Shown here: positions 1-50,896 of the stretch, piece by piece | Layout: each line of letters starts with the position of its first letter | Numbering within the stretch: position 1 is the stretch's first letter | Made by a program: the position numbers and the translations under genes | DNA from: Sphingobacteriaceae bacterium | GTDB lineage: Bacteria; Bacteroidota; Bacteroidia; UBA7662 | Reading direction: 5' to 3' | NCBI GenBank assembly: GCA_030682795.1 | Contig: JAUXNJ010000006.1 | Location: forward strand, 1-50,896 | DNA: 50,896 nt | The notes under the pieces: model-generated | The model's database searches: none | The model's input: the letters and a program-made list of their open reading frames with translations, nothing else | What the model was told of the DNA's origin: nothing

Positions 1-163
1 TGCAGAGGAAAGGCTACATCTTTGTACCCCGTCCCTAACTGCACCTAAACAAACATCAGCGAACGAAAAGGTTTGAATTTTCATGCATGACAAACCGGTC
101 AAGCCCATCCTCTGTGTTAAAAAAAGAGGCGCTGAAAGGACTCTTTATGATCTTGGAAACCTC

Positions 164-190
164 TCCCTTCGACTGCTTCGCGCTCAGGGA
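164..190. repeat. Palindromic intergenic repeat (TCCCT...AGGGA)
   Basis: TCCCT at 164-168 pairs with AGGGA at 186-190. The unit carries the TTCGAC...GCTCAGGGACCGG pattern. Read on the other strand it gives CCGGTCCCTGAG...TCGAAGGG, which resembles the two units at 38310-38333 and 38361-38386 (GGT-3 nt-TGAG...TCGAA). Short palindromes with this wording are very common between genes in Bacteroidota (recalled knowledge); a REP-like role is inferred. Confidence 0.5.
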
Positions 191-250
191 CCGGTAATTT
201 ACTGCTCAGGCACCGGCATCCGTTAATTACACACAACAGCTCCCCTCAAC

Positions 251-270
251 TTGAACTTTGAATTTTGAAC
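251..270. repeat. Three imperfect TTGAAYT heptamers
   Basis: Three head-to-tail copies are seen: TTGAACT (251-257), TTGAATT (258-264) and TTGAAC (265-270). They lie in A/T-rich intergenic DNA ahead of the first operon. Function unknown; they could be slippage products or a protein-binding site. Confidence 0.4.
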
Positions 271-316
271 CCCCATATTACCTCAGTGTTAACACATTAA
301 AATTTTGAAAAACACG

Positions 317-336
317 ACTCGAAATCGAGTTTTTTT
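317..336 (+). terminator. Hairpin plus T-tract just before the first operon
   Basis: ACTCG (317-321), loop AAAT, CGAGT (326-330), then six or more T residues. The shape is an intrinsic terminator pointing right, only about 30 bases before the ATG at 369. It either ends an upstream gene outside the window or acts as a leader attenuator for the 369-4884 operon; the sequence alone does not decide. Confidence 0.5.
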
Positions 337-368
337 GGTATTGTTGCAGCTTAAATCACTTCATGCAC

Positions 369-965
369 ATGAAACAACTGGTATTTATAGCTTTCCTGTT
401 ATTTTCTATCCCTGGTTGGGCGCAAAACAGGGTGCCCGTGCTTTTTCAACTGACCGATGGCTCGGAGCTTTCGGGCTACCTCAAGCCCTTTTACCATGGC
501 GCCAAGACTTTTGAATACAGCGATGAACCCAAAGGGCAGCTCAATAAAATGAAGCTAGAGCTCGTAAAACGCATGATTACCACTGAAGAAGGCCGCACCT
601 ATGTATATGAAGTGGTGCACTTACTCAACTCCAAAACCGATAAAAAAGAAAACACCCTGTTGCTGCAATTGATGGTTGAAGGCCATATGAACTTGTACTA
701 CTACAATGGCGAATTCCCTTGCTATTACATCAAGCCTAATCCCGAAGCCAAAGGGGCTTATTTCGCCACACTTACCTATTTACCCAACACCACCAAGCGC
801 TATCCGAAACAGGAAATAAGGATAAACAAAAGTTTTACCAAAAATACCACAGCCTTTTTTCAAGATCATCCCGAAATTTCGAAAGAATTTGCCGAGGGCA
901 AGGCCGACTTTTTAAAGATACACGACTTGGTAAGGCGCTACAACACCTATAAAGCTGGGCAATGA
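369..965 (+). CDS. Exported protein with small N-terminal Sm-like domain (tandem paralogue A)
   Basis: A 198-residue protein with a clear signal peptide (MKQL, hydrophobic stretch, cleavage after GWAQ). ATG occurs at 363 and 369; I chose 369 because MKQ opens a standard signal peptide. Right after the signal comes a roughly 50-residue segment with the pattern LTDGSEL.GYLKP...G....M.L..V.RM, which looks like a small beta domain of Sm/SH3 type (inference). The rest is rich in Tyr and charged residues and has no recognised family. It is a diverged tandem copy of the next gene (shared DHPEI.KE near the end and R.YN at the C-terminus) and overlaps it by ATGA, so the two are probably translated together. 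First gene of a five-gene operon ending at 4884. Function unknown; periplasmic or outer-membrane location inferred. Confidence 0.75.
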   Translation: MKQLVFIAFLLFSIPGWAQNRVPVLFQLTDGSELSGYLKPFYHGAKTFEYSDEPKGQLNKMKLELVKRMITTEEGRTYVYEVVHLLNSKTDKKENTLLLQLMVEGHMNLYYYNGEFPCYYIKPNPEAKGAYFATLTYLPNTTKRYPKQEIRINKSFTKNTTAFFQDHPEISKEFAEGKADFLKIHDLVRRYNTYKAGQ

Positions 966-1573
966 ACGCCAGCAAAACCCTCCTGATAGTACTGTTGCTC
1001 TGCTTGTCGACCATGGGCTGGGCGCAAGAACGGGTGCCTGTAATTTTGTATTTAACCGACGGCTCAGAGCTGGAAGGCTATGTAAAGCCCATAGTGGTGG
1101 GCGCCAATTCGCTTACCTTCAGCGCCGACCCCCGTGGCAAGCTCCAACGCATGCGGCTCAAGAATGTTTACCGCATCAAAACCAGCAATGGCAGCACCGA
1201 TTTTACGTACGAAGTGGTGAATCTTCGGAAGCGATTTATGAACAGGAGCCTAGGGTTGCATGTGTTGTTTTTGGAGGAAGCTGGTTTTATGACGCTGTAC
1301 AGCTTTGAGCATTCGCGCATCCACTACGAATACTTCATTAAAAAAAGTCCCGACGCCCAAGACGCCTACAAAGTGGGGGATGCTTTTTTTTACAACGATG
1401 GCAACGGCACCAACATGAGCCAAAAAGTATTTGATAAGCAATTTCGAAAAAGGGGGCCCTGGTTTTTTGAAGACCATCCTGAAATACGCAAAGAAATAAC
1501 CGATAAACAAGTAGGTACACAGCGCCTCCGGGAGCTGGTAATTCGCTACAACAAAGACAAAGAAAAGCCATGA
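962..1573 (+). CDS. Exported protein, tandem paralogue B
   Basis: A 203-residue exported protein with a signal peptide ending near GWAQ. It repeats the plan of its upstream neighbour: RVPVILYLTDGSELEGYVKP right after the signal, a middle variable part, then FFEDHPEIRKE and a basic C-terminus ending RYNKD. The two genes therefore arose by tandem duplication. Its ATG overlaps the upstream stop (ATGA at 962-965) and its own stop overlaps the next start (1570-1573), which implies coupled translation with the protease gene. The N-terminal pattern is also shared with the proteins at 5571 and 16144. No enzyme motif is visible; function unknown. It may act as a partner or substrate of the coupled protease (inference from coupling only). 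Confidence 0.75.
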   Translation: MNASKTLLIVLLLCLSTMGWAQERVPVILYLTDGSELEGYVKPIVVGANSLTFSADPRGKLQRMRLKNVYRIKTSNGSTDFTYEVVNLRKRFMNRSLGLHVLFLEEAGFMTLYSFEHSRIHYEYFIKKSPDAQDAYKVGDAFFYNDGNGTNMSQKVFDKQFRKRGPWFFEDHPEIRKEITDKQVGTQRLRELVIRYNKDKEKP

Positions 1574-3192
1574 ACAAACTGAAACTCCTTCTATTTTGCG
1601 CCTTGTTTTTAGGCCATTGGGCTGCGGAAGCGCAAGACAAAATTTATTTTGACCGCAACGGCAAACGGGCCTCGGCACAAACGGCCTTGTATTACCGCAG
1701 CGCTACGCCCGATTCGGCCGACTATTACAAAGCCTATTATGTAAATGGTGATGCGCTGTATTTTGAGGGCCGTATCCTACAGGTGAACCAACAAAATGAG
1801 CTCAAAAACCAGTATGCTGGTCAGTGTGTATGGTATTACAAAAATGGAGAACCCTCCAAAATCATCCAATTCAACAATAAGGGCCTTAAAAACGGACAGG
1901 AAACTGAGTACTACGAAAGTGGTAAAATAAAGTCGGAACGCACCTTCATCAACGGTCAACCGAGTCGCGAGCCCTACATTGAATACTCCGAAAGCGGCGA
2001 AAAGAGTCTCACCATCACCGAAGAGTTCGACGATAATTTTAACGACTGGGACCTCTACGATAGCGATAAGTCGTTGGCCCGATTGAGTGAAGGCCGCCTG
2101 ATTTTGGGCGGAAAGTCGACCCAGGGCTGCAGTCGCTTTGTGATTTTCCCAAGACCTAACGGCAAAAATTATTCGATTGAAACCAGTGTATTAAACACCT
2201 CCCTCAAAAAAGGCTATTACGGCTTGATTTTGGGCTTCAAAGATTGGGAGAACTACAGTTTCTTCCTGATTTCGGGCAATTATTATTTGGCGGGATCGGT
2301 GTTCGAGGGCATTTATGTGGGCATGAGCGAGCCGCTTTATTCGAGCCAAATCAGCACCAAAGAAGCCAACGTACTCAAGGTGCTTCAAACCGATGAAAAA
2401 GCTGTATTGACCATCAACGGCAATATTGTGAACCGCCGCGAGCTCATTTTCCCTGGCAATAAATACGGCATCTTGGTAGGTGGCAAAGGTGAAGTAACCG
2501 CCGAACGCCTGGTATGGAAATCGCTGAGCGAGAGCGGCACCATGAGCGATGGCAAAGACCAAGGCATTAAAAGCACCGGAAGCGGCTTTTTCATCCACAA
2601 AAGCGGCTACATAGCCACCAACCACCACGTGATTGAAAATGCCAAGAACATTCAGGTGGAAGTGAAAAACGGCAATTCAAGCAGCACCTATACGGCCAAA
2701 GTACAAATGGTTGACAAAGCCAATGATTTGGCCATCCTTAAAATTGAAGACAGCAAGTTTTTACCATTGACGGCCATCCCCTACCAAATTAAAAGAGATG
2801 GTTTGGCAGAAGTGGGCTCGGCGGTGTTTACCTTGGGCTATCCCCTGGCCTTAACTGGCATGGGCAAGGAGGTAAAGTTTACCGATGGCAAAATAAGTGC
2901 GCGTACGGGCTATGAGCAAAACATTAACAGCTACCAAACCACCGTGCCGGTGCAGCCAGGCAATAGCGGTGGGCCTTTGTTTAACGACCAGGGTCAATTG
3001 GTAGGCGTAGTGAATGCCATTGTTAAAAACACCGATAACGTGTCATATGCCATTAAAACGGCTTATTTGGTGAATTTGGTGGAGTTGCTGCCCGAAAACC
3101 TCGAGTTGCCCAACCAAGCCGTGAGCAATGTGTCGCTCGAAGAACGCATTAAGCTGGTGAAAGACCTGGTGGTGATTATTAAAACCAAATAG
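1570..3192 (+). CDS. Exported trypsin-like (S1C/HtrA-type) serine protease with MORN-like N-terminus
   Basis: A 540-residue protein with a signal peptide (cleavage near AEAQ). Residues about 85-135 carry YwqK/MORN-like repeats (WYYKNGEPSK, KNGQETEYYESGKIKSE). Residues about 150-315 look like a concanavalin-like jelly-roll module. The C-terminal third is a trypsin-fold protease: catalytic His in ATNHHVI, Asp in ANDLAILKI, Ser in QPGNSGGPL. The catalytic triad is complete, so activity is expected. Unlike DegP/HtrA there is no PDZ domain after the protease; the chain ends about 70 residues after the catalytic Ser. Fusion of MORN-like repeats, a lectin-like module and an S1C protease is uncommon. 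It is coupled by ATGA to the upstream gene; the next gene starts one base after its stop. A role in processing envelope or surface proteins is inferred. Confidence 0.88.
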   Translation: MNKLKLLLFCALFLGHWAAEAQDKIYFDRNGKRASAQTALYYRSATPDSADYYKAYYVNGDALYFEGRILQVNQQNELKNQYAGQCVWYYKNGEPSKIIQFNNKGLKNGQETEYYESGKIKSERTFINGQPSREPYIEYSESGEKSLTITEEFDDNFNDWDLYDSDKSLARLSEGRLILGGKSTQGCSRFVIFPRPNGKNYSIETSVLNTSLKKGYYGLILGFKDWENYSFFLISGNYYLAGSVFEGIYVGMSEPLYSSQISTKEANVLKVLQTDEKAVLTINGNIVNRRELIFPGNKYGILVGGKGEVTAERLVWKSLSESGTMSDGKDQGIKSTGSGFFIHKSGYIATNHHVIENAKNIQVEVKNGNSSSTYTAKVQMVDKANDLAILKIEDSKFLPLTAIPYQIKRDGLAEVGSAVFTLGYPLALTGMGKEVKFTDGKISARTGYEQNINSYQTTVPVQPGNSGGPLFNDQGQLVGVVNAIVKNTDNVSYAIKTAYLVNLVELLPENLELPNQAVSNVSLEERIKLVKDLVVIIKTK

Positions 3193-3193
3193 G

Positions 3194-4036
3194 GTGCGGC
3201 TGCTACTTTTTGTGTTTTTAAGCTTACCGGCGCAACTGCTGTACGGCCAGTCGAACGAGCTCGACCAACTCTATACGCCTCCAAGCAGTGCGAAATTCAG
3301 TCAGGCTAAGCGTATCAAAGGCAGTGGTGAGCCTTTGTTTGCGCGGGCCAGTGATGCGCCCTTTTTGTACGCGCTCAAATACGACCTCACCAAAGGGCTT
3401 CGCGGTCACCACCAGTTGGGCTTTGAAATGAGCATCAACGATTGGCTGAGCATAGAACCACTGTTGGGTGTGTTGAGCAACAAAACCGATATGTTTATTA
3501 CCAACAACAACTTAGATGGCTGGGCGCAACTTTCAGAGTCGCTTGACTTGGGTTTCGGCCGATATGCAGCTACGGCGCTCGACTACCAATCGCTGTTGTC
3601 GTGGGCCGATCCACGCCGCAATGCGGTGCCCTCGCTGGGCTTTCAGCTGAATTTGTTTAGCAACGACGACCGGCAGGGACAAAATGTGGCCTATATGTTG
3701 CAACTGGGCTACCAATTTCAACACATGCGGTATACGCTAAGCGATACCATTTCGCGCAATTTTATTCAAGCCGATAGTCGCGATGGATTCATGCGCCGCC
3801 AGCAAGTGAACTTATTTTTAGGTGCCCAAATGTTGCTTGGCGAACGGCTTCCTTTTGTGGTGGAGTATGGTGTGGTAGTAGGCATGAACATATTTACGGC
3901 ACCTACTTTTTCTAGAACAAACATAACTGGCAACAACAACGCTTTTAACTACCAAAAGCTCGATTACGCCAGCAGCTATGTACCAGTTATTGGCTTTCGC
4001 TTAAAAGTGGGCCTTGGCTTTAATCCAGCAATATGA
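3194..4036 (+). CDS. Exported barrel-like protein (paralogue A), GTG start
   Basis: A 280-residue exported protein. The start is GTG, one base after the protease stop; it gives MRLLLFVFLSL with cleavage near LLYGQ, and no ATG fits a signal peptide. After the signal comes the motif LYTPPSSAKF, shared with the next protein (FYTPPSNAKF). The remainder alternates hydrophobic and polar residues with many aromatics, as in outer-membrane beta-barrels or beta-sandwiches. No known family was recognised. Its stop overlaps the next start (ATGA at 4033-4036). The pair are clearly duplicates. An outer-membrane location is inferred. Confidence 0.7.
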   Translation: MRLLLFVFLSLPAQLLYGQSNELDQLYTPPSSAKFSQAKRIKGSGEPLFARASDAPFLYALKYDLTKGLRGHHQLGFEMSINDWLSIEPLLGVLSNKTDMFITNNNLDGWAQLSESLDLGFGRYAATALDYQSLLSWADPRRNAVPSLGFQLNLFSNDDRQGQNVAYMLQLGYQFQHMRYTLSDTISRNFIQADSRDGFMRRQQVNLFLGAQMLLGERLPFVVEYGVVVGMNIFTAPTFSRTNITGNNNAFNYQKLDYASSYVPVIGFRLKVGLGFNPAI

Positions 4037-4884
4037 ACTATAAAATGTATATCCCTCTACGATTCCGTAAGCAGCTAGCCATAGGGCTGTTGACCTTGCT
4101 GGTGTTGCCTTTTTCGGCCTTGGCGCAGCAAGATCCACGTGATGAATTTTACACGCCACCAAGCAATGCTAAATTTTTGAAAGCTACCAGCGGCACCAGC
4201 AATGATGTTTATCAGGGTGATTTTGATTGGGCCATTCGCTTTTATCCCGCCCGTTTGTGGTACACCACCACCTATTTTGGCTTTGAACGGAGCCTTACCA
4301 AGTGGTTTAACCTGTCGTTAGATGCAGGTTGGCATAACAGAGCTGGCGGTCTTTTTATCAACGCCTTTGGTCCCGCCAGCGTATTTGACGGCGAATTCGA
4401 CGGTCCCGTGGTGAGGTCTAGCCAATCATATGGCAACCTGTTACTCAACGGCAGCTCTTTAAGAAACAACATTCCTACCATCGGTTTTTCGGCGCGTTTT
4501 TTTACGGAGGATAAAGAAACCCACAATGTGCCTTTTTTTCAATTTCAGTATCAATTTTCGCAGGCCGATTTTTTGATGAAAGACTACGGCAGGGAGCGTT
4601 TTGCGGGCGGCAACGATACGGCGAGCTTGCAACTACACACGGCCATGCTGCGCTTTGGCCGGCAGTGGACCTACGGCAAGAAAATCAAAATTTTAAATGA
4701 AGTCAGCATTGGCGTTGGGGCCAATATGCGGCTTTCGTCGGCTTACCAAGCTGTTACCATTACCTCAGGTACGCCTGGCACTACTAGTTATAACTTTTAT
4801 AACCTAAACAGTCTTACAGGCGAACAACAGCGGGTTATTACACCCAGGTTCCAATTTGCCTACAGCATTGGCATAGCGTACTGA
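4033..4884 (+). CDS. Exported barrel-like protein (paralogue B)
   Basis: A 283-residue exported protein with a slightly long, basic N-region (MNYKMYIPLRFRKQ) and signal cleavage near ALAQQ. It shares the post-signal motif YTPPSNAKF and the general size with the upstream protein. The C-terminus (RFQFAYSIGIAY) is an alternating strand ending in an aromatic residue, which is typical of outer-membrane beta-barrels (established trend; applied here by inference). Last gene of the operon: a strong terminator follows at 4951. Function unknown. Confidence 0.7.
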   Translation: MNYKMYIPLRFRKQLAIGLLTLLVLPFSALAQQDPRDEFYTPPSNAKFLKATSGTSNDVYQGDFDWAIRFYPARLWYTTTYFGFERSLTKWFNLSLDAGWHNRAGGLFINAFGPASVFDGEFDGPVVRSSQSYGNLLLNGSSLRNNIPTIGFSARFFTEDKETHNVPFFQFQYQFSQADFLMKDYGRERFAGGNDTASLQLHTAMLRFGRQWTYGKKIKILNEVSIGVGANMRLSSAYQAVTITSGTPGTTSYNFYNLNSLTGEQQRVITPRFQFAYSIGIAY

Positions 4885-4950
4885 GGCAGGCAGCGCATTA
4901 TTTCACCCGGTTTCCAGCATACTAGAGCTGAAACCAGCCGTTTAAACAAC

Positions 4951-4987
4951 AAGGCATTCTCAGCAACGAGGATGCCTTTTGCTTTTT
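4951..4987 (+). terminator. Intrinsic terminator of the 369-4884 operon
   Basis: An 11-base-pair stem: AAGGCATTCTC (4951-4961) with GAGGATGCCTT (4968-4978), containing one T-G wobble and closed by the loop AGCAAC. It is followed by a T-rich tract to 4987. It lies 67 bases after the stop at 4884. Confidence 0.8.
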
Positions 4988-5570
4988 AGATGGGCAGTAA
5001 AGCCTGCCGTTGGATGCGGGATTGGTGGATTTGAAGGATGCCTGGGTAGAGATGCAACAAGGAGCCACCACTCCTGCTGCAGGTCGAGGTGGCAGTTCGT
5101 GCAACTGCTATACCCAGTTCACAAATCCTACAAGCCATTGCTCAGGAGTAGTAAACCTTGCTTTGCCAAAAGCAAAAGATTTTATCATTATCCAATTTCC
5201 AGGCAAGCAATTATTTGAAAAAGACACAATTCCTTGTGTGATCGATGCGGTGTTCATTTTTAGAAGCTTGGTGTTGGGCATGGGCAGCTAATAAATTGCG
5301 AAAATCGCAACTCAATAGCTGATGCCTGCGTAAATCCGTTTTTGTGCGCTCATTTGTGGGGGTAGCTTCGTTCCAATAAAAAAACGGAGAACCAAACCAT
5401 GCAACACTTAAACACTTACGAAAAAAGCAACAGTCCCTTTTTCCTAACGGCTTTAAAAGCACGGAGGTCTGGACTAAATGCCACGCCCTGGTATTTATTT
5501 GATTCCAGGGTATCTGATCCATTTTTAAACCTGTGAAACCACTTTTAACCATCCACTAAATCCTAAAACC
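4988..5570. other. Gene-poor spacer, no supported gene
   Basis: About 580 bases between the terminator and the next gene. Reading frames at 5010-5291 (+) and 5211-5552 (-) lack signal peptides, recognisable motifs and a plausible context, so I do not call them. Visible structures are GCCACC...GGTGGC near 5070-5100 and a short perfect hairpin TTGCGA-AAA-TCGCAA (5296-5310). The last 70 bases are A-rich, as expected ahead of the gene at 5571. Confidence 0.5.
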
Positions 5571-6623
5571 ATGAAAAAATTGTTACTCTTCCTCCTGGCA
5601 TCAATTGCCTTATTGTCATCCCCTGAAAGGGCCTGCGCACAAAACTCGCCCGATAACAGCAAACAACTCTACATTGTAATTAAATCAAATGGCACCGAGT
5701 ATATCGGCTATTTGCTTCAGGACGATGGCCGAGAGGTACTTATTGAAACCGAAAAATTGGGAAAAGTATATATTCCCAAAGCCGACATCAAAGAAATGCG
5801 GCCCATCATAAAAGAAAAAGACCTCCTCGAAAACGAGTTTAAACCCAACAATCCCTTTAGTACGCGCTACAGCTTTACCACCAATGCTTTGCCTATAAAC
5901 AAGGGCGAGAACTACTATATGCTCAATTTATACGGCCCTGAATTTCATTTTGCCGTGAGCAATCGGCTAAACATTGGTGTAATGAGCACTTGGATTGGGA
6001 GCCCGATTGGTTTGGCTGTTAAATACACTATTCCTACTGAAAACGAAAAGATAAACTATTCCGTTGGCTCTATATTAGCAACAAGTGGTTACATCCGCAA
6101 CTTCAGTCGCTTTGGGGGCTTACACTTCGCGAATGTTACTTTTGGTGACCGCGACAAGAACCTGACCGTTGGAGGTGGAATACTGCATTGGCAAGGCGGA
6201 ACCACTTCCTTAGCGCTACCAGGAACTTACAACTACGCCTATCTGACGCCTTCCTACGAAAACATCAAGAATCCAATATTCGCAGGCCCCATGTTTTCAT
6301 TGGCTGGATTTGTGCGCATCGGCAAAAGGGCCAGTTTTGTATTCGACTCCATGTTGGGCTCCTTTAAGAGAGATGTGCCAACAAACCGCTACCAAAACGA
6401 ATACAACCGAAATACAGGCTTCTCAACCACCGTCATCACCCGCAGAATCGAAAAACGAGAAACCCTTGCGTTTTTTATGATGCCAGGCATGCGTGTCAAT
6501 AGCACTGAAAACAGCGCTTTTCAATTCTCACTAGCCGGGGTTTCGGTACGACAAGTAACCGATGGAGCCGTAGAGGCATTTTCTTTTCCAATGCCCCTTT
6601 GCTCTTGGTTTTACACCTTTTAA
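5571..6623 (+). CDS. Exported beta-rich protein, paralogue of the one at 16144-17100
   Basis: A 350-residue protein with a signal peptide (cleavage near ACAQ). Residues about 30-80 have the same small-domain pattern seen in three other proteins of this window: a Lys/Thr-x-Gly turn (KSNGTEYIGYLL), then GKVYIP....I..M. Residues 95-350 align end to end with the minus-strand protein at 16144-17100: shared blocks include RY.FTTN.LPI..GE.Y, NL.GP.FHFA, IG.MSTW.G.P, FGDR.KN and a closing FP.P...WF/Y. This region is probably an outer-membrane barrel or sandwich (inference). The gene appears to be transcribed alone. Function unknown. Confidence 0.75.
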   Translation: MKKLLLFLLASIALLSSPERACAQNSPDNSKQLYIVIKSNGTEYIGYLLQDDGREVLIETEKLGKVYIPKADIKEMRPIIKEKDLLENEFKPNNPFSTRYSFTTNALPINKGENYYMLNLYGPEFHFAVSNRLNIGVMSTWIGSPIGLAVKYTIPTENEKINYSVGSILATSGYIRNFSRFGGLHFANVTFGDRDKNLTVGGGILHWQGGTTSLALPGTYNYAYLTPSYENIKNPIFAGPMFSLAGFVRIGKRASFVFDSMLGSFKRDVPTNRYQNEYNRNTGFSTTVITRRIEKRETLAFFMMPGMRVNSTENSAFQFSLAGVSVRQVTDGAVEAFSFPMPLCSWFYTF

Positions 6624-6773
6624 TAAGCAATGTAGTTAACCAGCTTTATAAGCTTTTTTAAAGCAGATCTATGGCCATCTAATTCCTGTAAAGCGTTGGG
6701 AATCTGTAGAAAATGTCACTGCTTTTTAATGATCGACTGACTCTACCTTCCAATCAAAACTAAACTATTAACC

Positions 6774-7478
6774 ATGAAAAACTTTTATTACCACAGCTTG
6801 GTGTTTGGCTTGCTCGCCATTTCCACTTCTTGCTCTATGCAAACCGGTAAATTACTTTCAACGAGCGATGAGCATTATGTGCTGCATGAAGATGTAATTG
6901 TGGCCAAAAAATCTGAAATTCCACCTAAAGCGCTTCATCAAGCAACGGCCAGCGATGCCAAAAACTCAGCTGAATCGCTTCAACCTCCTGTGGTGCTTGC
7001 TGAGATGCATGATGAGCAGGAGGCCAACGATTTTTGGTCGTCCCATGCATTTCAAAATCCCACTTCAGCGCTACCCAAAGCAAACCAACTTACTCGGCAA
7101 ACCGCCATGCAGCGTGGAAAGTTGGGCTTTTTCAAAAAATTAGCCAATAAAAACCCACACAACTCCTTAGCCATTGCTTCGTTTGTATTAGCAGTAATGA
7201 CCTTTATTCCTCCGCTCGTTTGGTTAGGTTTTCCCGCCTTAACCACCGGTGCCGTGGCACTGCGGCAAATCAAAAGAGCGCCAGACCGTTACACTAATAG
7301 GTGGATGGCCAAGTTTGGGGTGATCATCGGTATGGTGGTGTCGATAATTTCTGTAATTTTGCTTTTGGGCCTGGCGCTTCTGAGTGGACTCCCTGAGATA
7401 CTCTTGCTGTTAATGATTCCTGGGGGCATCATCCTTGCAAACATGATAGTTTCTATTGGAATCATGAATGGCGAGTGA
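6774..7478 (+). CDS. Lipoprotein with DUF4190-like membrane domain
   Basis: A 234-residue protein. The N-terminus (hydrophobic stretch followed by STSC, Cys20) looks like a lipoprotein signal, although the -3 residue is not the usual Leu. Residues 25-125 are low-complexity and polar. From about 130 to the end there are two or three membrane segments in the order hydrophobic stretch, polar loop with ALRQIKRAPDRYTNRWMA, hydrophobic stretch. This is the layout of DUF4190 proteins (small helical-hairpin membrane domain). Such proteins have no known catalytic role. It ends towards the arginine operon, and a large inverted repeat separates the two. Confidence 0.72.
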   Translation: MKNFYYHSLVFGLLAISTSCSMQTGKLLSTSDEHYVLHEDVIVAKKSEIPPKALHQATASDAKNSAESLQPPVVLAEMHDEQEANDFWSSHAFQNPTSALPKANQLTRQTAMQRGKLGFFKKLANKNPHNSLAIASFVLAVMTFIPPLVWLGFPALTTGAVALRQIKRAPDRYTNRWMAKFGVIIGMVVSIISVILLLGLALLSGLPEILLLLMIPGGIILANMIVSIGIMNGE

Positions 7479-7555
7479 TTTTAGGCATCCTCCCGAAGAG
7501 GTAAACAGTTGTGGCAGGTAGTACGCTACAGCTTTCAAACAGAATAAAGCTTTTA

Positions 7556-7616
7556 TTGCTTGAAAGGCATACTGAACTACTCAAACCAGAGTTGGCAGGT
7601 ATGCCTTTCAAAGCAA
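7556..7616. terminator. Long inverted repeat between convergent genes
   Basis: TTGCTTGAAAGGCATAC (7556-7572) is the reverse complement of 7599-7616 apart from one bulged T. The arms are about 17 base pairs, separated by 26 bases. It sits between the lipoprotein gene (+) and argH (-), so a bidirectional terminator is likely. The flanking T-tracts are short. Confidence 0.65.
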
Positions 7617-7683
7617 ATTAAGGCGAGGCACTTTCTTAAAGGCCATCTTGCTGGCAACAGGCTATGGCTGGTAAGAAAATGAA

Positions 7684-8991
7684 CTACAGGGCCTTTGACT
7701 GTTCAATATCGACACTTGCTACGAGGCGCTTGCGTAGTACATCCATACCAACATCACCTATACTTCCAGCATGGGAATGTTGTAGCTCAGCTTTCCAGCT
7801 GAAGGTGCCATCCGAAACCTCGGCCGCCACGCTTCGATAGGCATCGCGAAACGACTGGCCTTGTAAAACGCGGGCGTTCACGGCTTCAACTGTAAAAACC
7901 GACTGATACAGCGGGTCTTGGAGGATGTTTGGCCTTACTTGTAGCACCTCCACCCCTTTTTTGGCGATAAATAGCAGGGCTTCCATGCGGTCGATGGCCG
8001 GAAAAACAGCTTCTTTCAACAACTGAAACTCGCGGTGATAGCCTGTGGGCAGGTTGGAAGTGAGCAACCGCACTTCATTGGGCAGGGCTTGGAGGCGGTT
8101 GGCATGACCGCGCAGCAGCTCCCACACATCTGGATTTTTTTTGTGCGGCATGATGCTAGAGCCGGTGGTAAAGGCGTCGGGCAGCACGAAAAATCGGAAT
8201 TCCTGGCCGTTGTACAAACAAATGTCCATGGCCAATCGTCCCAACCCATGCGCCAGCTCGGCCAGCCATTGGGTGAGCAGGCGCTCGTTTTTACCCCTGC
8301 TGTATTGCGCGGCAATGGCGTTGTAGTGCAAGCCGTTGAAGCCCAACAGCTCGGCGGTAAAGGCGCGGTCTAAAGGAAAAGAAGTACCATAACCTGCCCC
8401 ACTGCCGAGTGGATTGCGGCCCAGGTATTGGAGCACTCCCTCGCTTTGTTCGAGGTCGTTGAGCAGGTTTTCGGCATGACCGGCAAACCACTGCGCAAAT
8501 GAGGAGGGCATGGCCGTTTGCATATGGGTATAGCCCGGCATGAGGTGCCCTTGATGTTTTTCGGCGGCATCGAGCAGACTGCTCACGAGGGCAGCCAAAT
8601 TGGCACGCAGTTGGTTCACTGCCGCACGGTAATACAAAGCCAAGGCCACCAGCACCTGGTCGTTGCGCGAACGACCGCTGTGAATTTTCTTGCCCACCTC
8701 GCCCAAACGCGCCGTGAGCATGCCTTCGAGTTGCGAATGGATGTCTTCTACCCCTTCATCGAGCTTAAAACCGGGCTGCTGCACCTCCTCGTACAAAACA
8801 TCAAAAGCTGGTGCCAGCTGCTGCCATTCTGCTTGGGTTAACAAGCCTACCTTGCACAACATCTGCGCATGGGCCTTGCTGGCCAGTACGTCGTAAGGCG
8901 CCAGGCGCAAATCGAGTTCGCGGTCTTGGCCAATGGTGAAGGCTTCTATGTCGGCATCGAGGCTTTGGCCTTTGTCCCAAAGTTTTTTCAT
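7684..8991 (-). CDS. argH: Argininosuccinate lyase
   Basis: A 435-residue enzyme that splits argininosuccinate into arginine and fumarate, the last step of arginine synthesis. Fumarase/aspartase-superfamily motifs are present: the signature SSIMPHKKNPD near residue 270, SGRSRNDQV near 115, and GYTHMQTAMP near 160. The reading frame extends upstream to 9336, but the true start is the ATG at 8991 (MKKLWDKG). It overlaps the stop of the upstream argB-argE gene by ATGA, and the extra N-terminal residues are an antisense-type shadow of that gene. Last gene of the arginine operon; the inverted repeat at 7556-7616 lies 68 bases downstream. Confidence 0.95.
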   Translation of the reverse strand: MKKLWDKGQSLDADIEAFTIGQDRELDLRLAPYDVLASKAHAQMLCKVGLLTQAEWQQLAPAFDVLYEEVQQPGFKLDEGVEDIHSQLEGMLTARLGEVGKKIHSGRSRNDQVLVALALYYRAAVNQLRANLAALVSSLLDAAEKHQGHLMPGYTHMQTAMPSSFAQWFAGHAENLLNDLEQSEGVLQYLGRNPLGSGAGYGTSFPLDRAFTAELLGFNGLHYNAIAAQYSRGKNERLLTQWLAELAHGLGRLAMDICLYNGQEFRFFVLPDAFTTGSSIMPHKKNPDVWELLRGHANRLQALPNEVRLLTSNLPTGYHREFQLLKEAVFPAIDRMEALLFIAKKGVEVLQVRPNILQDPLYQSVFTVEAVNARVLQGQSFRDAYRSVAAEVSDGTFSWKAELQHSHAGSIGDVGMDVLRKRLVASVDIEQSKAL

Positions 8992-10853
8992 GGTAGCAAT
9001 AAGGGTTGAAGCAGGCGGCTGTAGAGCGCTACCCCTGCCTGCAATTGTTCTACATAAATAAATTCGTTGGCGGTATGCGAGCGGGCGGAGTCGCCGGGAC
9101 CCAACTTGGCCGAGGGCACCGGCATGAGCGCCTGGTCGGAAGTAGTGGGGGAACCGTAGCAGTGCATGCCCAGCTTTTCGGCCTGCAGGCGCAAGGGATG
9201 GCCGCTGGGCAAATGCGATGGGCGCAAGCGGCAAGAACGCGGCTGCAGCTCGGCTAGCAAATGCTTTTGCAGGATTTCGAGCACTTCTTCGTGGGTATAG
9301 CAGTCGTTGAGACGAATGTCGAGCGTATAGCGGCAAGTGCCGGGCACCACATTGTGCTGGCTCCCCGCCGCAATGATGGTAGCGGTCATTTTCACCGGGC
9401 CCAGCGTATCGGATAGCCGCTCAAAGCGGTAGTTGCGCACCCATTCCAAATCGGCGAGGGCTTTGTAGAGGGCATTGTCGCCTTCTTCGCGGGCGGCATG
9501 ACCGGCTTGGCCGTGAACGGTGGCATCTACCACCAGCAGGCCTTTTTCGGCTACAGCCAGCTCGCCGCTGGTAGGCTCTCCCACCAAGGCAAAATCGATG
9601 GCTGGCAAATGCGACCAAACCAACTCCACCCCGCCTGAGCCACTGTTTTCTTCTTCGGCTGAGGCCAAAAAGCAAAGGTTGTAGGCCAGATTGGGCGCCG
9701 CTTCGAAGGCCAAAAAGGTAAAAATGAGGCTCACCAAAGCGCCGCCGGCATCGTTGCTTCCGAGTCCATATAATTTACCATCCATCACTTCGGGCAACCA
9801 AGGATCGCGGGTGTATTGGGCATTGGGCTTCACCGTGTCGAGGTGCGAATTGAGCAAGATCGTGGGTTTTTGGGCATCGAAATGCTTGTTCACGCACCAG
9901 AGGTTGTTGCCCAGGCGCTTGGTTTGAATGCCTTTGGTAGCCAACCAGGCTTGTAGCCCATCGGCCTTGGCAGCTTCTTCACCGCTGAAGGCGGGGATGC
10001 GCAAGAGTGCAGTGAGTAGTTCCAGCGGTGTTTCGGCGGTGAAGTCCGCTGGTTTTTTGCTGGCCATGATTTGTGTACCGCTGGCGTTTCCGGTAAAATG
10101 CCCGGCTAGTGCTTCGGCATGACAAATCCACACCTGCGAAACGCCTTTTTCGGCGGCCAGCAAAGCATTGTCGACCTTGGGCAAGATGCCGTCTTGGAGT
10201 ACACCTTCGGTCTTTAGCGTGCTTGCAGAAACTACATCGAGTTGTTCAATCAGGCTGACCGTATCCTTTACATCACGCAGCAATCCAGGTAACGAAAAGG
10301 CATAAAGCAATCGTACTTCGTAACGGCTTTGCAAGGCAATGGCGAGCTGCGCCGCCAGGGTATCGGCATTGGTGTTGAGGAGCTGTCCCGATGCATCGGC
10401 ACTCAAAGGCGCCACTACAGGAGTATAACCAGCCTCCAGCAGTCCCACCCAGCGGTCTACCGGCAGTTTTTCGGGCAACAAATCGCCTACCCAGCCGAAA
10501 TCAACCTCACCCACAGGACGTTTTTGGGCGGGCAGCAAGCCTGCATCGGCACCACAGAGGCCCAAGACAGTTCTTCCACCTGCACTGAGGGCGGCAGTGA
10601 GCTGTTTGTTGAGCAATCCGCCGTACACCATGGTCACCAGTTCCAAAGTAGCAGCATCGGTAATGCGCCGGCCCTGGTGGTACTGCGGCTCGAGGCCCAG
10701 GCGCTTGCCCATTTCGCTGGCAATTTTGCCACCGCCGTGTACCACCAAAAGGGAATGCTCGCAGGTTTGCAACTGCTGCAGCGTGGCGGCGTACAAGCTG
10801 GGATCATCGAGCACTTCGCCGCCTAATTTGACCACATACAACACCTTTTTCAT
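8988..10853 (-). CDS. argB-argE: Fused N-acylglutamate kinase and N-acylornithine/-citrulline deacylase (ArgB-ArgE)
   Basis: A single 621-residue chain. Residues 1-262 are an amino-acid kinase of the ArgB family (KLGGEV at the start, VVHGGGK at 38-43, a nucleotide-binding GVLQDGILPKVDNAL, family end GTQI). Residues 270-621 are an M20 zinc deacylase of the ArgE/DapE type: His337 and Asp339 in NSHLDT, Asp368 in GSNDAGG, Glu400-401 in SAEEENSG. There is no stop or frameshift between the halves; the seam is around GTQIMASKK. ArgB phosphorylates N-acylglutamate. The deacylase releases the acyl group late in the pathway, in Bacteroidota probably from N-acylcitrulline. These two genes are normally separate neighbours, so the fusion may come from loss of the intervening stop and start. 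ATGA overlaps on both sides. Confidence 0.93.
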   Translation of the reverse strand: MKKVLYVVKLGGEVLDDPSLYAATLQQLQTCEHSLLVVHGGGKIASEMGKRLGLEPQYHQGRRITDAATLELVTMVYGGLLNKQLTAALSAGGRTVLGLCGADAGLLPAQKRPVGEVDFGWVGDLLPEKLPVDRWVGLLEAGYTPVVAPLSADASGQLLNTNADTLAAQLAIALQSRYEVRLLYAFSLPGLLRDVKDTVSLIEQLDVVSASTLKTEGVLQDGILPKVDNALLAAEKGVSQVWICHAEALAGHFTGNASGTQIMASKKPADFTAETPLELLTALLRIPAFSGEEAAKADGLQAWLATKGIQTKRLGNNLWCVNKHFDAQKPTILLNSHLDTVKPNAQYTRDPWLPEVMDGKLYGLGSNDAGGALVSLIFTFLAFEAAPNLAYNLCFLASAEEENSGSGGVELVWSHLPAIDFALVGEPTSGELAVAEKGLLVVDATVHGQAGHAAREEGDNALYKALADLEWVRNYRFERLSDTLGPVKMTATIIAAGSQHNVVPGTCRYTLDIRLNDCYTHEEVLEILQKHLLAELQPRSCRLRPSHLPSGHPLRLQAEKLGMHCYGSPTTSDQALMPVPSAKLGPGDSARSHTANEFIYVEQLQAGVALYSRLLQPLLLP

Positions 10854-11794
10854 GGCTGCAGGAGGTTAGCCAGGGTGGCTTGCGCAGCCCAAATGCGGTT
10901 TTCGGCTTGTTCGAGGTGCAAGGCGCGGGGCCCATCGAGCAGTTCGTCGGCCAGTACCACATTGCGGCGCACGGGTAAACAGTGCATGATGTGGGCGGCG
11001 CTGCCCTGGAGTTGCTGCTCGCTGAGCATCCATGCCGGGTCGCTGCTTATTTGACCGTAAGGGGTAGTTGCCGACCAGTTTTTTACATAAATAAAATCGG
11101 CCTCGGCCAGGGCCGCTTCAGGGGTATGGTGAAGCTGTGCGCCGGTTGAGAATTCTGGTTGCAGTTCAAAGCCGGCGGGCTGACCGATGTGCAATTCCAC
11201 TTGCGGGTCGGCCAACATCCATTCGGCAAACGAATTGGGTACCGCTTGTGGCAAGGCACGTACATGGGGTGCCCAGCGCAGCAGCACTTTGATTTTACGG
11301 TTTTGTGGTGCCCGATCGCGGATGGTGAGCCAGTCGGCCAGACTTTGCAGCGGGTGACGCGTGGCGCTTTCGAGGTTCAGCAGCGGCTTGCGGGCATAGG
11401 AGGCAAATTGCTGGAAAAGGGCATCGGCGCGGTCGGTTTCGGCATCCTGCAAACCCGCAAAACTGCGTAGGCCCAGCACATCGCAATAGCGACCCAAAAC
11501 GCCAGCGGCTTCTTTCAGGTGCTCGGCTGCACCACCATCCATTACGGCTCCTTCACGGGTTTCAATGGTCCAGCCGTCCTGGTTCATATTCATCACCAGT
11601 ACCTCCAAATCGAGGTTACGGGCTGCAATTTGGGTACTCAATCGGGTGCGCAAACTGGCATTAAAAAATACCAAGCCGAGGGTTTTTCCAGTACCCAAAC
11701 CAAAATCGCGGCGGGGTTGCGCGCGGTAAGCACGGGCCTGGGCCAAGAGGGCTTCGCCGTCGACTACATCGGCCCGACTAAAAAACTGCTTCAT
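10850..11794 (-). CDS. argF': N-acylornithine carbamoyltransferase (Bacteroidota ArgF' type)
   Basis: A 314-residue transcarbamylase. FFNASLRTRLSTQ (43-55) is the carbamoyl-phosphate loop of the N-acetyl/N-succinylornithine branch, HPLQSLADW follows, and MHCLPVRRN is near 275. ATG at 11794 is the start because it overlaps the argD stop (ATGA) and yields MKQFFS, as in relatives. The specificity residue, Pro90 in the succinylornithine enzyme of Bacteroides fragilis and Glu92 in the acetylornithine enzyme of Xanthomonas, is Ala90 here (MDGGAAEHL). As I recall, replacing that Glu by small or uncharged residues shifts specificity to succinylornithine, so Ala favours N-succinyl substrates; this is inference. 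The carbamoyl-phosphate loop also has Ala46 where relatives have Pro. Confidence 0.92.
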   Translation of the reverse strand: MKQFFSRADVVDGEALLAQARAYRAQPRRDFGLGTGKTLGLVFFNASLRTRLSTQIAARNLDLEVLVMNMNQDGWTIETREGAVMDGGAAEHLKEAAGVLGRYCDVLGLRSFAGLQDAETDRADALFQQFASYARKPLLNLESATRHPLQSLADWLTIRDRAPQNRKIKVLLRWAPHVRALPQAVPNSFAEWMLADPQVELHIGQPAGFELQPEFSTGAQLHHTPEAALAEADFIYVKNWSATTPYGQISSDPAWMLSEQQLQGSAAHIMHCLPVRRNVVLADELLDGPRALHLEQAENRIWAAQATLANLLQP

Positions 11795-12921
11795 AAGGCC
11801 ACCTCCTTGCTCAAATATTGCAGTGCTTCGGCGAAACAAGCCGTTTCTTCGGTCCCAATGCCCAGTGATGGTAATAAACGCAGGGTGCGCACACCCGCCT
11901 CTCCCGTAAAAATATGGTGCTGCTCGAGCAATTGCTGCTTGAGCGGCAGTCCCTCCGGCGCTTCAAAACCCAGCATCAGGCCGCGTCCCCGCACGGGCGT
12001 AATGCCCGGGAATACCGACAGCATTTGTCTGATCACCTGCTCTTGCCGCAAGGCATTCTCTAAAAGCTCTTCTTGTTCTAAAACCTCCAAAACTGCCAAG
12101 GCAGCGGCGCAGGCCAGGTAATTACCACCAAAAGTAGTGCCCAGCATGCCACTCCAAGCGGCTATTTCGGGCGAAATGAGCACCCCTCCCACTGGAAAAC
12201 CGTTGCCCATGCCCTTGGCCATGGTGATGAGGGGCGGCCGGATGCCCGCCCATTGGTGCGCAAAAAATTGGCCGGTGCGTCCGCAACCGCTTTGCACCTC
12301 ATCGAGGATGAGCAAGATATTGCGCTGCGTACATAAACGTTCGAGTTCCTGCAAAAAGGCCGTGTTGGGTTCGTGAATGCCACCCACGCCTTGGATGCCT
12401 TCGATGAGCACCGCGCCAATGGTCGCATCCAGGCCTTCATCGAGGGCCGAAATGTCGTTCCAGGGCAAAAAGCGCACTTGGTGACCAGCATTTACCGGCG
12501 CAACAATTTTGGGATTGTCGGTAGCCGCCACCGCCGCCGAAGTACGCCCGTGAAAGGCTTTGCTAAAGGCCACCACTCCCGCCTTGCCAGTGACAAAAGA
12601 GGCTATTTTGAGGGCATTTTCGTTGGCTTCGGCGCCCGAATTGCACAAAAACAGACTGTAATCGGGATAGCCGCTTTGTTTGGCCAAACGCTCCGCCAAC
12701 GCTTCCTGCAACGGATTTTGGATGCTGTTGCTGTAAAACGAAATGCGGCCAAGCTGGTTTTGCAGGGCATCCACCCAATGTGGGTGGTTGTGTCCAATGC
12801 TGATCACAGCATGTCCCCCGTAAAAATCGAGGTAACGCTGCCCTTTTTCATCCCACAACCACGAGCCATTGGCTTTTACCGGGGTAATGGGCTGTAATTT
12901 ATAAACGTCGAATAAGGCCAT
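11791..12921 (-). CDS. argD: N-acylornithine aminotransferase
   Basis: A 376-residue class-III PLP aminotransferase. It makes N-acylornithine from N-acylglutamate semialdehyde and glutamate. Seen: YLDFYGGHAV near the start, NSGAEANENALK (about 93-104), LILDEVQSGCGRTG with the PLP-ring Asp, and the Schiff-base Lys in TMAKGMGNGFPVGG. Its length is at the short end of the family. The stop overlaps the argF' start (ATGA). The gap from argC is four bases. Confidence 0.94.
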   Translation of the reverse strand: MALFDVYKLQPITPVKANGSWLWDEKGQRYLDFYGGHAVISIGHNHPHWVDALQNQLGRISFYSNSIQNPLQEALAERLAKQSGYPDYSLFLCNSGAEANENALKIASFVTGKAGVVAFSKAFHGRTSAAVAATDNPKIVAPVNAGHQVRFLPWNDISALDEGLDATIGAVLIEGIQGVGGIHEPNTAFLQELERLCTQRNILLILDEVQSGCGRTGQFFAHQWAGIRPPLITMAKGMGNGFPVGGVLISPEIAAWSGMLGTTFGGNYLACAAALAVLEVLEQEELLENALRQEQVIRQMLSVFPGITPVRGRGLMLGFEAPEGLPLKQQLLEQHHIFTGEAGVRTLRLLPSLGIGTEETACFAEALQYLSKEVAL

Positions 12922-12925
12922 ACTA

Positions 12926-13888
12926 CTAAAATGCGCCGGATTTAAGCCGCAATCCCGCGGTCTCCGACAGTTGAAACATCAGATTCATATTTTGCACGGC
13001 TTGTCCCGCCGCACCCTTCAACAAATTGTCGAGGGCCACATGCACCACGGCCTGCTCACCCACTTTTTCGAGCGCCAGCAAGGCATGGTTGGTTTGCAAA
13101 ACCTGTTTGAGGTCGAGCGAGCCCTTGGCCAAAGCCGTGAAGGGATGGCCGGCATAATAGGCCGCATAATGACTGTTCAGTGCATCGAGCGAAAGTGCTG
13201 TTTTGAACTGCAGACTGGCAAAAATGCCGCGGGTAAAATCGCCACGCCAGGGCACAAAATGCAGGTTTTGATAGGCAGCACCCCCGCTTTTCGATAGCGT
13301 TTGCTGTACTTCGGCCAGGTGCTGGTGCTGCAAACTTTTATAAGCGGCCAGGTTGTTGGCTCGCCAACTGAAATGGCTCGTTTCGCCTAAAGACCGGCCA
13401 GCGCCGGTGCTGCCGGTGATGCCCGTGGCATGCACTTCGGCTAATTCTCCTGCTGCTGCCAGCGGCAACAAAGCCAGTTGGAGGGCCGTAGCAAAACAAC
13501 CGGGATTGGCTACATACCTGGCTTCGGCAATGCGCTCGCGCTGAAACTCGGGCAGACCATACACAAAGCCTTCCTTTTCGTCCAACCTAAAATCCTGACT
13601 CATATCGATCACCTTTAAGCCGGCCGGCAGCTTGTTTTGTTGCCACCATTGCAGCGATTCGCCATGACCAAGTGCCAAAAAAACCAGGTCTACGGCCGAT
13701 AAATCGCCTTCAGACACAAAAGCACCATCGCCCAGCAAGGCTAAATCGGGATGGGCCGCCGACCAAGGCTGAGCTGCTAAATGCCTGCTTTGTGCAAAAA
13801 CCACCTGCAACTGTGGGTGGAGCAAAAGCAGTCGGAGCAATTCTCCGCCTACATAACCTGCCGCGCCAATCACGCCAATACGTATCAT
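12926..13888 (-). CDS. argC: N-acyl-gamma-glutamyl-phosphate reductase
   Basis: A 320-residue enzyme that reduces N-acylglutamyl phosphate to the semialdehyde with NADPH. The N-terminus MIRIGVIGAAGYVGGELLRL is the Rossmann nucleotide-binding fold (GxxGxxG). The catalytic Cys is in ANPGCFATA, followed by GSTGAGRSL and a C-terminal FVPW segment of the family. The ATG at 13888 overlaps the argG stop (ATGA at 13885-13888). Confidence 0.95.
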   Translation of the reverse strand: MIRIGVIGAAGYVGGELLRLLLLHPQLQVVFAQSRHLAAQPWSAAHPDLALLGDGAFVSEGDLSAVDLVFLALGHGESLQWWQQNKLPAGLKVIDMSQDFRLDEKEGFVYGLPEFQRERIAEARYVANPGCFATALQLALLPLAAAGELAEVHATGITGSTGAGRSLGETSHFSWRANNLAAYKSLQHQHLAEVQQTLSKSGGAAYQNLHFVPWRGDFTRGIFASLQFKTALSLDALNSHYAAYYAGHPFTALAKGSLDLKQVLQTNHALLALEKVGEQAVVHVALDNLLKGAAGQAVQNMNLMFQLSETAGLRLKSGAF

Positions 13889-15090
13889 AACTTCCCCTCC
13901 GTTTTCCGTCCAAGCTGCGCATGCATGCGTATTTGGTTGCCGTAAATGCGGGTAAATCCAGCCACATCGGCACCGGTCCAGCCCCGGTTCATCTCGCCAT
14001 AACTGCCAAATTCAGGCGCCATGAGGTCGAAATCACTTTCGATACCCAGCACTTCGAAGCGGTAGGGATGCAAACGCAGGTGTACCTTGCCGGTAACCCG
14101 CTGCTGACTGCTCAACAGCAAGGCTTCGAGGTCGCGCATCACCGGATCGAGGTACAAGCCTTCGTGCACAAAATTGCCATAGAACGAGCCAACTTGCTCT
14201 TTCCACTGCAGCTGCCATTTGCTGAGCACGTGCTTTTCGAGGGCCAAATGCGCCTTGATGATGAGCACCGGCGCGGCGGCTTCAAATCCCACGCGTCCTT
14301 TGATGCCGATGATGGTATCACCCACGTGGATGTCGCGACCAATGCCATAAGGTGCCGCCAAAGCCTGCAAGGCCCGGATGGCGTCGACTGGATGAGTAAA
14401 ATGTTGGTCGTTTAAGCCCACCAACTCCCCTTGTTTGAAAGAGAGCACCATGGTTACTGGCTCGGTAGCAGTTACCGGCGTAGGCCAGGCCGATTCGGGC
14501 AAGCTCCCCAGCGAGTTTAAGGTTTCGACCCCACCCACCGAAGTGCCCCATAAGCCTTGATTGATGCTGTAAGCAGCCTTTTGGGCATCAAAGGTGATGC
14601 CATCGGCTGCCAAGTAAGCCACTTCCTCAGCCCGCGAAAGCCGGAGCTCCCGAATGGGGGTAAGGATTTCAGCCTCAGGCAGCAGGGCCTGAAACACCAA
14701 ATCGAAACGCACCTGGTCGTTGCCAGCACCCGTGCTGCCATGTGCCAAGGCCGTAAAACCATGCTTTTGGGCATGTTCGGCCAGGGCAAGGGCCTGCGAC
14801 ATGCGTTCGGCACTCACGCTTAATGGATAGGTTTGATGGCGCAGCACATTGCCAAACACCAAAAACCGAATCACCCGCTCGTAATAATCGTGGGTGCAGT
14901 CGAGCGTGGTATGACTAACCGCGCCCAATTTATAAGCCTGGGCTTCGATGGCCTCCAGTTCTTCGGAAGAAAAACCACCAGTTTGTACGGTGGCCGTATG
15001 GACTTCATAGCCCTTGTCTTTTTGCAGATAACGTACACAAAAAGAAGTATCGAGCCCGCCACTGAAGGCGAGCAATATTTTATTGGTCAT
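13885..15090 (-). CDS. argG: Argininosuccinate synthase
   Basis: A 401-residue ATP-dependent ligase joining citrulline and aspartate. The N-terminal ATP-pyrophosphatase P-loop AFSGGLDTS is at residues 8-16. Other family blocks are HGSTGAGNDQVRF near 118 and SINQGLWG near 175. The C-terminal half carries GIKGRVGFEAAAP and HEGLYLDP. Length and motif order match the family. It is the first standard pathway gene in the operon, starting 21 bases after the acyltransferase gene. Confidence 0.95.
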   Translation of the reverse strand: MTNKILLAFSGGLDTSFCVRYLQKDKGYEVHTATVQTGGFSSEELEAIEAQAYKLGAVSHTTLDCTHDYYERVIRFLVFGNVLRHQTYPLSVSAERMSQALALAEHAQKHGFTALAHGSTGAGNDQVRFDLVFQALLPEAEILTPIRELRLSRAEEVAYLAADGITFDAQKAAYSINQGLWGTSVGGVETLNSLGSLPESAWPTPVTATEPVTMVLSFKQGELVGLNDQHFTHPVDAIRALQALAAPYGIGRDIHVGDTIIGIKGRVGFEAAAPVLIIKAHLALEKHVLSKWQLQWKEQVGSFYGNFVHEGLYLDPVMRDLEALLLSSQQRVTGKVHLRLHPYRFEVLGIESDFDLMAPEFGSYGEMNRGWTGADVAGFTRIYGNQIRMHAQLGRKTEGKL

Positions 15091-15111
15091 GAGGGAGCAT
15101 TAAAATAAAAA

Positions 15112-15816
15112 CTATTGCGACAAGTGTTGCTTTTTACTAGGCAAAAGCACATGCTGCTTAAACCTTAACCAGCGCTCGTACAGCTTGAAGTGTACGGCAA
15201 AAGGCCGCGATCGTCGTCGCAACAAGCCATCGGTTTTTGCACCAAGCCAACCTTTGCGTACCGACTGGCTGTTGGCCTCGGCAGGATCGTAGAGCATGCC
15301 GGTACACAGGCAGTTTTTGCGTTCCTTGGCTTGCAGAATATCGAAATTCACACAGCTCTGGCAGCCTGCCCAAAAAGACTCGTCGGTAGTTAATTCCGAA
15401 TAAGTAACTGGCTTGTAGCCCAAGGCAGAGTTAATTTTCATGACCGCTAGCCCTGTGGTTAGCCCAAAAATTTTGGATGCAGGGTATTTTTGGCGCGAGA
15501 GTTTAAAAATTTCGGCCTTGATGGCACGGGCTACCCCGCTGCCCCGAAATTCTGGTGAGACAATCAGCCCTGAGTTGGCCACGTAGCGGCCGTGTTCCCA
15601 GGCTTCAATGTAGCAAAAACCTACCCAAGAAGCATCTTTTGTCACGGCGATCACGGCTTTGCCCTCGAGCATCTTGGCTTTGATGTAAGCTGGTGTGCGC
15701 TTGGCAATGCCTGTCCCGCGGGCCTTGGCCGATGTTTCCATTTCTTGGGTAATTTGATCTGCATAATGCAAATCATTCCCTGTGGCCACCCTGACCACAA
15801 ATGGGTGTTTCGTCAC
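15112..15816 (-). CDS. GNAT acyltransferase heading the arginine operon; candidate N-acylglutamate synthase
   Basis: A 234-residue protein, first gene of the arginine operon. The GNAT acyl-CoA loop is visible as SPEFRGSGVARAI (RGSGVA at about 91-96). A C-terminal extension holds CQSC (152, 155) and CLC (169, 171), a spacing that could bind zinc. The operon has no ArgA or ArgJ, so this enzyme is the obvious candidate for the first step, acylation of glutamate by acetyl- or succinyl-CoA. A GNAT gene in the same position of Bacteroides has, as I recall, been assigned N-acylglutamate synthase from genetics. The start is GTG at 15816; no upstream in-frame ATG exists before a stop. The 180-base leader in front is strongly structured. 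Confidence 0.85.
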   Translation of the reverse strand: MTKHPFVVRVATGNDLHYADQITQEMETSAKARGTGIAKRTPAYIKAKMLEGKAVIAVTKDASWVGFCYIEAWEHGRYVANSGLIVSPEFRGSGVARAIKAEIFKLSRQKYPASKIFGLTTGLAVMKINSALGYKPVTYSELTTDESFWAGCQSCVNFDILQAKERKNCLCTGMLYDPAEANSQSVRKGWLGAKTDGLLRRRSRPFAVHFKLYERWLRFKQHVLLPSKKQHLSQ

Positions 15817-15998
15817 TTTTGTGAAGATTAAAAATGAAAATAATGTAGTGTTACGACCGATTTATACCCTCAGTCGGGGGAACGCGCAGCAATTTGGGCC
15901 TGGAGCAATCAGGCCAGCATTCGGCACCAGCGGGCATAAATGCCGTCTAAAGGCATTACAGTGCCGAAAGTAACGTTGGTATGGGGCTGCAAAAGCAT
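15817..15998 (-). promoter_or_regulatory. Structured leader of the arginine operon (three hairpins)
   Basis: Between the -7 box at 16003-16010 and the GTG at 15816, the minus strand can fold into three successive hairpins. Hairpin 1: TTCGGCAC (15968-15961) with GTGCCGAA (15927-15920), enclosing an inner perfect stem AATGCC/GGCATT (15957-15952 with 15944-15939). Hairpin 2: GGCCTG/CAGGCC (15915-15910 with 15902-15897). Hairpin 3: CGACTGA/TCGGTCG (15876-15870 with 15860-15854, one G-U pair). The last 38 bases before the start are unstructured and A/T-rich. No known riboswitch consensus was recognised. Attenuation or a ligand-sensing leader for arginine genes is inferred. Confidence 0.55.
15909..15998 (-). 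CDS. Possible 29-codon leader peptide in the arginine leader
   Basis: An open frame from ATG at 15998 to TGA at 15911-15909. It opens MLLQPHTNVTFGTV and ends ARWCRMLA. Two Arg codons (CGC, CGA) lie close to the end, inside the 3' arm of hairpin 1, and the TGA falls inside hairpin 2. Placement ahead of an arginine operon suggests an attenuator peptide. However, Arg codons are only two and not consecutive. The ATG lies five bases from the -7 box, so it might be leaderless or not transcribed at all. Low confidence. Confidence 0.3.
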   Translation of the reverse strand: MLLQPHTNVTFGTVMPLDGIYARWCRMLA

Positions 15999-16002
15999 GG
16001 GG

Positions 16003-16010
16003 CAAATATA
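16003..16010 (-). promoter_or_regulatory. Promoter -7 box of the arginine operon (TATATTTG)
   Basis: On the minus strand TATATTTG matches the Bacteroidota -7 consensus TAnnTTTG exactly. It is preceded by a ten-base A-tract (16021-16012 as read on that strand), which could serve as an upstream stimulating element. A -33 TTTG is not evident. Transcription would start near 15998-15995. Confidence 0.6.
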
Positions 16011-16143
16011 ATTTTTTTTTTGAATGCACATGGTTTTTCTTTTTGCCCGCTTTTCGCCTTGGACGTTAAGGGCTTAAGAAGTCTTTACCAAAATAACTCG
16101 CGCTTATAAAATCAACTTGCCACCCTAAAATGGGCATCCCCCC

Positions 16144-17100
16144 CTACTTCAACGAGCGGTACCACACCACCATCGGAATTGGGAAGCTCTCGCCATCGGC
16201 AATCACCCCTGAAAAGCCAAATTGTATGGCGCGGCCTTCTGACTGGTGCCAGCGCACGCCGGGAATGAGCAGTGAAAAGGCCTGCTGCTTTTGAACGTAG
16301 GTACCTATGCGGGGTTCATAATAACCGGTGTTGGTTACCGGATCAAAAATATAGGCATCGAAGGTGTAGGTGATGGTGCGGTCGGGACCAGCAGGCATAA
16401 TAAAGGAGTCGAATACCAAGCTCAATTGTGGCGACAATTTCACCATCCCCGCCACACTCAGCAAAGTGCGCCCCTGGCGTGTGCCATCGGCCCAAATGGC
16501 CCCATAGCCTCCCGAAAAAGCGATGTTTTTTTGCCGATCGCCGAATGAAATTGTACCAAAGGGCAAAGCGCCACCCCAATCGGGCATGATCCACGACCCC
16601 GTACCGAACAAGCCACCTACCGCAAACTGCGATACCTCGTTTAATTTCCAGCTTTTTTTGATGGAGCCAATGAGGGGTGTGCCTAGCCAGGTAGTCATAA
16701 GGCCCACGCTTAAATCATCCCGCAGCGCGAAGTGAAAATCGGGACCGAATAAATTCCATTGTACATAGTGCTCGCCTCTTTTGATAGGCAGGCCATTGGT
16801 GGTGATGAAGTAACGGGTGGCAAACCGGTCTTCACCCACATATTCTCCGCTTATATTGGGCCTTTCGCCGTGGAGTGGCTCCATGCGTTTGATGACATGC
16901 TGGGGAATGTAAATTTCACGCCCATCCTGGGTGCGGAAAAGAATTTCGCGGGCATCCGACTGCAACAACTTCCCCACCAACACACTGCCGTCGGTTTTCA
17001 CCACCCGGTACATGCTATCGGCCACTGGTGTGGGCTGGGTTTGGGCGTGTAAGCCGCTGCTGGCTACCAACAGCAACAAAAGAAGGAGCAGCTTTTTCAT
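16144..17100 (-). CDS. Exported beta-rich protein, paralogue of the one at 5571-6623
   Basis: A 318-residue exported protein with a signal peptide of many Leu residues (cleavage near LHAQ). ATG at 17100 is the start; the frame runs further up to 17283 but without plausible coding sequence. Residues about 30-75 carry the shared small domain (KTDGSVLVGKLLQSDARE, then GREIYIPQHVIKRM). The remainder matches the plus-strand protein at 5571-6623 throughout (RYFITTNGLPIKRGEHY, NLFGPDFHFA, FGDRQKN). It is separated from the efflux genes by 88 bases and from the arginine operon by its promoter region. Function unknown; outer-membrane barrel-like by inference. Confidence 0.75.
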   Translation of the reverse strand: MKKLLLLLLLLVASSGLHAQTQPTPVADSMYRVVKTDGSVLVGKLLQSDAREILFRTQDGREIYIPQHVIKRMEPLHGERPNISGEYVGEDRFATRYFITTNGLPIKRGEHYVQWNLFGPDFHFALRDDLSVGLMTTWLGTPLIGSIKKSWKLNEVSQFAVGGLFGTGSWIMPDWGGALPFGTISFGDRQKNIAFSGGYGAIWADGTRQGRTLLSVAGMVKLSPQLSLVFDSFIMPAGPDRTITYTFDAYIFDPVTNTGYYEPRIGTYVQKQQAFSLLIPGVRWHQSEGRAIQFGFSGVIADGESFPIPMVVWYRSLK

Positions 17101-17188
17101 AAGCAATTTTGAAACCTGAAGGGAAGATAGCAGGATATGCGCATCCTCCCTCCAGGAATCTAAAAAAAAGCTGCTAAAGACTGGGGAA

Positions 17189-18595
17189 TTACCAGCCGCC
17201 GCCCAAGGCACGGTAGAGTTGCACCTGGTTGAGCTTGCGCTGCAAACGCACCTGTGCCAGCTGAATTTCAGCCGCCAACACATTGTTTTGCGCCAATACT
17301 ACTTCTAAATAGGTAGCGTAACCTGCGGCAAAAAGCTCGGTGGCCGACTTCACCCCTTCTTTCAAACTGCTTACCTGCCGCTGCTTGGCCTCTAATTGCA
17401 GGGCCAGCTGGCGGTCTTGCTGTAAAGCATCCAACAATTCGGTGTAAGCCGTGAGCGCTGCTTTGCGGTAGGCCTGAAAAGCTTGCGTTTGTTGCACTTG
17501 CGCCCGTTTTAAGTCGGCCCGCAAATTGCCACGGGCAAAAACCGGAGCGGTGATGCCGCCTACGAGGTTCCAGGCGAGGGAGGCGGGACTGAGCCATTGG
17601 GCAGGATTAAAGCTCTGAAAACCAATTTCGGGACCCAGCACAAGCTGCGGAAAAAAGGCAGCCTCGGCAGCTTTTACATCGGCACCTGCGGCTTCGAGCT
17701 GCAGGGCAGCGGCCTTTACATCGGGTCGCGCCAGCAAGGCCTTGGCAGGCACCGTGCTAAAGGGCAGCGTCTCAAATGTAAGATCTGTTCCCAGCAGCGA
17801 GTCGCTGAACGGTCCTTGCACCTGCCCCATTTGTAAATTCAAGCGGTTGGCCGCCCGTAATTTATCGCCCTCCAAGGCATGAAACAGCGCCTGGGTTTCG
17901 GCCAGCTGGGCCTCAAACTGCTGCACGGCCAAGGCGGTTACCCGGCCTGCTTCCAGCTTAATTTTCACGAGGTTCAGCCCGCCGAGCTGTAGGGTTTCGT
18001 TTTGCTTAACGATGGTTTGGATCTCGTTTAAGGTCCTGAGCTCGTAATAAGTAGTGGCTATTTCGGCCACCAACAAGGTTTTTTGCCAATGCAATCCCGC
18101 CTCGGTTGCCAGGTAGCGCTTGGCAGCGGCGCGTTTGAGACTGCTCAGTCGGCCCCACACATCCAACTCCCAGCTCAAGCGGGCGCTTAACTGGTAATCG
18201 GGCAAGGGGTTGGGCATGCGCTGGTCGGGACGAATGTTCGGCGAAAAATTGGTATCGAAATTACCCACCCCATCCATGGTATACTCGCCAAAGCGGCGCA
18301 AGCCACGGCCACCAAAAACATCTAAAGCCGGCAGCAAGCCATATTTGCGGGCCATTAGCTCGGCCCGGGCTTGTTGCAGGGTGGCCAAATTGCTCAAATA
18401 ATCGGGCTGCCGCTGCAAAGCACTGTCGATGAGCTGCTGCAAGGCAGGAGTTACAAACCAAGTTTGCACCTTGGGCAGTTCCACTTGAGCGCTGTCGAGG
18501 GGAATGCCCTGCGTGGCCAGCGTTTTGGGCGCCGATCGGTTGCAGCCTGCCAGCAAAGCAGCGGTTAAAACCACTCCTATTAATAACTTTTTCAT
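17189..18595 (-). CDS. Outer-membrane efflux lipoprotein (TolC/OprM family)
   Basis: A 468-residue outer-membrane factor of a tripartite RND efflux system. The lipobox LLAG-C (Cys18) marks a lipoprotein like OprM/CmeC. The body shows the internal duplication of the family: two long helical hairpins with Ala/Gln/Leu-rich heptads and the typical block YQLSARLSWELDVWGRL near 130. The C-terminal half contains RPDVKAAALQLEAAGADVKAAEAAFFPQL and ends in a coiled stretch. Its ATG overlaps the pump stop (ATGA at 18592-18595). It provides the exit duct for the pump and adaptor encoded just upstream. Substrates cannot be told from sequence. Confidence 0.93.
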   Translation of the reverse strand: MKKLLIGVVLTAALLAGCNRSAPKTLATQGIPLDSAQVELPKVQTWFVTPALQQLIDSALQRQPDYLSNLATLQQARAELMARKYGLLPALDVFGGRGLRRFGEYTMDGVGNFDTNFSPNIRPDQRMPNPLPDYQLSARLSWELDVWGRLSSLKRAAAKRYLATEAGLHWQKTLLVAEIATTYYELRTLNEIQTIVKQNETLQLGGLNLVKIKLEAGRVTALAVQQFEAQLAETQALFHALEGDKLRAANRLNLQMGQVQGPFSDSLLGTDLTFETLPFSTVPAKALLARPDVKAAALQLEAAGADVKAAEAAFFPQLVLGPEIGFQSFNPAQWLSPASLAWNLVGGITAPVFARGNLRADLKRAQVQQTQAFQAYRKAALTAYTELLDALQQDRQLALQLEAKQRQVSSLKEGVKSATELFAAGYATYLEVVLAQNNVLAAEIQLAQVRLQRKLNQVQLYRALGGGW

Positions 18596-21500
18596 TCGTA
18601 ATGGTAGGCTTTAGGTTGACGTTGCTTTTGAAGGGCTTTGAGGCGCTTGCGGCGACCCGGGGCGGCGAATAAAACGAAGAGCCCGGGGATAAGGAAGAGG
18701 CCGAATACCGTGCCCGTTAACATGCCCCCAGCGGCGGCAATGCCAATAGACTTATTGCCCATCTCCCCCGCACCCGAAGCCAGCACCAGCGGTAGCAAGC
18801 CGGCAATGAAGGCAAAGGAGGTCATTAAAATGGGTCGCAAGCGCGAAACGGCGCCTTCCATGGCGGCTTTGAGCTCGCTCACCCCTTCTTTTTGTCGCTG
18901 CAAGGCAAATTCTACCACCAAAATGGCGTTTTTACCCAGCAATCCTATGAGCATTACCAGGGCCACCTGGGCGTAAATGTTGTTTTCTAAGCCCGTTATC
19001 CATAAAAAGAAAAAGGAGCCGAAGATTCCCGTAGGCAAGCTCAGCAGCACCGGCAGTGGCAAAAGGAAGCTTTCGTACTGGGCCGCCAGGAGCAAATACA
19101 CAAAGAGCAAACAGAGGGCAAAAATGTAGATGGCATCGTTGCCCGCCAATACCTGCTCTCGGGTCATGCCGGCCCATTCGTAGGCATATCCGCGGGGTAA
19201 ATTTTCCTCGGCAATGCGTTTAATTTCGGCCAGGGCCTCGCCTGAGCTGTAGCCCGGAGCGGCATCGCCGGTAAATAAAGCCGCGTTGTACATATTGTAA
19301 CGGGTGAGCTGCTCGGGACCAAATACCCGCTCAATGGAGGTAAAAGAGGCGTAACTCACCATTTCTCCGTCTTTGCTTTTGGTGTAGAGCTTGAGGATGT
19401 CCTCGGGTTTTTGGCGGTACTCAGGCAAGGCCTGCAGCATCACCTTGTACATCTGGCCAAAGCGGATAAAATTGGTGGCATACACCGAGCCGATGAGGGT
19501 TTGCAGGTTGCTCATGGCATTGTCGATGCTCACGCCTTTGGCAGCGGCCATGTCCTGGTTGATGTGCAAAAGGTATTGCGGGAAGGACGGGTCGAAATTG
19601 GTGAAGGCAGCAGCCAATACTGGTGAGGCAGCGAGTTGCTTTTCGAGCGAGTCGGCTACCTCGGCCATGCGCGCCAAGCTGGCGGTACCCGATTTGTCGA
19701 GCAGCCTAAACTCAAAGCCCGACGCATTACCAAAGCCCGGCACGGTGGGTGGCGGGAAAAACTCGATGCTGGCGTCGGTTAAATGCGCCGTTTTTTGGCG
19801 CAAAGTGGCCATCAAATCGTTTACCGATTCGTCGCGCTCGTCCCAAGGCTTTAAACCAATCATGCCCATGCCATACGAAGCGCCCGCCGTTTCGGTGAGG
19901 ATGCTGTAGCCGGCCAGGGTGGTTACGTTTTCTACCGCACTTTCCTGCGAGGCAATTTGCTGTACGGCATCCAAAATTTTCTCGGTACGTTCCATGGTGG
20001 CGCCGGGCGGGGTGGTCACGTTTACGTACAGCATGCCTTGGTCTTCGGTGGGAATAAAGCCACCGGGCAGCACAGCCGCCGTTCCCCAGGTCAGTAGGAA
20101 AAAGAGCGTGAGAATGCCCATGCTCAAACCCATGCGCGGGGCAATGCGGCCTAAAATGCCTTTATAAGTGCCTTCTAGCGCATTGTAGCGGCGGTTGAAG
20201 CCTCCAAAAAAGCGCCCCAAAAGCGAGCGATGCGGCACATGGGTATGCTTCATGAGCAAGGCGCACAATGCCGGGGTAAGCGTAAGGGCGTTGATGCCCG
20301 AAATCACAATGGCGATGGCCAAGGTAAGCGAAAACTGCCGGTAAAACACACCTACTGGTCCCGATAAAAAAGCCACCGGCACAAACACCGCCGACATTAC
20401 CAGGGTGATGGCCACAATGGCACCGCTGATTTCTTTCATGGCCGCAATGGTGGCCTCAAGCGGTGGCATGTGCAATTGGTGGATTTTTACGTGTACGGCC
20501 TCCACCACCACAATGGCATTGTCGACCACAATACCGATGGCCAACACCAAAGCGAAGAGGGTAAGCAAATTGATCGAAAAACCGAGCATTTGCATGAAGG
20601 CGAGCGTTGAAATGAGGGCCACCGGCACCGCCAGAGCGGGAATGAGGGTCGATCGCCAGTCTTGCAAAAACACAAACACCACCAAAAACACGAGCAAAAA
20701 GGCCTCGATGAGGGTTTTGAGTACTTCTTTGATGGAGGCATCCAAAAAGCGACTCACGTCGTAGGCAAAATTGTACTCCATGCCCGGAGGAAAAGAGCTT
20801 TCTTTGAGCTCGGCCATGCGTTCTTTTACCGCATTAATGACATCGCGGGCGTTGGAACCCGGGCGCTGCTTGAGCATGATGGAGGCCGAGGGCTTGCCAT
20901 CGGTTTTCGACGACATGCCATAGCTCAGGGCGCCAAATTCTACCTCCGCCAAATCCTTTAACCGCAGCACCGAACCATCTTCCTCGGCGCGGATCACAAT
21001 GTTTTCGTACTGACTTTTGTCGAAAAACTTGCCGCCATAGCGCAGTACGTATTGCATGCTGGGCTCGGAGCGGCCCGAACTTTCGCCGATTTTACCAGGG
21101 GCGGCTTCGAGGTTCTGACTGCGCAGTACCTGAATAATTTCTTCGGTACCTACTTTGTAAGCCAACAGCTTTTCGGGCTTGAGCCACACCCGCATGGAGT
21201 ATTCTTTGGCACCCATGATTTCGGCAAAGCCTACCCCATTGATGCGCTTGAGCTCCTGCAGCAGGTTGATGTCGGCAAAGTTGTAGATGAATTCCTCGTC
21301 AGCGCTGGGATCGCTGCTGCTCAAATTGAGGTACAAGAGCATGGAGTTCACCTCTTTTTCGGTGGTTACCCCTGCCTTGATTACCTCTTCGGGCAATTCA
21401 TCTAAAACAGTGGTTACCCGGTTTTGCACGTTTACCGCGGCCAAATCGGGATCGATGCCCACTTCAAAAAATACCTGAATGAGGGTAACGCCATTGTTGG

Positions 21501-21747
21501 TAGATACCGACTGCATGGCGGTCATGCCCGGTACCCCGTTAATGGCCCTTTCAATGGGCGTGGCCACGGCCTTGGCACAAACCTCGGCATTGGCACCAGT
21601 ATAACGCGCGGTTACCACCACCGAAGGCGGCACAATGTCGGGAAACTGGGTGATGGGCAGTGAGGTGAAGGCTAAAATGCCCAACAGCACCAGCATGAGC
21701 GAAATGACCAGTGAGAGGACTGGTCTTCGGATAAAAGTTTCTACCAT
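18592..21747 (-). CDS. RND efflux pump, HAE1 (AcrB/MexB) family
   Basis: A 1051-residue inner-membrane proton-driven pump. It has twelve predicted membrane segments arranged as one helix, a large periplasmic loop, six helices, a second loop, then the rest. Hydrophobe/amphiphile-class features: starts MVETFIRRPV; the block PITQFPDIVPPSVVV; and K in GKNAILVVEFA near 945, matching the AcrB relay Lys. In transmembrane segment 4 the usual double Asp (AcrB 407-408) reads Asp409-Asn410 (GIVVDNAIVVVEAVH), so one relay Asp is replaced. It is two bases downstream of the adaptor gene and overlaps the outer-membrane factor gene. Substrate range unknown. Confidence 0.95.
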   Translation of the reverse strand: MVETFIRRPVLSLVISLMLVLLGILAFTSLPITQFPDIVPPSVVVTARYTGANAEVCAKAVATPIERAINGVPGMTAMQSVSTNNGVTLIQVFFEVGIDPDLAAVNVQNRVTTVLDELPEEVIKAGVTTEKEVNSMLLYLNLSSSDPSADEEFIYNFADINLLQELKRINGVGFAEIMGAKEYSMRVWLKPEKLLAYKVGTEEIIQVLRSQNLEAAPGKIGESSGRSEPSMQYVLRYGGKFFDKSQYENIVIRAEEDGSVLRLKDLAEVEFGALSYGMSSKTDGKPSASIMLKQRPGSNARDVINAVKERMAELKESSFPPGMEYNFAYDVSRFLDASIKEVLKTLIEAFLLVFLVVFVFLQDWRSTLIPALAVPVALISTLAFMQMLGFSINLLTLFALVLAIGIVVDNAIVVVEAVHVKIHQLHMPPLEATIAAMKEISGAIVAITLVMSAVFVPVAFLSGPVGVFYRQFSLTLAIAIVISGINALTLTPALCALLMKHTHVPHRSLLGRFFGGFNRRYNALEGTYKGILGRIAPRMGLSMGILTLFFLLTWGTAAVLPGGFIPTEDQGMLYVNVTTPPGATMERTEKILDAVQQIASQESAVENVTTLAGYSILTETAGASYGMGMIGLKPWDERDESVNDLMATLRQKTAHLTDASIEFFPPPTVPGFGNASGFEFRLLDKSGTASLARMAEVADSLEKQLAASPVLAAAFTNFDPSFPQYLLHINQDMAAAKGVSIDNAMSNLQTLIGSVYATNFIRFGQMYKVMLQALPEYRQKPEDILKLYTKSKDGEMVSYASFTSIERVFGPEQLTRYNMYNAALFTGDAAPGYSSGEALAEIKRIAEENLPRGYAYEWAGMTREQVLAGNDAIYIFALCLLFVYLLLAAQYESFLLPLPVLLSLPTGIFGSFFFLWITGLENNIYAQVALVMLIGLLGKNAILVVEFALQRQKEGVSELKAAMEGAVSRLRPILMTSFAFIAGLLPLVLASGAGEMGNKSIGIAAAGGMLTGTVFGLFLIPGLFVLFAAPGRRKRLKALQKQRQPKAYHYE

Positions 21748-21749
21748 GA

Positions 21750-22871
21750 CTATTGCTTTGCTGCTTGTGTGCCTTGAACCGCAGTTGCGGCTACCACCTT
21801 GCTTCCTTCACGCACCGAAAGCACCCCTTCGGCAATGATTTGCTCACCGGCTTGCAGCTCTTCGCCTACGAGGTAATAACTGCCTACCCGTCCCTTCGGC
21901 TTAAATGCCCGAAGCATGGCGAGCTGGTTGCTGCCCACTACATATACAAAGTACTTGTCTTGCAACTCCTGCACAGCCTTCTGCGGCACCATAAAGATGT
22001 TGCGCTGGATCAGCTGCAACCGCACCACCCCCGAAGAGCGGTGTTTGAGCAGCTCGTTTTGGTTGGGAAAACGCGCCCGCAAGGCAATGGTGCCAGTTTC
22101 TTCGTCAAACTCGGTTTCGGCCGTTTCAATGGTGCCGATTTTTTCGTAGAGCGTGCCATCCGACAAAATCAATTGCGCCGTGCTGGGCAAACCTTCCTCC
22201 CCCGCCCGCAACAAACGACGGTTTTCGAGGTAGTCTTTTTCCGACAAACTGAAATAGGCCAAGATGTTACTGATGTCCGACAAGGTGGTCATGAGCTGAC
22301 CCGGCTCCACCATCGCCCCCATTTTGAGTACAATGCGATTGATGCGACCGGCAAAAGGAGCTGTAACGACCGAAAAACTGAGTTGATTTTCGCGGCTCAG
22401 TAAATTCGACTTGGCATCCTGCAGCTTGGCTTTGGCAATTTCTACTTCCGCCTCAGCCAACTGCTGCTCGGTGGCTGCTACTACCTTGCTTTTTACCAAT
22501 CCCAACACCCGCTGGGCCTCGAGCTTGGTTTTGCGCAATTCAGCCTCGGCCAATTGCACACTCGCCCTGGCCGACGCAACGGCAGCCTCGGCCTCGGTAG
22601 CCGATAATTTAAAAAGCGGCTGTCCTTTTCTCACCCTTTGGCCTTCGTCCACCAAAATGGCTTCGATCATGCCACCAAAACGGGCACGCACTTCTACATA
22701 ATTTTGGGCATGGATATCGGCCACATAGTCGATGTCGACAGCGGTATCGGTAGGCACCAATTTTAACAAAGGAAGCGATATGGCTTCAACAGCTGCATTT
22801 TTTTCAGGGCGATTGCAAGACGCCAGGGTCAAGAGGACCAAGCCTCCCGCCAATAAATATTTTTGAAACAT
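21750..22871 (-). CDS. RND periplasmic adaptor lipoprotein (AcrA/HlyD family)
   Basis: A 373-residue adaptor linking the pump to the outer-membrane duct. The lipobox LLTLASC puts the lipid at Cys19. Seen in order: a lipoyl half-motif (VRARFGGMIEAILVDEGQRVRKGQPLF, about 60-87), an alpha-helical hairpin rich in Ala/Glu (about 95-155), a second lipoyl half (VTAPFAGRINRI), then beta-barrel and membrane-proximal parts. First standard gene of the pump set; 46 bases separate it from the small exported protein upstream. Confidence 0.94.
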   Translation of the reverse strand: MFQKYLLAGGLVLLTLASCNRPEKNAAVEAISLPLLKLVPTDTAVDIDYVADIHAQNYVEVRARFGGMIEAILVDEGQRVRKGQPLFKLSATEAEAAVASARASVQLAEAELRKTKLEAQRVLGLVKSKVVAATEQQLAEAEVEIAKAKLQDAKSNLLSRENQLSFSVVTAPFAGRINRIVLKMGAMVEPGQLMTTLSDISNILAYFSLSEKDYLENRRLLRAGEEGLPSTAQLILSDGTLYEKIGTIETAETEFDEETGTIALRARFPNQNELLKHRSSGVVRLQLIQRNIFMVPQKAVQELQDKYFVYVVGSNQLAMLRAFKPKGRVGSYYLVGEELQAGEQIIAEGVLSVREGSKVVAATAVQGTQAAKQ

Positions 22872-22917
22872 GGGGTAGTATTTTAAACGAATGAGAAAAG
22901 ACCGCAGTCGGCTTCGT

Positions 22918-23256
22918 TTAAAAGGGGGTAAGGCGGTAAACGGGGGCGTCTGGACCGGTTACTAAATGCAGATTGGCCAATTGCAATTGGCGCTTGCGGT
23001 AAAACAAACAGCCGAGCACATCGGGCAACGGACTGGCAAAGGCCAGGGGTGTGAAAGAAATATGGCATTGCTCCCGCCTGCGCAAGTGCGGGATTGATTC
23101 TTGGTGAACAAGAAAATCCTTGGCCACCAGCTGGACTACGTCTTCCTCGGCTTCAAAACAAACAACCGCTACCTGTGGCACATACACAGCCTGCTCGATG
23201 GGCTCGCTGAACCCACTCACCAACACAAGTAACAGAAAGGAGAATAAGACCTTCAA
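22918..23256 (-). CDS. Small exported hypothetical protein at the head of the efflux operon
   Basis: A 112-residue protein if the TTG at 23256 is the start, giving MKVLFSFLLLVLVSGFSEPIEQ, a plausible signal peptide. The frame stays open to another TTG at 23295, but a perfect -7 box (23270-23277) lies within that extension, so the shorter form is preferred. No ATG is available. No family recognised; the mature part has three or four Cys and a basic C-terminal half. Short spacing to the adaptor gene suggests co-transcription. It could be a periplasmic accessory of the pump, but this is only position-based. Non-coding remains possible. Confidence 0.45.
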   Translation of the reverse strand: MKVLFSFLLLVLVSGFSEPIEQAVYVPQVAVVCFEAEEDVVQLVAKDFLVHQESIPHLRRREQCHISFTPLAFASPLPDVLGCLFYRKRQLQLANLHLVTGPDAPVYRLTPF

Positions 23257-23269
23257 AGCTAATCGGGCG

Positions 23270-23277
23270 CAAAGATA
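23270..23277 (-). promoter_or_regulatory. Promoter -7 box (TATCTTTG) for the efflux operon
   Basis: TATCTTTG on the minus strand matches TAnnTTTG exactly and is identical to the box before the HMG-CoA reductase gene. Expected transcription start is near 23263. A -33 TTTG at the standard distance is not clear. Confidence 0.5.
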
Positions 23278-23305
23278 CTGCTTCAACAGGCACAATAGTA
23301 TTATG

Positions 23306-23333
23306 TTTTGCCAAATATGCTAAAATGGCAAAA
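23306..23333 (-). terminator. Hairpin after the amylase gene
   Basis: TTTTGCCA (23306-23313) and TGGCAAAA (23326-23333) form a perfect eight-base-pair stem eight bases beyond the amylase stop. It probably separates the amylase/esterase transcript from the efflux operon. There is no long T-tract, so the strength is uncertain. Confidence 0.5.
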
Positions 23334-23340
23334 GGGCGGA

Positions 23341-25872
23341 CTACCTTCTTGCTGCAAAAGACCAGCTAGCCTGCAGCTGATCCATCCACATGGGGGCGTT
23401 TTGGCCTTTGGCGCCGCCAAAGCTGTAGTCGCCTGCCTGTACCGCAAGCGGCCGCAAAGCCCCTTCCCCGGCACTGTCCCAACTGAGTATGCGCAGCTGC
23501 AAGTTGTGCAAGTTGGCCGGAAAACCCAGCAGTTCGGGCGACAAGCGCAGTGATAATTTTCGGGGAGATAGAATGCGGAGCTCGGGACTACCCGCCACTG
23601 TTTGCAGTTGCCCGGCCGTATCCACTTGCTGCAGGCTCATTTGCCAGCCATTTAAACTGATGAGCTGCGTAAAGCCCTGGTCCATATCGCACACATATTG
23701 CAAAGGGGCATAAAAACGACTGCCCTGCCCTTGGTTGAGGTTTAAAAACACAAAAAACTGTACGTGGTCGAAGCCCAGCGGCGGGTTCCATTGGGTCGAA
23801 AAATTGGCATGCATTTCTAGCTCCAGCACCAACTCATTGCCCCTTTTAAATGCCGTTAATTTGGCGATGTCCATCGATCTTAAGTCCCCAAAAGCGGTAG
23901 GATAGCTGTATTTCCCCTGTGGTCCGAGGTCGTCGCCCTGCGGATCGAGCAACTCGAACAAGCTTTGCTGCGGTAAGGCCGTTTCAATGGCAAATCCCGC
24001 TACCACCAGCAATTGCCCAGCTTGGTAACCGAGCAACCGCAATTGGTGCGCACCAAATGGTACGTTTTCGGTGTGCAGCTGCAGCTCAAATTGGCCGTTG
24101 GCAAATTGTATGGGCATCGACAGCACTTCTAAGCCATCAAGCAGCGCAACCAAACTGTCAAGGCCGGCATAGGTACCGCTCAAAAGCAGCTCGGTTTGGG
24201 TAATGGGCACGGGCGGACGGCTCAACAGCTCGATTTTGGCGCTGGCGGCTTTCACCTCTGCCGTTTCGGACTCAAAATTGTATACAACCATGGCACGTGG
24301 CCCTAACTGCAAAAAGCTGAGCTGGCCCTGCGCAAGGCTGCCGGCCGTGGCCTTGCCTTGCTGAAAAACAGGCTTTAGTCGCCCGGTTTCGGTGCCAAGC
24401 GGTAAACTTCCAGCGCTGATGGCCACATCTTTGGTATTAAAGGCCACGTATTTGCGCTCGTTTTGATAGCGGAGCTCATACAACAGCAATCCGGCTTGCA
24501 AACTGTCGTCGGCGAGTACGCGCAGCTCGCCGCGACTAAAGGCAGGGTGCGATTTGCGGAGTTGGATGAGCTGCTGCAGGAATTTAAAATCGGCCGAAAG
24601 GCTGTCGTGCTGCCCAAAAAGGTTCGGACGGGTTTCGGTGATGCCTTGCTCGGTGCCGTAATACAGCACCGGAATACCTGGAATGGTGAGGATAAAGGCC
24701 AGGGCCTGCTGGGTGGCTGCCGAAGAAGTTAGACTGCGGAAGCGCGGCATGTCGTGGTTATCGATAAAATGCAGCTTTTGCCAAGGCTGAGGAAAGAAGG
24801 CTTGCTCCTGCGCCAGGCGGTAGCTCAGCTCCGAAGTTGGTGCGCCGCCACCAAACACCCGCATCAGGCTCTGCTGCATGGGGAAATTGAGGATGCCGTC
24901 CATTTCGGGGGCCTCAGGCGTACCCAGATAGCTGGCTGCTACTTTTTCGCCGCTGTTGTCGAAGGGCTGCGAATGCACCCAGGTTTCACCAAAGGTGTAA
25001 AAATCGGGGCGCTGCTGCTGCCGGGCGAAGGGATAGAGTCCGGGTGCGGTATGACTGCTGTCGTGCAAAAACTTGTTCCAGAAGGCATGCTCCACGTACA
25101 TGGGCGTGTCGAAGCGCATACCGTCGAGTTGCACGGCTTCCATCCAAAAACGAAAGGAGGCCTTGAGCGTGTCTTGCACCCGGCGATTGGAGGTATTGAG
25201 GTCGTCTAGCCCACTCATTTGTCCCCTGAGCTTCTCCACCGAATCCTGGTAATTTACAATGTTGGGGGTAAAATGGTAGATGGCGGCTTGGCGGTGGGCC
25301 GACTGGTTGGGGTCGTTGAGCTGAAAAGGCTCCTGCTCGGGGGCGCCAATGCGTTTGTAATTGACCCAGGGGGCGTCGGCTTGGTAGGGCCCGGTGTATT
25401 GAAAATAATCGCCGGTATGATTGGTTACCACATCTTGGATGAGCCGCATGCCTGCGCTTTTGAGCTGTTTGGAGAGGGCTTGGTAGTCTTGCAAGCTGCC
25501 CAAATGCGGGTCGGTTTTGGCAAAATGACTCGCCCAATAGCCGTGGTAGCCGGTTAAGCTGCTGTCGGGCGACCAGGTTTGGTTTTTCACCGGCGGGGTA
25601 ATCCATAGCGTTGTTACGCCCAAGGACTTTAAATAGCCGATGTTTTGAGCCATCCCGGCAAAATCTCCCCCGTGAAAGGTATGCGCTTGGTTGGGATCGT
25701 AAGCTTTGTCGCCTAAATCGTTGTTGCTGCTGTCGCCATCGGCAAAACGGTCGGTGAGCGCAAAATAAATGATCTCCTCCGACCAGCTGTCGAGCGGGTG
25801 CACGGCTTCGGGCTGGGGTTGGGCGCAGGACAATAATCCGAGTAAAGGCAAAAAATAAAGGCTGTGTTTCAT
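23341..25872 (-). CDS. Alpha-amylase-family (GH13) lipoprotein with glucodextranase-C-like module
   Basis: An 843-residue lipoprotein (LLGLLSC, Cys16), so probably surface or periplasm anchored. Residues 30-450 are a GH13 TIM barrel: DVVTNH (147-152), nucleophile Asp255 in GMRFD, acid/base Glu296 in FGETWVH, and transition-state Asp374 in DNHD. All three catalytic residues are present, so hydrolysis of alpha-glucans is expected. Residues 450-540 are the usual small beta C-domain. The last 250 residues include DLGPQGKYSYPT...RSMDIAK..., the hallmark of the glucodextranase C-terminal/DOMON-like binding module found in pullulanases and glucodextranases. No SusC/SusD genes are near. It is coupled by ATGA to the upstream esterase gene, which implies joint use on the same carbohydrate. 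Confidence 0.92.
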   Translation of the reverse strand: MKHSLYFLPLLGLLSCAQPQPEAVHPLDSWSEEIIYFALTDRFADGDSSNNDLGDKAYDPNQAHTFHGGDFAGMAQNIGYLKSLGVTTLWITPPVKNQTWSPDSSLTGYHGYWASHFAKTDPHLGSLQDYQALSKQLKSAGMRLIQDVVTNHTGDYFQYTGPYQADAPWVNYKRIGAPEQEPFQLNDPNQSAHRQAAIYHFTPNIVNYQDSVEKLRGQMSGLDDLNTSNRRVQDTLKASFRFWMEAVQLDGMRFDTPMYVEHAFWNKFLHDSSHTAPGLYPFARQQQRPDFYTFGETWVHSQPFDNSGEKVAASYLGTPEAPEMDGILNFPMQQSLMRVFGGGAPTSELSYRLAQEQAFFPQPWQKLHFIDNHDMPRFRSLTSSAATQQALAFILTIPGIPVLYYGTEQGITETRPNLFGQHDSLSADFKFLQQLIQLRKSHPAFSRGELRVLADDSLQAGLLLYELRYQNERKYVAFNTKDVAISAGSLPLGTETGRLKPVFQQGKATAGSLAQGQLSFLQLGPRAMVVYNFESETAEVKAASAKIELLSRPPVPITQTELLLSGTYAGLDSLVALLDGLEVLSMPIQFANGQFELQLHTENVPFGAHQLRLLGYQAGQLLVVAGFAIETALPQQSLFELLDPQGDDLGPQGKYSYPTAFGDLRSMDIAKLTAFKRGNELVLELEMHANFSTQWNPPLGFDHVQFFVFLNLNQGQGSRFYAPLQYVCDMDQGFTQLISLNGWQMSLQQVDTAGQLQTVAGSPELRILSPRKLSLRLSPELLGFPANLHNLQLRILSWDSAGEGALRPLAVQAGDYSFGGAKGQNAPMWMDQLQASWSFAARR

Positions 25873-26792
25873 TTGGCAAGCATGAATAAAAGAGGGATGT
25901 GGAGGCGTTCGCGCCAGCTGGCTTCGTTGTGGGCTGCCTGCTCAAAGGCCAGCGAGCGGTAGTTGTTGGGGAAGGCGGTTTGGCGGTTCCAGGCCGCATC
26001 AAAGGCCTGCTGGTGGGGGGCGTAAAAGCTGTCGAGCGTTAAATCGCCATGGTCCATGTACAGCCGCTTGTGCTGCAACACCGGCGCCTGTGCCAGCAAC
26101 CAGCTGCGGTAGGGCGCCGAAAAGGCCAGCTCATTTACTTTTAAACTCAGCGGCCAGTGGGTACTCAGGCACATGGCCCCGCCAAATTGCTGGGGCAAAC
26201 GCGCCAATAGGTAAGCGGAAATGAGTCCGCCCATGCTCGAGCCAATCAAAAAACGTTCTGCTGCTTGGGTAGCAATGGGATACGTACGGGTTAAAAACGG
26301 CAGCAGCACCTGGTCGATCCAGGCCACATAGGCATCGCTTTGAGGAGCTGCCATGCGCTCGGCCTGGAGGATGGCGCGGGAGGCGGAGTCGAGGCCAGCC
26401 ACGGCCACACTGGGCAGGTATTCGTTAAAACGGTTGGGACTGTTCCAAATGCCCACCACCATACAAGGCCTAATTTGCTGACTGTCGAGCAACTTTTGCA
26501 CAGCCAAATGCAGCTCCCAACTTTGTCCCCCATAAGCCGTGCTGGGATCAAAAATATTTTGTCCGTCTTGCGCCAGCACCAGCGCCAAGGGTGCTTGCCC
26601 CAGCCCGTTTTTCGGCAGCCACACATCCACGCTGCGCCCTGGCAGCTCGCCAAAAGCGTCAAAATGATGCCGAATGAGGGTATCACCGTTAAAAACGGGA
26701 ATGCGCTCGGTGTGCAGCGGGCCCTGCTTGTTTTGGGCACACAGTGGCTGCATGCCAAGGAGCATGGCAACGAGTAAAAGCAGCTGTTTCAT
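25869..26792 (-). CDS. Exported esterase (esterase D / IroE-Fes-like alpha-beta hydrolase)
   Basis: A 307-residue exported alpha/beta hydrolase with a signal peptide (cleavage near LCAQ). The nucleophile elbow is GSSMGG with Ser186. VDVWLPKNG and LVLAQDGQNIFDP near residues 55-82 are the oxyanion-strand signature of the putative-esterase (PF00756) family, and His in QAAHNEASW near 290 completes the triad. Such proteins include carbohydrate esterases and siderophore esterases; coupling to a GH13 amylase favours a carbohydrate-related role (inference). First gene of a two-gene operon with its own promoter at 26809-26840. Confidence 0.88.
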   Translation of the reverse strand: MKQLLLLVAMLLGMQPLCAQNKQGPLHTERIPVFNGDTLIRHHFDAFGELPGRSVDVWLPKNGLGQAPLALVLAQDGQNIFDPSTAYGGQSWELHLAVQKLLDSQQIRPCMVVGIWNSPNRFNEYLPSVAVAGLDSASRAILQAERMAAPQSDAYVAWIDQVLLPFLTRTYPIATQAAERFLIGSSMGGLISAYLLARLPQQFGGAMCLSTHWPLSLKVNELAFSAPYRSWLLAQAPVLQHKRLYMDHGDLTLDSFYAPHQQAFDAAWNRQTAFPNNYRSLAFEQAAHNEASWRERLHIPLLFMLAK

Positions 26793-26808
26793 AGGCGGTA
26801 AGCTGCGT

Positions 26809-26840
26809 TGAAACTATTCAAAAAAAACAGCTCTTCAAAA
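26809..26840 (-). promoter_or_regulatory. Promoter of the esterase-amylase operon
   Basis: On the minus strand TTTTG (26840-26836), a 19-base spacer and TAGTTTCA (26816-26809) fit the Bacteroidota -33 TTTG / -7 TAnnTTTG layout, with two mismatches at the end of the -7 box. It lies 17 bases before the ATG at 26792. Confidence 0.45.
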
Positions 26841-26919
26841 TCGGAGTCTCATTAAAATCTCCCTCAAAGGACTTTCGCGGGTACAACCCCTTGCCGCTGC
26901 CCTCCTTTTTCCAGCTACA

Positions 26920-26950
26920 TTCGCTAATTTCCACGAAAAGAATATCTTTG
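26920..26950 (+). promoter_or_regulatory. Promoter of the HMG-CoA reductase operon
   Basis: TTCG (26920-26923), 19 bases, then TATCTTTG (26943-26950), an exact TAnnTTTG -7 box. The predicted transcript starts near 26957 and reaches the ATG at 26987 after about 30 bases. This also argues against the longer reading frame that begins at 26891, which would start upstream of the promoter. Confidence 0.6.
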
Positions 26951-26986
26951 AATTTAAACCCACCCAAACCTCATCGCCCATCGGCC

Positions 26987-29356
26987 ATGCTGCTCGACAT
27001 TCCCATTATACCTGGTCGCGGACTTACCACGCTCACCGCCAAGGCGTTGCGGCTTACTTATTTGCGCGATAAAGGCCTTGATTTAGGTACAATTCCCGAG
27101 AGTCAGCTCGACATCAAAAGCATTCAACACAACATCGAGTCGTTTATTGGCAGCGTTGAAATTCCCTTAGGTGTGGTTGGTCCCATTGTTTTTAACCACA
27201 ACGGTCAACAAGAGCAGGTATATGCCGCTGCCGGCACCCTCGAAGGAGCGCTGATTGCCAGCATGAACCGGGGGGCCCGGGTAATTGCCAAAAGTGGCGG
27301 CTTTACCGCCGAAGTGGCCTGGCAGCGGATGGTGCGCTCGCCCATGTTGCTTTTGGAGGAGGCGGCACATGCCACCGCCATAACCGCGTGGATCCACACC
27401 CATTTTGAGGCCATCAAAAAACAGGCGGAGGCCTATTCGAACCACGCCAAACTTTTGCAAATCGATGCCCACGCCTCGGGATTAATGCTGAATTTGAATT
27501 TTGTGTACGAAACCGGGGATGCTTCAGGCCAAAACATGACCACTACCTGCACCTGGCATGCCCTGCTATACTTGGCCGAGGGCTTGCGGCGAGACCTGCC
27601 CACCTGTCCCTTCGAATTCATCATCGAAGGCAATGGGGCGGCCGATAAAAAAATCTCTACCTACAACATCAGCGCCGGCCGGGGCATCCGCGTTACGGCC
27701 CGTTGCGAGCTCCCCCGCCAGGTCATCCAAGAGGTGTTGCGCACCACGCCCGAAAGCATGCTCCGCTACTTTCACCCTTCGCGCCAGCAAGCCGAAAAAC
27801 AAGGCATGCTGGGCTACAACATCAATGTGGCCAACGCCATTGCGGCTTTTTTTGTGGCAACGGGACAAGACCTCGCCTCTATTCACGAAGCAAGCACCGC
27901 TTTTTTAGACATCGAAGCCGTGGGCAACGACAGCCAACCCGAAGCCTTGCGCTTTAGTCTTACCCTCCCCAACCTGGTCATCGGCACCGTTGGCGGCGGT
28001 ACGCACCTGCCCAAACAGGCAGCCGCTTTGCAGCTCATGGACTGTTTGGGCAGCGGCAAGGTCTTTCGTTTTGCGCAACTCATTGCTGGCTTTGCGCTGG
28101 GCTTAGAGATTTCCACCTTTTCGGCCATCACCAGTGGTGAATTTGCCAAGGCGCACGAAAAATTGGGTCGCAACAAACCCGTTTCCTGGCTGCTCAAAGC
28201 CGAAATTACGCCCGCGTTTTTAGCCCCACGGCTCCAGCCGCTGCTGGGTCAAAACCACATTACCGAGCTCCATTGGCAAGAAGATGCCTCTTTAGAAAAC
28301 GGCATCATCACCAATCTCACCGGCAAAATCAGCAATAAAATCATTGGTTTTTTGCCGCTGGAACTACAACTGCAGCAGGGCGAGCCGCTGCGACTGTTAA
28401 TCAAGTCGAAAGCCCTCGACACCGAAGTAATCAAAGGACTGCATTTGCTTTCGGCCAGCATCGACACCCAGCTGGCCGACCTGCTCAAGCAGCACCAACA
28501 CCAGCTCGAATACCACGCCTGTCACCTCAAAGAATTGGCGGTGAGCCAGCACCTGCATGACCAGGGCTTTGCTGCCATGCCGCGCTACTACGGCCAATAC
28601 CAACAGCCCGAGCGCGAAATATATTTGCTGTTTCAGGAATGGATTGGTGCCGAAGAAATACGCCTGCGCAATGCCGAAAACGATCCTGAAAAATGGTCGC
28701 CCGCCGATATCCAGGCTTGTTTGCAGGCCATGGCCGATGCGCACCACTGCCTCGAATCGCTGCAGGCACAGCAGCCAGGACTCCTGCCGCAGTTTGAGCC
28801 CTGGAAAGCCTTGCCCCTCTACCAAAAATTGATGGCCATTTTGCTGGCCGAAGGGGGCAACGCAGCTCAGCTCGAAGCCCTGCAATACCTCGAAGCGGCC
28901 ATGGGCAATTTTGAAGCCGAGTATGCGCAGTTGGCTTGGCCATGTAGTCCTATTCACAACGACTTCAACCCCCGCAACATACTGCTGCGCACGAATGGGG
29001 AAGTTTGTATTTACGATTGGGAATTGTGTATGATCGACCTGCCGCAGCGCGATTTACTGGAGTTTTTAAGCTTCGTGCTGCCCGAGGACCTCGACGCCGC
29101 TACCCTGCTTCCCTACCTCGAATGGCACTACCAAAGCATTGTGGAACGGCAGGGACCTGGCCACCAATGTACTTTTGATGCGTATTTGCAGGCCTGCGAA
29201 TTGGCCCTTAAAACCTACATCTGCTGCCGCATTTCTTTCTACGAAGTATCGGGCATTGTGGCCAAATACGATTTTTCGAAGCGCATTTTAACCGTGGCCT
29301 TGCGCATGCAGGCGCTCATTAAACAGGCGCGGCGCATCACCAAACTCTCGGCCTGA
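26987..29356 (+). CDS. HMG-CoA reductase fused to an APH/choline-kinase-type kinase
   Basis: A 789-residue two-domain protein. Residues 1-400 are HMG-CoA reductase (HMG-CoA to mevalonate): FIGSVEIPLGVVGP, Glu86 in TLEGALIAS, Lys221/222 in IEGNGAADKK, Asp295 in GQDLASIH, VGGGTHLPKQ, and His390 in FAKAHEKLGRN. All catalytic residues are present, and the motifs look class I (archaeal/eukaryotic style). Residues about 430-789 form a protein-kinase-like phosphotransferase of the APH/choline kinase family: catalytic loop HNDFNPRN (His657, Asp659, Asn664) and metal-binding Asp677 in YDW. Its substrate is unknown; fusion suggests it acts on mevalonate or another isoprenoid alcohol (inference). ATG at 26987 is preferred over 26891 because of the promoter position. 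The next gene starts inside its stop (TGATG). Confidence 0.92.
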   Translation: MLLDIPIIPGRGLTTLTAKALRLTYLRDKGLDLGTIPESQLDIKSIQHNIESFIGSVEIPLGVVGPIVFNHNGQQEQVYAAAGTLEGALIASMNRGARVIAKSGGFTAEVAWQRMVRSPMLLLEEAAHATAITAWIHTHFEAIKKQAEAYSNHAKLLQIDAHASGLMLNLNFVYETGDASGQNMTTTCTWHALLYLAEGLRRDLPTCPFEFIIEGNGAADKKISTYNISAGRGIRVTARCELPRQVIQEVLRTTPESMLRYFHPSRQQAEKQGMLGYNINVANAIAAFFVATGQDLASIHEASTAFLDIEAVGNDSQPEALRFSLTLPNLVIGTVGGGTHLPKQAAALQLMDCLGSGKVFRFAQLIAGFALGLEISTFSAITSGEFAKAHEKLGRNKPVSWLLKAEITPAFLAPRLQPLLGQNHITELHWQEDASLENGIITNLTGKISNKIIGFLPLELQLQQGEPLRLLIKSKALDTEVIKGLHLLSASIDTQLADLLKQHQHQLEYHACHLKELAVSQHLHDQGFAAMPRYYGQYQQPEREIYLLFQEWIGAEEIRLRNAENDPEKWSPADIQACLQAMADAHHCLESLQAQQPGLLPQFEPWKALPLYQKLMAILLAEGGNAAQLEALQYLEAAMGNFEAEYAQLAWPCSPIHNDFNPRNILLRTNGEVCIYDWELCMIDLPQRDLLEFLSFVLPEDLDAATLLPYLEWHYQSIVERQGPGHQCTFDAYLQACELALKTYICCRISFYEVSGIVAKYDFSKRILTVALRMQALIKQARRITKLSA

Positions 29357-29913
29357 TGCGGTACTTCGAGCTCAACACACAGTTGTTGATGTGGAGCGTG
29401 TTGCTGCCGCTGCTCCTGAGCAATGTGTCGCACATGGTATTGGTAAAAAAAGAAGGTTTGCGCCGCTGGAGCATCCCGCTCAGCACCAAATGGTTCGGAC
29501 CAAACAAAACCTACCGCGGTCTTTTGTTTGTGCCGCTGGCCAATGCCCTGCTTTTTGTCTTGGTACAGCTGGTTGGCAGGTACTGGTGGGAATGGCCATC
29601 GACCACGGCCAGCAGCCCTGCGCTCGAACTGCTGGGCATAGGCGCGCTGTACGGACTAGCTTATGTGCTGTTTGAGCTGCCCAACTCCTGGCTTAAAAGG
29701 CGCTTGGGCATTGCGGCGGGACAAAGCAGTAAGAAATTTGTCCCCTTTTTTCTGTTGCTCGACAAATCCGACTCTGCCCTTGGCGTGAGCCTGGTTTTTG
29801 TGCTAATCAACGGTGAAAAAATTGGCTTTTGGCCCTTTTTTATCACCGCCGTGCTGTTGCACGCGAGCATTTCGGCCTTGTTGGTGCTGCTAAAAATCAA
29901 AAAGTCGTTTTAA
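29356..29913 (+). CDS. CarS/DUF46-like CDP-lipid synthase (CTP transferase)
   Basis: A 185-residue membrane protein with five predicted helices. Loop motifs match archaeal CDP-archaeol synthase (PF01864): STKWFGPNKTYRGL near residue 45, and LKRRLGIAAGQ followed by FFLLDKSDSALG (about 110-140). In archaea this enzyme activates unsaturated archaetidic acid with CTP, giving CDP-archaeol. Bacterial homologues occur in FCB-group organisms proposed to make archaeal-type lipids, but some may act on ordinary phosphatidic acid or other lipid phosphates. The start codon overlaps the reductase-kinase stop by one base, so the two are translationally coupled. Confidence 0.8.
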   Translation: MRYFELNTQLLMWSVLLPLLLSNVSHMVLVKKEGLRRWSIPLSTKWFGPNKTYRGLLFVPLANALLFVLVQLVGRYWWEWPSTTASSPALELLGIGALYGLAYVLFELPNSWLKRRLGIAAGQSSKKFVPFFLLLDKSDSALGVSLVFVLINGEKIGFWPFFITAVLLHASISALLVLLKIKKSF

Positions 29914-29933
29914 ATCAACCTAAACCCCTACCC

Positions 29934-30518
29934 ATGGAAAAGTCCGCCAAAGTCAGCAACTGGAACCTGCCCAATGCCATCAGTCTGTACCGCCTGCTCT
30001 CCTTTCCTTTTTTGTTGTACTTGATTTTTGCAGGAAACGAATCGCTTTTTGCCATCATGCTTTGCATTAATTTGGTAAGCGATGCAGTGGATGGCCTCAT
30101 TGCCCGCCTTTTTAAACTGCAAACCGAGCTCGGGGCGCGTTTAGATTCGATGGCCGATTGGGGCACCTACATCCTGGCCTTCACCGGCATTTACCAGTTT
30201 AAAATGGACGACCATGCCGATCACTTTTGGCTGTTGTATGTGTTTATTGGCCTCATTGTGAGCTACAACCTGTTTTCGCTGCTCAAATTCGGTCGCATGC
30301 CCAGTCTGCATATGTACAGCACCAAAATCGGCGGCTACATACAGGGCATTTATTTTTTCGGATTGTTTGCTTTTGGCTTCAATACCCCCATTTTTTACAT
30401 AGCCATGCTTTGGGGCTGGATGAGTAGCCTCGAAGAAATCATCATCTTGATTTACCTCAAAAAATTGCGGTCGAACGTAAAAGGACTCTACTGGGTGCTT
30501 CAGGAAGGGCGCGGCTAA
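29934..30518 (+). CDS. CDP-alcohol phosphatidyltransferase
   Basis: A 194-residue membrane enzyme with the complete CDP-alcohol phosphotransferase signature, spaced D-x2-DG-x2-AR-x8-G-x3-D-x3-D, in SDAVDGLIARLF followed by GARLDSMAD. It swaps CMP from a CDP-activated lipid (or CDP-alcohol) for an alcohol, building a phospholipid. NLPNAISLYRLL at the N-terminus is typical. ATG at 29934 gives MEKSAKVSNW; a longer frame upstream is an unlikely extension into the previous gene. Paired with the CarS-like enzyme just before it, it would add the headgroup to the CDP-lipid. The headgroup alcohol cannot be read from sequence. Its stop overlaps the convergent methyltransferase stop by a few bases. Confidence 0.9.
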   Translation: MEKSAKVSNWNLPNAISLYRLLSFPFLLYLIFAGNESLFAIMLCINLVSDAVDGLIARLFKLQTELGARLDSMADWGTYILAFTGIYQFKMDDHADHFWLLYVFIGLIVSYNLFSLLKFGRMPSLHMYSTKIGGYIQGIYFFGLFAFGFNTPIFYIAMLWGWMSSLEEIIILIYLKKLRSNVKGLYWVLQEGRG

Positions 30519-31096
30519 TAAATCCCCGGAAATAAACGCCAACTTTTGGCCTTATACGTCTGGTAATCGGCTCCGAAGTGCTGTTCTAACACCTTTTCTT
30601 CAACCTGCATGCGGGCATGGGTCGAAATATAGACCGCAGCCAGCACCAACAACACACACAAAATACTGTGAAAGGCCAGTCCATAGCCCAAGCCATACAC
30701 ATACATGGCGGCATAACTCGGGTGCCGCACCCAACGGTACACCCCATCGGTTTTGAGCTGGTGGTCTTTGAGGATGCTTACTTTTACCGTAAAGGCTTGT
30801 TTGAGGCTCCCAATGGCGGTCCAGCGCAGGGCCAAGCCCGTTACAAAGAGCGCTGTGGCCCATACATCCACGGCCGACCAGCCTGCGGCGGCTTCGGTCT
30901 GAAAACGCCACGGATCGAGCCGCGCCACCACAAAAGCCAGGAGCACCGAAGCCGGCATTAATACCCTGAAAATTAAAATGGTACGGTCGTCTTGCTCAAA
31001 CAGCAAGGCTTCCGACTTTGCATTTTTGAGTACATTGGCCAGTATGGCCGAGCTGGCCAACAGCAAAAACATCACAAAAGGGAGCCAAGTAAGCAT
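30515..31096 (-). CDS. ICMT/PEMT-like membrane methyltransferase
   Basis: A 193-residue protein with about five membrane helices and the isoprenylcysteine-carboxyl-methyltransferase signature near the C-terminus: RWVRHPSYAAMYVYGLGYGLAF, then a basic loop with RMQVEEKVLEQHFGADYQTYK and a closing RLFPGIY. The His-Pro and Glu-Glu residues form the SAM site in this superfamily. Bacterial members methylate a variety of lipids or small molecules, including phosphatidylethanolamine in PEMT relatives. In this neighbourhood a lipid or headgroup substrate is likely (inference). The ATG is very close to a divergent palindrome at 31104-31123. Confidence 0.85.
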   Translation of the reverse strand: MLTWLPFVMFLLLASSAILANVLKNAKSEALLFEQDDRTILIFRVLMPASVLLAFVVARLDPWRFQTEAAAGWSAVDVWATALFVTGLALRWTAIGSLKQAFTVKVSILKDHQLKTDGVYRWVRHPSYAAMYVYGLGYGLAFHSILCVLLVLAAVYISTHARMQVEEKVLEQHFGADYQTYKAKSWRLFPGIY

Positions 31097-31103
31097 GTTG
31101 ACT

Positions 31104-31123
31104 CAAATAAAAGCAATTATTTG
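31104..31123. promoter_or_regulatory. Perfect palindrome between divergent lipid-cluster genes
   Basis: CAAATAA (31104-31110), spacer AAGCAA, TTATTTG (31117-31123). Each arm read outward is TTATTTG, close to the -7 consensus. The palindrome may therefore be a pair of divergent promoters or an operator for a dimeric regulator. The left arm lies only eight bases from the methyltransferase ATG. Confidence 0.45.
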
Positions 31124-31164
31124 ATGCAGCTGGCCAAAGAAATGCGCAAGCGGCTAGATTTAAG

Positions 31165-31172
31165 TATTTTTG
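31165..31172 (+). promoter_or_regulatory. -7 box TATTTTTG
   Basis: An exact TAnnTTTG match three bases before the ATG at 31176. It would give a near-leaderless transcript of the following gene, or the true start may lie further in. The palindrome arm at 31117-31123 is an alternative promoter. Confidence 0.35.
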
Positions 31173-31175
31173 AAC

Positions 31176-31697
31176 ATGATTTATGTGCGGATTTTCCATG
31201 GCTCCATCGCCAAACCTTTTAGCAGTAGCAGTAAGGAAGCACTGGACAACTCGTTATGGGGACATGTGGCCGTGCAAATCGACGATCGGGTATATGGCTT
31301 TTATTTTGCCGACCGCAAAAACATCCACCTCTTCCCCCAACCGCACAACAAAAGTTCGGTTTTTCAGAACCAGTCTTTGGCCGAATGGGAAGCCTTGGTA
31401 GCGCACAAAAAAGAAACAGTCATCTCCATCCCCGTGAATGAAGCCGAAAAACAGCGCATGCTGCAGTTTTATGAGCGCAATTTGATAGCACCTGAATGGG
31501 ACTACTCGTTTTGGGGAGAGCGCTGTGCCTCGAATTGTTTCCGACTGCTTGCTGACCACGGCAAGGTGGATAAGGGCAGCCGCTTTTTGAAAGCCTTTTT
31601 TCCGCACCAGCTCCTGCTTACCCTCCGCCGGGAAGCCAAAAAAAGAGGGTATGCCATCCTTACCAAGGCGGGTGACCCGCGGCGCTTCTGGATTTAA
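31176..31697 (+). CDS. Possible papain-like (NlpC/P60, YiiX or LRAT-type) protein
   Basis: A 173-residue soluble protein without signal peptide. His in SLWGHVAVQIDDRVYGF followed much later by Cys in GERCASNCFRLLADHG fits the permuted NlpC/P60-LRAT arrangement (GHV...strand...NC). These folds include lipid acyltransferases (LRAT), peptidases and amidases. The assignment is inferred from those two motifs only. The start is ATG 31176; TTG at 31170 would add two residues. It is transcribed away from the methyltransferase gene, and its stop overlaps the convergent stop of the PEP-synthase-like gene. It could be an acyl-transfer or deacylation enzyme of the lipid cluster. Confidence 0.6.
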   Translation: MIYVRIFHGSIAKPFSSSSKEALDNSLWGHVAVQIDDRVYGFYFADRKNIHLFPQPHNKSSVFQNQSLAEWEALVAHKKETVISIPVNEAEKQRMLQFYERNLIAPEWDYSFWGERCASNCFRLLADHGKVDKGSRFLKAFFPHQLLLTLRREAKKRGYAILTKAGDPRRFWI

Positions 31698-34381
31698 GCC
31701 AAACGATCGATGCGCCCGGTGCTGCCATTCACCCGCAAGCGGTCGCCTGTTTTGATGTGTTGCGTGGCCTCCTGCACCCCTACCACCACTGGAATGCCGA
31801 GTTCGCGGCCTACTATGGCGGTATGACTCAAAAGCGAGCCCTTTTCGGTGACCAGGGCAATGGCCTGCGACATCAAAAACACCCAACCCGGGTCGGTCAT
31901 TTTGCTGATCAATATTTTGCCTTTAACATCGGCATGCAACACAGGCTCGGTAATTACCAGGGCCTCTCCCTCGGCAATGCCCTTCGACACGGCAGTGCCT
32001 TGAAAAAACGTGCTGTTATTGGTGGGTGCGGCTGTTAAATCATCCAAATAAGCCGAAAAATCGGGCTTTTCGGTGCGCTGGTAAATGATACGGTCGGGCA
32101 GGCGGAGTTTTTCATAAGCCGCGTAAGTCTGCTTGCGCTCCGCAATAAGGGCCCGCAGCGCAGGTATATCGACCGCTTCGGGGGCCTGGGCATACAGCTG
32201 GAGCTCCTGCATGCTCAAGTAAAACACCTCGTCCCTATTGTCCAGCTGGCCCAAGTCCACCATCCCATCGGCCAAGGCCAGAAAAATATCTTTGGCGGCC
32301 CCGTAAATGCGGGTTCTGCAAAAGCGCATATTTTCGCGATTGGCCAGACCATAGCGCGCCAAATGCCATACGGTATAAAACCACCAGCTATGGGGCATCC
32401 ACCAGCGGAGTCGCACTTGCACCTTGGCCTGAGCGCTGTTGTAAATGGCCGTTTGTCGCGCTTTAAAATCAGCAGCGGTCAACGGGGCATCTAACTGCGA
32501 CTGCACCAATTGCACCAGTAGTTCGGGATGGCTGCGGGGGGCTCGCGTTTCGAGCTTGAGCTCTGCCAAACAACGGTCGCCAAACCGCTGCAAATGCTCG
32601 TGCCAGTAGGCGTAAAAAGCCGCAAAAGCCGGCTGCTGCAGCTGCTCGAGCACCTCTTGGGGACTTCGCTGGAACACTTCCAGCAAAGCCGCATCAGCCA
32701 CCACCTGGGACTTGAGCTTTAAAAACGACAATATGGCGAGCTCCGACTCCACCTCCCCTTGACCCACCACCAGCTCATTGGCAAACTCGGGCTGCTCCGA
32801 AATGTTAAACCGCGCTACGGCATCCTGCAACCAGCCAAAAGCCTTGAAGGCCAAGTAATCGTTGATGAGGGTGTAGTGGTAGTGCGCAAAGGTGCGCTCC
32901 ATGGCCACTTCCAAATGCGCCCACAGCTTGGCGGGCTGCGTTCGGTAGGCTTCGAAGTCCTGAAAATACCGATAAGCCCCGGCAAAATGCTTAAAAAACT
33001 TGCGGTTGCCGCTTTTGTAGCGCAGCACCAGCCAAATTACCGAAAGCAGGGTTTTGATTTTGCCGAGCAGCGGAAAATGATAGCTGTCGCTGGCCGAATC
33101 GGGTAGTCCCACCGCCCTTTCCCAAGCCTGCATCGATTTTTTTGAGTTGTACACCAGCGCCATCATCCGGTACCAATGGTCGAGCCGGTAGTACACCCGC
33201 CCGTAAAAATGCTCAATGAGCTGTCCGAACACCTCCTGATTGGCGTCAAATTTTTCACTCGAAATCCAAAAGGCCTTGGCACTTCGGCGAAAAAGTCGCG
33301 CATAGGCCATCTGCGCAAAGGAAAAGCTCAGCGGCAGGGTGATGCCAGGGTAGCTCTCAACAATATTGGTATTGTCGAGCACCACCAATTGCTCGCGCTG
33401 CACTGTGGTAATGGGCCGCATTTGGAGCAGGTACAACTGCCCATCTTCGCCCCACGAAAATTCAATGTCGGCCGGCTGGCCAAGCAGTTTTTCAGCCTGC
33501 AGGCAGCTGTCGTATACGGCCTGTATTTCGGTATCGGTAATACTGGGAAGCAGTTGTTGTTCGGCCTCCACTTCTACCAGCAGCATGCCTTTTCCAGCCA
33601 CATGCCTAAGCGCGGTGGTTTTGGAAATTATCTTTTTGGAGATGCTTTTGAGCGCACGGTTCACCAAAAAAGTATCGGCGGCCACCTGGTCGAGCACAAT
33701 GCCTTCGCCTACGCCATAGCCACAGTTGATTACGGCGTCGGCCATATTGCCATGCACGTTCATCGAAAAGGCGATGCCCGAGCGGGTAGCCAACACCATC
33801 TGCTGCAACACCATGGCGTATTGAAGCTGCCTGATGGACAAGGCATGTAGCAAGCGGTAGCTCAAGGCCCCGAAGCTCCAGGCCGAGGCCAAACATTGTT
33901 GCAGGTGGGGCAAGAGGGTGTTGGGCGTGGTGAACAAAAAGCTTGCATGTTGTCCCGCAAAAGAAGCGCCAGCGCTATCCTCGGCAATGGCGGAAGAGCG
34001 AATGGCGATGCAATAATCGGGGCCAAAACGCTCGTTGCAGCGCTGCTGTAACTGGTCGAGCAGCTCGTTGTGCGGACGATAGGCAAGGATCAAGGCCTGT
34101 GCCTGTGCACACAGTTGCTGCAGCAGCTGCGGGTCAAACATCGGCGCGTTTGCCGCTAGCACTTGCGCCCCGGCATTAGCCTCTTGGACTTCGAAAACAG
34201 GCTCGAAAAGCTGGTCGATTTGACTTAAAACCGGACCAAAAAGCAGCTTCACGTCGTGCCGCGACAGCGCAAAAAAATCAGGCACGCGAAACCCAGCCCG
34301 CTGCAATGCCGCTAAATGATAGGCCTTTCCTCCTATGTCGGCAATTTCCTGGGCCGTAGATCGGAACAATGCTGCTGGCAA
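31694..34381 (-). CDS. PEP-synthase/rifampin-phosphotransferase-like enzyme
   Basis: An 895-residue protein with three parts. Residues 1-330: PEP/pyruvate-binding ATP-grasp domain (IGGKAYHLAALQRAGFRVP; AIRSSAIAEDSAGASFAGQH; IEFSWGEDGQLYLLQMRPI). Residues about 340-780: a long helical middle region without known motif. Residues 790-895: swivelling phosphohistidine domain, catalytic His in GSLLSHTAIVGRELGIPVVVGV. It lacks the C-terminal PEP-binding TIM barrel of true PEP synthase. Length and order match rifampin phosphotransferase, where ATP phosphorylates the His and the beta-phosphate goes to a bulky substrate held by the middle region. The natural substrate may be a lipid or isoprenoid alcohol (inference). 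It is three bases after the UbiA gene, in one transcript. Confidence 0.88.
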   Translation of the reverse strand: MPAALFRSTAQEIADIGGKAYHLAALQRAGFRVPDFFALSRHDVKLLFGPVLSQIDQLFEPVFEVQEANAGAQVLAANAPMFDPQLLQQLCAQAQALILAYRPHNELLDQLQQRCNERFGPDYCIAIRSSAIAEDSAGASFAGQHASFLFTTPNTLLPHLQQCLASAWSFGALSYRLLHALSIRQLQYAMVLQQMVLATRSGIAFSMNVHGNMADAVINCGYGVGEGIVLDQVAADTFLVNRALKSISKKIISKTTALRHVAGKGMLLVEVEAEQQLLPSITDTEIQAVYDSCLQAEKLLGQPADIEFSWGEDGQLYLLQMRPITTVQREQLVVLDNTNIVESYPGITLPLSFSFAQMAYARLFRRSAKAFWISSEKFDANQEVFGQLIEHFYGRVYYRLDHWYRMMALVYNSKKSMQAWERAVGLPDSASDSYHFPLLGKIKTLLSVIWLVLRYKSGNRKFFKHFAGAYRYFQDFEAYRTQPAKLWAHLEVAMERTFAHYHYTLINDYLAFKAFGWLQDAVARFNISEQPEFANELVVGQGEVESELAILSFLKLKSQVVADAALLEVFQRSPQEVLEQLQQPAFAAFYAYWHEHLQRFGDRCLAELKLETRAPRSHPELLVQLVQSQLDAPLTAADFKARQTAIYNSAQAKVQVRLRWWMPHSWWFYTVWHLARYGLANRENMRFCRTRIYGAAKDIFLALADGMVDLGQLDNRDEVFYLSMQELQLYAQAPEAVDIPALRALIAERKQTYAAYEKLRLPDRIIYQRTEKPDFSAYLDDLTAAPTNNSTFFQGTAVSKGIAEGEALVITEPVLHADVKGKILISKMTDPGWVFLMSQAIALVTEKGSLLSHTAIVGRELGIPVVVGVQEATQHIKTGDRLRVNGSTGRIDRLA

Positions 34382-34384
34382 ATC

Positions 34385-35407
34385 TTAAAAAACAGAGTAG
34401 TGCACCAAGGTGTTTACAAGCAAATTGGTGAAATACAGCGTGGTAGTAAAAAGCGATACATTGGTAAGCACGTTGTGCTCTTTGGTGGGCTGGAATAAAA
34501 AACGCAGGTAAAAAAACAGCACCACCAGCATAATGAGGCCAACAATCGCGTAAAAAGGCATTGAAAACTGCAGTAAACTGCCGATGTACGCATTCAAAGC
34601 ACCTACCACCAGCAAAAAAAGCATGGGGATGATGGTGGCTGGCTTGCGCCCAATGACCATCGAAAAGGTCTCGTACTCGGTCTCCATATCGGCCGATCTG
34701 ATTTTGCGCGAAACCTCCCAGGCGGTGATGGGCATCGAAACAATGAGCAATAAGATAAAGTGCACCTGCTGAAACGACTCATATTCGCTGCCAGTGGCCA
34801 AAGCGGTATGGATCAAAAAAAAGTTGATCACATAAGGCAAGGGCTGGTGATCGAGCATGGTGATGAAAATGTGCTCGCGGTGAAATTTCTCGGCAAAAAA
34901 CCACTTAAAAGTCAGCAAGGCATAGGTAATCATAAGCACAAACACCGGCAGGGTTTGTTGACCCCAGGTTAAATTCACCGCCCATAAAATCAAAAAACTA
35001 GCTAGACTGATGGTTTGAATGTCGCGCTTGAGTACCAATTTACGCGCCGTGGCCCGGTGGGGAAACAAATGTGCATCGAGCTCAAAATCTTTGAGGTCGT
35101 CGAAGGTGCGCATGAGCAGCATCATAAAAAAGGCGGTGACTACCCCCGCAATGGCCGTTGTGTCGAGCACCACCTGCGAACCGGCCTCAAAAATATTCTC
35201 CAACAATTCGGTGCCGATACCCACTTCCCGCAGTCCTTTCAAATTTTGGAAAATGGGGGTGTTTAAAATCTGAACAACAATGTTCACGCAGAAATACAAG
35301 GCCACTACATAAGGGATGTAGATGAGCACCGGAAACATTTCTTTGCTGTAAATCCAGGCGCGTTGCCAAAAGGATGTTGGGGTTTGGGCAGATCTGAGGT
35401 TTTCCAT
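34385..35407 (-). CDS. UbiA-family prenyltransferase
   Basis: A 340-residue protein with about eight membrane helices. The first Asp-rich motif is MRTFDDLKDFELD (DDxxDxxxD in place of the usual NDxxDxxxD), followed by HRATARKLVLKRD. The second, weaker motif is RSADMETEYETFSMVIGRK. UbiA enzymes transfer a polyprenyl group from its diphosphate to an acceptor such as a quinone head, haem, or geranylgeranylglyceryl phosphate. With CarS-like and CDP-alcohol transferase genes close by, the digeranylgeranylglyceryl-phosphate-type reaction is attractive, but quinone or tocopherol roles are not excluded. The second motif deviates (Glu for the final Asp), so substrate is open. Confidence 0.82.
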   Translation of the reverse strand: MENLRSAQTPTSFWQRAWIYSKEMFPVLIYIPYVVALYFCVNIVVQILNTPIFQNLKGLREVGIGTELLENIFEAGSQVVLDTTAIAGVVTAFFMMLLMRTFDDLKDFELDAHLFPHRATARKLVLKRDIQTISLASFLILWAVNLTWGQQTLPVFVLMITYALLTFKWFFAEKFHREHIFITMLDHQPLPYVINFFLIHTALATGSEYESFQQVHFILLLIVSMPITAWEVSRKIRSADMETEYETFSMVIGRKPATIIPMLFLLVVGALNAYIGSLLQFSMPFYAIVGLIMLVVLFFYLRFLFQPTKEHNVLTNVSLFTTTLYFTNLLVNTLVHYSVF

Positions 35408-35418
35408 GGGTTTGATTG

Positions 35419-35446
35419 TACTGCTAATTAAGCAAAAAAAGCAGTA
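35419..35446 (-). terminator. Hairpin downstream of mnmE
   Basis: TACTGCT (35419-35425) and AGCAGTA (35440-35446) pair perfectly. Read on the minus strand a T-run lies in the loop side. It is between the mnmE stop (35541) and the UbiA start (35407), so it could end mnmE transcription or lie in the UbiA leader. Confidence 0.4.
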
Positions 35447-35540
35447 AAATGTGTGCCGCCCCCTGGCCGTGCTCCAATCTTATTGGCCAGCCCCCAAAAT
35501 GTGTGGTTTTGGCCAGCGTGGATGTTGATACCCTAACCCC

Positions 35541-36917
35541 CTACTTCCCGATACAAAACTTCGAAAAAATATTGCCCAGTAGGTCGTCGGTGCTCACCTC
35601 CCCCGTGATTTCACCGAGGAAATGCAGGGTGCGGCGGATGTCTTGCGCCACCAGCTCGCTGCTGATGCCGGTTTGGAGGCCTTGCTGCACCGACAACAGA
35701 CTCTCGGCCGCCTTGCCCAGGGCTTGCTCGTGCCGGGCGTTGGCCACCAGCTTTTCCTGCTGGAGTTGGCCTGCCTGCACCACCTGCAACAAACGGGCTT
35801 CGAGCTCAGGTAGACCGTCGCCGGCCTTGGCCGAAATAAACAGCAACTCCTCAAAAGCATCGCGGAACAGCTGCATCTGGGAGAGGTCGTGCAGCTCGTC
35901 GACTTTGTTACCGACCAAAACGAGTGGGGTGTCGCCCAGCTCTAAACTGCTGAGTTCGGCTTGCAGACTGTCGAGACTGGTGTGCTGCAAATCGAACAAA
36001 TACACAATCACCGCGGCCTGCTTTATTTTTTCACGGGTGCGCTCCACGCCCAAGCCTTCAATCAAGTCGGTAGCCTCGCGCAAGCCGGCTGTGTCCATAA
36101 ACCTAAACTTAATGCCACCGAGCATCATCACATCCTCAATCACATCCCGCGTGGTGCCGGCAATGGGCGATACAATGGCCTTTTCTTCCCGCAAAAGGGC
36201 GTTTAACAGGGTAGATTTGCCCGCATTGGGTTTGCCCGCAATCACGGTGGCCACCCCATTTTTAATCACATTTCCCTTTAAAAAACTGGCACGGAGGCGT
36301 TCTACCACCCCTTGAATGCGCTGCAGCAAGGCCAACAGCTGCCGGCGGTCGGCAAATTCCACATCTTCCTCGCTAAAATCGAGCTCCAACTCGAGCATCG
36401 ACGCAAAATGAATGAGCTCCTCGCGCAGCTCCCGGATTTCCTGGGCAAAGCCGCCCCGCATTTGATTGAGCGCTACCCGGTGGGCATGCTCGTTGTCGGC
36501 AGCAATGAGGTCGGCCACGGCTTCGGCCTGACTCAAATCGAACCTGCCGTTTAAAAAGGCCCGGAAGGTGAACTCGCCCGGCTCGGCCAAACGCGCGCCC
36601 TGCTGCAAACACAGCCGCATTACTTGGTCGAGGATGTAGGTGGAACCGTGCACGCTGAACTCCACCACCTCCTCCATCGTAAAGCTTTTGGGGGCTTTGA
36701 AGCAGATGAGCAGGGCTTCGTCCACCAGGCGGTCTTGCTCGTAAATCATGGCCAAACGCGCCTGGTGCGAAGGCATTTGCAGCACCTTGGTGCGGGGGCA
36801 CAGCCGCTGGGCAATGGCAATGGCGTCGGGACCCGACAAGCGAATCACGCCCAGGGCGCCTATGCCGGCTGGACTGGCCAGGGCTACAATGGTATCTTTT
36901 TTATCGAATAGCTTCAT
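35541..36917 (-). CDS. mnmE: tRNA uridine-5-carboxymethylaminomethyl modification GTPase
   Basis: A 458-residue GTPase that, with MnmG, modifies the wobble uridine of several tRNAs. The N-terminal folate-binding domain has TIVALASPAGIGALGVIRLSG. A helical domain follows, then the Ras-like G domain with GKPNAGKSTLLN, DTAGLR and NKVD. The chain ends in the diagnostic CIGK, whose Cys is needed for the modification reaction. Length is normal. It appears to be transcribed alone; the next gene on the other side is divergent. Housekeeping gene. Confidence 0.97.
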   Translation of the reverse strand: MKLFDKKDTIVALASPAGIGALGVIRLSGPDAIAIAQRLCPRTKVLQMPSHQARLAMIYEQDRLVDEALLICFKAPKSFTMEEVVEFSVHGSTYILDQVMRLCLQQGARLAEPGEFTFRAFLNGRFDLSQAEAVADLIAADNEHAHRVALNQMRGGFAQEIRELREELIHFASMLELELDFSEEDVEFADRRQLLALLQRIQGVVERLRASFLKGNVIKNGVATVIAGKPNAGKSTLLNALLREEKAIVSPIAGTTRDVIEDVMMLGGIKFRFMDTAGLREATDLIEGLGVERTREKIKQAAVIVYLFDLQHTSLDSLQAELSSLELGDTPLVLVGNKVDELHDLSQMQLFRDAFEELLFISAKAGDGLPELEARLLQVVQAGQLQQEKLVANARHEQALGKAAESLLSVQQGLQTGISSELVAQDIRRTLHFLGEITGEVSTDDLLGNIFSKFCIGK

Positions 36918-36973
36918 TTTTCTTCTTTGAGGGAAGAGTCCGCAGCGCCAAAGCAGCTGTTTCCTCCAATTTG

Positions 36974-36997
36974 CGTCATTTTTTCAAGGCAATGACG
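36974..36997. promoter_or_regulatory. Inverted repeat between mnmE and the divergent gene
   Basis: CGTCATT (36974-36980) and AATGACG (36991-36997), perfect seven-base arms with a ten-base spacer, sit between divergent genes. It may be an operator or a chance structure. A near-consensus -7 box TTAATTTG lies at 37030-37037, ahead of the gene at 37053. Confidence 0.35.
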
Positions 36998-37052
36998 TAA
37001 AAACGCACCCAACTTTCGGCCAAAAGTATTTAATTTGAGCCGCAATAGCGTC

Positions 37053-37454
37053 ATGAATAAATTTGAAGCCATCCGTCAGTGGGCGGAAGACAAAGATAGT
37101 CCAATCATCCTCTTTGTGAATGGACTAGACCCAGAAGTTGTAAAAATCGCCAAAGTCCTCATTCAGGAAGAAGTGGCCGATATCATGCTTTTGGGCGACG
37201 AGCTCGAGGTGTATGAGGCTTGTCGCAAGTACCGTCTCAACGAAACCCTACTGTACGGGGTGGTGAACCCGGTGGATCATGCCGAAATGGAGTACTACAT
37301 CGAAATGTACATGGAAGATACGGGCGAAGAAGACCCGAAAAAAGCCGCTAAAATGGTGAAGAAGCCGGAAGTGCTGGCCGAGCTCATGTACCGCGACGAG
37401 GTGGTGGACCTGGTGGTGCTGGATTTGGCGACTTGGACCGCGCCGGAGGAGTAG
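37053..37454 (+). CDS. Stand-alone N-terminal part of a phosphotransacetylase-like domain
   Basis: A 133-residue protein. Its sequence follows the first third of the phosphate acetyl/butyryltransferase fold (also found at the end of malic enzymes): IILFVNGLDPEVVKIAKVLI, then VADIMLLGDELEV, VVNPVDHAEMEYYIEMY and a Lys/Glu-rich helix. The catalytic C-terminal half of the family is missing; a TAG stop follows at once and no continuation is seen downstream. Either it is a remnant of a larger gene or a small domain protein with a different job; the frame is intact and the start is well placed (ATG 37053, -7-like box upstream), which favours a real gene. The similarity is by eye and moderate. Confidence 0.6.
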   Translation: MNKFEAIRQWAEDKDSPIILFVNGLDPEVVKIAKVLIQEEVADIMLLGDELEVYEACRKYRLNETLLYGVVNPVDHAEMEYYIEMYMEDTGEEDPKKAAKMVKKPEVLAELMYRDEVVDLVVLDLATWTAPEE

Positions 37455-37612
37455 TTACTGCGGCCGGCTGCTTGCGTTTGCAAAACGGCTTTTTTAGCTT
37501 GCCAATCCTGCTTTTTTCACGGCTAGGCGCATTTGCCGTAAATATGCCGCAGACGTACCGCAAGCATTTGGCTTGGCTCGACTGAACTTTGGGGCTCCTA
37601 AAAACGCTTGAA

Positions 37613-38179
37613 ATGGAAATACCTCTCGGAAAAAAATTAGCCGCCTTACGCCATCAAAAAGGCTGGAGCCAGGAGCTAATGGCTGAAAATGCACAAATCA
37701 ATTTAAGAACCTTGCAACGCATCGAGTCGGGGGAGTCGAGTCCCCGCGGCGACACCCTGCGGCGCCTCAGCAAAGCCCTCGAAACCGACCTGGAAGTGCT
37801 GTTCGACGAGCACATGCACGAAGACCCTGGCATGTTGATGTTACTGCATTTGTCGGTGCTCAGTTTCCCGCTGGTGCCCCTGGGCAACATCATTTTCCCG
37901 GCCATTATATGGATCAGCAGGCGCGACAAAACCAAGTACATGCAGGCCCAAGGTCGCAATCTGCTCAATACCCAAGTGGTTTTTACCCTGTTTTGGAATA
38001 CCCTGCTCGGCATTACCATGTATTTGCGCTATGCAAAAGATGAAAAGCAGTTTACAAGCTATTTACTGCTCAGCCTAGCTTTCTTGGGGTTCCTGAATAT
38101 CCTCTATCCCCTGCTCTCGGCATGGCAAGTGCGCCGTAAACCAAAGCGCTTGATGTACCCCAGCTGGGGCTTTATTTAG
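37613..38179 (+). CDS. XRE-family HTH regulator with DUF4870-like membrane domain
   Basis: A 188-residue protein. Residues 5-65 are a Cro/CI helix-turn-helix: LGKKLAALRHQKGWSQELMAE...NLRTLQRIESGESSPRGDTLRRLSKAL. Residues 78-185 hold three membrane segments in the DUF4870 pattern (LLHLSVLSF..., NTQVVFTLFWNTLLGI..., YLLLSLAFLGFLNILYPLL). It should be a membrane-tethered DNA-binding protein. This fusion is common in Bacteroidota; its regulon is unknown. ATG 37613 is preferred to the TTG at 37589. A near-consensus -7 sequence GAACTTTG is at 37584-37591. Confidence 0.85.
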   Translation: MEIPLGKKLAALRHQKGWSQELMAENAQINLRTLQRIESGESSPRGDTLRRLSKALETDLEVLFDEHMHEDPGMLMLLHLSVLSFPLVPLGNIIFPAIIWISRRDKTKYMQAQGRNLLNTQVVFTLFWNTLLGITMYLRYAKDEKQFTSYLLLSLAFLGFLNILYPLLSAWQVRRKPKRLMYPSWGFI

Positions 38180-38272
38180 TTAGAAATCGCAAAGCAATGT
38201 TGTTTAGTTAACGCTTATGCCATAAATGTCAAACGCTTGAAACTTACCCAAATCTCCTTTTCAGCGCGCTCC

Positions 38273-38298
38273 GGTCAAGCTACGAAGTAGCGTAGACC
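38273..38298. repeat. Nested hairpin GGTC-GCTAC-GAA-GTAGC-GACC
   Basis: GGTC (38273-38276) with GACC (38295-38298) encloses GCTAC (38279-38283) / GTAGC (38287-38291) around a GAA loop. It belongs to the same cluster as the two following repeat units. Confidence 0.45.
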
Positions 38299-38309
38299 AA
38301 AAGCCTCCG

Positions 38310-38333
38310 CCGGTCGTTGAGGTGCTCGAAACG
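38310..38333. repeat. Palindromic repeat unit (CCGGTCGTTGAG...CTCGAAACG)
   Basis: It shares the GGT-3 nt-TGAG...TCGAA wording with the unit at 38361-38386 and, in reverse orientation, with 164-190. Confidence 0.45.
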
Positions 38334-38360
38334 CATGACTAGAGTGCAGCCATTTCCTGT

Positions 38361-38386
38361 GGTTCTTGAGCCTGTCGAAAGGCACC
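38361..38386. repeat. Palindromic repeat unit (GGTTCTTGAG...TCGAAAGGCACC)
   Basis: GGT at 38361 and ACC at 38386 are the ends; TTGAGCCTGTCGAA forms the core. This wording (CCTTTCGACAGGCTCAAG on the other strand) is widespread in Bacteroidota intergenic DNA (recalled knowledge). Confidence 0.5.
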
Positions 38387-38554
38387 AAAAACAGCCCTCC
38401 TTTGCTGCAAACATTTGAAAATGCAGGAAGGCTTTCAAGCAGCAATAGCTTCTCTGCGCCACAGCGGTAAAACAACCCTTTGTCAATCACTTACCGCGAC
38501 GTGTCTTAACTAAACGACATTGAATCGCAAAGTGTAAAAACGGGTGCTGATTAC

Positions 38555-39340
38555 TCACCAATCAGCCCCGCGTCTTACCTCCAAACCCATCCCAAAAAGC
38601 GCAAAATCGTATTTCACCGGGTCTTGCGGGTCGAATTGCCGCAGGGCTTCGGTGAGTTCGAGCGCTGCCTGCCAGTCGCTTTGCGTGCGCCGCAGCAAAC
38701 CCATTTTGATGGCCACCCGCTGCACGTGCAAATCGAGCGGAACAATTAAATCGGCGGGTTTTAACTGCTTCCAAAGCCCAAAATCCACCCCGTATTCATC
38801 CTTGCGCACCATCCAGCGCAGGTACATATTGAGCCGCTTGCAGGCCGAGTTCCGGGCCGGCGTGGGAATGTGCTTGCGACTCCGCTGTGGAGCCCAATCG
38901 GGCAAAAATACCTGCTGATGGAAGTGTAGCAACGCCTTTTCGACGTTCCAGTCGGTTGCCCCGGCCGGCACAAAAGCCTGCTCCAGACTGGGGTGCTGCT
39001 GGTAGTGGCGACCTAAAAAATCGACCATGTACAGCAAATCGGTCTCGTTAAAGGTGCGGTGCACAAAACCCGCCAGTCCCCGCAACTCCCGCTCGCTCGC
39101 ACTCAACACAAAAGCGTGCGGCGCCGCATCCATGCGTTGCATGAGCTCTTGCGCCTTGGAAATAATCGTTTTCCGCTGTCCCCACGCAAAAATAGCCGCA
39201 AAAAAGCCCGCAATTTCTATATCCTGCGGCTTGCTAAAACCATGCGGCACCACAATCGGGTCATCGGCAATAAAATCGCGGCGGTTGTAGGCGGCTACAA
39301 AAGCATCGAGCTGGGCTTGGATAGAAGGGGATGGCGGCAT
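38555..39340 (-). CDS. TIGR02757 family protein (DUF2400)
   Basis: A 261-residue protein of a family conserved in Bacteroidota and some other bacteria, of unknown biochemical role. Recognised blocks: DDPIVVPHGFSKPQDIEIAG near the N-terminus, FFAAIFAWGQRKTIISKAQEL, KRLNMYLRWMVRKDEYGVDFG and LDLHVQRVAIKMGLL. The C-terminal part resembles the helix-hairpin-helix region of DNA-glycosylase-like folds (family-level suggestion, inference). ATG 39340 (MPPSPSIQ) is preferred over the GTG at 39370. Not in an operon with its neighbours. Confidence 0.92.
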   Translation of the reverse strand: MPPSPSIQAQLDAFVAAYNRRDFIADDPIVVPHGFSKPQDIEIAGFFAAIFAWGQRKTIISKAQELMQRMDAAPHAFVLSASERELRGLAGFVHRTFNETDLLYMVDFLGRHYQQHPSLEQAFVPAGATDWNVEKALLHFHQQVFLPDWAPQRSRKHIPTPARNSACKRLNMYLRWMVRKDEYGVDFGLWKQLKPADLIVPLDLHVQRVAIKMGLLRRTQSDWQAALELTEALRQFDPQDPVKYDFALFGMGLEVRRGADW

Positions 39341-39482
39341 TAGGCTGCAAAGCTGCGGATTCAGGGGCACAACTCAAAACCAGTATGACCTTAAATACCG
39401 CTATTGAGCGCTATTCGTAAAGAAAAAAAGGGGTTTGACAAAATCTTTTCCGAGAATTGACGCCGAAACTTACCTTCGTATT

Positions 39483-42359
39483 GTGCAAAAAGTATGGTTC
39501 TTCTTACTTATCTTCCTCTGCCCCCAACCCGGTAGTGCCCAAGAAACCTTTCTGCGGGGCTATGGCTTTGCAGAAGGCCTGCCTAGTTTGCAGTTGTTTG
39601 ATTTGCACAGTAAATCTACCGGTCATTTGTACCTCGGCAGCAATATTGGCCTGCTGCGATACAATGGCATTCAATTCGAAAAAATACCCTTCCGAGAGTA
39701 TGCAGCAGGTATTTCTTACATCAAGGAAGACCAAGAAGGTCGCTTGTGGGCAAAGGACTTCTCCAACCGCTTGTATTTCCTACAATACGATACCCTCGAA
39801 GAGTTCCATGCCATTAAGCCGCTGCTGGCCGACGAATCCTTGGTTGATTATGCGCTCGATGAAAAAAACCTATTATTTGCCACCACCAACACCGTTTACC
39901 GCTACTCCTTGGACAAAAAAAAGCATGAGAAGCTTTTAACACTACCTCCAGGTCCTTACAACATCATCACCAGCGTAGTGGTGACCAAAAATTATTATTG
40001 TGTTGCTGTGTATAACAGCCTGACCTTGCTGGATAAAAAAACAGGTAATAAGGTTTACGAGCTCAAAATGGATCTATTGCGCACAGAGCTGATCTTAAAA
40101 AACGACACCTTGTTTTTTGCCAGCCGCGGTAAACAACTTCGTAACGCTTGGTCCTTTGACTTAAAAACAAAAACCCTCACCTCCCTGGGTAGCTTGCCCA
40201 ACGATATCCACAGCAATTATTTGCGGTGGTGGCAGGGAGAACTGTATTGGTGTACCAACAATGGGCTTTACAAACACGACCCTACAAACAAGCAGTTTAC
40301 ACTCGACTTACTGCCGCAGAAGCGCATTTCGGATGTGTATGACGATGGGCAGGGCAATTATTGGATCGCTACCCTCGACCACGGCTTGTTTCAAATGCCC
40401 TCAAATCAACTGAAGCATATATTCAACACCTCTGGCACCAACGAACAACCGCTTAGTTTATGTCTCACCAGTAACAACACCCTTTTGGCTGGCAGCAATT
40501 TGGGGAGTATTTGGAAATTCAATCAAGATGGCAAGCTCCAACAAACTTCGAAAACCTTAACCAATAACGAAATCCAGTTTTTAGTTGCCGATGCCAGTAA
40601 AAACGTGCTTTACAGTTCTGAAGGCATCCACGATTTAACCAACTTGCGCCTGCTTCAAAAAGAATACTTGGGGCATTTATTCAGTCTAGGCCCCCAACAA
40701 GCCTACATTTTTGCCACACACTATGGGCTGTTTATGCAAACTGCCACCTCAGCAGCTAGCGCCAACAAAGCGCCACGGCAAATTGAAATGCGCAAGGCAC
40801 GGGCCCGCCACCTTTTTTTTAGTCCCAGCCAACAAGCCTACTACCTTGCTTACAGCGACGGTTTGTTCAAATATGACTTAAAGGGTGTTTTCACCAAAAT
40901 TTTGGATGAAAATGGCAACGCCCTGCTGATCAACCACATTTCTGAAAGCATCGATGGCAAACGCTGGCTCAGCACCCTAAACCGGGGGGTACTTTACATG
41001 GAAGGTGATCAAATTCGTGCCGCACTTCAGCAGCTCGGCTTATCGAACACCAACATCCAAAAAACGATCATTACACCAGAGGGCAACCTTTGGGCACTCA
41101 CAGAATCGGGACTCGACTTCTATGACAAAAATTCACAAAAGTTTACGCAGTATAAAAACGCACTTTCGTTGGGCAATGTGGTGATTTACGACATGATTTC
41201 AAACGCCGAATTCATCTTTTTAGCCACCAGTGAAGGTATTTTGCGCATGCCACTCTCCCCTACGCTCAACCAACTGGCCCCAAAGTTACTAGGTGCTACG
41301 GCCAGCATCAACGGGAAAAGCCTGCAGCTTGGCGAACAAACTTTACCGCCAAACCCAGGCGTGCTCAACATTCGTTTCAGCGCCTTGCATTTTAAAAGCG
41401 AAGGCCGCGTATATCCCCAATACCGCGTGCTTCCAAAAAAACAAAGCTGGATTACCTTAGCCCCAGGTACCAAAGAAATCAGTTTGCTGAATTTGGGCAG
41501 TGGTCAAAATGTAGTAGAGCTCCGGCTGTTGGCCAATGGCATTTACTCGCCTGTAAAGCAGTGGCATTTACACATCAACAAACCCCTTTGGCAGCGTTGG
41601 TGGGTCATTGCGCTGGCGGCTAGTCTGCTCGTGCTCCTTACCATACTCTTTAGCCGCATCGCCAACAAACGGAAAAGCCAATCTCTTTTGTTGCAACAGC
41701 AGCTGGCCTCTTCCCAATTAACGGCCATGAAAGCCCAAATGAACCCCCATTTTTTGTACAATGTGCTGAATTCGATTCAGGGCTTGATTTATGCAGATAA
41801 AAAAGTGGAGGCTACCGACTATTTAGGCAAATTCAGCGATTTAATGCGGCTTACGCTCAATTTTTCAGAGAAACAATGGCATGGTTTAGAAGACGAAGTG
41901 GAGGCATTACGGCTCTATCTCGATTTAGAAAAAGGAAGATTTAATGGAGAATTTATTTATGAGATAGAAGTAGACAACAGTCTGCCACAAAAACACATTG
42001 AACTGCCTTCGATGTTGCTCCAGCCTTTTTTAGAAAATGCCATCAAGCACGGACTCATGCATAAAACTGGTCACAAGCAGCTAAGCATCTCTTTTGTGGA
42101 GGACACGGTGCACCAACGCATCATCATCAGCATTGACGACAATGGCATCGGCAGAAAGCAGGCCGCCGAAATCCAGCAAAAGCGCCCAAAAAAGTATGCC
42201 TCCTTTGCCACCAAAGCCATTGATTCGCGAGTTGACATTTTGAACCGCTGGTTGGAGCGCCCGATTGAAGTTGAAATCATCGACAAAATCAACGATTTTC
42301 AGCTTCCAGCCGGTACGTTGGTCATTATTCGCATTCCACACCAAACCCAAACCAACTAA
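39483..42359 (+). CDS. Propeller-sensor histidine kinase (LytS/YehU-type)
   Basis: A 958-residue membrane sensor kinase. N-terminal signal peptide (QKVWFFLLIFLCPQPGSAQ). Residues about 25-620 are a periplasmic two-component-regulator propeller (repeated LLRYNGIQFE, ITS, G.LW. units), then a Y_Y_Y-like beta domain (about 640-715). One membrane helix follows (WWVIALAASLLVLLTILF), then a His_kinase (PF06580) domain with His756 in MNPHFLYNVLNSIQGL and the N-box FLENAIKHGL. The start is uncertain: no ATG exists before the signal; GTG 39483 gives the best signal peptide, with TTG 39435 the alternative. The response-regulator gene follows after two bases. The periplasmic signal is unknown; SusR-type sensing of glycans is the usual role of related propellers. 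Confidence 0.9.
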   Translation: MQKVWFFLLIFLCPQPGSAQETFLRGYGFAEGLPSLQLFDLHSKSTGHLYLGSNIGLLRYNGIQFEKIPFREYAAGISYIKEDQEGRLWAKDFSNRLYFLQYDTLEEFHAIKPLLADESLVDYALDEKNLLFATTNTVYRYSLDKKKHEKLLTLPPGPYNIITSVVVTKNYYCVAVYNSLTLLDKKTGNKVYELKMDLLRTELILKNDTLFFASRGKQLRNAWSFDLKTKTLTSLGSLPNDIHSNYLRWWQGELYWCTNNGLYKHDPTNKQFTLDLLPQKRISDVYDDGQGNYWIATLDHGLFQMPSNQLKHIFNTSGTNEQPLSLCLTSNNTLLAGSNLGSIWKFNQDGKLQQTSKTLTNNEIQFLVADASKNVLYSSEGIHDLTNLRLLQKEYLGHLFSLGPQQAYIFATHYGLFMQTATSAASANKAPRQIEMRKARARHLFFSPSQQAYYLAYSDGLFKYDLKGVFTKILDENGNALLINHISESIDGKRWLSTLNRGVLYMEGDQIRAALQQLGLSNTNIQKTIITPEGNLWALTESGLDFYDKNSQKFTQYKNALSLGNVVIYDMISNAEFIFLATSEGILRMPLSPTLNQLAPKLLGATASINGKSLQLGEQTLPPNPGVLNIRFSALHFKSEGRVYPQYRVLPKKQSWITLAPGTKEISLLNLGSGQNVVELRLLANGIYSPVKQWHLHINKPLWQRWWVIALAASLLVLLTILFSRIANKRKSQSLLLQQQLASSQLTAMKAQMNPHFLYNVLNSIQGLIYADKKVEATDYLGKFSDLMRLTLNFSEKQWHGLEDEVEALRLYLDLEKGRFNGEFIYEIEVDNSLPQKHIELPSMLLQPFLENAIKHGLMHKTGHKQLSISFVEDTVHQRIIISIDDNGIGRKQAAEIQQKRPKKYASFATKAIDSRVDILNRWLERPIEVEIIDKINDFQLPAGTLVIIRIPHQTQTN

Positions 42360-42361
42360 GT

Positions 42362-43099
42362 ATGAAAGTGCTCCTTGTAGACGACGAAACCAATGCCCGA
42401 CTAGCACTGCGTGGGATTTTGGAATTTCACTTCCCTGAAATCGACATTGCCGGTGAAGCGAAAGACCTCCCTGAGGCCGTTCGTAAAATCCACCAACTTC
42501 AGCCCGATGTGGTGTTTTTAGACATCGAAATGCCTGGTTATTCGGGCTTGGAGCTGGTTAACTTTTTTGAATCCGACCAAATTTCCTTCAAAATTATTTT
42601 TGTAACCGCCTACAGCGAGTACGCGTTGCAAGCTTTTGAAATTTCGGCCATCGACTACCTGCTCAAACCCATCCGAAAAGAGCAAATTGGACGGGCTTTA
42701 GAAAAGCTGACGCCCACCTTGAAGCTGCAAATGGAAGCCTTGCGCGAAAATCTGGACGATACCGCGCACAAACGCATCGCACTTCAACTCAGTGATGGTT
42801 TGCTTTTTGTGCAGCTCAACGACATTTTATACCTCGTTGCGGATGGCTCCTATACCCACATTTATTTGCGCGACGGGCAGAAACTTACCGTGACCAAAAA
42901 GCTGCTCGAATACGAAAAGCTAGAACAATGGGGGAAATTCATGCGCATCCACCGGAGTCACATCGTGAATTTAGAGATGATTAACCGCATACTAAAGCAA
43001 GATGGCGGCATTGTGGTGATGTGCGATGGCAAGCAATTCAGCATCAGCAACGACAAAAAGCAAGTTTTGATGACACGTTTCGATCAAAATAAGTTGTAG
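42362..43099 (+). CDS. LytTR-family response regulator
   Basis: A 245-residue response regulator. Receiver domain 1-120 with phospho-acceptor Asp54 in VVFLDIEMPG, acidic pair DDE at 7-9 and Lys in LLKPI. The LytTR DNA-binding domain (about 135-240) carries DILYLVADGSYTHIYLRDG and FMRIHRSHIVNLEMI. It is the partner of the kinase encoded two bases upstream. LytTR regulators bind imperfect direct repeats upstream of targets; the giant exported protein that begins 188 bases later is a natural candidate target (inference). Confidence 0.95.
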   Translation: MKVLLVDDETNARLALRGILEFHFPEIDIAGEAKDLPEAVRKIHQLQPDVVFLDIEMPGYSGLELVNFFESDQISFKIIFVTAYSEYALQAFEISAIDYLLKPIRKEQIGRALEKLTPTLKLQMEALRENLDDTAHKRIALQLSDGLLFVQLNDILYLVADGSYTHIYLRDGQKLTVTKKLLEYEKLEQWGKFMRIHRSHIVNLEMINRILKQDGGIVVMCDGKQFSISNDKKQVLMTRFDQNKL

Positions 43100-43287
43100 T
43101 AAAACGCTGGTAGCATACCAAACCCGTCAAAGTTTATTTTCCGACGAATGTTTTCGCCAAAACTTGTTGGTTCGGTGCATTAAAACTCATGAAAAAATAT
43201 ACCTGCTTCATGGTGTAAACCAGCGCATTCACAAAACTGCCGCTTAAGGCGGTCAGATTGAAACGTCTTTTGTACAAAACTAGACTG

Positions 43288-46200
43288 ATGAAATCTGCTT
43301 TCTTAACTATTTGTGTGCTTTGGATGACCACTGTTGCCACAGCTTTTTCCCCTAAAAATCAGACGCATTTAATAGCCAATGCTGGCCAATGGGAAGAAAA
43401 AATCATAGCGCGCTACCAAACTGCTACCGCCGTTACCCAGCTCACAAAGGATGGGTTGGAAATTCATTTGCTCGAGGCCGACCAATCTTTTGGCGTAGCG
43501 CTCAAATTTTCGGGCCATAATCCCAATCCTCAAATTCAGGCCTACGAAGAGGTAGCCTACAAAGCAAATTTCTTGCATGGCAAACAAAGCTACAGCGCCA
43601 AGGCACATCGCAAATACGTTTACAAATCGCTGTATGAGGGCATCGACTGGCATGTGGTTGTGGATGAAGATGGACATCTGAAACATGAGTTTCACTTGGC
43701 GCCATTTGCTGACCCGACTTTAATTCAATGGACCTATGAAGGGAAGCGTGGGATTCAATTGGCGGCATCCGGCGCCCTCCACATTCAAACGCCACTTGGC
43801 AACATCAGCGAAAGCAAGCCCATCAGCTGGCAAGCCAATAATTTAAAAGCCATCGCCTCCACCTTCAAACTAAACAAAAACAAAAGTTTGAGCTTCGAAT
43901 TGGGCCATTACGACCGCTCACAGGCCATCGTAATTGATCCGGTTTTGCGCTGGTCGACCTACATTGGTGGTGCCAACACCGAAAAAGCTTGGGATGTGGC
44001 CGTGCATGAGGCCTCAGGAAAAGTATTTGTAGTGGGAGAAGGCAATTCACCCGCCCTCAACACCATTGGCACTACTGCCAGCAACCGCATTCAAAGTGCC
44101 TATGTGGCTTGTTTCGACGCAGCTGGCAATCAGCTTTGGTTAACATACTTAGGTGTACCTCCTGGCCTTACCGCCGCACAAAGCATCTCTATTAGTCAAG
44201 ATGCCAATCCAGCCATTTATGTGGCAGGTACAGCCCAAGGTACCGATAACAGCATTGCTACTGCAGGGGCGCACAAAGCAGTAAGGAGCGGACAAAGTGA
44301 TATCTTTTTGGCGCGTCTCGACAGTGCCGGCCAAGTGCAATGGGGCACCTATTTTGGAAGTACTTCGTCGGATTTTGACCCGGTAATCCGACTCAATAGC
44401 AGCGGAACAAAATTATATGTGGGGGGCACTACCACAGGCAACAATGGCATTGCCAGTGCTGGGGTGCATCGGGCAGCGAGGCAGTCTGATTTTCAAACAC
44501 ACGAAGGATTTGTAGCGGTTTTTAGCAATACCGGACAATTTGAGCGCGGCAGTTATGTAAATGGCGCGAGTGAAGTTAGCAGGGTTTATGCACTCGCTCT
44601 TAGAGGAGATAGTGTTTTAGTAGGAGGAGCAACTTCAGGCGGAAGTGTTTTCGGCACCGGAGGCTCCTATACCACCTTGGGAGGAGCGCGCGATGGTTTT
44701 ATGATGATGTTCAATCCCAATTTAGGCTTTGTGTTTTCGAGCTTTATTGGAGGTTCCGGCAACGATGATATTTTCGCGCTCGCCCTCACCAGTGATGCCA
44801 TTTACGTGGGTGGCGAAACTTTTAGTAATAACCGCATGGCCACCTCAGGCGCAGCACAGCTGAGCTTTGGCGGCAACAGTGATGCGTTTTTAATGCGTTT
44901 TAATCTTAATGGTCAAATTCAATGGGGCACTTACCTCGGTGGTGTGGTGGCCGATGGCTTTAAGGACATTGTTGTGAGTAACGATAACTTCATTTACGCC
45001 CTCGGACGTACCACCAGTACAGGCAACATCGCCTTCAACGCCATGCAAACGGCCTTAAACGGCAGCGCCAATGTGCTTTTGGCCAAATATAACAGTCAGG
45101 GCGCCCGCCAATTTTCGACCTACCTCGGTGCTGGCGAAATGGTGGGAGAAGGTTTGGCAATTACCAATACCGACAAGCGCATTTACATGGCGGGCAGAGC
45201 ATTTACCGGTAATTTTTCAACCCCTGGTGCTTTTAACCAAACCAGGCAGGGCGAAGATGGCTTTTTGACCGCTGTAACCGACTCGAGGGCCGAAATTTTG
45301 TCCATCAATCCACATTGCCTCAACAGTCCTGTCACCTATCGCCTGCTGACTAGCAATTTGTTGGCTGGCGACAGCGTCTTTATCAGGGCCCTCGATGCCT
45401 TTAGCAACATCATAAATGTTGACACCATCATATACAGTAGCGGTGATACCCTCACCCGCACCATTCCTGCCAATAGACTTACGGGCTTAACAGGTCAACA
45501 ATTGGCGCTGGATGCACGGCTTAATGCTGGAACACCAAATAGGTTTCCAGCAGGTACAGCCTGGGTCACGGCCGTAAATCAACTTAGCATTCCCTCTCAG
45601 GTATCCTCCCCTCAAAACATTTGCTCTGGAAGCAATATCTCGCTGTGGCTAACAACTGCTGGGGGCCGAAACCGCAGGATTGTTTGGGAAAAAGATGGCG
45701 TGGTTTTGGCCAACCAACCTCCAGCAAACGACCCTACAGCCATTACTTTTCAAGTAAATGCCCAAAGCGCCGGCACCTATCGCGCCAGGGTAACCGATGA
45801 TTGTGGGGCTGACCTATACACCCAACCTATGGTGGTAAACGCTTTAGCTGCACCAGCACTCCTAGCCATTGCGAATCAAAACAGCTGCACAGGAGGAAGC
45901 CTTACCCTTACTGCAAGCGGCACCGACACGCTAACTGGCAAAACCTACTTTTGGCAGCGCAATGGGGTAACCATCGCCAATAGCAGCGATAGTGTGTTGA
46001 GATTAACCAACCTCACAGCGGCACAAGCAGGCAATTATACCGTACGTGCCACCGGAAACGGTTGCACGAGCAACATTGTAAGCTTTACTGTGCAAGTAAA
46101 AGCGGCTTTAAGTGCAGGCTTCAAACCTGGTGCGCAACGCCTTTGTCCCGGAAACAGCCTCTCCATTTCATTAAGCAGCAGCAACCACGACAGCATTCGT

Positions 46201-49200
46201 TGGTTTTTGAATAACCAATTGATTGCTGGCGCGAGTAGTACCACCTACAGTAAGTCGAACATCAGCACTGCGGATGCCGGTGTCTACAAAGCCCAAATTT
46301 TTTATTGCGATTCGGTGGTGACTTTCGACTCTATTTCGGTGCAAGTGAGCAACACCTTTTCGGCGGATGATGGCTTAACGCATTACTTCCCCTTCGATAA
46401 TTCACCAAACGAAATCATCACTGGAACTGCACCGGTATCGAGCAGCATCACCTATGGCAATGGGCGCCAAGCCACACAAGCAGCGGGCCGCAATGCCGTG
46501 ATGGCTGGTAATGGACTTACCTACAATGGCTTGAACGTGCCTACCGCCAATCAAGCCTTCAGCGTAAGTTTTTACCACCGTTTAGAGTTAACCTCAGCCT
46601 TTGGAACACTGCTCGAATGGACTTGGCCAAGCACTGGCACCAATGCCTTCCGCATCACCAGAAATGCGCTTTTTGGTTATCAATTAACTTTTGCAGGTCA
46701 AACCGACGTTGTAAACCTTACGGGAATCGGAACCTTTGATGCTTGGATTCATACAACCGTTACTTACGATGGTCAGGTGCTGCGGTGCTTCATTAACGGA
46801 CAACAGCAATTTGTTAAAAACATCAGTTGGCAAGCCAGCGGTACAGTACAGCTTCAAATTGGTAGGGGCGCCTCAGGCAATATCAATAGAATCAGTATTG
46901 ATGAAGTGCGTGTATACAACCGCGCTTTAAGTACGCAAGAAATCAATGTGCTCAAAGACCAACCAGAAGTGGTGTACACAGAGTCAACCTTGTCGAGCTG
47001 TGGATCAGATAGTCTTGTACTGGCAGCAACAGTTTTCCCATCCAATACCAATAATGGTTTCCAATGGCTGGCCGATGGTCAAGCGATTGCAGGTGCCACC
47101 AATCTGCAGCAGTCTATCCTGGCTGCCAACAATACCGCCCGTAAGTTTAAACTCAACACCAAACTCGCAGGTTGTTTTGAGATTGGAAGTGGCCAAATTG
47201 AAGTTGTCGACACCGTATCCATTACCAATGGCTTGCTCGATTTGTGGTCGTATGCCTTTAGCATTCCTCAAGGTGGTGGCACTGGAAATTTGTTTTACGC
47301 CAATGTATCGAGCTTTTCCAATGACAGATTCAACCGATCAAACGGTGCACTGCTCATCACAGCCAAAACCGCAGGTGCAACTTACGCTTTCGGTTCAGCG
47401 CAACCGCGGTTGAGTTATATGATTTGGTACCAACACAACCAAGCTGGCAATACCAATCAGTTGAGCACCCTTTTTAGCAACGATGCTTACAGTCACTTGT
47501 CGTTTTACAATGACAGATTAGTAGCCCCAGGAAACGCTAACAACCTCACTCCGCTTTCGAACGACACACTGGTCGACAACCAGTGGTACCATGTAGCCGT
47601 AACTTTCGAGGGAACTACCTACCGTTATTATTTAAATGGCCGTTTGATTGCTACCCGCACTGGACAGCCCAACATCGATAACAATCAAATCAATGGCATC
47701 TTTAACAGGAGCACCGTTGGCGGACAAGGAGCTTTGGGTGCGTTCAACGACCTGAGGGTATACAACTACCGGGTGAGTCCTAGTCTTCTCAACCAGCTTT
47801 ACTACCAACCGCTTTTAGCAACAGCTGGAAGCAGCAGTCTTTGCGAAGGAGGCAGTACTACCGAGCAAATGCGTGATCGCTATTTTCCAGCTAGTGCATT
47901 TCAATTCCAATGGTATAGAAACAACGTATTACTCGCGGGTTCAACAACTGATGCCCTTCAATTTTCAAACGTTAGTAGGACTGACAGTGGCGTTTATAGC
48001 GTAGAAGTTTCAGGCCCCTGTCTGAGTACTGCTCGCAGAAACCAATTCACTTTGAACGTACTACCTATTGCTCAAGTTTTAACACAGCCTACCAGCGTTA
48101 CCATTTGTACCGGTGACACACTGAGGGTGAACCTAAGTATAGACGAAAGCGTAGCCGTGAGTAGCGTTATTTGGTTTAACGCTGCAACTGGCAATAGTAG
48201 ATTCAGCAATCTGTTCAGCCAATCTGCGGTCGGAAACAGGAGTTTTGTGAAAGCCAATGCAAGCTTAGCCGATACTGGGCTCTATGTAGCACAAATCAGA
48301 ACAACTAGCGGGGGTTGCCAAATTTACAGCGACACCATCCGGGTGAGTATTAGCGCCCCTCCTAGCTTGCAACTAACTGCTTTAGACACAACTTTGTGCT
48401 TGGGCACCAATTTCAGTCTCGGTGGTTTAACGGGTGGCGGCACCACCAGTCGGCAGTGGCTCAAAAACGGCCAAGCCATTCCAGGTGCCACAGCCGATAC
48501 CCTCCAGCTCAGCAATCTTGATAGCACTGCTTCCGGTACTTATCGCTTGGTGGCCGTTGCAGGTTGTAGAACCGATACGAGCCAAAACATTGTGATTCGC
48601 CTGCGTGAAAACCTCAGCATCACCACCCAGCCACAAAGCCAAACCCTATGTGTGGGCGACACCCTGCAGCTCAGCGTGCAGCCGAGTATCTCAGCAGGAG
48701 TCCAAATTCAATGGTACAAAGATGGTGTGGCCATCAGCGGCGCCAACAATGCTACTTATTCCCTGGCCTCGGTTCAAAGCAGCTTAGAAGGGCTATACCA
48801 CGCCGAAGTCAGAGACCATTGTAAGGTTTTGCAATCTGACACGGCAACGGTGCTCATCAATGCCCTACCTGCCATCACCACACAGTCTGCTCGCTTGCAA
48901 ACGGTTTGTTTAGGCGACAGCATCAGCTTGAACGTGAGCGCTACCGGTGGTAGACTTCAATACCAGTGGTTCAAAAACGGCAGTTCGTTGAGCAACCAGC
49001 TAGCGGCTTCCCTGTCATTTAGCAGCATTACAGCGCAAGACAGCGGCAGCTATCGGTTACAAATCAGCAATTCTTGCGGACAAGTGTTTTCAGACACCTT
49101 CCAGCTTTTAGTGCCCGTTACCCCAATTGTAACCCAACAACCTGTGAGCGGTAGCTTTTGCCAAGGGGCTTCAGTTACCTTGACGGTGGCCGCCAATCAG

Positions 49201-50896
49201 CTGCAAAATGTAACTGGCTTGCAGTGGTTTAAAAACCAATCCCCTATTGCCGGCGCAACGAGCTTGAGCTATACCATTGCTGCTTTTGGTGCCAGCGACA
49301 GCGCGAGTTATCAGCTCAAGCTCTTTACCAATTGCGATACCATTGTTAGCAATGCCGCAGTTTTGCAATACATCCAGCCCGCCGTTCGCACAGGTAATTT
49401 GAGCGCAAATTCGGTGTATTGTCTGGGTCAAAGCCTCAACTTAACATTCAACGTTAGCAACGCCTCTTTGGAGTGGTTTAAAAATGGACAGCGCATCAGC
49501 AATGCAGCAAATTCCACTACTTTCAACATCAGCGCATTAGCCTTTGCAGATAGCGGCTATTATCAGGCCGTGGCCACCAGTCAATGCGACACCTTTGTGT
49601 CTGATTCTGTTTTCATTCGCATCATCGAAGCACCTTTCCTGCTTGGAAATCCCATAGGGGCAGGTGCTTTTTGTTCGGGAAGTGCTGTAAACTTATCTCA
49701 TCAAATTGGCGGAAACATCAATGACGCACAATTTCAGTGGTTTAAAGATGGGCAAGCTATTAGCGGTGCCAATCAGTCTTCGCTGGCCATTTCGCAACTA
49801 GGCACTGCGCAGGTGGGGCGTTATACCCTTCAACTTACCAGCGCTTGTGGGGTGCAAACCAGCGACACCTTTAATGTGCGTATTTACCAAGCTGTGCAAT
49901 TTACCAGCACCAATTCTAGCACAAACAGCTTTTGCGCAGGCGATTCAACAGGGCTAAGCCTGTCTTTCAGTGGCGATGTAAATAGCTTCCAATGGTATCG
50001 TAACAATCAACCCATTGCGAATGCCAATAGCAATAGCTATCTCATTCCTGCTTTCAACGCACAGTTTGCAGGCAACTACTTCTGTGTAGTGACTGGCCCA
50101 TGTAACACTGACACCTCTGCTACTTTTGATTTACTATTAGAAGTCGCACCTCAAATCAGCAGCGCCATACTAGCGGTACAAAGTTTTTGTACGGGAGATT
50201 CGGTACGCTTGCAGGCAAATTTTAGCGGCACCAATTTAACTTATCAGTGGCATGTTAACGGCCAATTGCAAGCACAAAACAGCAGTGCGTTTTCTTTGCT
50301 GGCACAAGGGGGCGATTCACTGAAGATAAGCGTTCGGGCGAGCAACCAATGCGGACTAGCATTCGATTCCACTTTGATTTTGGTACGCCCGATTACCGCC
50401 ATCACCCAACAGCCTTCCGCTCCTGCTTCGCTTTGCATTGGCAGCAGTTTGAACTTGCAAGCAACGGCGGCTGGCCACAACCTCAGCTACCAGTGGACCC
50501 GCAACGGTAGTCCGATCAGCGGAGCTACCCAGCCTACCTTTAACATTGCCAGTTTAACTGCAGCCGATGCCAGCAGCTATCGCCTCATCGTAACCGGCAG
50601 CTGCGGCAGCGATACTTCGGTGGCTGTGGTGGTACAGCCTTTGGCCCTCACCAGCATCATTGCTCAGCCACAAAGCGCCAACAGCTGCTTGGGTAATGCT
50701 ACTACTTTCCACATAACAGCCTTGGGTGCTGGTCTCAGCTATACTTGGCTGGTTAACGGAACGGCGCAAAATGTGAACGCCGACAGCTTGGTGTTCAATC
50801 CAGCGGTTATCGGCACCTTCAACATCCGCGCCATTGTAACGGGCAGCTGCGGAACAGATACCAGCAGCATGGCTGTGCTCGAAGTGCGTCCGGTTA
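43288..50896 (+). CDS. Giant exported SBBP/LamG/Ig-like surface protein, truncated by window end
   Basis: One frame without a stop from ATG 43288 to the right edge, at least 2,536 codons. A signal peptide (MKSAFLTICVLWMTTVATAF) opens it. Residues about 30-215 form the N-terminal module that precedes SBBP repeats (YEGIDWHVVVDEDGHLKHEF, IDPVLRWSTYIGGANTEKAWD). Codons about 215-670 are SBBP/propeller repeats with WSTY-, WGTY-type strands. Three Ig-like domains (45601-46350), a LamG-like domain (46357-46960), one Ig-like domain and a second LamG-like domain (47215-47815) follow. From 47818 there are about twelve more Ig-like modules of roughly 80-90 residues, each with an early CxG and a late Cys (WFKNG...ADSGxYxxxxxxxC). 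The C-terminus is outside the window; a type IX secretion signal would be expected there. Confidence 0.88.
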   Translation, partial: MKSAFLTICVLWMTTVATAFSPKNQTHLIANAGQWEEKIIARYQTATAVTQLTKDGLEIHLLEADQSFGVALKFSGHNPNPQIQAYEEVAYKANFLHGKQSYSAKAHRKYVYKSLYEGIDWHVVVDEDGHLKHEFHLAPFADPTLIQWTYEGKRGIQLAASGALHIQTPLGNISESKPISWQANNLKAIASTFKLNKNKSLSFELGHYDRSQAIVIDPVLRWSTYIGGANTEKAWDVAVHEASGKVFVVGEGNSPALNTIGTTASNRIQSAYVACFDAAGNQLWLTYLGVPPGLTAAQSISISQDANPAIYVAGTAQGTDNSIATAGAHKAVRSGQSDIFLARLDSAGQVQWGTYFGSTSSDFDPVIRLNSSGTKLYVGGTTTGNNGIASAGVHRAARQSDFQTHEGFVAVFSNTGQFERGSYVNGASEVSRVYALALRGDSVLVGGATSGGSVFGTGGSYTTLGGARDGFMMMFNPNLGFVFSSFIGGSGNDDIFALALTSDAIYVGGETFSNNRMATSGAAQLSFGGNSDAFLMRFNLNGQIQWGTYLGGVVADGFKDIVVSNDNFIYALGRTTSTGNIAFNAMQTALNGSANVLLAKYNSQGARQFSTYLGAGEMVGEGLAITNTDKRIYMAGRAFTGNFSTPGAFNQTRQGEDGFLTAVTDSRAEILSINPHCLNSPVTYRLLTSNLLAGDSVFIRALDAFSNIINVDTIIYSSGDTLTRTIPANRLTGLTGQQLALDARLNAGTPNRFPAGTAWVTAVNQLSIPSQVSSPQNICSGSNISLWLTTAGGRNRRIVWEKDGVVLANQPPANDPTAITFQVNAQSAGTYRARVTDDCGADLYTQPMVVNALAAPALLAIANQNSCTGGSLTLTASGTDTLTGKTYFWQRNGVTIANSSDSVLRLTNLTAAQAGNYTVRATGNGCTSNIVSFTVQVKAALSAGFKPGAQRLCPGNSLSISLSSSNHDSIRWFLNNQLIAGASSTTYSKSNISTADAGVYKAQIFYCDSVVTFDSISVQVSNTFSADDGLTHYFPFDNSPNEIITGTAPVSSSITYGNGRQATQAAGRNAVMAGNGLTYNGLNVPTANQAFSVSFYHRLELTSAFGTLLEWTWPSTGTNAFRITRNALFGYQLTFAGQTDVVNLTGIGTFDAWIHTTVTYDGQVLRCFINGQQQFVKNISWQASGTVQLQIGRGASGNINRISIDEVRVYNRALSTQEINVLKDQPEVVYTESTLSSCGSDSLVLAATVFPSNTNNGFQWLADGQAIAGATNLQQSILAANNTARKFKLNTKLAGCFEIGSGQIEVVDTVSITNGLLDLWSYAFSIPQGGGTGNLFYANVSSFSNDRFNRSNGALLITAKTAGATYAFGSAQPRLSYMIWYQHNQAGNTNQLSTLFSNDAYSHLSFYNDRLVAPGNANNLTPLSNDTLVDNQWYHVAVTFEGTTYRYYLNGRLIATRTGQPNIDNNQINGIFNRSTVGGQGALGAFNDLRVYNYRVSPSLLNQLYYQPLLATAGSSSLCEGGSTTEQMRDRYFPASAFQFQWYRNNVLLAGSTTDALQFSNVSRTDSGVYSVEVSGPCLSTARRNQFTLNVLPIAQVLTQPTSVTICTGDTLRVNLSIDESVAVSSVIWFNAATGNSRFSNLFSQSAVGNRSFVKANASLADTGLYVAQIRTTSGGCQIYSDTIRVSISAPPSLQLTALDTTLCLGTNFSLGGLTGGGTTSRQWLKNGQAIPGATADTLQLSNLDSTASGTYRLVAVAGCRTDTSQNIVIRLRENLSITTQPQSQTLCVGDTLQLSVQPSISAGVQIQWYKDGVAISGANNATYSLASVQSSLEGLYHAEVRDHCKVLQSDTATVLINALPAITTQSARLQTVCLGDSISLNVSATGGRLQYQWFKNGSSLSNQLAASLSFSSITAQDSGSYRLQISNSCGQVFSDTFQLLVPVTPIVTQQPVSGSFCQGASVTLTVAANQLQNVTGLQWFKNQSPIAGATSLSYTIAAFGASDSASYQLKLFTNCDTIVSNAAVLQYIQPAVRTGNLSANSVYCLGQSLNLTFNVSNASLEWFKNGQRISNAANSTTFNISALAFADSGYYQAVATSQCDTFVSDSVFIRIIEAPFLLGNPIGAGAFCSGSAVNLSHQIGGNINDAQFQWFKDGQAISGANQSSLAISQLGTAQVGRYTLQLTSACGVQTSDTFNVRIYQAVQFTSTNSSTNSFCAGDSTGLSLSFSGDVNSFQWYRNNQPIANANSNSYLIPAFNAQFAGNYFCVVTGPCNTDTSATFDLLLEVAPQISSAILAVQSFCTGDSVRLQANFSGTNLTYQWHVNGQLQAQNSSAFSLLAQGGDSLKISVRASNQCGLAFDSTLILVRPITAITQQPSAPASLCIGSSLNLQATAAGHNLSYQWTRNGSPISGATQPTFNIASLTAADASSYRLIVTGSCGSDTSVAVVVQPLALTSIIAQPQSANSCLGNATTFHITALGAGLSYTWLVNGTAQNVNADSLVFNPAVIGTFNIRAIVTGSCGTDTSSMAVLEVRPV

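Follow-up and report, generated by a model that had tools for sequence, protein, structure and literature searches.

The window, by which we mean the whole stretch of 50,896 nucleotides analyzed, contains on its minus strand a complete arginine biosynthesis operon headed by a gene for a GNAT-family N-acetyltransferase. A short reading frame lies between a promoter box and this first gene, and three hairpins are predicted in the same leader. The features are listed in the direction of transcription; L003 denotes the corresponding locus in a species of the same genus.

16003-16010, minus strand: -7 box TATATTTG, an exact match to the Bacteroidota consensus TAnnTTTG, 4 nt 5' of the leader ATG
15909-15998, minus strand: leader peptide frame MLLQPHTNVTFGTVMPLDGIYARWCRMLA, 29 codons plus TGA, near-leaderless, conserved in L003
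15920-15968, minus strand: hairpin 1 (predicted), 9 pairs plus a nested 6-pair hairpin, inside the leader frame
15930-15932, minus strand: putative arginine control codon CGC (codon 23), identical in L003
15921-15923, minus strand: putative arginine control codon CGA (codon 26), identical in L003
15897-15915, minus strand: hairpin 2 (predicted), GGCCTG/CAGGCC, arms 15915-15910/15902-15897
15854-15876, minus strand: hairpin 3 (predicted), CGACTGA/TCGGTCG, arms 15876-15870/15860-15854
15112-15816, minus strand: GNAT-family N-acetyltransferase, first structural gene, start GTG 15816 (PF13508/PF00583 matches)
7687-15090, minus strand: argG, argC, argD, carbamoyltransferase, argB-argE fusion and argH (Pfam matches, open reading frames)

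The preliminary description of this DNA had reported an exact -7 box upstream of the GTG of the first arginine gene and a 29-codon frame with arginine codons near its end, and both were borne out. The sequence CCCC separates the box from the leader ATG at 15998. The CGA codon, which is rare among the arginine codons of the window genes (7.9%), sits in the 3' arm of hairpin 1, and the leader stop TGA spans the 5' arm and loop of hairpin 2. Two arginine codons in one short frame are within chance for the window leader alone (p 0.54), and this leader reaches significance only through comparison with its relatives. In the operon itself, argB (amino acid kinase) and an argE-like M20 peptidase are fused in a 621-codon frame (8988-10853, minus strand). 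A frame of similar size (634 codons) occupies the same place in the same-genus species (L106, 6476-8380), so that a sequencing error is an unlikely cause of the fusion.

With the GNAT protein as query, we retrieved some 85 other loci, nearly all with argG adjoining. Only two of them, L003 (on the same contig as L021) and L004, fall in the window's own family. The operon's GNAT gene was not detected in the small genomes (1.2-2.2 Mb) of genera g2 and g3 of that family (G003, G004 and G006-G016), which are possibly arginine auxotrophs. The leader of L003 has the -7 box TATATTAG, CCCC and ATG with the same 4-nt spacing, and its peptide MLLQQHTNVSFGNVMSLDGIYARWCRMQA differs from that of the window by five amino-acid changes. 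The two frames differ by 13 nucleotide changes with a pN/pS of 0.29, a value based on small counts. The leader of L004, MTSTALSYNLHQRPAGTALVAAGMVRRYRGGARW, ends in ...MVRRYRGGARW before its stop codon, and the GTG start of the GNAT gene is retained in both loci.

The leader had also been described as structured, with three consecutive hairpins of which one is nested. The hairpins were indeed predicted at that place, the outer pairing of hairpin 1 being 15968-15960/15928-15920 and its nested pairing 15957-15952/15944-15939, whereas the total stability was no greater than that of shuffled sequences: the folding energy was -46.4 kcal/mol versus -41.5 ± 3.9 kcal/mol for the shuffles (z -1.25), and 21 of 200 shuffles were as stable or more so. 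In L003 the outer arms of hairpin 1 (TTCGGCA/TGCCGAA) are retained, the stem of hairpin 2 is identical and hairpin 3 shows one compensatory change (G-C to A-T); L004 has a different G+C stem (GGGCCCG/CGGGCCC) at the place of hairpin 2. Since the operon was found in only two family relatives, few changes bear on covariation of the window's own hairpins. Alternative pairings can be drawn in the window leader, with no covariation among them in the three sequences available. One candidate spotted by eye, a 10-pair long-range helix that would join ATTTATGCCC in codons 20-23 to GGGTATAAAT in the loop of hairpin 3, was set aside because two of its pairs are lost in L003.

A comparison of the window leader with the Rfam covariance models gave no match at the gathering score or at E values up to 10, which agrees with the earlier remark that no known riboswitch was recognizable; by these models the leader belongs to no riboswitch, T-box or other Rfam family. 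We also searched the window leader for an intrinsic terminator before the first gene and found none. Hairpin 3 lies approximately 32 nt past the leader stop and has no T run directly after it. Intrinsic terminators are typical of transcriptional attenuators and are absent from translational and Rho-dependent forms.

To compare leaders across Bacteroidota, we examined the 260 bases upstream of every GNAT start and took the ATG, GTG or TTG frame with the most arginine among its last 12 codons. The best frames at 84 loci had a mean of 3.32 arginine codons, versus 1.39 in dinucleotide shuffles, and at least 3 were present at 65 of the 84 loci. Because many of these loci are close kin, the analysis was repeated on 37 lineages with all amino acids tested. 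Arginine again stood out (3.22 versus 1.31, z 14), the next residue being proline at z 2.7, and the opposite strand of the same lineages gave a value of 1.89 for arginine. Examples of frame ends, each given up to the stop codon, are ...FRPRRPRR (L005), ...SFRRQIRI, ...CILRRLRV (L017), ...FLRRIPRRR (L073) and ...ARRPFSRRPARV (L014). The arginine codons are close to the leader stop in most relatives, and -7 boxes are found 200-350 nt upstream of the gene in most of them. No leader frame appeared in the scan at L011, L015, L020 and L072, which belong to ArgR-lacking genomes. In the arg leaders of the flavobacterial loci L074 and L075 two successive arginine-rich frames are present, the first of which starts 4 nt past the -7 box; those of L075 contain, for example, ...ILRLRNRRRLR... 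and, before the stop codon, ...SVRRIFRRRP.

The leader frames are conserved as coding sequence. Frame lengths are constant in one Cyclobacteriaceae set (44 codons) and nearly so in a second (42 codons, with one of 41), and the in-frame pN/pS of these two sets was 0.48 and 0.61, versus 0.78-1.43 in the other two frames. Between families nothing of the peptide sequence is conserved except the clustered arginine codons. CGA accounts for 31% of the arginine codons in the leaders (65 loci) versus 6.7% in the operon genes. This excess suggests that a rare codon was chosen as sensor, and a rare, presumably slow CGA would sharpen the response.

Hairpins downstream of the leader stop were found to covary in two other families. 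Among 14 Cyclobacteriaceae-type leaders, 9 of 11 pairs of a post-stop hairpin change on both sides, a result reached by none of 500 shuffles, and slid controls drop off. The position of hairpin 3 in the window resembles that of this covarying hairpin. Nine Chitinophagaceae-type leaders have a hairpin that starts at the stop codon; its pairing amounts to 96%, and 3 of its pairs vary on both sides. A pattern built from the latter hairpin matched 2 of 395 genomes and its reversed control none; the matches were the already known locus L093 and L105, the latter a further arg operon whose GNAT gene is preceded by a leader with the end ...SPRPRRGF. The preliminary description had proposed a check for covarying pairs in relatives, and its outcome was thus positive for these two families and limited to the few changes noted above for the window's own hairpins. 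The RNA structures differ from family to family, with no core common across lineages, and therefore do not represent one conserved aptamer. A terminator-like hairpin followed by a T run was present in 28% of the leaders versus 3% of the shuffles. In the arg leader of L007, unlike that of the window, a strong intrinsic terminator, GAAGGCTTGCCACTTGGCAGGCCTTTTTTATTT, occupies the region 128-154 nt upstream of the GNAT start.

A search of the window's genome (completeness rating 100%) for both domains of the arginine repressor ArgR found neither; control genomes including a Bacteroides gave matches. ArgR was present in only 5 of 55 genomes, most of which have arginine leaders, and these five correspond to loci without such a leader. 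Of 296 Bacteroidia genomes, 14 gave an ArgR match, one of them (G142) weak and with an internal stop; this genome has a leader ending in ...RYLAPRRF instead of argR upstream of the GNAT gene. In the ten other ArgR genomes that have the GNAT gene, GNAT-argG directly follows the ArgR match. At L094-L102 and L019, all in ArgR-bearing Bacteroidia, argR occupies the position taken elsewhere by the leader, directly 5' of GNAT-argG. At least 3 arginine codons were found at 1 of 14 ArgR loci (L099, a chance frame) versus 30 of 39 others, with a Fisher p of 6.5e-6 that is uncorrected for kinship and overstates the independent evidence, since kinship among the ArgR genomes is probable. As judged from these sequences, the arginine-codon leader and argR appear to be complementary across Bacteroidota.

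The same genome provides a positive control in the form of a histidine attenuator (L092, about 1190-1300; genome G000, contig C20) upstream of hisG at 47701. Its leader, MQFNRNHWHHHLHLLPAAWRGYAHG, starts a few bases past a -7-like sequence, and a strong textbook terminator, AAGGCTTGTCGGCAACGGCAAGCCTTTTTTT, precedes hisG. It is therefore most likely that this organism employs attenuation mediated by the ribosome.

We consider it likely that the window leader is a ribosome-mediated arginine attenuator. The earlier proposal that the leader senses arginine by attenuation is supported by the recurrent arginine-codon frames, the absence of ArgR and the covarying post-stop hairpins of relatives. Judging from the -7 box, the transcript would begin with the ATG at 15998 or a few bases upstream of it, and the leader peptide would be translated from a nearly leaderless mRNA. 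When arginyl-tRNA is ample, the ribosome would pass codons 23 and 26 and end at the TGA within hairpin 2. When charged arginyl-tRNA is scarce, it would stall at CGC or CGA and hold hairpin 1 open, and the hairpins left downstream (2 and 3) would form a different set. RNA polymerase, or a ribosome entering at GTG 15816, would then proceed into the operon, and the leader would in this manner substitute for the absent ArgR repressor. The frame, the arginine enrichment across the phylum, the coding conservation, the covarying post-stop hairpins of relatives and the absence of ArgR are computational results, from which we infer that the peptide is translated and that stalling raises expression. Since the window leader has two arginine codons, no intrinsic terminator and only two close relatives, the conversion of stalling into expression is likewise an inference, whether it proceeds by transcription termination (intrinsic or Rho-dependent) or by translation. 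Output at the level of transcription is somewhat more probable than not for the window; Rho-dependent termination and translational control are both possible.

In one alternative, a variant that differs in the output step, the frame would affect nothing but the translation of the first gene, by coupling or reinitiation and with no premature transcription termination; we regard it as rather unlikely. It would account for the lack of an intrinsic terminator in a genome whose his leader has one, and the arginine-sensing rbfL of Staphylococcus aureus does work on translation (PMC13009471). However, the leader stop is 92 nt before GTG 15816, which is far for reinitiation, the whole operon is the controlled unit, and terminator-like hairpins are present in some relatives (L007, L023 and L047). 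Another mode of sensing would be that of arrest peptides such as speFL or the fungal arginine attenuator peptide, in which the nascent chain detects free arginine or ornithine from within the exit tunnel and the ribosome stalls when the concentration is high and not when it is low. The window and L003 peptides are much alike, and the position of the arginine codons near the stop in most relatives would fit, but the conservation of clustered arginine codons alone between families and the preference for the rare CGA, as predicted for codon-speed sensing, make this explanation improbable. The evidence favours sensing of codon speed by the leader ribosome.

Two further explanations dispense with the reading frame altogether. 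A long 5' UTR of the ordinary kind, its hairpins unselected and its frame present by chance, would agree with the z value of -1.25 and with a number of arginine codons that is within chance, yet the phylum-wide enrichment in arginine, the maintenance of the frame at a pN/pS of 0.29 and the 4-nt distance between -7 box and start that both species of the genus share render such a coincidence very improbable. Least credible of all is an arginine riboswitch or other ligand-binding RNA, in which the hairpins would form an aptamer for arginine or a pathway intermediate and the small frame would be accidental. Such an RNA would be consistent with a long structured leader before a biosynthetic operon and with post-stop hairpins conserved in two other families; against it stand the absence of Rfam matches up to an E value of 10, the lack of a core between families, the ordinary stability and the fact that the common signal consists of in-frame arginine codons with coding-type substitution. 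The suggestion that this might be a new structured RNA that senses arginine directly is therefore not supported; the conserved element is a reading frame with arginine codons at its end.

The proposed ribosome-mediated attenuator resembles the classical attenuators (trp, his, leu and thr) in that a short frame containing cognate codons precedes the matching operon and is followed by hairpins, and differs from them in its arginine codons, its start near the 5' end and the lack of a clear intrinsic terminator. A comparative paper listed histidine, threonine and phenylalanine among the amino acids with attenuators, but arginine among those with T-boxes (PMC1262725). Within the same phylum, the main text on Flavobacterium psychrophilum reports leader-peptide attenuation before amino-acid operons, with TAnnTTTG promoters and the same proposed principle, but, unlike the window, gives no arginine leader (PMC9723704). 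The rbfL leader likewise senses arginine limitation via rare arginine codons; it differs in that it controls a biofilm regulator and that stalling covers the ribosome-binding site and lowers translation (PMC13009471). In the speF leader of Salmonella, alternative structures respond to the arginine level, as proposed here, but control ornithine decarboxylase and not an arginine biosynthesis operon (PMC6386406). In ArgR-bearing Bacteroidia, arginine-dependent regulation is presumed for the same GNAT-argG operon, although by a protein repressor that is absent from the window's genome. In the main texts and abstracts surveyed, no arginine leader was described for the arg operons of Bacteroidota; Lopatovskaya et al. 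2010 (cited in PMC4833913) reportedly treats attenuation of bacterial amino acid and aminoacyl-tRNA operons and could overlap with the present finding.

The usual account of bacterial arginine synthesis is one of repression by ArgR. The principle of attenuation is classical, and the window leader is probably one of a widespread set of arginine-codon leaders in Bacteroidota. As a tentative generalization, a translated, nearly leaderless arginine-codon leader would replace ArgR, at the same position, in Bacteroidota without this repressor, and in the window's lineage it would act without an intrinsic terminator, through a Rho-dependent or translational step. A large part of the phylum appears to use a codon-reading leader where other members keep argR, which predicts arginine regulation in many genomes with no known regulator. 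It would also offer a system in which to study how an operon that lacks a clear terminator is controlled by ribosomes stalled on a nearly leaderless leader.
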